DNA from: Deltaproteobacteria bacterium
GTDB taxonomy: Bacteria > Desulfobacterota > Desulfobaccia > Desulfobaccales > 0-14-0-80-60-11
DNA: 33,614 nt
Assembly: GCA_016874915.1 (NCBI GenBank)
Contig: VGSW01000022.1
Span: 1-33,614, forward strand
Direction of reading: 5' to 3'
The stretch's first letter is position 1. Each line of letters begins with the position of its first letter. The notes under the pieces were generated by a model that did not search any database, was not told the origin of the DNA, and saw nothing but the letters and a program-made list of their open reading frames with translations. Shown piece by piece: positions 1 to 33,614 of the stretch. A program made the position numbers and the translations under genes.

Positions 1-1
1 A

Positions 2-358
2 CGCTTCGACTACCGGGTGCTCCAGCCTTACACCCAGGTGAGACTGGCGGACCTGCCCACCCTGGATATACTGGAGGAACTGCACGCCCTCCTGGGCCAC
101 CGCATCTCCCTGGGCCACCTGGTGGAAAAGACCCTGGGGGAAGCCAAAACCGGGGACGGCCTATTGGCCCTGGAGCTCTATGCCGCGGGCCGGTGGGAGG
201 AGCTGGAGTCCTACTGCCGCCAGGACGTGTATCTGACCCGGCGCCTTTTTGAATTTGGGGCCACGGAGGGCTACCTTTTGTATCAGCATCGCCAGGGCGC
301 AGTGGTCCGGGCGCCGGTGGACTGGCGGGAGGAAAGGCTTTTTGGGGGAGGAGGCTAA
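2..358 (+). CDS. RNase H-like (YprB-type) exonuclease domain protein, 3' end only
   Basis: The reading frame is open from the first bases, so this is the C-terminal ~118 residues of a longer protein that begins outside the window. The segment RFDYRVLQPY, then LPTLDILEEL, then GHRISLGHLVEKTLGEAKTG and finally ESYCRQDVYLTRRLFEFG resembles the end of the RNase_H_2 / YprB 3'-5' exonuclease fold; the YCRQDV stretch looks like the ExoIII-type motif with its last catalytic Asp. The ending (GYLLYQ then VRAPVDW) is also typical of that family. It may be a stand-alone exonuclease or the tail of a DEAD/DEAH helicase fusion, which cannot be decided here. The gene ends in TAA and is followed by a C-rich stretch and a heptameric repeat. 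Confidence 0.7.
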   Translation, partial: RFDYRVLQPYTQVRLADLPTLDILEELHALLGHRISLGHLVEKTLGEAKTGDGLLALELYAAGRWEELESYCRQDVYLTRRLFEFGATEGYLLYQHRQGAVVRAPVDWREERLFGGGG

Positions 359-425
359 GGGCGCCCGCCCGTACCCCCTCCCCCAAACCCCCACCCCCAA
401 TCCCATAAGCATTTTTCCATTCCTT

Positions 426-460
426 AAAAACTAAAAACTGGAAACTGGAAACTGGAAACT
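426..460. repeat. Degenerate 7-bp tandem repeat (CTGGAAA type)
   Basis: Between the exonuclease tail and the selenoprotein gene the unit CTGGAAA/CTAAAAA repeats about four to five times with a 7-bp period. It belongs to the window-wide family of intergenic heptamer arrays. Confidence 0.8.
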
Positions 461-532
461 CCTAAAATCCCTTTGCCCTTTAGAAATTGTTGATTTATCA
501 TACGATAACTAATCCTTTTAAAGGGGGGACCG

Positions 533-1096
533 ATGAAGCGAAAAACTTGGGTTTTTCTCCTGGCAGGATGTCTGGCCCTGCTCTTTTTCCTCCACGGCCT
601 GGCAGTGGCGGCCGATGTGGAGCCTAAGGTAGGGCAAACGCTGGGCAAAGTGAAATTTCTCAAACCCCTGTCCGACGAGGATGCCAAATACCTGGGGCTG
701 GACAAGGCCGCGGAATTCACCCTGAAGGACATTAAAGCGCCTTATGTCTTCATTGAATCCATGAACACCGCCTGACCGCATTGCATAGCCCAGGCTCCTG
801 GGCTAAACAAGCTTTTCGAAATGGTGCAGGCGGACGCGGCTCTTAAGGACAAGGTCAAATTTATGGCGGTGGGCCAGGGCAACGACGAAATGGCCATGAA
901 GATGTGGAAGGCGGTGTACAAGGTTCCCTTCGCCTTGATCGCCGACCCCAAGAGCACTTTTGGGGACGCCCTGAATTTCCATCCCTATCCGGTTACCGTG
1001 CTATTGGATAAAAGCGGGAAGATTCTGATTGCGCACATCGGCACCTTCGATAGCGCCGAGGAAGTTTTTAAAGAATTAAAGAAGACTGTTAAATAA
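533..1096 (+). CDS. Thioredoxin-fold selenoprotein with UPHC redox motif, exported (UGA = Sec at 773-775)
   Basis: Two same-frame open stretches are separated by a single TGA at 773-775 and no other stop. Read through, they give a 187-residue protein with Sec at residue 81. An N-terminal signal peptide (MKRKTWVFLLAGCLALLFF, likely cut near AVAA, residue 26) predicts a periplasmic protein. The local motif is N-T-A-U81-P-H-C84, a CxxC-type redox site with Sec for the first Cys; CPHC is also the active-site motif of DsbA. The C-terminal half (FALIADPKSTFGD, YPVTVLLDKSGKILIAHIG) looks like a redoxin/TlpA-type thioredoxin fold with the expected cis-Pro before VTVL. A perfect hairpin follows the UGA (786-805). 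The start has a GGGGGGAC ribosome site. Expected role: thiol-disulfide or peroxide reduction in the envelope; the substrate is unknown. A nonsense mutation is unlikely given intact coding on both sides and the Cys at +3. Standard gene calling would split it into two false ORFs. Confidence 0.85.
786..805 (+). promoter_or_regulatory. Bacterial SECIS-like hairpin
   Basis: TAGCCCAGGCTCCTGGGCTA forms a perfect 8-bp stem with a GCTC tetraloop, starting 10 nt after the UGA. The apical loop begins 18 nt after the UGA and its first base is G. This fits the known bacterial SECIS pattern (short stem, apical loop roughly 16-37 nt downstream of UGA, G among the first loop bases). It lies inside the coding sequence, as bacterial SECIS elements do, and would recruit SelB. 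The selenium genes selA, selB, selC and selD are not in this window. Confidence 0.8.
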
Positions 1097-1170
1097 GCCG
1101 ACTTCAGGGGCAGGCCGCCACGTGCATGGGGCTTGCCCCGGTTTTTTTCGGTTTTTGAGGGAATCGCAAC

Positions 1171-1620
1171 ATGGATATTAACGCCATCCTGGTGGCCACG
1201 GATTTTTCGGAATGTTCCTGCGCGGCGTTTCAAACCGCCAAGAAGCTGGGCCAGGCTTTCGGGGCCAAAATTGTGCTGCTGCACGTCATTAATCAGATGT
1301 TTATCGAGCGGCTGGCGGAACATCTGAAGGTAGAGGAAGATTCCCTCCTTCCGGAACTCCGGGAAAAGGCCCAGCAACAATTGAGCGCCTTTTTGGAGAA
1401 GTGCTCCACTAAAGAAGAAGAGGTGGACTCCATGGTGGCCGTGGGCCTCCCCTTTCAGGAAATTGCCGTCATTTCCCGGGACCTGGCGGTGGACCTGATA
1501 GTGCTGGGCGGCTACGGCCGGCGGGGGCGGGGACCCATCGACGAGGTCTTTTTCGGCTCCACCGCGGAAAAGGTGGTGCGGCTGCTGCCCTGCCCGGTGC
1601 TGTGCGTGCCTTTGCAGTGA
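1171..1620 (+). CDS. Universal stress protein, UspA family
   Basis: A 149-residue single-domain Usp. The N-terminal strand NAILVATDFSE carries the Asp that contacts adenine, and the C-terminal GRRG-RGPIDEVFF-GST matches the ATP-binding signature G-x2-G-x9-G-S/T, so it is predicted to be an ATP-binding Usp. It ends PCPVLCVPLQ, the usual last beta strand. A GAGGGAA ribosome site precedes the ATG. It is 74 nt downstream of the selenoprotein on the same strand, so co-transcription is possible. The last codons (TTG CAG TGA GCAGTTGGCAG) run straight into a heptamer array. Confidence 0.92.
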   Translation: MDINAILVATDFSECSCAAFQTAKKLGQAFGAKIVLLHVINQMFIERLAEHLKVEEDSLLPELREKAQQQLSAFLEKCSTKEEEVDSMVAVGLPFQEIAVISRDLAVDLIVLGGYGRRGRGPIDEVFFGSTAEKVVRLLPCPVLCVPLQ

Positions 1621-1780
1621 GCAGTTGGCAGTTAGCGGTTTGGCGGTTTAGCAGTTTGGCGGTTGGCTGTTAACAGTTAGCAGTAATCTGTTTCCGTCTG
1701 CGTTAATCTGCGGAAAAATCCTATTCCCTATTCCCTATTCCCTGATCAATGATTACTGATCACTGATCACTGATCACTGG
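1621..1780. repeat. Composite 7-bp repeat region (GCAGTTA, CCTATTC, TGATCAC types)
   Basis: The gap between uspA and the end of ahbA is almost entirely tandem repeats. GCAGTTG/GCGGTTT variants run from 1621 to about 1686, three copies of CCTATTC from 1720 to 1743, and TGATCAC copies from 1743 to 1780. Each has a 7-bp period. The region lies between two converging genes. Confidence 0.85.
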
Positions 1781-1782
1781 CA

Positions 1783-2244
1783 CTACACCGGAAAATCCAC
1801 CTTGATTTTAAATACCTCGTAGGCTGGCAGGCTTAACACCTCCATGCCAGACGCCTTCGAAATCTCTTCCAGAATCCGATTCAGTCTGTCTTCCGACTCG
1901 GCGATGAGGGTGAACCAGACGTTGTAACGGTGGCGCCGCAGGTAGTTGTGGGTTACCCCGGGGTGGCGGTTCACCACTTCCACGAAATTTCCCAACTGCT
2001 CCGGGGGCACGCTGGCGGCGCACAGGGTGCTGGTGTAGCCCAGCTTGCGGGAGGTGAAATTGGCCCCGATGCGGCGGATGACTCCGGCGTCGCACATGGC
2101 CTGCACCCGCCGGATGACTTCCACTTCCGAGGCCCCTACCCTTCTCCCCACTTCCTCATAGGGCCGGGTCATAATGGGAAAATGGGATTGGATTTCGTTG
2201 AGGATGGCTTTGTCTAAGTCGTCCAATTGAGGGGGCAATGACAT
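1783..2244 (-). CDS. ahbA: Siroheme decarboxylase alpha-type subunit (Lrp/AsnC fold)
   Basis: A 153-residue protein with an N-terminal winged helix (LDDLDKAILNEIQSHFP, then RPYEEVGRRVGASEVEVIRRV) and a C-terminal AsnC-like domain. The stretches AGVIRRIGANFTSRKLGY, STLCAASVP, HPGVTHNYLRRHRYNVWFTL and the end AYEVFKIKVDFPV match my memory of the AhbA side of the AhbAB siroheme decarboxylase; AhbB usually has RRFGA and AMVAW instead. AhbAB removes two acetate carboxyls from siroheme to give 12,18-didecarboxysiroheme in the heme pathway of sulfate reducers and archaea. It is the last gene of hemB-ahbD-ahbA, separated from ahbD by a palindromic repeat. An ahbB partner is not visible here. A plain Lrp regulator is less likely given the neighbours. 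Confidence 0.8.
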   Translation of the reverse strand: MSLPPQLDDLDKAILNEIQSHFPIMTRPYEEVGRRVGASEVEVIRRVQAMCDAGVIRRIGANFTSRKLGYTSTLCAASVPPEQLGNFVEVVNRHPGVTHNYLRRHRYNVWFTLIAESEDRLNRILEEISKASGMEVLSLPAYEVFKIKVDFPV

Positions 2245-2261
2245 AGGGTCGGCCTTTTAAT

Positions 2262-2392
2262 TTAACCACTAAGATCACGAAGATCACACGAAGTTTCACG
2301 AAGATAATCATTTGCTTTGGGGCCGGAAGGCCCCAAAGCAATTTATTTTTCTTGGTGTATCTTAGTGTGTCCTTCGTGCCCTTCGTGGTTTA
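2262..2392. repeat. Palindromic repeat: hairpin flanked by CACGAAG-type arms
   Basis: The centre is a perfect 13-bp stem (2312-2324 with 2329-2341) with a GGAA loop. It is flanked by imperfect inverted arms built from short repeated units: AACCACTAAGATCACGAAG on the left, and CTTAGTG, CCTTCGTG, CCTTCGTGGTT on the right. It lies inside the heme operon between ahbD and ahbA. It has a T-rich 3' flank only on the + strand, so it is not an obvious terminator for the minus-strand operon, but the RNA hairpin could affect ahbA expression or mRNA stability. Confidence 0.8.
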
Positions 2393-2404
2393 TCTTTTGA
2401 ACTT

Positions 2405-3478
2405 TTAACCTATGGGCGAATAGGGGCAAATAGGGTCCTCGGCCAGGACGTCGCCGGTCATGGCGTAGGCCCTGGCCCGGCAGCCGCCGCAGACCTTGCG
2501 GTATTGGCAGGAGTGGCACTTGCCCCGGTATTCGTCCACCGCCCTAAGCTTCTTAAAAAGCTCCGAATTGGCCCAGATTTCCGGGAAGGGCGTTTCCCGA
2601 ATATTTCCCGCCAACAACTCCAGGTAGCCGCAGGGCTGCACCTCGCCCTTATAAGAGACGAACGCGAAGCCCTGCCCTCCCAGGCAGCCCTTGGTCATGG
2701 CCTCCATGCTGTGGGAGGCCGGGGTGATCTTCTCCCCCCGGGCCTGGGCGTCCTGGCGCCACAGGCGGTAATACTGGGGCGCGCAGGTGGGCTTGATGAA
2801 GAGGCGGCCTTCCCGCTGGCGATCCAGGAGCCAGCGCAGGGTCTGGTCATATTCTTCCGGTGAGACCAGATCGTCCCGGAGCTGCTCTCCCCGGCCCATG
2901 GGCACCAGGACGAAGACGTGGTGGGCCGCGGCCTCGAGGTTGATGGCCATCTCGTGGATGGCCGGCAGCTCCACCAGGTTGGCCTTGGTGATGGTGGTGT
3001 TGATCTGAAAAGGCATTCCCACTTCCCGGCAGGCGGCGATACCGGAAAGCGCGCCCTCGAAGGCCCCCTCCACCGCCCGCAGGCGGTCATGGGAGGAGGC
3101 GGTGGCCCCGTCGATGGAGATGCTCAGGCGCTGGATGCCCGCGTCTTTAAGCCGGGCGCCGATCTGGGGGGTGAGCAGGGTCCCGTTCACCGCCATGACC
3201 ATGCGGTGGCCTTTACGGGCGCCGTAGGCCGCCAGGTCGTAAATGTCCTCCCGGAGCAGCGGCTCGCCCCCGGTCATGATGACCACAATCTGACCCATGG
3301 CGGCCAGATCGTTGAGCAAGGTTATGCCTTCGTCGGTGGTCAGCTCCCCCGGATACGGCCCGGACCCCGCCGCGGCCCGGCAATGGAGACAGGCCAGGTT
3401 GCAGCGCCTGGTAGTCTCCCAGGCCAGGAGGCGCAGGGGGGGGATTTTTATATCAGATGGAATTGCAGGATGTTCCAT
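2405..3478 (-). CDS. ahbD: Heme b synthase, radical SAM/SPASM enzyme AhbD
   Basis: A 357-residue radical SAM protein. The SAM cluster motif is TTRRCNLACLHCR (Cys26, Cys30, Cys33) and the GGEP motif is at about 70-73. The C-terminal auxiliary Fe-S region carries TKGCLGGQG, QPCGYL, GKCHSCQYRKVCGGCRARAY and DPICPY, a SPASM-type cysteine set. KPTCAPQYYR and the C-terminal pattern fit AhbD, which oxidatively decarboxylates two propionates of Fe-coproporphyrin III to make heme b, rather than AhbC. It starts 21 nt after the hemB stop codon, consistent with an operon. NirJ or another SPASM maturase is the main alternative. The ribosome site is weak (GGA at 6 nt). Confidence 0.82.
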   Translation of the reverse strand: MEHPAIPSDIKIPPLRLLAWETTRRCNLACLHCRAAAGSGPYPGELTTDEGITLLNDLAAMGQIVVIMTGGEPLLREDIYDLAAYGARKGHRMVMAVNGTLLTPQIGARLKDAGIQRLSISIDGATASSHDRLRAVEGAFEGALSGIAACREVGMPFQINTTITKANLVELPAIHEMAINLEAAAHHVFVLVPMGRGEQLRDDLVSPEEYDQTLRWLLDRQREGRLFIKPTCAPQYYRLWRQDAQARGEKITPASHSMEAMTKGCLGGQGFAFVSYKGEVQPCGYLELLAGNIRETPFPEIWANSELFKKLRAVDEYRGKCHSCQYRKVCGGCRARAYAMTGDVLAEDPICPYSPIG

Positions 3479-3499
3479 GTTTTTCCATGAAAAAATGTT

Positions 3500-4468
3500 T
3501 TAGGCTAACAGTCCCGCCGCCTCTTTAGCAAAATAGGTCAGAATCAAATCTGCGCCGGCGCGTTTAATCGAGATCAGCGACTCCAGCATCACCGCTTCTT
3601 CGTTGAGCCAGCCTTTTTGGGCCGCGGCTTTGATCATGGAATACTCGCCGCTCACCTGGTAGGCGGCCAAAGGCAGGTTGAACTCCTGGCGCAGTTGGGC
3701 CAGAATGTCCAGAAAGGGCAGAGCCGGCTTGACCATTAAAATATCCGCACCCTCTTCCACGTCCAGCATGGCCTCCCGGAGGGCTTCCCGGGCGTTGGCC
3801 GGATCCATCTGGTAGGACTTGCGGTCCCCGAATTGGGGGGCGGAGGCCGCCGCGTCTCTAAAGGGGCCGTAAAAGCTGGAGGCGTACTTCACCGCGTAAG
3901 AAAGTATCGGCACCATCTCAAAGCCCCGCTCGTCCAGGGCCTCCCGGATGGCCGCGACGCGTCCGTCCATCATGTCCGAGGGGGCCACGATGTCCGCCCC
4001 GGCCTCGGCGTGGGACAAGGCCACTTGGGCCAGGAGCTCCAGGGTGGCGTCGTTGTCTATCTCGTTCCGCTCAATCACCCCGCAGTGGCCGTGGGAGGTA
4101 TAGCCGCAGAGGCAGACGTCGGTGATCACCACCAAGCCAGGGACTTCTTTTTTCAGGCGCCGCACCGCCTGCTGCACCGCGCCCTTGGGAGAGGCGGCTT
4201 CACTGCCGGTGTCATCCTTTTTTTGCGGCAAACCGAAAAGCAGGACCGCCGGGATGCCCAGGCCGGCCACGCTTTTAGCTTCTTCGGCCAAGAGATCCGG
4301 GGAGAAACGGCAGACTCCAGGCATGGAGCCCACCTCTTCGAGCACCCCTTTTCCCGGGACCGCGAACATGGGGTAAATGAGGTCTTCCCGGCGCAGGAAG
4401 GTCTCCCGCACCATCTTTCTCAAAGCATCCCGCCGTCTCAGGCGCCGGGGCCGGAATAAGAGTTCCAT
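3500..4468 (-). CDS. hemB: Delta-aminolevulinic acid dehydratase (porphobilinogen synthase)
   Basis: 322 residues from the ATG at 4468 ([14 protein letters not shown], the typical N-terminus). An upstream extension of 54 codons is open but runs through repeat DNA and is rejected; AAGGTG lies just before the chosen ATG. Active-site lysines are seen in [18 protein letters not shown] (Lys194) and [13 protein letters not shown] (Lys247, Schiff base). [14 protein letters not shown] supplies Cys119, Cys121 and Cys129, so this is the zinc-binding class. It condenses two 5-aminolevulinates to porphobilinogen, the first common step towards siroheme, cobalamin and heme. As first gene of hemB-ahbD-ahbA it ties early tetrapyrrole synthesis to the siroheme route. 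Confidence 0.96.
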
Positions 4469-4483
4469 AAAGCACCTTTTCTG

Positions 4484-4552
4484 GGTTTTCGGTTTTCGGC
4501 AACCGATGGGGCGCAGTGGGCGCCTTACATTAAGGTTTTCGGTTTTCGGTTT
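4484..4552. repeat. 7-bp repeats (GGTTTTC type) upstream of hemB
   Basis: Two short runs of CGGTTTT (4484-4499 and 4533-4552) flank a GC-rich spacer just upstream of hemB. The whole gap 4469-4821 holds these repeats, a candidate promoter for speD, and nothing else recognisable. Confidence 0.75.
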
Positions 4553-4693
4553 GTTTCTCCGGACGCCAGCCCAATCCAATTTTGATGACTTCCCTCTCCC
4601 CATTGTTAATCCCTGGGAGGCGCATGTCAAGGAAAGGAGAATGGCGGGGCCACCCGGCGCTGATGGAAAAACCAGGTTTTGACTGAAATTCTG

Positions 4694-4720
4694 TTGACAG
4701 TATATCAGAAGTTCTATAAA
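4694..4720 (+). promoter_or_regulatory. Candidate sigma-70 promoter for speD
   Basis: TTGACA at 4694-4699 is followed after 15 bp by TATAAA at 4715-4720, in an AT-rich stretch about 100 nt before the SpeD start. The spacing is short, so this is tentative. Confidence 0.4.
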
Positions 4721-4821
4721 TTAATATAGTTGTCGTAATTTCGACAGACAAACAAGGGGGTGGCAATGGAAGGGAGGTAACTCCCTGAACCCGAAAATCT
4801 TTTCTGTGGAGGGGCCCGCCT

Positions 4822-5208
4822 ATGAAACGGGAGCTCTTGATCCAGAATCCGCGGCCGGATGGATACCACCTGGTCATGGAATTATTCGGCTGCGAGCCGG
4901 AAAAGATTAATTCCCGCAAATACCTGCACCAGATCATCAAAACCGCCGTCAAAAAGACGGGGCTGACCAACCTGGGTTCCAGGTTTCATCAGTTCGACCC
5001 CCAAGGCGTGACGGGGTTCACCCTCCTAGCCCAATCCCACATCTCCCTCCACACCTGGCCGGAGTATGGGTACCTGGTTCTGGACATTTTTACATGCGGC
5101 GACCAGGAACAGGCAGACCTGCTGGCTGACCACTTTCTCGAACGACTCAAGCCCAGCCGCGTGAACCGCCAGGTTCTGCGGAAGGGCTACCAATATAAAC
5201 AAGAATAG
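4822..5208 (+). CDS. speD: S-adenosylmethionine decarboxylase proenzyme (SpeD/SpeH), pyruvoyl type
   Basis: 128 residues, the usual length for the class 1B bacterial/archaeal AdoMetDC. The core LLAQSHISLHTWPEYGY contains the serine that becomes the pyruvoyl group (Ser72), His77 and, in DIFTCG, Cys92; the spacings of +5 and +20 from the serine match the family's catalytic set. It makes decarboxylated SAM, the aminopropyl donor for spermidine. Oddly, the residue before the cleavage serine is Gln71 where Glu is usual (ESH), which may affect self-cleavage or specificity; some SpeD homologues are known to have shifted to arginine or ornithine decarboxylation. GGAGGGG precedes the ATG. A spermidine-synthase-like gene is at 29.7 kb, not adjacent. 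Confidence 0.9.
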   Translation: MKRELLIQNPRPDGYHLVMELFGCEPEKINSRKYLHQIIKTAVKKTGLTNLGSRFHQFDPQGVTGFTLLAQSHISLHTWPEYGYLVLDIFTCGDQEQADLLADHFLERLKPSRVNRQVLRKGYQYKQE

Positions 5209-5246
5209 CAGCGTCCCCTTACTCCCCGGGGGAGATTAAAAAGGGG

Positions 5247-5274
5247 TTGACTGGCCCAGGGCGGATGGGATACT
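5247..5274 (+). promoter_or_regulatory. Candidate sigma-70 promoter for the TPR lipoprotein operon
   Basis: TTGACT at 5247-5252, a 16-bp spacer and GATACT at 5269-5274, about 85 nt before the TTG start of the lipoprotein gene. Confidence 0.4.
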
Positions 5275-5359
5275 AGATTTCTGTCCGGGTTTTGCGTCTA
5301 ACCCGCTTCTAAGCCGGAGCCGGATCCTGGTTCTTCACTTTCCGAGAAAGAGGACGGAT

Positions 5360-5971
5360 TTGCCTAGCACCGTGGGAACAATCGTCATTTTGGGAATGCT
5401 TTTATTAGGGGGATTGCTGGGCTGTGGCGGGCCTCCGCCCCCCGGCCCGCCCCCTGATATGGCCGCAGTGGAGCCCACGCCCCCTCCCCGCACCCCTGAC
5501 CATGTGTTGCTCAAAGAAGGACTGCAAGGCCGGGAAATGTCGCCCGGAGAAGTGGCCAATCTCAGCGACCGCTTGTTGGGGAACGGCGCCTCAACCCTTC
5601 AGGACCAGGAGACTATGGCCCGCCTGGAGCTTCTGCTGCTCAAGGCCCTGAAGACCGGGGACAAGGCCTCCCGTCCTACTTTGTGGCGCAACCTGGGGAT
5701 TATTCACTACCACCAAAAGAAGTATAAGTTGGCCCGGCAGGAGCTTCAGCAATCCAACGAGCTTTACCCCAAGAGCGCCCGCACTCATTTTTATCTGGCC
5801 CGGCTCTTCGCCCACCAGGGGATCATTGAGGAAAGCAAGGGGAAGAAGAAGGTCTCCAAGCAGCAGTTCAAGCGGGCCGCCATCGAGATGGAGCAGGCCC
5901 GCAAGCTGGAACCGCAAAACTCCCTCTACCGCCAGGATATCCGGCAAATCGTTCAGTCCGAAGCACAATGA
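5360..5971 (+). CDS. TPR-repeat lipoprotein
   Basis: 203 residues from a TTG start with AGAGGA about 8 nt upstream. The N-terminus is a lipoprotein signal, GMLLLGGLLGCGG, with lipobox Leu-Leu-Gly-Cys22, followed by a proline-rich linker (PPPPGPPP). Residues ~105-195 hold tetratricopeptide-like helices: NLGIIHYHQKKYKLARQELQ, YPKSARTHFYLARLFAHQG and AAIEMEQARKLEPQNSLYRQ. It is expected to be membrane-anchored and to act in protein-protein contacts; no specific partner is recognised. It overlaps the next gene by 4 nt (ATGA), so the two are probably translated together. Confidence 0.8.
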   Translation: MPSTVGTIVILGMLLLGGLLGCGGPPPPGPPPDMAAVEPTPPPRTPDHVLLKEGLQGREMSPGEVANLSDRLLGNGASTLQDQETMARLELLLLKALKTGDKASRPTLWRNLGIIHYHQKKYKLARQELQQSNELYPKSARTHFYLARLFAHQGIIEESKGKKKVSKQQFKRAAIEMEQARKLEPQNSLYRQDIRQIVQSEAQ

Positions 5972-6183
5972 AAATCGCCTGTCCCTACTGCGGCAACGAC
6001 ACGGATTTTTACGAAGTTGCCGAAGGAGTCACCCTGACCACGTTTTACGTCCAGAACGAAGACGGCAGCTTCTCCACGGTGAGCGACGATTCGGAAATCC
6101 AGGGGGAAGTGCGCCTATTCTGCGGCGAATGCCACCGGGGACTCAAGGAATACCATGAGCGATTTCTGGATATGCTGTTCTAA
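5968..6183 (+). CDS. Small zinc-ribbon protein
   Basis: A 71-residue protein starting at an ATG that overlaps the stop of the TPR lipoprotein (ATGA). Two CxxC knuckles, CPYC (Cys5, Cys8) and CGEC (Cys52, Cys55), suggest a zinc ribbon with an acidic hairpin between them (QNEDGSFSTVSDDSEIQG). No named family is recognised. Translational coupling to a lipoprotein suggests a shared process, although this protein has no signal peptide and should be cytoplasmic. Confidence 0.75.
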   Translation: MKIACPYCGNDTDFYEVAEGVTLTTFYVQNEDGSFSTVSDDSEIQGEVRLFCGECHRGLKEYHERFLDMLF

Positions 6184-6185
6184 AG

Positions 6186-6218
6186 ACGGTTTTCGGTTTT
6201 CGGTTTCCGGTTTTCGGT
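6186..6218. repeat. 7-bp repeat (CGGTTTT type)
   Basis: Four to five copies of CGGTTTT/CGGTTTC begin three bases after the stop of the zinc-ribbon gene. Confidence 0.8.
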
Positions 6219-6385
6219 AAAAAAACAAACAGTCCCTGCCCTCATTTTGCTGGAAGCCGAACCTATTCCATTGGGCAAGGCTTGGCGGGCACGGAGGCCC
6301 GCCCCACCAGGCCCTCCTTATTTTTCATGTGTCTGAACTGACATTATTTTTGTTTGCAAAAGAGAGAAAAATCTTTGACATCACC

Positions 6386-6413
6386 AAAAACTGAAAACCG
6401 AAAACCGAAAACC
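6386..6413. repeat. 7-bp repeat (CCGAAAA type) abutting mutM
   Basis: Three copies of CCGAAAA end only a few bases before the mutM ATG. This is the inverse orientation of the array at 6186-6218, so the two arrays form inverted arms around the ~160-bp spacer. Confidence 0.8.
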
Positions 6414-6420
6414 CACTGAT

Positions 6421-7239
6421 ATGCCTGAATTACCCGAAGTCGAGACCATCCGCCGGGGGTTGGCGCCGATGCTGGCGAGGCAGCGGTTCCTGGCGGTAAT
6501 GGCCGGTGATAAGCGCCTGCGCCAGCAATCCTCCCTGGAAGAATTCTCTAAATGGGTGGCGGGACGGCGGCTGAAGTCCCTGCGGCGCCGGGGCAAATAT
6601 CTGGTCTTTAACCTGGAAGGCGGAGCCACCCTCCTCATTCACCTGGGGATGACCGGGAGGTTAATGCTCCTCCCCTCCCCTGCCCCGGCCCTTCCCCACG
6701 TTCACCTGACCTTTCAGATGGAAGGCGGCCTGGACCTGGTCTTCCAGGACACCCGGCGCTTCGGCCAGGCCCTGGTCTTTCCCCCCGGAGAGACGCCTCC
6801 GCCCCTGGCTCAGGTGGGCCGGGAGCCCTTTTCTAAAAAAGTGACGCCCCAGTGGCTGGCGGAGCAAGCCCGGGGGCGCTCCCGCCCCCTCAAGAATTTT
6901 CTCCTGGACGGCCGGGCGCTGGCGGGCATCGGCAATATTTACGCCTGTGAAATTCTGTTCGCCGCGGGGATTCACCCGGGCGCGCCGGTCTCCCGGCTCA
7001 CCCTAAAGGAGTGGGCCCGGGTGCTGAAAGAAACCCGCCGCGTCCTTAAGGCCGCCATCCGCAAGGGCGGCACCACCATCAATGATTTTCTCAACAGCCA
7101 GGGGGAAACCGGCCTCTTCCAACTGGACCTCCTGGTTTACGGCCGGGGGAACGAGCCTTGTACCCGTTGCGGAACCCCCATCGCCCGTCTGGTCCAGGCC
7201 GGCCGCAGCACTTTCTTCTGTCCGGTCTGTCAAAAATAA
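6421..7239 (+). CDS. mutM: Formamidopyrimidine-DNA glycosylase (Fpg/MutM)
   Basis: 272 residues, the normal Fpg length. It begins MPELPEVETIRRGL, giving catalytic Pro2 and Glu3; Lys59 in RRRGKYL is the conserved beta-elimination lysine. The H2TH region NFLLDGRALAGIGNIYACEILFAAGI is intact. A C-terminal zinc finger CTRCG...FFCPVCQK (C-x2-C-x16-C-x2-C) closes the protein. It removes 8-oxoguanine and formamidopyrimidines from DNA and nicks the AP site. There is no clear Shine-Dalgarno sequence because heptamer repeat DNA abuts the ATG. Confidence 0.97.
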   Translation: MPELPEVETIRRGLAPMLARQRFLAVMAGDKRLRQQSSLEEFSKWVAGRRLKSLRRRGKYLVFNLEGGATLLIHLGMTGRLMLLPSPAPALPHVHLTFQMEGGLDLVFQDTRRFGQALVFPPGETPPPLAQVGREPFSKKVTPQWLAEQARGRSRPLKNFLLDGRALAGIGNIYACEILFAAGIHPGAPVSRLTLKEWARVLKETRRVLKAAIRKGGTTINDFLNSQGETGLFQLDLLVYGRGNEPCTRCGTPIARLVQAGRSTFFCPVCQK

Positions 7240-7456
7240 TTATAGTTTTCCGTTTTCCGTTAAAAAGAATTTGATTATTTCTTTAGCTCCGGTTTTTTGA
7301 AATCAGACCTAAGTCCATATACCTATCAAACGGGATTAGGCCGTGGACTACTAAAAAAGCCCCCTCCCCTGAGGGGTTTTGGGGGAGGGTGGTGAAAATA
7401 TACAACCACCATACTGAAACAATTTCGCCACCCCCACCCCAGCCCTCCCCCCTCCA
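7240..7456. other. Non-coding gap with short repeats, left part
   Basis: No gene is supported in 7240-7847. This left part has a short TTTTCCG repeat at 7243-7260 and a C/G-rich inverted pair: CCCCTCCCCTGAGGGG with GGGGGAGGGTGG near 7362-7392, against CCACCCCCACCCC near 7429-7441. The related CCCTCNAGGGG motif recurs in the insertion inside the P-ATPase gene. The right part after 7650 holds no recognisable feature. Confidence 0.5.
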
Positions 7457-7650
7457 GGGCATAAGCGCTAACTTAACATTAAATCGAATGAATTATGGCA
7501 ATTGATGTCATTCTGAGCGAAGCGAAGAATCTCTAATTTATCAGGCAATTACGAGATTCTTCACTTCGCTTCGCTCCGTTCAGAATGACAAAAAACTAAC
7601 CATTTTTTAAGAATTATCTGTCAAAATTTACTAAGTTAGCGCTTATGCCC
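7457..7650. repeat. Nested inverted repeat with GTCATTCTGAGCG core
   Basis: The outer arms are a perfect 19-bp inverted pair (7457-7475 with 7632-7650, GGGCATAAGCGCTAACTTA). Inside sits a second near-palindrome (7506-7590) with arms TGTCATTCTGAGCGAAGCGA / CGCTTCGCT...CAGAATGACA. The inner motif recurs at 16288-16359. There is no ORF, so it is a non-autonomous palindromic (MITE/REP-like) element, or one inserted inside another. Confidence 0.85.
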
Positions 7651-7847
7651 CTCCAGGGGGAGGGAGAGTTTGTTCACCCTTGAACATCAATAAATCTAAA
7701 CTTTGGTTCTTTTCCGGAGCAAAAGCAATAATCGAAAAAAGAATTTAGTCCAAACCCCGCCCATATATGCCCTTCCTTTTCTGCAAATAAGCACTATATT
7801 TTGAAAATAAATTAGTCCCTTAACTCCGCCAATCATGGGCTAACGGA

Positions 7848-8369
7848 ATGAAACCGGTGATACTTTCCATGGTTAACTGGGTTTTTTGGGTAATAACCTT
7901 ACCCCTGATTTACGCACTTCCTTCCAATGCCGGCGACAAACCAGTGGCGGGGTGGGTGGAGAAGGTTCGCATCTATCCCGGCAATCTCGTGGTGGAGGCC
8001 AAGCTGGATACCGGCGCCCAAACCTGTTCCCTTCATGCCACTAAATTGAAGGAGTTCAAAAAAAACGGGGAACCGTGGGTCCGCTTTGAGGTGGACAATA
8101 AGCAGGGCGGAAAAGCCATCCTGGAGCGGAAAGTTATCCGGACGGCGGCCATCAAGCGGCACTTTGCCGGGTCACAGCGCCGCCCCGTGGTCCGGTTAGG
8201 GATTTGTCTGGGAAACATCTATCGGGAAACCGAGGTCAATCTCATCGACCGCAGTGGATTTCAATACCGGATGCTCATCGGACGCAGCTTCCTGGAAGGC
8301 CAAGTGGTAATCGACCCAGGCCTCAAGTATCAGCTTGAACCACAGTGCAGGCAGCCCAACCTTGAATAA
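7848..8369 (+). CDS. Exported RimB-type retropepsin-like 'ATP-dependent zinc protease' homologue
   Basis: 173 residues with a signal peptide (MKPVILSMVNWVFWVITLPL, cut near NAG). The motif EAKLDTGAQTCSLHA (Asp54-Thr-Gly-Ala) is the single DTGA aspartic-protease signature of the COG4067/PF05618 family, long labelled RimK-associated zinc protease. A second conserved part, YRMLIGRSFLEGQVVIDPG, is the usual C-terminal strand pair. The family is known to sit with RimK-like ATP-grasp ligases. Here it is the first of three overlapping genes and is exported, so it probably trims or cleaves an envelope peptide made or handled by the next two proteins; the substrate is unknown. Confidence 0.82.
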   Translation: MKPVILSMVNWVFWVITLPLIYALPSNAGDKPVAGWVEKVRIYPGNLVVEAKLDTGAQTCSLHATKLKEFKKNGEPWVRFEVDNKQGGKAILERKVIRTAAIKRHFAGSQRRPVVRLGICLGNIYRETEVNLIDRSGFQYRMLIGRSFLEGQVVIDPGLKYQLEPQCRQPNLE

Positions 8370-9888
8370 GCTCCATCTTTACCTGTTAGCCCTGGGGCTC
8401 ACCGCAGTGGGCCTGGCGCTGTTCGTATACAAGGCCCTGGTGTTGAATTTTCCCCTGGTCCCCGGGGAAGTCTCCGAAATCTGGAAGGTGGAGACCAAAA
8501 TCACTTTCGCGGCCCTCAATGAACCCATAAAAGTCTCCGTTTATCTTCCCCGGTACACCGCGCCTTACGTCGTTACGGATGAAGCCTTCGTTTCCCGGGG
8601 TTATGGCATCAGCACCACGACGGATGAGGTTAACCGCCAGGCCGTGTGGACCATTCGCAAGGCCCGGGGACAACAGACCCTGTATTACCAGGCGGAAGTG
8701 CGGCGGGTGGACCAGAAGGAGCCTCTTACCGCCCCCCAGCCCCCGAAAATCGAGAAGCCCCGGTGGGAAGGCGCGGACCTGGCCGCAGCCGAATCCCTGG
8801 TGGCGGAAATCCGCCGGAAGTCCGCGGATACCGAGAGTCTGGTGGCTAACCTGTTCCGGCTCCTGAATCTCCCCCAGGCGGATCACAACGTCCAGGCGCT
8901 GCTGGCCCGGCAAGCCTCGGAATCTGCCAAGGTGGACCTGGCCACCCAACTCCTGGCCCTGGCGGATATTCCGGCATGGGTGGTGCACGGCGTCCACCTG
9001 AAGGAAGATAAGGAGGCCGCCCTGGTCCACTGGCTGGAAGTGTTCGACGGCAAACAATGGCGCGCCTTTAATCCGGCCACCGGCGGCCCGGGGGTTCCCA
9101 AGGACTTTCTCCCCTGGTGGCGGGGACCGTACCCTCTGGTGCAACTCAAGGGCGGCGAAAGACTTCACGTGGTGCTGTCCGCAACCCGGAACCTGGAAGA
9201 AGCCATCGAGTCCGCGGTGGTGCGGGGCCGCCTGACCAAGCCCTTTCTCCAAAAGTTCTCTCTCCTGAGCCTTCCCGTGCTCTCCCAAAAGGTGTACCGG
9301 GTGCTCCTGATGGTGCCGGTGGGAGCCTTTTTGCTGGTGATTTTGCGCAACGTCATCGGCCTCAGCACCTTCGGAACTTTTATGCCGGTGTTGATCGCCC
9401 TGGCCTTTCGGGAAACCCACCTCCTGGGGGGGGTCATTCTCTTCAGCCTGATGGTGGGACTGGGCTTAATCGTCCGGTTCTATCTGGACTATTTAAAATT
9501 GCTCCTGGTGCCTCGTCTGGCCGCAGTGCTTATCGTGGTGGTGATCCTCATGGTCCTGGTGAGCATGGTCACCCACAAGCTGGGCTGGGAAACAGGTCTG
9601 TCCGTGGCTCTCTTTCCCATGGTGATTATGACCATGACCATTGAACGGATGACCATCGTCTGGGAGGAGCGGGGTCCGGCGGAAGCCCTCAAGCAAGGGG
9701 TGGGCAGCCTCCTCGCGGCCGCCCTCATTTATCTGGTCATCCACAACCGTCACGTGCAGCACCTGGTTTTTCTCTTTCCCGAACTGCTGCTGGTTTTGCT
9801 GGCCGGGACCGTGTTGCTGGGACGCTATTGCGGCTACCGTTTGTTAGAGATGCCCCGTTTCCGGGCTCTGGTAAAAGGAAAGTCCTGA
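8362..9888 (+). CDS. Inactive transglutaminase fused to seven membrane helices
   Basis: About 508 residues. I use the TTG at 8362, which overlaps the upstream stop by 8 nt; TTG at 8335 is also possible and neither has a strong ribosome site. It has one N-terminal membrane helix (LYLLALGLTAVGLALFVYKAL), a periplasmic region of about 300 residues with a transglutaminase-like fold (ALADIPAWVVHGVHL, WLEVFDGKQWRAFNPATGG) that lacks an obvious catalytic Cys, then a C-terminal polytopic part with about seven helices (from VYRVLLMVPVGAFLLVIL to the end). This matches the known inactive-transglutaminase-7TM architecture (PF14400/PF14402) that co-occurs with RimB-like proteases and ATP-grasp ligases. 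Likely role: binding or moving a peptide across the inner membrane (inference). Confidence 0.82.
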   Translation: MNKLHLYLLALGLTAVGLALFVYKALVLNFPLVPGEVSEIWKVETKITFAALNEPIKVSVYLPRYTAPYVVTDEAFVSRGYGISTTTDEVNRQAVWTIRKARGQQTLYYQAEVRRVDQKEPLTAPQPPKIEKPRWEGADLAAAESLVAEIRRKSADTESLVANLFRLLNLPQADHNVQALLARQASESAKVDLATQLLALADIPAWVVHGVHLKEDKEAALVHWLEVFDGKQWRAFNPATGGPGVPKDFLPWWRGPYPLVQLKGGERLHVVLSATRNLEEAIESAVVRGRLTKPFLQKFSLLSLPVLSQKVYRVLLMVPVGAFLLVILRNVIGLSTFGTFMPVLIALAFRETHLLGGVILFSLMVGLGLIVRFYLDYLKLLLVPRLAAVLIVVVILMVLVSMVTHKLGWETGLSVALFPMVIMTMTIERMTIVWEERGPAEALKQGVGSLLAAALIYLVIHNRHVQHLVFLFPELLLVLLAGTVLLGRYCGYRLLEMPRFRALVKGKS

Positions 9889-10838
9889 TGTGGAACCTGG
9901 CCCGGCAGCTTGCCGCCTTGGGAGTCCTGGGCATCAACCGGCGCAACGCCGACTTCACTCTGGCGCACAATCCCCGTCGGCTGTATCCCCTGGTGGATAA
10001 CAAGCTTCAGACCAAAAGCATCGCGGCCCAAGCCGGCATTCCGATTCCGGAGCTATACGGCGTCATCGAGACCGAATACCAGGTGCGCCATTTGCCGGAG
10101 CTGCTCTCCAAGCACCCGGATTTTGTCATCAAACCCGCCCGGGGCAGCGGCGGCGACGGCATCCTGGTAATCGCCGGACGGGCCCATGACCGGTACCGGA
10201 CCGTAAGCGGCTATACCATAACTCAGGATGAACTGGCCCACCAGGTGTTCGATATCCTGAGCGGGCTGTACAGCCTGGGAGGCCTGAGTGATCAGGCCAT
10301 GATCGAATACCGGGTCCAGTTTGATCCCATTTTCGAACCCATAACCTATCATGGAGCGCCGGACATTCGCATCATCGTGTACCTGGGGGTTCCGGTGATG
10401 GCCATGCTGCGCCTCCCCACCCGGGCCTCCAATGGGAAGGCCAATCTGCACCAGGGCGCGCTGGGGGTGGGCCTTGACCTGGCCACGGGGGCCACCCTGG
10501 CCACCGCAGTGTGCCGCCAGGAAATCCTCATGGAACATCCTGATACCGGAGACAGCCTGGATGGCTTGGAAATCCCCCATTGGGAGGACCTACTGCGCCT
10601 GGCGGCCCGGTGTTATGAGGTCTCCGGATTGGGATACCTGGGGGTGGACATCGTCCTGGACCGGTTTAAAGGCCCCCTGCTCCTGGAATTGAACGCCCGG
10701 CCCGGCCTCGCCATCCAGATAGCCAACGGGGCCGGTCTGCTGCCTCGAGTGAGACTGGTGGATGAGTGCCACCAGGCCCTGGATGGCGTAGAGGCGCGCC
10801 TGGCCTTTGCCCGGGAACATTTTGCAGTTAGCAGTTAG
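9888..10838 (+). CDS. RimK-related ATP-grasp, alpha-L-glutamate ligase-like protein
   Basis: 316 residues from the ATG at 9888, which shares one base with the upstream TGA (TGATG) and has AAAGGAA before it; a TTG-type start at 9828 is rejected. ATP-grasp signatures: DNKLQTKSIAAQAGIPIPELYG (N-subdomain), FVIKPARGSGGDGILVI (ATP-binding loop with Lys), VDIVLDR and LLLELNARPGLAIQIANG (metal-binding Glu/Asn of the C-subdomain). It fits the 'alpha-L-glutamate ligase-like' family, which joins an amino acid to a carboxylate using ATP. It is cytosolic, the third gene of the coupled set, and probably makes the peptide bond that the exported partner processes. The final residues AVSS and the TAG stop are encoded by heptamer repeat DNA (GCAGTTAGCAGTTAG). 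Confidence 0.85.
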   Translation: MWNLARQLAALGVLGINRRNADFTLAHNPRRLYPLVDNKLQTKSIAAQAGIPIPELYGVIETEYQVRHLPELLSKHPDFVIKPARGSGGDGILVIAGRAHDRYRTVSGYTITQDELAHQVFDILSGLYSLGGLSDQAMIEYRVQFDPIFEPITYHGAPDIRIIVYLGVPVMAMLRLPTRASNGKANLHQGALGVGLDLATGATLATAVCRQEILMEHPDTGDSLDGLEIPHWEDLLRLAARCYEVSGLGYLGVDIVLDRFKGPLLLELNARPGLAIQIANGAGLLPRVRLVDECHQALDGVEARLAFAREHFAVSS

Positions 10839-10918
10839 CAGTTGGCTGTTGGCAGTAATCAGTGAGGTGGACTATGTAAACAACTGGAAACTGAAAACCT
10901 AAAACCGAAAACCGTTTT
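10823..10918. repeat. 7-bp repeats overlapping the ATP-grasp stop codon
   Basis: GCAGTTA/GCTGTTG units begin inside the last codons of the ATP-grasp gene (10823-10862). They are followed by ACTGGAA, CTGAAAA and CCGAAAA units (10878-10916). Confidence 0.85.
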
Positions 10919-11004
10919 TTAATGGCATTTTTTCAAAAATCAGATAAATTTTAACATTTAGTCCCAATGAAGATATCCGGCCTGCGGGCCGCATGAGGCG
11001 AGTA

Positions 11005-11244
11005 ATGAAAAAAGACATCCATCCCAACTACGTTCAGGCCAAGGTGCGTTGCGCCTGCGGTCATGAGTTTCTCACCGGCTCCACCAAGGAGCACATCCGG
11101 GTGGAGATCTGCTCCAAGTGCCATCCCTTCTTCACCGGCAAGCAAAAACTGGTGGACACCGCCGGGCGGGTGGAGCGGTTCCGCCGCAAGTACGCCCATT
11201 TGGAAGGAAAGAAGGAAACCAAGGAATCCGGCCCGGCGGCATGA
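11005..11244 (+). CDS. rpmE: 50S ribosomal protein L31, zinc-binding form
   Basis: 79 residues from the ATG at 11005 ([16 protein letters not shown]), with GAGGCG 4 nt upstream; an ATG four codons earlier is less likely. The zinc motif is present (CAC, then [19 protein letters not shown]), so this is the Cys-containing L31 class rather than the zinc-free paralogue. It overlaps the next gene by 4 nt (ATGA). rpmE followed by a DUF1385 gene is a common arrangement; the prfA/prmC genes that often follow are absent here. Confidence 0.96.
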
Positions 11245-12188
11245 ACCACGGGGAACCCTCCCTGCCGGTGGGCGGCCAGGCGGTGTTGGAGGGAGTGATG
11301 ATGCGCTCCCCCCATGCCATGGCCATTGCGGTCCGGCGTCCCAATGGCACCGTGGTCCTCAAGGACGAACCTTACGTCTCCCTGGGCGAGCGCTATCCCC
11401 TGCTGAAGCGCCCCTTTCTTCGGGGCCCCGTGGTGCTGCTGGAGGCCCTGGTCACCGGCGTCAAGGCCCTGACCTTTTCGGCCCAGGCCGCCCTGGAGGA
11501 AGAAGGCCAGGAGGAACAGCCTCTGGGCTGGGGCAGCCTCACCCTTACCCTGGGCGGGGCTTTTCTGCTGGCCTTCGTTTTTTTCGGGTTCCTGCCCCAC
11601 TGGCTCAGCGGCCTGGCCGGCCATCTTATCGGGAGCCCTCTCACCCCCGCGGACTTTTCCTTTCACGTCATCGACGGGATTATCAAACTGGTCTTTATTC
11701 TCCTTTATATCTGGGGCATCTCCTTCATCCGGGACATTCGCCGGGTTTTTGAGTATCACGGTGCGGAGCACAAGTCCATCTGCGCTTACGAGGCCGGGGA
11801 ACCCTTGGAAGTGGCCCAGGCCCGGAGCCACACCACCTGCCACCCCCGCTGCGGCACCTCCTTCATCCTGGTGGTGCTCCTGGTGAGCCTGCTGGTTTTC
11901 ACCGTCTTTTTTCCGCTGTTTCCTCCTCTGACCCGCACCGGACTGGTGAACAACTTCATCCAGGTGTTGATAAAGGTGGGACTCATGTTTCCCATCGCTG
12001 CCATTTCTTACGAGATCATTCGGTGGGGCGGCCGGCACGTGCACAGCCCCCTGGCCCGGGCGCTGTTGTGGCCCGGATTGGCCACCCAACGCCTCACCGC
12101 CCTGGAGCCCGACGACTCCCAACTGGAAGTGGCGCTAATCGCCCTGAAAGCAGTCCTGGCCCGGGAAACCCAGGCCAAGCCCGCCTGA
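11241..12188 (+). CDS. DUF1385 (YqhQ-like) integral membrane protein
   Basis: 315 residues from the ATG at 11241, overlapping rpmE. The N-terminus [23 protein letters not shown] is the family signature. Membrane helices are predicted at ~98-120, ~143-162, ~207-227 and ~236-258. Conserved [17 protein letters not shown] (~171-187) and [12 protein letters not shown] (~197-208), rich in His and Cys, suggest a metal site at the membrane. The function of DUF1385 is not established; only its link to rpmE is well conserved. It is followed directly by the longest heptamer array in the window. Confidence 0.9.
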
Positions 12189-12192
12189 TAAG

Positions 12193-12342
12193 AGTTTTTA
12201 GTTTTTAGTTTTCAGTTTTCAGTTTTCGGATAACAATGATTTATTGAGAACTGAGAACTGGGAACTGAGAACTGACAACTGGGAACTGAGAACTGAGAAC
12301 TGACAACTGGTCACTGAAACTGGTCACTGATTACTGGTCACT
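12193..12342. repeat. Longest heptamer array (AGTTTTT/AGTTTTC, then GAACTGA, GACAACT, GGTCACT)
   Basis: About 150 bp of nearly uninterrupted 7-bp period repeats. AGTTTTT/CAGTTTT copies come first (12193-12229), then some ten GAACTGA/GAACTGG/GACAACT copies, then ACTGGTC/ACTGATT copies to 12342. The strand bias flips in the middle, giving a potential long imperfect hairpin (CAGTTTTC against GAACTGAG-like units). It fills the gap between the DUF1385 and DUF72 genes. Confidence 0.88.
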
Positions 12343-12376
12343 TTACAGGCCCCTCACTTAACACTTCCTGACTTCT

Positions 12377-13222
12377 ATGTTACGCATCGGCCCCGCGGGA
12401 TGGGATTACCAGGACTGGCAGGGGGTGGTGTATCCTCCGGGGCTTAAGGGCACGGACCGCCTCACTTCTCTGGCCGGATGGTTTGACGTGGTGGAGATCA
12501 ACGTCACTTTTTACCGGCCTATCACTTCGGATATAGCCCGGCGCTGGTTGGACGCGGTGGCCGGCTCGCCGGATTTCCGCTTCACCGCCAAGCTGTGGCA
12601 AGTCTTTACGCACGAGAGAAAATTGGCGGCCCCGGAGATGGCCCAGTTCCGTGAAGGACTGGAGCCCATGCTCCAGGGCCGCCGCCTGGGAGTGCTCCTG
12701 GCCCAATTCCCCTATTCTTTCCATAATACCGAAGAGAATCGCAAATATCTGGTGGACCTGAAGGCCCGGCTGCCGGAGTACCCCCTGGCGGTGGAGGTGC
12801 GCCATCGATCCTGGCAGCAGCGGGCCGTGCGGGAGTTTCTTACGGAAGCGGGGCTGGATTTCTGCAACATCGACCAGCCTCTGGTCTCCTACCCCATGGG
12901 CGCCACCCGCTGGGTCACCGGGGCCCGGGGCTATTTGCGCTGCCATGGGCGGCGAAAAGATGCCTGGTTTGAGTTCGGGGAGGACCGGGGGGCGCGGTAC
13001 GATTACCTGTATGCGCCGGAGGAACTGGAAGAGTTGGCCGGGCGGGTTAAGGAGCTGGCCGAGAAGGCCCTGGAGGTTTATGTCATCTTCAACAACCATC
13101 CCGCGGGCCAGGCCGTGGCCAACGCCCTGGAGTTGGCTTATCGACTGCAAGGGCGGAAATTTCCCCTGCCTCCATGCCTCACTGCGGCATTCCCATCTTT
13201 AACCGCATTAAAGGCGTCATAA
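12377..13222 (+). CDS. DUF72 (YecE-like) TIM-barrel protein
   Basis: 281 residues. The opening LRIGPAGWDYQDWQGVVYPPG and the segments FDVVEINVTFYRPI, FRFTAKLWQVFTHERK, RLGVLLAQFPYSFH, YPLAVEVRHRSW, ARGYLRCHGRR and VYVIFNNHPAGQAVANALEL match the DUF72 family. Biochemical function is not settled; structures show a TIM barrel resembling endonuclease/isomerase folds. Its stop codon abuts, with no gap, the stop of the convergent P-type ATPase tail. Confidence 0.92.
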   Translation: MLRIGPAGWDYQDWQGVVYPPGLKGTDRLTSLAGWFDVVEINVTFYRPITSDIARRWLDAVAGSPDFRFTAKLWQVFTHERKLAAPEMAQFREGLEPMLQGRRLGVLLAQFPYSFHNTEENRKYLVDLKARLPEYPLAVEVRHRSWQQRAVREFLTEAGLDFCNIDQPLVSYPMGATRWVTGARGYLRCHGRRKDAWFEFGEDRGARYDYLYAPEELEELAGRVKELAEKALEVYVIFNNHPAGQAVANALELAYRLQGRKFPLPPCLTAAFPSLTALKAS

Positions 13223-16098
13223 TTAGTGGCCCCGAGCCTCCCTCCTCAGCCCCCACTTGGCCAACTCCACCACCGGGATCAGGGGCAGGCTCACCGCCGC
13301 GGCCAGTAGCCAATCCTTCAGGCTCAGGGACGCGGTGTGAAATAGTCGGCCCAGGGGCGGCCACTGCACCACCGCCGCGATGACGAGCAGAGAAAATATC
13401 ACCGCGGCCACCAGGAACCGGTTCCTGAAAAACCCCACGGTGAAGAGCGAATGGTAGTCGTGGCGGCAATTGAAGGCGTTCACCATCTCACAGAGCACGA
13501 AACCGATGAACACCATGGTCTGGGCATGAGTCAGGGTGGCCTGGTAGCTGTCATGCCCTCCGCGGGGTTCCAATAAAAATAATAATAAAAGACCCCAACC
13601 AGGGTCAGAAACATATAAAGGGAAATCACCCCCAAAAGGATGTTGACCGACGGGGTGAACACCCCCTCATCGGGACTGCGAGGCGGCCTCTGCATGATGT
13701 CCGGCGCCTTGGGGTCCACCCCCAGGGCCAGGGCCGGCAGGCCGTCGGTGGTGAGATTGACCATGAGGATCTGGATGGCCACCAGGGGGAGCGGCATGCC
13801 CATGAAAAAGGCGCCGGTGAGGACGAAGATCTCCGCCAGGTTGCAGCTCAACAGGAAAATCAGGTACTTCTTGATGTTGTCAAAGATGGCCCGGCCTTCT
13901 TCCACCGCGGCCACCAGGGTGGCGAAATTATCGTCCGCCAGGATCATGGCCGCGGTCTCCTTGGTGACTTCCGTGCCGGTGATGCCCATGGCCACCCCGA
14001 TGTCAGCCCGTTTCAAGGCCGGGGCGTCGTTCACCCCATCGCCGGTCATGGCCACGATGTCGCCCTGGTCTTTGAGGACGTTCACCAGGCGCAGCTTGTG
14101 CTCCGGCGCCACCCGGGCGAAGACCCGGACCTCTTTCAGGATCTCCTTCAATTCTTCGTCGCTTAATCGGTTAAATTCCGCGCCGGTGATTACCCGGTAG
14201 TGGCTAGTGGTCAGTGGCCAGTGGCCAGTTTTTTGAATGTTCCCTTTTAACCCATTTTCTTTTAAGCTCTGGCTGATTACTGGCCCCTGGTTTTCACCCC
14301 CACCCTGGCCGTCCCCCCTCAAGGGGGAGGGTGAATATGGAACTTCCCCCTGGGGTTCCACTAAACCGATTTCCCGGGCGACAGCCCCGGCCGTGTCCGG
14401 ATGGTCGCCGGTGACCATGATCACCCGGATGCCGGCCCGATGGCATTTGGCAACGGCGGACGCGGCTTCAGGCCGGGGAGGGTCCATCAGTCCCGCCAGT
14501 CCCACCCACACCAGGTCTTTTTCCACCGTTTCCGGCTCGGGGTCGGGGAGCGCGGCCAGAGGCCGGTAAGCCAGGCCCAGGACCCGCAGGGCCTGCCCCG
14601 CCATCTTACCGGCCTGCTTTAGGATCTCATTCCGGTCCGCTTCGGTCAGCGCCCTTTCCCCCTCCCGCTCCCGAATCCTCGCGCTCCGGGCCAGCACCCC
14701 CTCCGGCGCCCCTTTGACGTAAGCCCAGAATCTGCCTTGTTCCCGGTGCATGGTGGTCATCATCTGGCGCTCCGAGGCAAAAGGGATCTCACCCACCCGG
14801 GGCAGCTCCAGACCGAGCTTAAAGGGATCAATCCCGGCCTTGCGCCCCAGGGCGGCCAGCGCGCCTTCGGTGGGATCGCCCCGGAGTTTCCAGGCGCCGC
14901 CTTCCTCTTCCAGACACGCGTCATTGCACAGCAGCGCGATGCGGGCCGCCTGCTGCAGGACCGAATCGGAGGTGGGGTCCATCTCCCGGCCGTTCTCCAG
15001 GAACGCCCCCGCCGGCTCATAACCCATGCCGGTGACTTCCAGGTCCCGGCCGTCCAGGAAGACCCGGCGGACGGTCATTTCATTCTTGGTAAGCGTCCCG
15101 GTCTTATCGGTGCAAATCACCGTGGTGCAGCCCATAGTCTCCACCGCCGGCAGCCGTTTGACGATGGCGTTTTTTCGGGCCATGCGGGTGGTGCCGATGG
15201 AGAGCGCCCCGGTGACCACCGCCGGAAGAGCCTCGGGCACCGCGGCCACCGCCAGGGAAATGCCCCAGATGAGCATTTCCAGCCAGCCATGCCCCCGGAA
15301 GACCCCCAGGACCGAGGCCCCCGCGGCCACCGCCAGGGCAATGGCGCTTAACACCCGCCCGATCGCGTCCATGCGGGCTTCCAGGGGGGTCTTTTTATCT
15401 TCCATCTGAGCCAGCATCCGGGCAATGCGGCCGAACTCGGTGTTCATGCCGGTGGCCGTGACCACCGCCAGACCCCGGCCATAGGTGATCACCGTGCCGC
15501 CGAATACCATGCACCAACGGTGTCCCAGGGGCGCATCTTCCTGGGGCAAAGGCTCGACCTTTTTAGCCACCGGGGAGGACTCTCCGGTGAGCACCGCTTC
15601 ATCAGCCATGAGATTGAATTGCGACAGCAGGCGCCCGTCCGCGGCCACCCGGTCCCCGGCGTGCAGCGCCAGGAGGTCTCCCGGCGCCACCTCCCGGGCT
15701 GGGATTACCAGCTCCTTGCCTTCCCGGATAACCGCAGCCGTAGGCGCCGCCATCTTCTTTAGGGCCAGGGCGGCCTGCTCCGCGGTGTATTCCTGATAGA
15801 ATCCCAATATGGCGCAGGCCGCCAGGATTCCCAAAATCACCCAGGCATCCAGGTGTTCTCCCAGGAGAAAGGAAATCGCCGTGGCCAGAAGCAAGATCAT
15901 AATCAGAATATTTTTGAATTGCCGCAGCAAGATTTTCAGGGCGGAGATCTTGGGGGCCTCGGCCAACTCATTGTAACCGAAACGCGCCAGACGCTCCGCC
16001 GCCTGGGAGGAAGCCAGGCCGTCCGCCCCGGTTTCCAACAATTTCAAAACCTCTTCAGAAGGCAGGGTATGGTAAGGAACAGGTTCTCCGTTATTCAC
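13223..16098 (-). pseudogene. Ca2+-type P-type ATPase, frameshifted near the 3' end and carrying an internal repeat insertion
   Basis: A GTG start at 16098 (AAAGGGG upstream) opens 855 codons, ending at 13531. The C-terminal transporter domain (VFIGFVLCEMVNAFNCR and four helices) continues in a different frame, 13573-13223. A single -1/+2 shift around 13545-13575 would rejoin them to a normal ~950-residue protein. Motifs: TGES (171-174), PEALPAVV in helix 4, phosphorylation site CTDKTGTLTKNE (Asp331), MTGDGVNDAPALK, and NLTTDGLPALALG in helix 6, all as in PMCA/SERCA-like calcium pumps. A second lesion, about 52 residues between GLVEPQG and RVITGAEF, is repeat-derived. No slippery heptamer is obvious at the frame break, so a genuine mutation or a sequencing error is more likely than programmed frameshifting. 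The 855-residue product would lack helices 8-10. Confidence 0.85.
14195..14350 (-). repeat. Repeat-derived in-frame insertion inside the P-ATPase gene
   Basis: On the + strand this block contains TGGTCAG/TGGCCAG heptamers (14200-14232), then CACCCCCACCCTGGCCGTCC, then a CCCCTCAAGGGGGAGGGTG motif, which look like the intergenic material at 7362-7460. Translated on the minus strand it gives a low-complexity segment (SPSPLRGDGQGGGEN, then KTGHWPLTTSHY). Both edges meet normal ATPase sequence in frame, so it adds about 52 residues near the P/N-domain boundary. Confidence 0.75.
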
Positions 16099-16111
16099 GG
16101 CAAGCCCCTTT

Positions 16112-16186
16112 GCCAGTTGTCAGTTATTGGTGTTTGGGTTAGTAATCGAGTACATATTCACCGAAAACCGGAAAACGGAAACCTGG
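16112..16186. repeat. 7-bp repeats upstream of the P-ATPase gene
   Basis: CAGTTGT/CAGTTAT units (16115-16127) and ACCGAAA/CCGGAAA/ACGGAAA units (16160-16186). Confidence 0.7.
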
Positions 16187-16255
16187 AATATCCCGGCTTC
16201 CCTTGCATCCGGCGGGCTTGATTATTAACATCTGAAATAAATTGTGTTGGACTAG

Positions 16256-16384
16256 AAGCTATTGCAAAACCTCGATTCCACCTAATTTGTCATTCTGAGC
16301 GCAGCGAAGAATCCGGTATTTTCAACAAGTTGAGATCCTTCGCTGCGCTCAGGATGACAAAAAAACCCGGTTTTGCAATAGCTT
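16256..16384. repeat. Nested inverted repeat with GTCATTCTGAGCG core, second copy
   Basis: The outer arms are a perfect 16-bp inverted pair (16256-16271 with 16369-16384, AAGCTATTGCAAAACC). The inner near-palindrome at 16288-16359 has TGTCATTCTGAGCGCAGCGA opposite CGCTGCGCTCAGGATGACA, the same core as at 7506-7590. The outer arms differ between the two loci, so either the core inserted into other palindromes or the core is the conserved part. No ORF is seen in the 16099-16483 gap. Confidence 0.85.
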
Positions 16385-16483
16385 TTATCCAATCTTTTTT
16401 TATAAGGTCTTGAAAATGTCTTTCAAGCTCGGGTATTTCTTGGAGTAATAATTAATTGAACAACTTCTACCTAGAAAGGATAG

Positions 16484-17269
16484 ATGATGGATTTTAAAGA
16501 TGCCTCCCGGAAGCTCAAGGACGCCGTACGCCTGCGAACCGAACCCTTTGGCGTCTCTTTTATCAAAGACCTGGCCGACCTTCCCAAAGTCCGGCGGCCT
16601 TCCAAGGTTTTCGGCAAAAAAGTGACCATTTGCCAGGGAGTCACCATGGCCCGGGTGTACGGCTGGCCCGTGGGACTGACCCGGGAAGACATCATCTGCG
16701 TCCCCGGCAGCCTGGCCTTTGGCTTCACCCCGGCCGCGGACCCGGTCATGGAACTGGCCCAACTCTTCTGCGAAGTGGGCTTCCATCAGGAGTTGGGGCC
16801 GGCCCTTAAGGAAGTGGAGGCCCTGCCCCGGTTCGCCGCGGAGGAAATCAAAGCCATCTACCTCAGCCCCCTGGAGCGCCTGGAACGGGACCCGGACGTC
16901 ATTGCCATCTATGGCAACCCGGCCCAGATCATGCGCCTGGTGCAGGCGGCCTGCTACTGCCTGGGAGTACGGGTGGCCGGGGACTTCGGCGGCAAGGTGG
17001 AGTGCAGTTCCTACCTCATCGGCCCCTATCGCACCGGTCAAATCCTGGTAACCATCCCCGGCATGGGGGACCGCATCTTTTCCATGACCCAGGACGATGA
17101 ACTGGTGTTCAGCCTGCCCGCCCATCTCCTGGATGGCCTGCTCACCGGTCTCAGCGAGGCCGCGTGCCGCATCGGGGCCCGCTATCCCATCACCGTGTAC
17201 CAGAACTTTACTCCGGTCTTTCCTGCACCCTACCAGGAACGGGCCAAAAAGTGGGGCATTATTGAGTGA
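16484..17269 (+). CDS. DUF169 domain protein
   Basis: 261 residues (ATG at 16484 or the adjacent ATG at 16487; AAAGGA lies upstream). The opening LKDAVRLRTEPFGVSFIKD, the cysteine-containing CQGVTMARVYGWPVGLTREDIICVPGSL and the later PAQIMRLVQAACYCLGV, SYLIGPYRTGQILVTIPGMGDRIFSMTQDDELVFSLP fit DUF169 (PF02596), common in anaerobes and methanogens. No enzyme activity is established for it. A heptamer array starts directly at its stop codon. Confidence 0.88.
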   Translation: MMDFKDASRKLKDAVRLRTEPFGVSFIKDLADLPKVRRPSKVFGKKVTICQGVTMARVYGWPVGLTREDIICVPGSLAFGFTPAADPVMELAQLFCEVGFHQELGPALKEVEALPRFAAEEIKAIYLSPLERLERDPDVIAIYGNPAQIMRLVQAACYCLGVRVAGDFGGKVECSSYLIGPYRTGQILVTIPGMGDRIFSMTQDDELVFSLPAHLLDGLLTGLSEAACRIGARYPITVYQNFTPVFPAPYQERAKKWGIIE

Positions 17270-17302
17270 CGGTTTTCGGTTTTCGGTCTTCGGTCTTCGG
17301 CG
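17269..17302. repeat. 7-bp repeat (CGGTTTT/CGGTCTT) starting at the DUF169 stop
   Basis: TGACGGTTTTCGGTTTTCGG and then CGGTCTT copies start at the last base of the stop codon. A complementary-type array (CCGAAGA) lies at 17413-17441, giving inverted arms around a ~110-bp spacer. Confidence 0.8.
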
Positions 17303-17412
17303 GTAGGGATAGGATCTGACTTTTTGTCCTAAGCCTTTAGGCCCGAATAAGAAAGGGAAAGCAGATTTTTCTGATGGTGATCTAGAGATAATCTCAGATG
17401 CAGCCGGGAAAA

Positions 17413-17441
17413 TAAAAACCGAAGACCGAAGACCGGAAACC
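17413..17441. repeat. 7-bp repeat (ACCGAAG) upstream of nrdJ
   Basis: Copies of ACCGAAG/ACCGGAA end just before the nrdJ ribosome site AGGAGG. Confidence 0.8.
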
Positions 17442-17459
17442 TACCCCAGGAGGTTCCGA

Positions 17460-19232
17460 ATGACCAGTGCACCCCCCCTCCCATTTCGCCGCATCGCCCT
17501 GCGGGTCCTGGAAGAGCGCTACTTGCGGCGGGACCCCGCCGGCAACGTGGTGGAAACCCCGGATGAGCTCTTCCGCCGGGTGGCCCGGGGGGTGGCCGCG
17601 GCGGAAGCCCGCTACGGCGGCGCCGAAGCCGTGGCCCGCCAGACTGAGGCTTTTTATGAGGCCATGAGCTCCCTGAAGTTTCTCCCCAACACCCCCACCC
17701 TGATGAACGCCGATATTCCCCAAGGCCAGTTGGCCGCGTGCTTCGTCATCCCCATCCTCGATGACATGCGCAGCATCCTGGAGGGGGTGCGGGACATGGC
17801 CCTCGTTCACCAGACCGGGGGCGGCACCGGCTTTTCCTTCACCCACCTGCGGCCCAAGGGCGACCAGGTGCGCTCCACCGGCCGGGTGGCCACCGGACCG
17901 GTAGGTTTCATGCGCATCTACGACACCACCACCGACGTGGTGAAGCAGGGGGGGCGGCGCCGGGGGGCTAACATGGGCATCCTCAACGCGGACCATCCGG
18001 ACATCCTGGAATTCATCACCGCCAAGGCCGACCTCAAAAGCTTCACCAATTTCAATCTGTCCGTGGCGGTCACCGATGACTTCATGGAAAAGGTGGAAAA
18101 AGACGAAACCTACCCCCTCATCAACCCCCGCACCGGCCGGGAGGTGGGGCGGCTCAGGGCCCGGGAGGTCTTTGAACTGTGCTGCCGGTATGCGTTGGAG
18201 ACCGGGGACCCGGGGCTGATCTTCCTGGACGCCATGGAACGGGCCAACCCCACTCCGGAACTGGGCCCCATGGAAGCCACCAACCCTTGCGGCGAACAGC
18301 CCCTGCTTCCCTACGAGTCCTGCAACCTGGGGTCCATCAACCTGTCCCAGGTGGTGGCCGACGGCGCCATTGACTGGCAGGAGTTGGACCGCCTTACGGC
18401 CCTGGGGGTCAATTTCCTGGATGACGTCATTGACCAGAGCCATTACCCCCTGGAGCAAATCACCGCTATTACCCGGGCCAACCGCAAAATCGGCCTGGGA
18501 GTCATGGGATTGGCGGACCTGTTAATCAAATTGAACATTCCTTACGATTCCCCGGAGGCCCTGGAATTGGGGGGAAAAATCATGGCCCGCATCCAGGTCC
18601 TGGCCGTAGCCCAGTCGGAGCTGTTGGCTAAGGAGCGGGGCCCGTTCCCCAATTTCTACCGCAGCCGCTGGCACGAAGAAGGCCATCCCCCCCGGCGCAA
18701 CGCCACCGTCACCACCGTGGCGCCCACCGGCACCATTAGTCTCATCGCCGGCGCCTCCAGCGGCATCGAGCCGCTGTTTGCGGTGGTTTACCGCCGCCGG
18801 GCCTTGGAGGGCGAGGAATTCGACGAAATTCACCCCTTGTTCTTACAAAAACTTCGGGAGTACGGTCTAAAGGAAGAGGAATGGATCCCCAAGGTTCTGG
18901 CCAGCGGCCGGGTGCGGCCCTTGCAGAATCTCCCGGAGGATATTAGGCGACTGTTCCCCACCACCTTCGAGGTGAGCGTGGAATACCAGGTTAAGATGCA
19001 GGCCGCTTTTCAGCGCCACGTGGAGAACGCGGTGTCCAAAACCATCAATCTGGCCCCGGACGCCACCATGGAGGACGTGGCCCAGGCCTTCCGCCTGGCC
19101 TACAAGCTGGGACTGAAAGGCATCACCGTGTACCGCTACGGCTCCAAGGCGGGACAGGTCCTCAGCCTGCCGCCGGAGACCCTGACCCTGTCCCACGAGT
19201 TTTCGGAGGAGTGCCGGCTATGCTCGGTTTAA
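17460..19232 (+). CDS. nrdJ: Adenosylcobalamin-dependent (class II) ribonucleotide reductase
   Basis: 590 residues from an ATG with AGGAGG 6 nt upstream. It reduces ribonucleotides to deoxyribonucleotides using coenzyme B12, with no oxygen requirement. Active-site elements: NPCGEQ gives Asn275, Cys277 (thiyl radical) and Glu279; Cys94 (AACFV) and Cys288 (ESCNLGSINLS) are the redox pair. TGGGTGFSFTHLRPKGD and PTGTISLIAGASSGIEP are conserved substrate-loop motifs. The C-terminus ECRLCSV offers the CxxC that re-reduces the active site. It is a short form without an ATP-cone or the long C-terminal extension found in many NrdJ proteins, so allosteric control may be reduced. It is monocistronic, flanked by heptamer arrays. 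Confidence 0.95.
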   Translation: MTSAPPLPFRRIALRVLEERYLRRDPAGNVVETPDELFRRVARGVAAAEARYGGAEAVARQTEAFYEAMSSLKFLPNTPTLMNADIPQGQLAACFVIPILDDMRSILEGVRDMALVHQTGGGTGFSFTHLRPKGDQVRSTGRVATGPVGFMRIYDTTTDVVKQGGRRRGANMGILNADHPDILEFITAKADLKSFTNFNLSVAVTDDFMEKVEKDETYPLINPRTGREVGRLRAREVFELCCRYALETGDPGLIFLDAMERANPTPELGPMEATNPCGEQPLLPYESCNLGSINLSQVVADGAIDWQELDRLTALGVNFLDDVIDQSHYPLEQITAITRANRKIGLGVMGLADLLIKLNIPYDSPEALELGGKIMARIQVLAVAQSELLAKERGPFPNFYRSRWHEEGHPPRRNATVTTVAPTGTISLIAGASSGIEPLFAVVYRRRALEGEEFDEIHPLFLQKLREYGLKEEEWIPKVLASGRVRPLQNLPEDIRRLFPTTFEVSVEYQVKMQAAFQRHVENAVSKTINLAPDATMEDVAQAFRLAYKLGLKGITVYRYGSKAGQVLSLPPETLTLSHEFSEECRLCSV

Positions 19233-19251
19233 TGATTCACCACTAAGGGGT

Positions 19252-19330
19252 GGCGGGTTAGCGGGTTAGCGGGTTGGCAGTTAGTCTTAACCGGCCAAAC
19301 CGCCGAACCGCCAAACCGCTAAACCGCCGC
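19252..19330. repeat. Tandem repeats (8-bp GCGGGTTA, then 7-bp AACCGCC)
   Basis: GCGGGTTA repeats with an 8-bp period (19254-19277), then CAGTTAG, then AACCGCC/AACCGCT copies with a 7-bp period (19290-19328). The two halves are roughly inverted relative to each other. Confidence 0.8.
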
Positions 19331-19422
19331 GCCTCAGTGGTAATCTTTTTCTGCCGCGGGCCGAGGAAAAATGATAATATTTAACCGTTCACTTCAACTT
19401 CAAACCTGGAGGAGCATCACTG

Positions 19423-19857
19423 ATGAAACGTTTGGCTTTACTGGTATTTACGGCCATGCTGGTATCTCTGATATTCGGACCCGTAGTGGCCGCCCAAGAC
19501 GCTAAGACCCTAGTCAACCGGGGCCTGGAACTGTGCAATGACGGCAAGTTCGACCAGGCCATCAAAGAATTTGACGTCGCTTTGAAGCTCAAGCCCAACG
19601 ACGCGGCCATCATCACTTACCGGGGGGTGGCCAAATACGCCAAGGGGCAAAACGACGCGGCTCTGCAGGACTTCGAGCAGGCCATCAAGCTGGACCCCAA
19701 ACATGGCAAGGCATACTACCAGCGGGGCATGATCTATGAAAAGCAAGAGAACTACGAGAAAGCCATAGCAGACATCAAGCAGGCCAAGAGCCTGGGCTAC
19801 GGGGTAGAGACGGATTGGATCAATAACCTGGAGAGAAAGGCGGCGGCGAAGAAGTAG
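19423..19857 (+). CDS. Exported TPR-repeat protein
   Basis: 144 residues. The signal peptide MKRLALLVFTAMLVSLIFGP is likely cut after VVAA (residue ~24). Three tetratricopeptide repeats follow: LVNRGLELCNDGKFDQAIKEF, ITYRGVAKYAKGQNDAALQDF and AYYQRGMIYEKQENYEKAIAD, with the linking K/LDP positions. It should be periplasmic and serve as a binding scaffold; the partner is unknown. GGAGG precedes the ATG, and a strong terminator lies ~70 nt after the stop. Confidence 0.88.
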   Translation: MKRLALLVFTAMLVSLIFGPVVAAQDAKTLVNRGLELCNDGKFDQAIKEFDVALKLKPNDAAIITYRGVAKYAKGQNDAALQDFEQAIKLDPKHGKAYYQRGMIYEKQENYEKAIADIKQAKSLGYGVETDWINNLERKAAAKK

Positions 19858-19929
19858 CCTTCTTCCAGTCAATTAAAATGAGACAGGCGGGCCAGGCCCG
19901 CGTGTCGATTAACTTCTTCACTCAAAAAG

Positions 19930-19957
19930 CAGGGTCTTCGTGACCCTGTTTTTTTTT
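19930..19957 (+). terminator. Rho-independent terminator after the TPR gene
   Basis: CAGGGTC-TTCGT-GACCCTG forms a perfect 7-bp stem followed by nine T. Confidence 0.92.
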
Positions 19958-20036
19958 GCCTTGCCTCTTCCTTTACCCCTATAAACCTGTCAATTCAGTC
20001 CTCAGGAAAAAAATTGTCTTTTAGCTATTTTTAGGC

Positions 20037-20065
20037 TTGACATTCCCTATTTTCTTATTTATTTT
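20037..20065 (+). promoter_or_regulatory. Candidate sigma-70 promoter for the HARE-HTH gene
   Basis: TTGACA at 20037-20042, a 17-bp spacer and TATTTT at 20060-20065, in very AT-rich DNA about 50 nt before the ATG. Confidence 0.5.
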
Positions 20066-20114
20066 ATTTATTAATATTTTAAATTAAACAAATAATAAGA
20101 AAGGAATAGCTATC

Positions 20115-20579
20115 ATGAAAATTCACGAAGCCGCCTATAAAATTCTTGATGAGTTTGGAAAGCCTCTAGCTTCTAGGGAAATTGTGAGAATTGCTCTTGA
20201 TCGCGGAATGGTTTTTAGCGTTGCTAAAGATCCCGTATTTTCAATGGCCACTACCATTGAAAAAACCATACGGGATGAAATTTACAACAAACCAAGACTT
20301 ATTTTTATTAAAGGACATAAAGGAAGATTAATAGGTTTGCCGGGTTGGGAAAGTAAATCTGCGCATTCGATTAATGATAATCGAGCCACTAATTATGTGG
20401 AGCTAAGAGCAAAAATTCCTGCGGGCCTTTTTGAGAAAATTCAATTAGCAAGCCAAGCAAAACTTGCGAACAGTTTTGATGAAATGCTAATTTTTCTTTT
20501 GGAAAAGGGACTTTTAGCTGTAGCACCAGAGATTAAAAGGGGCCTGCTTCAAAGGCTGGAACAATTTGATAAACCATAA
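20115..20579 (+). CDS. HARE-HTH domain protein
   Basis: 154 residues, with AAGGAATAG before the ATG. Residues 1-78 (IHEAAYKILDEFGKPLASREIVRIALDRGM, then PVFSMATTIEKTIRDEI, then PRLIFIKGHKGRLIGLP) fit the HARE-HTH winged helix known from RNA polymerase delta, some restriction enzymes and eukaryotic ASXL. Residues ~90-150 (AKIPAGLFEKIQLASQAKL, then NSFDEMLIFLLEKGL) form helices that resemble a RHH/Arc-like or adaptor segment. The DNA is much more AT-rich than its neighbours and codon use differs, suggesting acquisition. Possible role: DNA-binding regulator or the DNA-reading subunit of a defence or modification system; no nuclease or methylase lies beside it. Confidence 0.8.
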   Translation: MKIHEAAYKILDEFGKPLASREIVRIALDRGMVFSVAKDPVFSMATTIEKTIRDEIYNKPRLIFIKGHKGRLIGLPGWESKSAHSINDNRATNYVELRAKIPAGLFEKIQLASQAKLANSFDEMLIFLLEKGLLAVAPEIKRGLLQRLEQFDKP

Positions 20580-20618
20580 ATTAAATCTATTAATTGCGTG
20601 ATTTCGGGGGATTACTAT

Positions 20619-20972
20619 ATGAAAAATATGCAAGTCATTGAAGCATTCTCTCGTCTAAAATCATTGCGTGAAAACATTCCAACTCACGATGTCCCCACTA
20701 AATTTATAACTGAGTTTCATTCTATATTAGACATCCTGGAGCAGACTTCTGGAGGAGATCTAAAGAATTTTCGAATTCCTGCAAATGAGGTCCGGCCAAT
20801 TGTCACTAGTTGGAACTACCTCACCGGCGAGAAGAAATTCTCTTCTGAGAACTTCTGTGACCACGCCTACTTTAAGATGAAAGTAGACTCCGTTTTGATG
20901 ATGTTTGATATTCTTCTCACCCCAAGCTCTGATAATAAGCCGCCAATAGGATTTAACCCTAACACTAAATAA
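20619..20972 (+). CDS. Unknown small protein in the AT-rich islet
   Basis: 117 residues from the ATG at 20619 (MKNMQVIEAFSRLKSL), with GGGGGATT about 8 nt upstream; a GTG at 20598 is possible but lacks a better site. It is mainly helical: EFHSILDILEQTSGGDLKNF, then a conserved-looking RIPANEVRPIVTSWNY, and FCDHAYFKMKVDSVLMMFDIL. I recognise no named family. It follows the HARE-HTH gene on the same strand by ~40 nt, shares its AT-rich composition, and the pair ends at a perfect terminator, so the two probably form one acquired operon. Confidence 0.7.
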   Translation: MKNMQVIEAFSRLKSLRENIPTHDVPTKFITEFHSILDILEQTSGGDLKNFRIPANEVRPIVTSWNYLTGEKKFSSENFCDHAYFKMKVDSVLMMFDILLTPSSDNKPPIGFNPNTK

Positions 20973-21013
20973 ATCTACCAACTATTCCAGCGGTTTTCTT
21001 CTTTTAAAAAACT

Positions 21014-21046
21014 AAAGGCAGGGTTTGCGTCTAACCCTGCCTTTTT
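21014..21046. terminator. Rho-independent terminator, possibly bidirectional
   Basis: AAAGGCAGGGTT (21014-21025) pairs perfectly over 12 bp with AACCCTGCCTTT (21033-21044), followed by TTTTT. An A-rich left flank would serve the convergent hisG transcript. The loop-proximal sequence resembles the terminator at 19930. Confidence 0.92.
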
Positions 21047-21067
21047 ATCTCACTATCTGGTGCTTCC

Positions 21068-21100
21068 ACCGAAAACCGAAGACCGAAGACCGAGAACCGG
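21068..21100. repeat. 7-bp repeat (ACCGAAA/ACCGAAG) at the 3' end of hisG
   Basis: Four copies of ACCGAAA/ACCGAAG/ACCGAGA end a few bases from the hisG stop codon. Confidence 0.8.
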
Positions 21101-21103
21101 TTT

Positions 21104-21979
21104 TTAAATCACCTTATACAGCGGATACTCCACGATGCCCTGGGCCCCGGCCCGGATGAGCCGGGGGATGAGAGTGCGGGTTTCGCTGGAGTTCACCACC
21201 ACTTCCACCGAGAACCAGTCGGTCTCAAATAGGGGCGCAATGGTGGGGGCCATGAGGCTGGGCAGAAGCGGCACGATATCCCTGAGGCTCTTCTCCTGGA
21301 TGTTCATCTTCAGACCCACCATGCGCTCCGCCCGGAGCGCGCCCAGAAGCAGGACCGCGAGGTTTTCCATCTGCTCCCGCTTTTTGGCGTCGTTTTCCCA
21401 GGTATCCTTATTGGCGATGAGCTGGGTGTTGCTTTGGAAGAACTCGTGGATGATTTTTAAGCCATGGGCCCGGATGGTGCTCCCGGTTTCCGTCACTTCC
21501 ACCACTGCGTCGGCCAAACCCGCGGCCACTTTGGCCTCCGTGGCCCCCCAGGAAAACTCCACGGTCACCGGAATCTGCCGCTGCGCGAAGTAACGCTTGG
21601 TATAATTCACCAGCTCGGTGGCGATCTTTTTCCCCGCCAGGTCTTTGAGAGTCTTGATATCCGAGTCCCCGGGCACCGCCAGCACCCAGCGCACCGGGTT
21701 CTGGGAGGTCTTGGAGTACATGAGGTCCGCCACCACCACCACCTGGGAGTCGTTCTCCATGATCCAGTCCTTGCCGGTGAGGCCGCAGTCCAGGGTGCCG
21801 TTTTCCACGTAGCGGCTCATCTCCTGGGCCCGGCACATGGAGCAGGTGATGCCGGGGTCGTCGATATCCGGGAAATAACTCCGGCCGTTCACCTTGATGT
21901 GCCAGCCGGAACGGCGGAAGAGGTCGATGGTGGCTTTCTCCAGGCTCCCCTTGGGGATGCCCAGGCGCAGTTTACCCAC
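21104..21979 (-). CDS. hisG: ATP phosphoribosyltransferase, long form
   Basis: 291 residues from a GTG at 21979, chosen because AAGGAGG lies 9 nt before it; upstream in-frame codons lie before that site. It catalyses the first step of histidine synthesis, ATP + PRPP to phosphoribosyl-ATP. Visible family segments: [71 protein letters not shown] (PRPP loop). The C-terminal ~75 residues ([21 protein letters not shown] to the end) are the ACT-like regulatory domain of the long form, so HisZ is not needed and histidine feedback is expected. It overlaps the end of hisI by 8 nt. Confidence 0.96.
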
Positions 21980-22361
21980 TGCCGTATACCTCCTTGGGGT
22001 CAAAGATGCGCTCCCCTACCAGGCGCCACCCTTCCCCTTCCCGACGCCGGTAGAAGCAGGACCGGTAGCCGGTGTGGCACGCGGCTCCTCCCACCTGTTC
22101 CACTTTCAGCAGGACCGCATCCTGATCACAGTCCAGATAAATTTCCTTGACGCGCTGCAGGTGGCCGGATGTCGCGCCTTTGTGCCACAGGATTTTCCGG
22201 GAGCGGCTGTAAAAATGGGCTTCCCCGGTGGCCAGGGTACGCTCCCAGGCCTGGCGGTCCATGAAGGCCAGCATCAGCACCTCCCCTGAGGCCGCATCCT
22301 GGACGATGGCCGGGACCAAGCCGCCCATTTTACCGAAATCCAGGTCAATCTTGCTTTCCAT
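21972..22361 (-). CDS. hisI: Phosphoribosyl-AMP cyclohydrolase
   Basis: 129 residues from the ATG at 22361 (MESKIDLDF); a TTG two codons earlier has better spacing to AAAGGG, so the start is uncertain by two residues. It hydrolyses the ring of PR-AMP in histidine synthesis. Motifs: [37 protein letters not shown], the metal-binding DCDQDA, and zinc cysteines in [12 protein letters not shown]. It is a monofunctional HisI without the HisE domain. It forms an overlapping two-gene unit with hisG, a partial his operon. Confidence 0.96.
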
Positions 22362-22419
22362 AAGCAAAAAATTTACCCTTTTCCAAATTTGTCCGCAATG
22401 TTAAATTCATTTATCCAAA

Positions 22420-22458
22420 GATTTCACAGATTACGCGTATTGTTTATTCTGTGAAATC
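22420..22458. repeat. Inverted repeat (GATTTCACAG / CTGTGAAATC) with direct ATCTGTG copies
   Basis: Perfect 10-bp arms (22420-22429 with 22449-22458), followed by a further CAATCTGTGG copy. It lies between the divergent starts of hisI and the coiled-coil gene and could be a repeat element or an operator. Confidence 0.65.
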
Positions 22459-22492
22459 TGTGCAATCTGTGGATTATTATTAGAGGTGCGAC

Positions 22493-22855
22493 ATGGCGGA
22501 AATCATTTCCTACGAAGACCTGGCCCGGCAGCACCACGTCAATTTCCTGGAACACCAGCGCCGGAAATACCAGGAACGGGAAGAATACCTGGCCGGACTC
22601 AGGAAGCTGCTTTTTCAGGTCGAAGCCCAGATGCGCCAGGCGGAAATTCAGCAATTGGAAGTCTTTTCCCAGATAGCCGACCACTTCAAGGTCCCTCTGG
22701 AATTTCCTTCCCTGGGGGACCGGGTGGCCTGGCAGGATTTTTTTGCCGAAACCCCTTTTTTACAGACTTTAAATCAATTCTTTACAAATCGCTTGACGGC
22801 GCAAGAGTGTTATACTATAGTAGCGGTGAAGAAGAATGACCGCGATACCGAATAA
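22493..22855 (+). CDS. Hypothetical coiled-coil protein
   Basis: 120 residues, with AGAGGTG before the ATG. Residues ~12-65 (HVNFLEHQRRKYQEREEYL, then LRKLLFQVEAQMRQAEIQQLE) are a charged helical region likely to form a coiled coil; the rest is a short hydrophobic/aromatic domain (WQDFFAETPFLQTLNQFF). There is no signal peptide or known domain. The DNA at its 3' end also carries a sigma-70-like promoter. I do not recognise it. Confidence 0.65.
   Translation: MAEIISYEDLARQHHVNFLEHQRRKYQEREEYLAGLRKLLFQVEAQMRQAEIQQLEVFSQIADHFKVPLEFPSLGDRVAWQDFFAETPFLQTLNQFFTNRLTAQECYTIVAVKKNDRDTE
22793..22821 (+). promoter_or_regulatory. Strong sigma-70-like promoter inside the 3' end of the coiled-coil gene
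   Basis: TTGACG at 22793-22798, a 17-bp spacer and TATAGT at 22816-22821 (with an overlapping TATACT). It would read towards the PEP-CTERM gene. Confidence 0.5.
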
Positions 22856-22910
22856 GATCAGGAGCAGCTGAATCACTTTTAGGTAGGAAAATAAATTCCC
22901 CCTCCGGAAG

Positions 22911-22927
22911 TTGGTACATATTTTGCT
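22911..22927 (+). promoter_or_regulatory. Sigma-54 (RpoN) type -24/-12 promoter for the PEP-CTERM gene
   Basis: TTGGTACATATTTTGCT has GG (22913-22914) and GC (22925-22926) separated by exactly 10 nt and matches the pattern YTGGYRYR-N4-TTGCW. PEP-CTERM genes are known to be controlled by the sigma-54-dependent PrsK/PrsR pair in several lineages. The likely start of transcription is near 22938, giving a leader of about 90 nt. Confidence 0.6.
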
Positions 22928-23028
22928 ATTTTAAAGGGGGGTAAAGCACTCCAAACACCAATCCTGCAAGGACGCCGGCGCATTTAAGCTGAAAATACCA
23001 GGGATGCGGTAAAGCGGGTGTCAAGAAA

Positions 23029-23709
23029 ATGAAATTAAGAACCCTCTGGTGCTTCATTTTCTGCACCTTTGCCGTAATATTGACTGCCAGCCCCACCCCG
23101 GCTTCCCTGATCATGATGGGAGACGGAGTCCACGGAGACTTTTCCGGCACTTTCTCCTACTCCCTCACACCGGTAAGCTCCACCAATGCCCTGTTGACCG
23201 TTCAGCTGCAAAATACCAGCCCTCCTGACAATGGCGGGTTCATCACCGCGTTTGCCTTCAATAACCCTGAGGACAAGATCACCAACGTGGTGCTCACTGC
23301 TACGGACCCGGATTTTCACATGATCGGCGGCCCTAACTTCCAGAACAACATCAAAACCTCGCCATACGGAAATTTTGATATCGGGGCTTCCATCAGCAGC
23401 AGCTTCTTGAGCGGCGGCAACCCCAACAAAGGGATCGGCGTGGGATCCACGGAAACCTTCACTTTCAATCTTACCGGCACCGGACTTAACTCCTTGAACG
23501 AATGGAGTTTTGTCAACGAACTTTCCGAGAATCCCCAGGGAGGAGACGCCTATTGGTTCCTGGCCCGCTTCCGGGGCTTCAATGACGGCTCCAGTGATAA
23601 AGTCTTCGCCGTTCCCTCCGGCGGCGGCGTGCCCCTGCCGTCCTCCATTATTTTGCTGGGTTCCGGTTTGCTGGGCCTGGGAGCCTGGGCCTGGAGGCGG
23701 AAAACCTAA
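23029..23709 (+). CDS. PEP-CTERM sorting-domain protein
   Basis: 226 residues. Signal peptide MKLRTLWCFIFCTFAVILTA (cut near PASL, residue ~26). The middle is a beta-rich extracellular-type domain with many Ser, Thr, Gly and Asn (GDFSGTFSYSLTPVSSTNA, NPEDKITNVVLTATDPDF, STETFTFNLTGTG). The last 26 residues, VPLPSSIILLGSGLLGLG then AWAWRRKT, form a PEP-CTERM signal: short proline motif, hydrophobic helix, basic tail. The motif reads PLPSS rather than PEP, a common variant. It should be processed by an exosortase (not in this window) and delivered to the surface or extracellular matrix. A terminator lies ~50 nt downstream. Confidence 0.9.
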   Translation: MKLRTLWCFIFCTFAVILTASPTPASLIMMGDGVHGDFSGTFSYSLTPVSSTNALLTVQLQNTSPPDNGGFITAFAFNNPEDKITNVVLTATDPDFHMIGGPNFQNNIKTSPYGNFDIGASISSSFLSGGNPNKGIGVGSTETFTFNLTGTGLNSLNEWSFVNELSENPQGGDAYWFLARFRGFNDGSSDKVFAVPSGGGVPLPSSIILLGSGLLGLGAWAWRRKT

Positions 23710-23756
23710 ATACGGAGCCCCACAGAGGGGAAAACGAAAATCACCGGGAAACATTG

Positions 23757-23791
23757 TGGCCCTGTCGCCATGAACGCCAGGGCCATTTTTT
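23757..23791 (+). terminator. Rho-independent terminator after the PEP-CTERM gene
   Basis: TGGCCCTG (23757-23764) pairs with CAGGGCCA (23778-23785) across a 13-nt loop, followed by TTTTTT. Confidence 0.85.
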
Positions 23792-24186
23792 CTCTCTGGA
23801 CATCCGGCGGTTAAGCGCCTCGGAGTTGACGCAAAAAAATTGGCCGGGTGGGGGAGGAACCCGGCCAACAGGTGAAAGGAGAAAATGGTATATGAACTTT
23901 GATTAAGGGGGGGATGTGGGTACCTTAATAGGGGTCCATATACTGCTTATTGTTTATGCAATAACCGTGCTAAGTTGTGATTAATTTTAATTTCAAAGGA
24001 TTTCAGTAAGTTAACCAATTATCCCCGGGTTTCGGCCAGGTCCTGCCGGTTCAAGAATTTATACCAAAATTTCTCCCGGAGTGAGGGATGACCGCCCGTT
24101 GTAAGGTAATACATTAATATAATTGATTAATTTCCAGTTAAAAAAGTGGCTCCCCCCGCCCCGGTAATTCAATTTTTTGTTTTTAC
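23792..24186. other. Non-coding gap with a second hairpin and a mini-ORF
   Basis: A perfect 9-bp stem TTGGCCGGG (23840-23848) / CCCGGCCAA (23860-23868) is followed by AAAGGAG and an ATG that opens only five codons (MVYEL, 23886-23903). The rest to 24186 is AT-rich with no gene or other structure that I can support. The hairpin plus ribosome site may be a leader remnant. Confidence 0.4.
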
Positions 24187-26151
24187 TCAGCGAGTTAGCA
24201 ACAGGTGACCCTGCTCCAACACTTCTCCCTGGAAGCCGGGTAACACCAGGAGGGTGGCATAGTCGTCCAGGACCAGGGCTGGCCCCTTGAGGGGACTTCC
24301 CCGGAGGAGTTCCGGACGGTAGTAAAAGGGCACAGTCGCGGGACCCTGGGGGAGCCAGACTTCTCCTGCCCGGGGCAGGCGCACCCGCGCCGCGGCCGCC
24401 GGCTTCAGGGGCGGCAGGTTGCCGGAGGCTTCCGCTCCCTGGAAAAAGAGGCGCAAGACCACGGCTTCCGCCGGCCGCTCGGGGAAGACGTGGCCGTAAA
24501 CCCGCCGGTGCCGTTCATGGAAGTCCTCCAAAAAACTCGGGGTGAACGGCACCTTTAAAGTGTAGGTCTGGCCCCGGTAGCGCATCTCCAACTCCCCGGC
24601 CACGGCCAGGGCGGCCAAGTCCTGGCCTTGGGACTCCAACTCCTCCATCCCCTGTTTTTCCAGCCGGTGTCTCTCTTGTTCCAGATTTTCCCAGGTAAGC
24701 CGGTAACCGCTTAATAGCAGGGTGCGGGAAAAGTCCCGGCGGAACCCGGCCAGGGCCATGCCCAAGGCCGACAGGACCCCGGCCTGGGCCGGAATGAGAA
24801 TGCGGCTGATTTCCAGGTCTTGGGCCAGTTCGCAGACGTGCAGGCCCCCGGCCCCTCCGAAGCAAAACAGGGTGAAATCCCGGGGGTCCAGGCCCCGTTC
24901 CAGGCTCACCGCCTGAAGGGCCTTGCCCATGTGGCTGTTGGCCACCCGGATTATCCCGGAGGCCAGATCTTCCGGCGCCACCCCCAATTCCCCGGCCAGG
25001 CGGCCCAGGGCCCGGCGCACCGCCTCCTGGTCCAGGGTCATGCGCCCCCCCAAAAAAGACTCCGGACGGAGGCGCCCCAGAAAAAGCTGGGCGTCGGTGA
25101 CCGTGAGCTCCCCACCCCGGCCGTAGCACACCGGCCCGGGGTCGGCCCCGGCGCTCCTGGGCCCCACCCTGAGGGCGGCGCTCCGGTCCCGGAACGCGAT
25201 GGACCCGCCTCCGGCCCCCACCGTGTGAATGTCAATCACCGGAATGCCCAGGGGATAATCTTCCAGCATATATTCCCCGGTGAAGGGGATTTCCCCGGCC
25301 ACCAAAGCCACATCGGTGGACGTCCCTCCCATGTCCAGGGTCAAGAGGTTGGGCTCCCCCAGATCCCGGGCCAGGCGCATGGCCCCGTAAACTCCCCCCG
25401 CGGGGCCGGACAACACCGTGTGCAGCGCCAGGGCCCCGGCCCGGTCCCCAGGCAGAAAGCCGCCGTTGGATTGCTGGATGAATAGGGGGACTCCCGGAAA
25501 CCTTCGAGACCAGTCCTTGAGATAGCGGGCCAAAATGGGCCCGAGATAGGCATTGATAACGGTGGCGCAGGTGCGCTCGTATTCCCGGAACTCCGGCAGC
25601 ACCCGGCTGGACAGGGATACGGGGGCGCCCAAATCCGAAAGCGCCGCGGCCAGGCGCTCTTCATGCTCGGGATTGGCGTAAGAGTGGAGCAGACAAATAG
25701 CCAAAGCCTCGGGGTTTTTCTCCTTAACCCAGCCGCGCACCCGGGAAATTTCTTCGGAGGTTAAAGGCTGCTCCACCCGGCCATGGGAACCCTGGCGCTG
25801 TGCCACCCCCAGGACCATGTCCCGGGGGATGATCTCCCGGGCCTTTTCCACCTGCAAGTTAAAAAGCTCCCGGCGCGTCTGGCGGCCGATGAAAAGCACC
25901 TCTTCAAACCCCTGGGTGGTGAGAAGCGCCACCCTGGCTCCCCGGCGCTCCAGAAACGCATTGGTCCCCACTGTGGTGCCGTGCACCACTTCCACCCCTT
26001 CCAGGCCCTGGGAGCAGAGTTCCTTAAGGCCCGCAGCGATGGCCCCAAGGGGCGCCTGGGGGGTGGAGGGCGCCTTGTACACCCTGCCCTCCCCTTTCTC
26101 CAGGCAGACGAAGTCGGTGAAAGTGCCGCCGGTGTCAATGCCGATGCGCAT
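24187..26151 (-). CDS. Hydantoinase/oxoprolinase family protein, HyuA type
   Basis: 654 residues, full length for the HyuA (N-methylhydantoinase A) family. The ASKHA ATP-binding motifs are clear: MRIGIDTGGTFTDFVCLE at the N-terminus and NLLTLDMGGTSTDVALVAGE near the middle, with IHTVGAGGGSIAF and FGGAGGLHVCELA following. It hydrolyses cyclic amide substrates (hydantoin, 5-oxoproline) with ATP, normally together with HyuB. No HyuB is adjacent on either side, so the substrate cannot be named; acetone-carboxylase-like relatives are another possibility. It is monocistronic, with a heptamer array directly upstream of the ATG. Confidence 0.93.
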   Translation of the reverse strand: MRIGIDTGGTFTDFVCLEKGEGRVYKAPSTPQAPLGAIAAGLKELCSQGLEGVEVVHGTTVGTNAFLERRGARVALLTTQGFEEVLFIGRQTRRELFNLQVEKAREIIPRDMVLGVAQRQGSHGRVEQPLTSEEISRVRGWVKEKNPEALAICLLHSYANPEHEERLAAALSDLGAPVSLSSRVLPEFREYERTCATVINAYLGPILARYLKDWSRRFPGVPLFIQQSNGGFLPGDRAGALALHTVLSGPAGGVYGAMRLARDLGEPNLLTLDMGGTSTDVALVAGEIPFTGEYMLEDYPLGIPVIDIHTVGAGGGSIAFRDRSAALRVGPRSAGADPGPVCYGRGGELTVTDAQLFLGRLRPESFLGGRMTLDQEAVRRALGRLAGELGVAPEDLASGIIRVANSHMGKALQAVSLERGLDPRDFTLFCFGGAGGLHVCELAQDLEISRILIPAQAGVLSALGMALAGFRRDFSRTLLLSGYRLTWENLEQERHRLEKQGMEELESQGQDLAALAVAGELEMRYRGQTYTLKVPFTPSFLEDFHERHRRVYGHVFPERPAEAVVLRLFFQGAEASGNLPPLKPAAAARVRLPRAGEVWLPQGPATVPFYYRPELLRGSPLKGPALVLDDYATLLVLPGFQGEVLEQGHLLLTR

Positions 26152-26161
26152 GGTGGCTAAT

Positions 26162-26181
26162 ACCGTTTTCGGTTTTCGGTT
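26162..26181. repeat. 7-bp repeat (CGGTTTT) upstream of hyuA
   Basis: Two and a half copies of CGTTTTCGGTTTTCGGTT, 10 bp before the hyuA start. The rest of the 26182-26569 gap is AT-rich; a 64-codon frame at 26311-26505 has no supporting evidence. Confidence 0.7.
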
Positions 26182-26569
26182 AAAAAAAATTGTATTATCA
26201 ATAAGTTAGTTATAGAATTTGTTGCATCTGAACTGAACTTGGTATAAATCCCCCTGATGGGGGAACCCTGAGACCATATCTTAATTTCTTTTCGATTATG
26301 CCCTTAACTCATGAGGCAAGGCAATAATCAAATCTGGTTTTTCCCCTTTACTGCGCCTTGGCGTCCGGGCGTGAAATATTATTCACCCAACTCCTCCAAG
26401 GCGCCGCGGGATCATTCGCGGGGGATAATTGACTTGACAGATTTCAGCGAAGCCCTTAGGATGGTTAATCAATTTTCGGAATATCGAACCTTTGAGATTA
26501 ATTAATTTATGATTCTCAGTTTCAATTGAGATACCAAGATTAATCTATTGGTCATCCTTAGCCTTTTAT

Positions 26570-26590
26570 ACTGAAGACCGAAGACCTAAA
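26570..26590. repeat. 7-bp repeat (ACCGAAG) upstream of the small Cys protein
   Basis: CTGAAGACCGAAGACCTAAA ends 4 bp before the first possible ATG of the small gene. Confidence 0.65.
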
Positions 26591-26614
26591 AACATGGAGG
26601 CATTAGGACAGGAT

Positions 26615-26824
26615 ATGTCTATTGATGGTTATATCGATTATCAACGCCGGGAATTCTGTAAAGATGTGCAATGTCCGGTGCAGCTGGATTTGGATGGCCA
26701 ACCGGAGGGATCGGATGCTTATGAAAAGATCAGACAAACTTGCAAGACCAGTTGTCGCTATACCACTTACCAATTTCACCATTGGCTGATCAACAAAGGT
26801 TATTTGATTGTCCGACCGGGGTAA
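26615..26824 (+). CDS. Small four-cysteine protein of unknown function
   Basis: 69 residues from the ATG at 26615 (MSIDGYIDYQRREF), preferred because AGGACAGG lies just before it; an ATG at 26594 abuts repeat DNA. Four cysteines are arranged C15-x4-C20-x22-C43-x3-C47, which could hold zinc or an Fe-S cluster. The C-terminal half (KTSCRYTTYQFHHWLINKGYL) looks like a conserved helix. There is no signal peptide. The family is not recognised. A heptamer array separates it from the aldolase gene downstream. Confidence 0.65.
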   Translation: MSIDGYIDYQRREFCKDVQCPVQLDLDGQPEGSDAYEKIRQTCKTSCRYTTYQFHHWLINKGYLIVRPG

Positions 26825-26973
26825 TGATTTTTTTTGAATGAGGGTAATGGGTCATCCGACTAAAGCATACCGGCTGTCTGAAGGCCCCCGCCCCTCTCGT
26901 TCCCCCGCGGGAGCTTGGAATGAGGGTAAAATTCGACCATCTCCAAATAACTATCTGATATTACATTTTTTTA

Positions 26974-27005
26974 CTAAAAACTAAAAACTGCAAACTAAAA
27001 ACTGC
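26974..27005. repeat. 7-bp repeat (ACTAAAA/ACTGCAA) upstream of the aldolase gene
   Basis: ACTAAAAACTAAAAACTGCA and a further copy to 27005. The array stops 6 bp before the ribosome site TAGGAG. Confidence 0.75.
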
Positions 27006-27021
27006 ACTTAGGAGATTCAAC

Positions 27022-27834
27022 ATGGATTGGGGAATGAAAAATCGCTTAAGCCAACTTATGCCGGGTGGCAGATGTTTTTTTATGCCCATTGATCATGGTT
27101 ATTTTCAAGGGCCCACCCGGAATCTGGAGAAGCCGGGAGAGACCATAAAACCGCTGCTTCCTTATGCGGATGCCATCTTTTGCACCCGGGGGGTATTGCG
27201 GGCGGCCATAGATCCTCTGAGCAGCAAGCCCATTGTGCTGCGGGTATCCGGCTGCACCAGCATGGTGGGAGAGGATCTGGCCAATGAGGAAATCACCACC
27301 TCCATCGAAGAAATTATCCGGTTGAACGCCGCGGCCGTGGGGATTTCGGTCTTTATCGGCAGTCATTATGAAAAGGAAACGCTCAGGAATCTGGCCACCC
27401 TGGTCAACGCCTGCGAGGATTACGGCATCCCGGTGATGGCGGTGACCGCGGTGGGCCGGGAAATGGAGAAGCGGGAATCCCGTTATCTGGCCCTGAGCTG
27501 TCGCATCGCCGCGGAACTGGGCGCCCGGGTGGTCAAGACTTATTGGTGTGAGGAAGGTTTTGACAAGGTGGTGAACGGCTGTCCGGTGCCGGTCATTATG
27601 GCCGGGGGCCCCAAGTGCGAGACGGAGTTGGAAGTGCTGGAATTTGTGCATGACGGTATCGAGAAAGGCGCGGCCGGGATCAACCTGGGGCGGAACGTCT
27701 GGCAAAGCGCCCACCCGGTGGCCACGGCCAAGGCTCTAAGGGCCATCGTGCACGACAATGTCTCCGTCAAGCAGGCGCACGAGATCTTCAAGAAGGCCAA
27801 GGAAAAGAAAGAGGGAAAAAGGGGAAAGGGTTAA
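27022..27834 (+). CDS. LsrF/DhnA-type class I aldolase family protein
   Basis: 270 residues, with TTAGGAG before the ATG. It strongly resembles the LsrF branch of the class I (DeoC/FbaB-like) aldolases: DWGMKNRLSQLM, MPIDHGYFQGPTRNLE, FCTRGVLRAAIDP, FIGSHYEKETLRNLATLV and the catalytic segment RVVKTYWCEEGFDKVV with Lys172 at the expected Schiff-base position, then PVPVIMAGGPK and GINLGRNVWQSAHPV. LsrF itself is a thiolase acting on phospho-AI-2; other members make sugar phosphates or ADH for aromatic synthesis. There is no lsr operon here, so the substrate is uncertain. The next gene is a zinc dehydrogenase, suggesting a short carbohydrate or polyol pathway. Confidence 0.82.
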   Translation: MDWGMKNRLSQLMPGGRCFFMPIDHGYFQGPTRNLEKPGETIKPLLPYADAIFCTRGVLRAAIDPLSSKPIVLRVSGCTSMVGEDLANEEITTSIEEIIRLNAAAVGISVFIGSHYEKETLRNLATLVNACEDYGIPVMAVTAVGREMEKRESRYLALSCRIAAELGARVVKTYWCEEGFDKVVNGCPVPVIMAGGPKCETELEVLEFVHDGIEKGAAGINLGRNVWQSAHPVATAKALRAIVHDNVSVKQAHEIFKKAKEKKEGKRGKG

Positions 27835-27950
27835 GCATTCAGCCTTCAGCCACTAACTTTTTAAGGAAATACGGATAATGATCAGTAATCAGTGAATGCG
27901 TGCATTCATTTCAACCGAAAACCGAAGACCGAAAACCGGAAACCGCACTT
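27834..27950. repeat. 7-bp repeats (TCAGTAA, ACCGAAG, CCGGAAA) between aldolase and dehydrogenase
   Basis: CATTCAGCCTTCAGCC at 27837-27850, TGATCAGTAATCAGTG at 27879-27894, and four ACCGAAA/ACCGAAG/ACCGGAA copies at 27914-27944. These sit between the aldolase stop and the dehydrogenase ATG, as in most gaps of this window. Confidence 0.8.
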
Positions 27951-27952
27951 AA

Positions 27953-28930
27953 ATGCTGGTCGCCAAATACTACAACAATAACGACATCCGCCTGGAGGAG
28001 ATTCCCATTCCCAAAATCGGGCCGGGGGAGATTCTTGTAAGGGTGCGGGCCAGCGGCATTTGCGGCACCGATGTCATGGAATGGTACCGGATTAAAAAGG
28101 CCCCCCGCATTTTAGGCCATGAGATCGCCGGCGACATCGTGGAGTCCCAATCGGACAAATACCACCCCGGCCAGCGCGTCTTTGTCAGCCATCACGTGCC
28201 GTGCAATGAGTGCAAATATTGCCGGGCCGGCCATCATACGGCCTGCGATACCTTGCATTCAGGCAATTACGATCCCGGCGGCTATAGCGAATTTGTCCGG
28301 GTGCCCAAGATTAACGTGGACTATGGGGTGTACGTGTTGCCGGATCAGGTGACCTATGCCGAAGGCACCATGATCGAACCCCTGGCCTGCGGGGTAAGAG
28401 GGCTGCGGCTCATTGATATCCGGGCGGACCATACCGTGTTGATCCTGGGCTGCGGCATCTCCGGCATCCTGAATATTCAGTTGGCCAAGTTGACCGGGGC
28501 CCGGGTGGTGGCCACTGATATTAACGAGTATCGCTTAAAGAAAGCGAAAGAGTTCGGCGCCGATGAGGTGTTGCACGCGGCGCAGGACCTGAATCTCAAG
28601 GCGGATCGGGTCATCGTCTGCACCGGCGCCTACGCCGCGGTGGAGCAGGCGTTCCGATGCATAGATAAGGCGGGGATTATTCTCCTTTTCGCCATCCCCA
28701 ACCGGGATATTGCCATTCCCATCCCGGACTTTTGGCGCAATGAACTCACGGTGGCCTCCTCCTACGGCGCCGCGCCGGCGGATTTGGAAGAAGCCCTGGC
28801 CCTCATCGCCAATAAAACCATCAACATCCAAGACACCATCACCCAAACCCTGCCGCTAACCCAAATCCAAGCAGCCTTCAAAATCGTCGCCGAGGCCCAG
28901 GAATCTTTAAAGGTGGTGTTGGAGCCATAA
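27953..28930 (+). CDS. Zinc-dependent medium-chain dehydrogenase
   Basis: 325 residues. Catalytic zinc ligands: Cys37 (SGICGTDV) and His56-Glu57 (ILGHEIAGD). Structural zinc: CNECKYCRAGHHTAC (Cys84, 87, 90, 98). The Rossmann motif is TVLILGCGISGILNIQLAKL, followed by VVATDINEYRLKKAKEFGADEV. It resembles threonine/sorbitol/galactitol dehydrogenases, which oxidise a secondary alcohol with NAD(P). It lies 118 nt after the aldolase gene, separated by repeats. The ATG has only a weak ribosome site because the repeat abuts it. The substrate cannot be read from sequence. Confidence 0.88.
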   Translation: MLVAKYYNNNDIRLEEIPIPKIGPGEILVRVRASGICGTDVMEWYRIKKAPRILGHEIAGDIVESQSDKYHPGQRVFVSHHVPCNECKYCRAGHHTACDTLHSGNYDPGGYSEFVRVPKINVDYGVYVLPDQVTYAEGTMIEPLACGVRGLRLIDIRADHTVLILGCGISGILNIQLAKLTGARVVATDINEYRLKKAKEFGADEVLHAAQDLNLKADRVIVCTGAYAAVEQAFRCIDKAGIILLFAIPNRDIAIPIPDFWRNELTVASSYGAAPADLEEALALIANKTINIQDTITQTLPLTQIQAAFKIVAEAQESLKVVLEP

Positions 28931-28999
28931 TAGGTGGAACATGGCAGCAAAAGAGAACATGGCTGTAGCTTTAATAAGCTGATCCGGTAACTGCCTGTC

Positions 29000-29386
29000 C
29001 TACATTGTTTTTGTATAAGGAACCTCCACTTCCACCATGGGAAAATGTCTGGCGTTCAGGGTGACCAATCTGGCCTGATGGAACTCCGCGGTGGCGGCGA
29101 TGAGGGCGTCGGCCAGGCCGATGCCGTGGCTGGGGCCATAATCCCGCCGGTACAGCCCGCCTTTTTGGGCGATTTCGGCGTCCACGGGGATGATCTCCAA
29201 TACGGCGAGAAACTGCTCCACTCTGCGCCTTTCTTCTCCCTCCCGCACGCCGGCATAGAGTTCCGCTACGGTGATGACGGAGATAAGGATGGGTTCGGAG
29301 CGAGCCCGCAGATATGCCAAGGCCTCTTCCCGGCCCCGAAAATAATCTATCAGCACATCCGTATCCAGAAGAAGACGTAGAGCCAT
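29000..29386 (-). CDS. vapC: VapC-type PIN-domain toxin
   Basis: 128 residues from the ATG at 29386 (CGGAG before it). PIN-domain acidic residues are in place: LLLDTDVLIDYFRG (Asp8), VITVAELYAGVREGE (Glu), and GIGLADALIAATA (Asp) near the C-terminal third. Such proteins are RNases, typically cutting tRNA or rRNA, held inactive by the cognate antitoxin. It begins 13 nt after the antitoxin gene's stop, the standard antitoxin-first order. Confidence 0.92.
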   Translation of the reverse strand: MALRLLLDTDVLIDYFRGREEALAYLRARSEPILISVITVAELYAGVREGEERRRVEQFLAVLEIIPVDAEIAQKGGLYRRDYGPSHGIGLADALIAATAEFHQARLVTLNARHFPMVEVEVPYTKTM

Positions 29387-29399
29387 TGCCACTCCGGGA

Positions 29400-29636
29400 T
29401 CAAGCAAAACGATCGAATTCCCGCCTCAAGGCCCGGAAATCAGGGAGATCGTCTCTATCCTTCCATATCCCCCAGGCCTGCTCCAGCATCGCCCTGCGAT
29501 CGCGAGGCTGAAACCTGTCAAGGAAGTCGTCAATGGCCCGGCGGATCAATTCACTCTGCTTCTTGCCGGTCTGCCGGGCCAGATCACGGAGCGCGTCCCG
29601 TTCCTTTTCCGTTAAATAAATCTGGGTTCTCACCAT
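29400..29636 (-). CDS. vapB: Ribbon-helix-helix antitoxin paired with VapC
   Basis: 78 residues with AGAGGA before the ATG. The N-terminus MVRTQIYLTEKERDALRDLA followed by QTGKKQSELIRRAIDDFL is a ribbon-helix-helix (CopG/Arc) DNA-binding domain; the C-terminal tail (AWGIWKDRDDLPDFRALRREFD) is the usual toxin-binding segment. It should bind its own promoter and repress the operon together with VapC. An AT-rich partial palindrome lies just upstream (29661-29677). Confidence 0.9.
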   Translation of the reverse strand: MVRTQIYLTEKERDALRDLARQTGKKQSELIRRAIDDFLDRFQPRDRRAMLEQAWGIWKDRDDLPDFRALRREFDRFA

Positions 29637-29660
29637 GGAACAATCCTCTATTAATGATGT

Positions 29661-29695
29661 ATATAAATACTGTATAATTTTTCCCTTTTTGTCAA
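29661..29695 (-). promoter_or_regulatory. Candidate vapBC promoter and operator
   Basis: On the minus strand TTGACA (29695-29690) is followed after 17-18 bp by the AT-rich CAGTATTTATATA, which overlaps a partial palindrome (plus strand ATATAAATACTGTATA). This is typical placement for an autoregulated RHH operator, but the -10 is weak. Confidence 0.35.
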
Positions 29696-29733
29696 GTTCC
29701 CGAAACTTTTAGAGGCTTCGGCAACATTTCCCC

Positions 29734-31350
29734 CTAGTTCACCAGCAAATGCCAGGGTAGCCGGTTGAACTGGCTGCGGTAGCGAAGGTGGCTTCCGGCC
29801 AGGAGCAGGGAAAAAATATTATGGCTGTCGCTCACCGGGGGAATGCCCGCCAGCAACTCCCGGTTCAGGGGCCGGGCGGTGAGCAGGATTCCCCGCGCTT
29901 TTCCCGGGAGGTCCGGGTCCCCCCGGGCGGCGTTGACCGCGGGATCGCTGGTCAAAGGATAGCCCGCGGCCAGGATATAGAGGTTCTCCACCGGGTCGGC
30001 CCCGGATGGGCTGCGCAATTCCAGCAGATAAGGAAAAGCCTCGGCCAGGGTGGCCAGGAGGCGGCGGCTCACCGCCTCGTCTTCCGGATCGAAAAAGTTG
30101 ATGGCCGCCAATCCCCCGGGGCGCAGAGAATTTCTCAGGTCCCGGAAAAATTCCTGGGTCAGCAGATAATCGGGGGTGGCGTCCCCCTGGAACAGGTCCA
30201 CCACCGCCAGGTCAAAGGCTCCTTTCCAGCGGCGCACCAGGGTCCGGGCATCTTCCTGAAAAATCTTCATCCCCTGAGGGTTAAACCCGAAGAATTCCCG
30301 GGCCGCCCGGAGGGATTGGGGGTTGATTTCCACCACCGTGACCTGCCAGCCTTGCCGCTTCAGGGCCTGAGGGATGATCCCGGCCCCCAGCCCCAGGACC
30401 AGGGCGTGGCCGGGGGAAGGCGCATAGGTCCTGAGGATCGGCAAGAGTTCCGCGGTGTGGTCCAGGGCCTCCCCCGCGGCGGAGACGTGGTTCTGGATGA
30501 TGCCGTCCTGGAGGTAGAAAAGTTCCCCGGCATCGTCCCCGCCGTCCTGCCAGGCCGCCACTTTGATGTTGCCGAAGACCGAAGGATATTCCGCCAGCAC
30601 GCGGAAGTTGGAACCTTGGGGGGTGGCCAAAGCTAAAAACTTGAAATATTGTCGCTGTCCCGCCTGCAAGCCCATTCCCAGCAAGGCCACCGCGACCCCT
30701 AGGCATATCAGGCGCAGCCGTTCCCGCCGGGGCAGTTCCCGCGGTCCCCAGGCCATGAGGCCGGGCAGAAGCCCCAGCAGGATACCCATCCAGATAACGC
30801 CGCGCCAGTTGGAAAGATTCGGGATCATGACGAACGCGGTGAGAATCACCCCGGCCACCGACCCGATGGTGCTGATAAAGAAAACCCGCCCGGCCCCGGC
30901 GTCGCCCTCCGCATGGTCTTTGCGAGCCAGGGCGATGAGGAGGGGATTCATGGCCGAGAGAACCACCAGGGGCACGGCCAGCAAGACCGTGCTTCCCAGA
31001 AAGCTGGCCAGAATGAGGTTGATCCCGGTAAGCAGGGGAAACAGCAAGGGATAGAGGAACGCAGCCAGGATCAGAAAGAGGGCCGCGGTTATGGGGGCCA
31101 CCAGAAGGAGCACCTGCAAGGCGACCGGGGAGCGCCCCAGGGAAATCCGGCCCCCCAGCCGGTATCCCCAGGCTAGAAACACCAGGGTGATGGAAAGGAT
31201 GCCGGCCCAGATGTAGAGGCTGACCCCGAAGTAAGGGGTCATGATCCGGGAGGCCAGCACCTCCAGGGACAGGGTCACGGCGCCGGTGAAGAAAATCAAG
31301 GCTTCATAGCGCCGGACGCGGCCGGCCGTCATTTTTTCCATTCTCTCCAT
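29734..31350 (-). CDS. Membrane-fused spermidine-synthase-like protein
   Basis: 538 residues from the ATG at 31350 (MERMEKMTAG, GGGAGGAA upstream); the frame is open 57 codons further but without a good start. The N-terminal ~240 residues form about seven membrane helices, beginning ALIFFTGAVTLSLEVLASRIMTPYFG and containing SAMNPLLIALARKD and ISTIGSVAGVILTAFVMIP. The C-terminal part is a spermidine-synthase-like Rossmann methyltransferase fold: ALVLGLGAGIIPQALKRQGWQVTVVEINP, then DARTLVRRWKGAFDLAVVDLF. This fused architecture is widespread but its activity is unproven; polyamine or other aminopropyl/methyl transfer are the options. SpeD at 4.8 kb could supply decarboxylated SAM. Confidence 0.88.
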   Translation of the reverse strand: MERMEKMTAGRVRRYEALIFFTGAVTLSLEVLASRIMTPYFGVSLYIWAGILSITLVFLAWGYRLGGRISLGRSPVALQVLLLVAPITAALFLILAAFLYPLLFPLLTGINLILASFLGSTVLLAVPLVVLSAMNPLLIALARKDHAEGDAGAGRVFFISTIGSVAGVILTAFVMIPNLSNWRGVIWMGILLGLLPGLMAWGPRELPRRERLRLICLGVAVALLGMGLQAGQRQYFKFLALATPQGSNFRVLAEYPSVFGNIKVAAWQDGGDDAGELFYLQDGIIQNHVSAAGEALDHTAELLPILRTYAPSPGHALVLGLGAGIIPQALKRQGWQVTVVEINPQSLRAAREFFGFNPQGMKIFQEDARTLVRRWKGAFDLAVVDLFQGDATPDYLLTQEFFRDLRNSLRPGGLAAINFFDPEDEAVSRRLLATLAEAFPYLLELRSPSGADPVENLYILAAGYPLTSDPAVNAARGDPDLPGKARGILLTARPLNRELLAGIPPVSDSHNIFSLLLAGSHLRYRSQFNRLPWHLLVN

Positions 31351-31480
31351 GACCCGGGAAATTCCTCCCAGGGACCGTCCGAAACAATCCCTGGACAAGA
31401 ATATAATACCTAAAAGTATATGGAAATTAAAAAGATTACGGCCGGGTCCTTGCCTCTGCTTCCCTCCACTGTCAGGAGGC

Positions 31481-31509
31481 TTGACAATTTTTAAATCTAT
31501 CCTTAGTGT
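31481..31509 (+). promoter_or_regulatory. Candidate sigma-70 promoter for the secreted protein gene
   Basis: TTGACA at 31481-31486, a 17-bp spacer and TAGTGT at 31504-31509, about 40 nt before the ATG at 31551. Confidence 0.5.
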
Positions 31510-31550
31510 TTGGGCATCCATTTACCCAAAAGAGAGAGGAAAACAAATTT

Positions 31551-31991
31551 ATGCGCCCTAGCCGGATCCTGTTAAGTTTGGCATTGGCGGCCGCCGTCCT
31601 CCTGGCCCTCACCCCAGCCGTGGCCCAGCGCTATGACCCCTTGGGGCGGGTGACGGTGGAGCTGACGGACGTTGGCATCGGCATCGGTTTTTCCACGGGC
31701 TGGGGGTCGGTCCGGTTCCACGGGAAGAACCACTACTTCACGGTCCAGGGCCTTAGCGTGGGCGACGTGGGCATCTCCAAGGTGAGCGCGGTGGGCCACG
31801 TCTATAACATGCGGGACATCCGCGACTTTCCCGGCACCTACGTGGCCGCCGGGGCTGGCCTTACCCTGGCCGGCGGCATAGGCGGCATTACCATGCGGAA
31901 TCAGCGGGGCGTCATCATCAACCTGCAGTCGGTGCAGGCGGGGATAAGTCTCAACCTCGGCCCCCAGGGTTTTACCATCAATATGAAATAA
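31551..31991 (+). CDS. Secreted glycine-rich beta protein of unknown function
   Basis: 146 residues from the ATG at 31551 (MRPSRILLSLALAA), with AGAGAGGA upstream; an earlier ATG 15 codons up overlaps the promoter region. The signal peptide is cut after PAVAQ (~25). The mature part shows alternating Gly-rich beta strands: VELTDVGIGIGFSTGWGSV, RFHGKNHYFTVQGLSVGDVG, YVAAGAGLTLAGGIGGITM, then QRGVIINLQSVQAGISLNLG. I recall similar small exported proteins across proteobacteria (DUF992- or EipA-like), but I cannot assign the family with certainty. Probably periplasmic. Confidence 0.75.
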   Translation: MRPSRILLSLALAAAVLLALTPAVAQRYDPLGRVTVELTDVGIGIGFSTGWGSVRFHGKNHYFTVQGLSVGDVGISKVSAVGHVYNMRDIRDFPGTYVAAGAGLTLAGGIGGITMRNQRGVIINLQSVQAGISLNLGPQGFTINMK

Positions 31992-31997
31992 TTATCT

Positions 31998-32080
31998 CAC
32001 GCAAAGGCGCAAAAGTATTACCCAGGGGCGCGGCTTTGCCGCACCCCTGTGTACTTAGCGTCTTGGCGTCTTGGCGAGAG
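31998..32080. repeat. Palindromic element with GCAAAGGC / GCGTCTTG arms
   Basis: The central stem CAGGGGCGCGGC (32023-32034) pairs with GCCGCACCCCTG (32038-32049) with one G-T pair. It is flanked by GCAAAGGCGCAAAAGTA on the left and TACTTAGCGTCTTGGCGTCT on the right. It has the same hairpin-in-repeat-arms layout as 2262-2392 and sits between convergent genes. Confidence 0.75.
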
Positions 32081-32101
32081 GTAAAAAATATCAATTCATA
32101 A

Positions 32102-32980
32102 TCAGACTTTTATCCGGCTGGTGAGGCAGGCCCGGCAGGCGCCGGAACGGAAGCGGGCCGCGTCCGACAGGGACAGGACCCCCACGATGTCCCGGTGGTC
32201 TTTTTTGTAGATGAACAGGCGGTGGATGTCGGAAAAAATCATCTGCTGAATGGCCAGGGCCAGCACCTCCTCCTGGGGGCAGTCCTGCACCGGGGAATTC
32301 ATCACCACCCGGGCCGGGGTCTCCTGGGAGAGGCCGTGGAGATAGGCCAGGATGAGGTCGGTCTTGGACGCCACCCCCACTGGCAGGCCGCTGGCGTCTT
32401 GCACCAACACCGCGGCCAGACGGGCCGCGGCCAGGACCTCCATCACCTGCGCCAGGCCGGCGTTTTCCGCCACCGCCTCCACCCCCGGGGTCATAACCTC
32501 CCGTACGGTGAGATGGTCCGCCAGGTCTTTCCCCTTTTTCCCCGACCTTAAAATGCTCCGGTCGCATTGGTGGCAGTACCGGTATAACAGTCCCACGATA
32601 TCTGGATAAGCCAGGACCCCCGCGGCCTTTCCGCCTTTTTCTCCCTCCACGTAAAGCCGGTGGACCTGGTGGGTGCGCATGACGTCCAGGGCCGCGTCCA
32701 GGGAATCTTCAGCCCGGCAGAACCGGGGCGGCCCCGACATGATGGCCTGAAGCGGCGTCTCTAAGGGGAGGCCGGCATAATAAGCGCCCATGAGATCGGT
32801 TTTGGACACCACCCCCAGGGCTTTCCCGCGGTCGCCGGTGACCAGCAGGGCGTTGACCTTGTACTTGGTGCAATAGCGGATGGCCTGGTCAACGCCCGCC
32901 CCGGCGGGCAGGCTGATAACCTGGCGGCGCATGGCCTCCCGCACCGCCAGCCCCTGCAGCACGTTTTTCTGAGAGTTCAC
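32102..32980 (-). CDS. Four-CBS-domain protein with two CxxC motifs
   Basis: 292 residues made of two CBS pairs: ~12-64, ~76-132, ~157-212 and ~224-277, each with the end motif seen in VVSKTDLMGAYYAG, VLAYPDIVGLLYR, VASKTDLILAYL and VLSLSDAARF. After the second and the fourth CBS units lie CHQC (Cys136, Cys139) and CRAC (Cys282, Cys285), an internally repeated CxxC that could hold zinc or a redox-active site. CBS pairs bind adenine nucleotides or SAM and regulate partner proteins; no enzyme is fused here. It follows the other CBS gene by 7 nt, so the two probably act together. Confidence 0.88.
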   Translation of the reverse strand: MNSQKNVLQGLAVREAMRRQVISLPAGAGVDQAIRYCTKYKVNALLVTGDRGKALGVVSKTDLMGAYYAGLPLETPLQAIMSGPPRFCRAEDSLDAALDVMRTHQVHRLYVEGEKGGKAAGVLAYPDIVGLLYRYCHQCDRSILRSGKKGKDLADHLTVREVMTPGVEAVAENAGLAQVMEVLAAARLAAVLVQDASGLPVGVASKTDLILAYLHGLSQETPARVVMNSPVQDCPQEEVLALAIQQMIFSDIHRLFIYKKDHRDIVGVLSLSDAARFRSGACRACLTSRIKV

Positions 32981-32987
32981 GCGGCCT

Positions 32988-33461
32988 TCACCTACCCATC
33001 AATTTATCCTGGATATGTTGGAAGACTTGGGAGAGATACACGATTCCCACCACTCGCCCATCTTCCACCACCGGCAAACGGCGGACGTGCTTTTTGATCA
33101 TGATATCGATGACCAGAAGAAGGTGGGTGTCCGGGGCCACGGTGATGACCTCGGTGGTCATGATGTCCCCCACCCGGAGGTTCCGAGCCCGGCGGCAGGC
33201 GGCTTCCAGCAGGCCCGAGAGGTCCAGATCCCTCATTTCCCCCCAGATATGAGTGTGCTTGGGGCGGACCAGCAGAAAGATGTCATAGACTGAGAGCATC
33301 CCCGCCAGCTTCCCCGCCTCATCCACGACTATCATGCCGAAAACCCGGCGCCCGCTGGCTTCCGAGGCCTCCTTAAAGAGCTTCACCGCCTCGGCGATGG
33401 TCTGAGTGGGCCGGAGGGTAAAAAAAATGGAGTCCATGACCTCCCGAGCCGTTTCGCCCAT
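32988..33461 (-). CDS. Two-CBS-domain protein
   Basis: 157 residues with AAAGGAG before the ATG. One CBS pair: TAREVMDSIFFTLRPTQTIAEAVKLF to MLSVYDIFLLVRP, and LRVGDIMTTEVITVAPDTHLL to VGIVYLSQVFQHI. It lacks a catalytic domain. It is the first gene of the CBS-CBS pair, likely an energy-charge or nucleotide sensor; the target is unknown. Confidence 0.88.
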   Translation of the reverse strand: MGETAREVMDSIFFTLRPTQTIAEAVKLFKEASEASGRRVFGMIVVDEAGKLAGMLSVYDIFLLVRPKHTHIWGEMRDLDLSGLLEAACRRARNLRVGDIMTTEVITVAPDTHLLLVIDIMIKKHVRRLPVVEDGRVVGIVYLSQVFQHIQDKLMGR

Positions 33462-33506
33462 GGGTTCTCCTTTTGCTAGTTCAAAGTTGATGAACTAGTA
33501 AAAAGT

Positions 33507-33614
33507 TCAGGCAGCCATTTTCAACTCGACTGGGTTGTAATCGGCATCCGGGATCAAAAAATCGATGATCGCGGTTCCCAGTCCGCTAATTTGCTCTTTG
33601 ACACGAGAACATAG
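33507..33614 (-). CDS. C-terminal end of an unidentified gene
   Basis: An open frame enters from the right edge and ends at TGA (33509-33507): ...RVKEQISGLGTAIIDFLIP then DADYNPVELKMAA. The composition looks like real protein, but 35 residues are too few to name it. It would be ~45 nt upstream of the CBS genes on the same strand. Confidence 0.5.
   Translation of the reverse strand, partial: LCSRVKEQISGLGTAIIDFLIPDADYNPVELKMAA

Follow-up and report, generated by a model that had tools for sequence, protein, structure and literature searches.

An in-frame UGA codon predicted to encode selenocysteine in an apparently exported redoxin of a Desulfobaccales bacterium

Bacterial selenoproteins of the redoxin type have been catalogued, and the 2026 catalogue of prokaryotic selenoproteins lists three kinds that come close to the gene described here: a 'Redoxin family protein' (PF08534, UxxC; PMC13188914), a 'Prx-like thiol:disulfide oxidoreductase' (PF00578, UxxC/UxxU; PMC13188914) and a 'Thiol-disulfide isomerase-like protein' (cd02966, UxxC; PMC13188914, also PMC9312934). 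The Redoxin / Prx-like UxxC subfamily is represented in it by HEU0032618.1 and WP_010940744.1 (PMC13188914). Prx-like thiol:disulfide selenoproteins occur in Geobacter and other Deltaproteobacteria (PMC1794560, PMC13188914), already the richest group in 2006, and repeated conversion of Cys to Sec is known in thiol oxidoreductases (PMC1794560). Our literature search found no paper on such a selenoprotein in the Desulfobacca group, and nothing was found on envelope selenoproteins.

We analysed a gene of this family in a window of 33,614 nucleotides, i.e. the whole stretch of DNA under study (contig VGSW01000022.1, assembly GCA_016874915.1). Its product is recognized by Pfam as Redoxin (42.8 bits for a cut-off of 26.6, 5.8e-11) and as AhpC-TSA (40.6 bits for a cut-off of 26, 2.9e-10), and with both domains above cut-off and a UPHC motif it falls into the Redoxin / Prx-like UxxC subfamily. 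The comparison with the catalogued Redoxin family selenoprotein (PMC13188914, Table 1) is one of family and motif, both having PF08534, the best match here, and UxxC, whereas a class-specific lineage, a signal peptide and the UPHC/UPYC site distinguish our gene. Family and motif also underlie the likeness to the Prx-like PF00578 selenoprotein (AhpC-TSA, UxxC, the same broad bacterial group), but for the UPHC redoxin the Redoxin score slightly exceeds that of AhpC-TSA. The UPHC redoxin is thus a member of a catalogued kind of bacterial selenoprotein; the original prediction, which had set it apart from the common types, overstated its rarity, since UxxC proteins of the redoxin, Prx-like and isomerase-like types are all on record (PMC13188914, PMC9312934).

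The reading frame across the UGA codon and its homologues

When TGA is translated as U, positions 533-1096 (Table 1) give one protein in which U81 lies within ...NTAUPHCIAQAP..., whereas the standard code (table 11) yields two ORFs, one of 80 aa (533-775) and one of 91 aa (821-1096). The original prediction had proposed that this UGA unites two coding halves of one redoxin that gene callers would split, with a Cys at +3, and the data bear it out on each point, Cys84 being invariant among the homologues. The domain that bears U81-P-H-C84 is preceded by a probable signal peptide, MKRKTWVFLLAGCLALLFFLHGLAVA; an AlphaFold2 model predicts an N-terminal helix at residues 3-27, and in the class alignment the N-termini of the homologues are hydrophobic too. 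Judged from this signal peptide, read by eye, the UPHC redoxin has an apparent envelope location.

Table 1. Coordinates of the features at the redoxin locus (positions in the window)
Feature	Position	Strand	Details and basis
Selenoprotein gene (predicted), redoxin (ResA/TlpA-like), 187 aa	533..1096	+	ATG 533, stop TAA 1094-1096; TGA=U translation, Pfam, 30 class homologues
Sec codon UGA (predicted), residue 81	773..775	+	TGA=U translation, homologue alignment
Resolving Cys84 (putative), codon TGC of UPHC	782..784	+	translation; invariant in homologues
Signal peptide (probable), ~residues 1-27, MKRKTWVFLLAGCLALLFFLHGLAVAA	533..613	+	by eye; probable cleavage near AVA-AD
Bacterial SECIS hairpin	786..805	+	stem 786-793/798-805, loop 794-797 GCUC, -13.0 kcal/mol
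Universal stress protein (Usp) gene	1171..1620	+	Pfam Usp 9.3e-27; stop TGA 1618-1620
Siroheme-dependent (Ahb) heme pathway genes ahbA, ahbD, hemB	1783-4630	-	conserved beside locus in class

The gene was searched for in 29 genomes of the class; 27 of them have it, among them each of the 22 high-quality ones. Position 81 was compared in 30 aligned class copies; it is Sec (TGA) in six, the window gene included, and Cys (TGC/TGT) in 24, with no other residue, and the downstream half is intact, as the proposal to look for Cys in homologues had anticipated. Three of the Sec copies have UPHC (the window's genome, G000; G020, of the same genus; and G016) and the three others are second copies with UPYC (G019, G004 and G017), each in a genome that also has a CPHC copy. 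These UPYC copies, 3 of the 6 TGA sequences, are non-syntenic, and no conserved neighbours were found around them; in the one in G017 (L054 / L074 around 7844) no 5' part can be recognised, and this copy may be in decay. Between G000, G020 and G016 the codons on either side of the TGA have a pN/pS of 0.15-0.24 (0.23-0.24 in the downstream half), and purifying selection acts on both halves around the UGA. Two distant redoxins from elsewhere in the phylum (L071, L072) have a TGA at the same active-site position, in UPVC (G108) and UPFC (G331), also with hairpins downstream, and these are possibly independent Sec acquisitions.

SECIS hairpin, selenium machinery and decoding of the UGA

The hairpin, TAGCCCAG-GCTC-CTGGGCTA, starts 10 nt past the UGA and has the perfect 8-bp stem and G-first loop of the original prediction. 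The published limits for a bSECIS are a UGA-to-loop distance of 16-37 nt, a loop of 3-9 nt with G in the first two positions, and a stem of 4-16 bp at no more than -7.5 kcal/mol (PMC13188914), and this element, with 18 nt, GCUC, 8 bp and -13.0 kcal/mol, lies inside all of them. Taken alone, the hairpin is an event of about 2% in this G+C-rich window, where 17 of the 957 TGAs are followed by an equally good one. When the same peptide was recoded synonymously 20,000 times with the codon usage of the window, a hairpin as good as the native one appeared once and -7.5 kcal/mol was reached in 7.4% of the recodings. Three features, a hairpin of this quality, a frame open for 30 codons or more on each side and a UxxC motif, coincide in the window at the TGA at 773-775 alone; no further convincing selenoprotein gene came out of this TGA scan of the window, and an Rfam search of the window gave no matches.

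One fixed bSECIS rule was applied to all the class copies. It finds the hairpin in 6/6 TGA genes, always exactly 18 nt from the UGA and between -9.4 and -13.0 kcal/mol, and among the 24 Cys genes none has a hairpin better than -3.7 kcal/mol. Across the TGA genes 97.9% of the stem cells are paired, to be compared with 17-48% in slid controls; the stem has changed once on both sides of a pair (C-G to A-U) and once on one side (A-U to G-U). The covariation is real, but since the stem has only two main sequences it is thin: one pair is altered on both sides, and 31 of 500 shuffles score as high. The loop is built from the codons of the conserved Ala-Pro in the QAP peptide which, together with the roughly 7% of recodings that come within the energy limit, shows with what ease such an element could arise.

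The genome of the window encodes SelA (624 bits), SelB (352 bits), SelD (380 bits) and, in two copies, tRNA-Sec (73.7 and 73.4 bits), and the check for selA, selB, selC and selD suggested with the original prediction is therefore positive for every component. The SelD gene (L081, G000:C101:6889-7803) has an in-frame TGA of its own (AGUAS) with a strong hairpin downstream, and a TGA in FTFVUPTE marks two closely similar peroxiredoxin genes (L088, G000:C214; L089, G000:C25) as candidate Sec-Prx; Sec thus appears to be used in several genes of this genome. The tRNA-Sec copies (G000:C117:4277-4370, L009, L076; G000:C13:33826-33919, L010, L077) differ from each other at a few variable-arm positions. 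Beside the C117 copy lies a tyrosine integrase gene (L076:4415-5527), which suggests an element integrated at selC that carries or duplicates the tRNA-Sec.

Taken together, the intact frame, the alternation of Sec and Cys, the SECIS hairpin confined to TGA genes, the full Sec machinery and the syntenic orthology constitute comparative evidence that strongly supports translation past the UGA and its reading as Sec. Two other readings of the codon have to be weighed against it. The TGA might be a genuine stop codon of a gene that has recently become a pseudogene, or it might stem from an error in sequencing or assembly, and what follows it would then be untranslated; the standard code does close the ORF at 775 and the source assembly is in 302 contigs with 5% contamination, but the same TGA is present at five other loci in other genomes, two of them orthologues in the same syntenic slot, the hairpin tracks the TGA exactly, and the low pN/pS of the downstream half is that of a translated sequence. 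Since the TGA recurs in five other copies and purifying selection is seen, we reject this explanation as very improbable. Alternatively, the UGA might be translated without selenium, either as another residue (for example Trp if the code has changed, or Cys) or through unspecific readthrough, and an open frame alone cannot show which residue is inserted. A close homologue (G004b) and the usp gene of the window, however, both use TGA as terminator, position 81 is Cys but never Trp in the relatives, and the complete Sec machinery and a SECIS-like hairpin in TGA genes only argue in the same direction; with the Cys/Sec-only alternation and the co-occurrence of the SECIS, such decoding was rejected and we give it hardly any credit.

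Locus organization and exchange of Sec and Cys

The gene order is, from upstream to downstream, the C-terminal part of a gene (17-358), the redoxin and usp, then, on the opposite strand, ahbA and ahbD, and it is seen class-wide in nearly every locus with a long enough stretch; usp adjoins the redoxin in 27/27 syntenic loci, and the upstream gene part (17-358) has no Pfam match. From this shared synteny, the Sec forms (G000, G020, G016) and the Cys forms are in-place alternatives at one chromosomal slot. A SelB match is found in 29/29 class genomes, 28 of them above the curated cut-off, and the Cys forms are therefore not due to a loss of the machinery. The syntenic locus of one genome (G011, L034) shows a local duplication, with a second, Cys-type redoxin copy, 37% identical, just past usp.

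The distribution of Sec on the gene tree requires two or more changes. A single clade of all six Sec genes is disfavoured (AU p = 0.0175), whereas the AU test does not reject a common clade for the three syntenic ones (p = 0.41). Published reports describe reversion from Sec to Cys as a rare event, known mainly from FdhA and SelD. We propose, tentatively and with some doubt, that at the syntenic locus Cys and Sec have replaced each other in place as the catalytic residue and that one of the changes could be such a reversion.

Fold and putative function of the UPHC redoxin

The best PDB sequence matches obtained with phmmer are Bacillus ResA, the first being a ResA variant engineered to CPHC. 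An AlphaFold2 model built with four sequences (pLDDT 80.5, pTM 0.73; the four other models were far less confident, 52-60) matches ResA (best), TlpA, DsbE/CcmG and StoA with a Foldseek probability of 1.00 and a target-normalised TM-score mostly of ~0.6-0.75. The UPHC redoxin thus resembles the extracytoplasmic thioredoxins ResA, TlpA and CcmG in its fold, its predicted export and its CxxC/UxxC site, but it differs from them by Sec in place of the first Cys, by a score well below the cut-off of the NCBIfam ResA model (NF002854; 41.6 vs 170 bits), which does not class it as a ResA orthologue, and by Gln87, which aligns with Glu80 of ResA. This Glu80, after the CxxC, is important in ResA. The original prediction had called the UPHC site DsbA-like, and this holds for the letters and spacing of the motif (CPHC in DsbA) but not for the fold, which is that of ResA/TlpA by Pfam, PDB sequence and Foldseek. 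There is no match to the DSBA domain (PF01323) at 1e-3 and no DsbA among the top 50 PDB folds, and membership in DsbA is ruled out by the Redoxin/AhpC-TSA and ResA/TlpA/CcmG matches.

From all these data, the product of the gene is very probably a thioredoxin-fold thiol-disulfide oxidoreductase that is exported and belongs to the ResA/TlpA/redoxin type, with Sec in place of the N-terminal catalytic Cys of the CPHC orthologues. In the mechanism that we propose, SelB with Sec-tRNA-Sec would recognise the hairpin past the UGA and Sec81 would be inserted without termination; the protein would then be exported to the envelope, where Sec81 could act as attacking selenolate and Cys84 as resolving thiol, electrons being exchanged with disulfides of envelope proteins, and a transporter of the CcdA/DsbD type, a family encoded twice in the genome of the window, would re-reduce it. 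In this scheme we infer Sec incorporation in vivo, export, reductive direction, redox partner and substrate, and the physiological role would be that of a periplasmic thiol-disulfide oxidoreductase, possibly a reductive one.

A more precise role could be that of a System II apocytochrome c reductase, i.e. the function of ResA, which would account for the nearness to heme-biosynthesis genes. The ResA-CcdA pathway is established (PMC3884852). ResA is the best structural match, ResB/CcsA-like proteins and CcdA/DsbD are encoded in the genome and the locus is conserved beside ahbA/ahbD; yet the heme genes are on the opposite strand and thus do not form one operon with the redoxin, ResB/CcsA sit on another contig, unlinked to it, and ResA Glu80 is replaced as described above. 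Moreover, the genome encodes a second, more ordinary ResA-like protein with CAPC (L090), and a dedicated role in cytochrome c maturation is therefore not implied for the selenoprotein; we consider this function unlikely. It is still less probable that the protein is a peroxidase of the peroxiredoxin kind: AhpC-TSA is matched too, but the site, SMNTAUPHC, is of the UxxC and not of the TxxU type, the PxxxTxxU active site of Sec-Prx is absent, the true Sec-Prx genes of this genome lie elsewhere and the best structures are ResA/TlpA. We thus retain the exported thiol-disulfide oxidoreductase as the best explanation.

The analysis corrects a gene that standard annotation would break into two pieces, and an envelope redoxin would be added to the selenoproteome of the Desulfobacca group. 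If the switch in place is true, the genomes in which a Sec paralogue stands beside a Cys orthologue would offer a natural series on the benefit of Sec in an envelope redoxin. The most useful aspect is the series of Sec and Cys orthologues at one slot with SelB everywhere: when one asks why Sec is kept or gives way to Cys, loss of the Sec machinery, the usual confounder, does not come into play.
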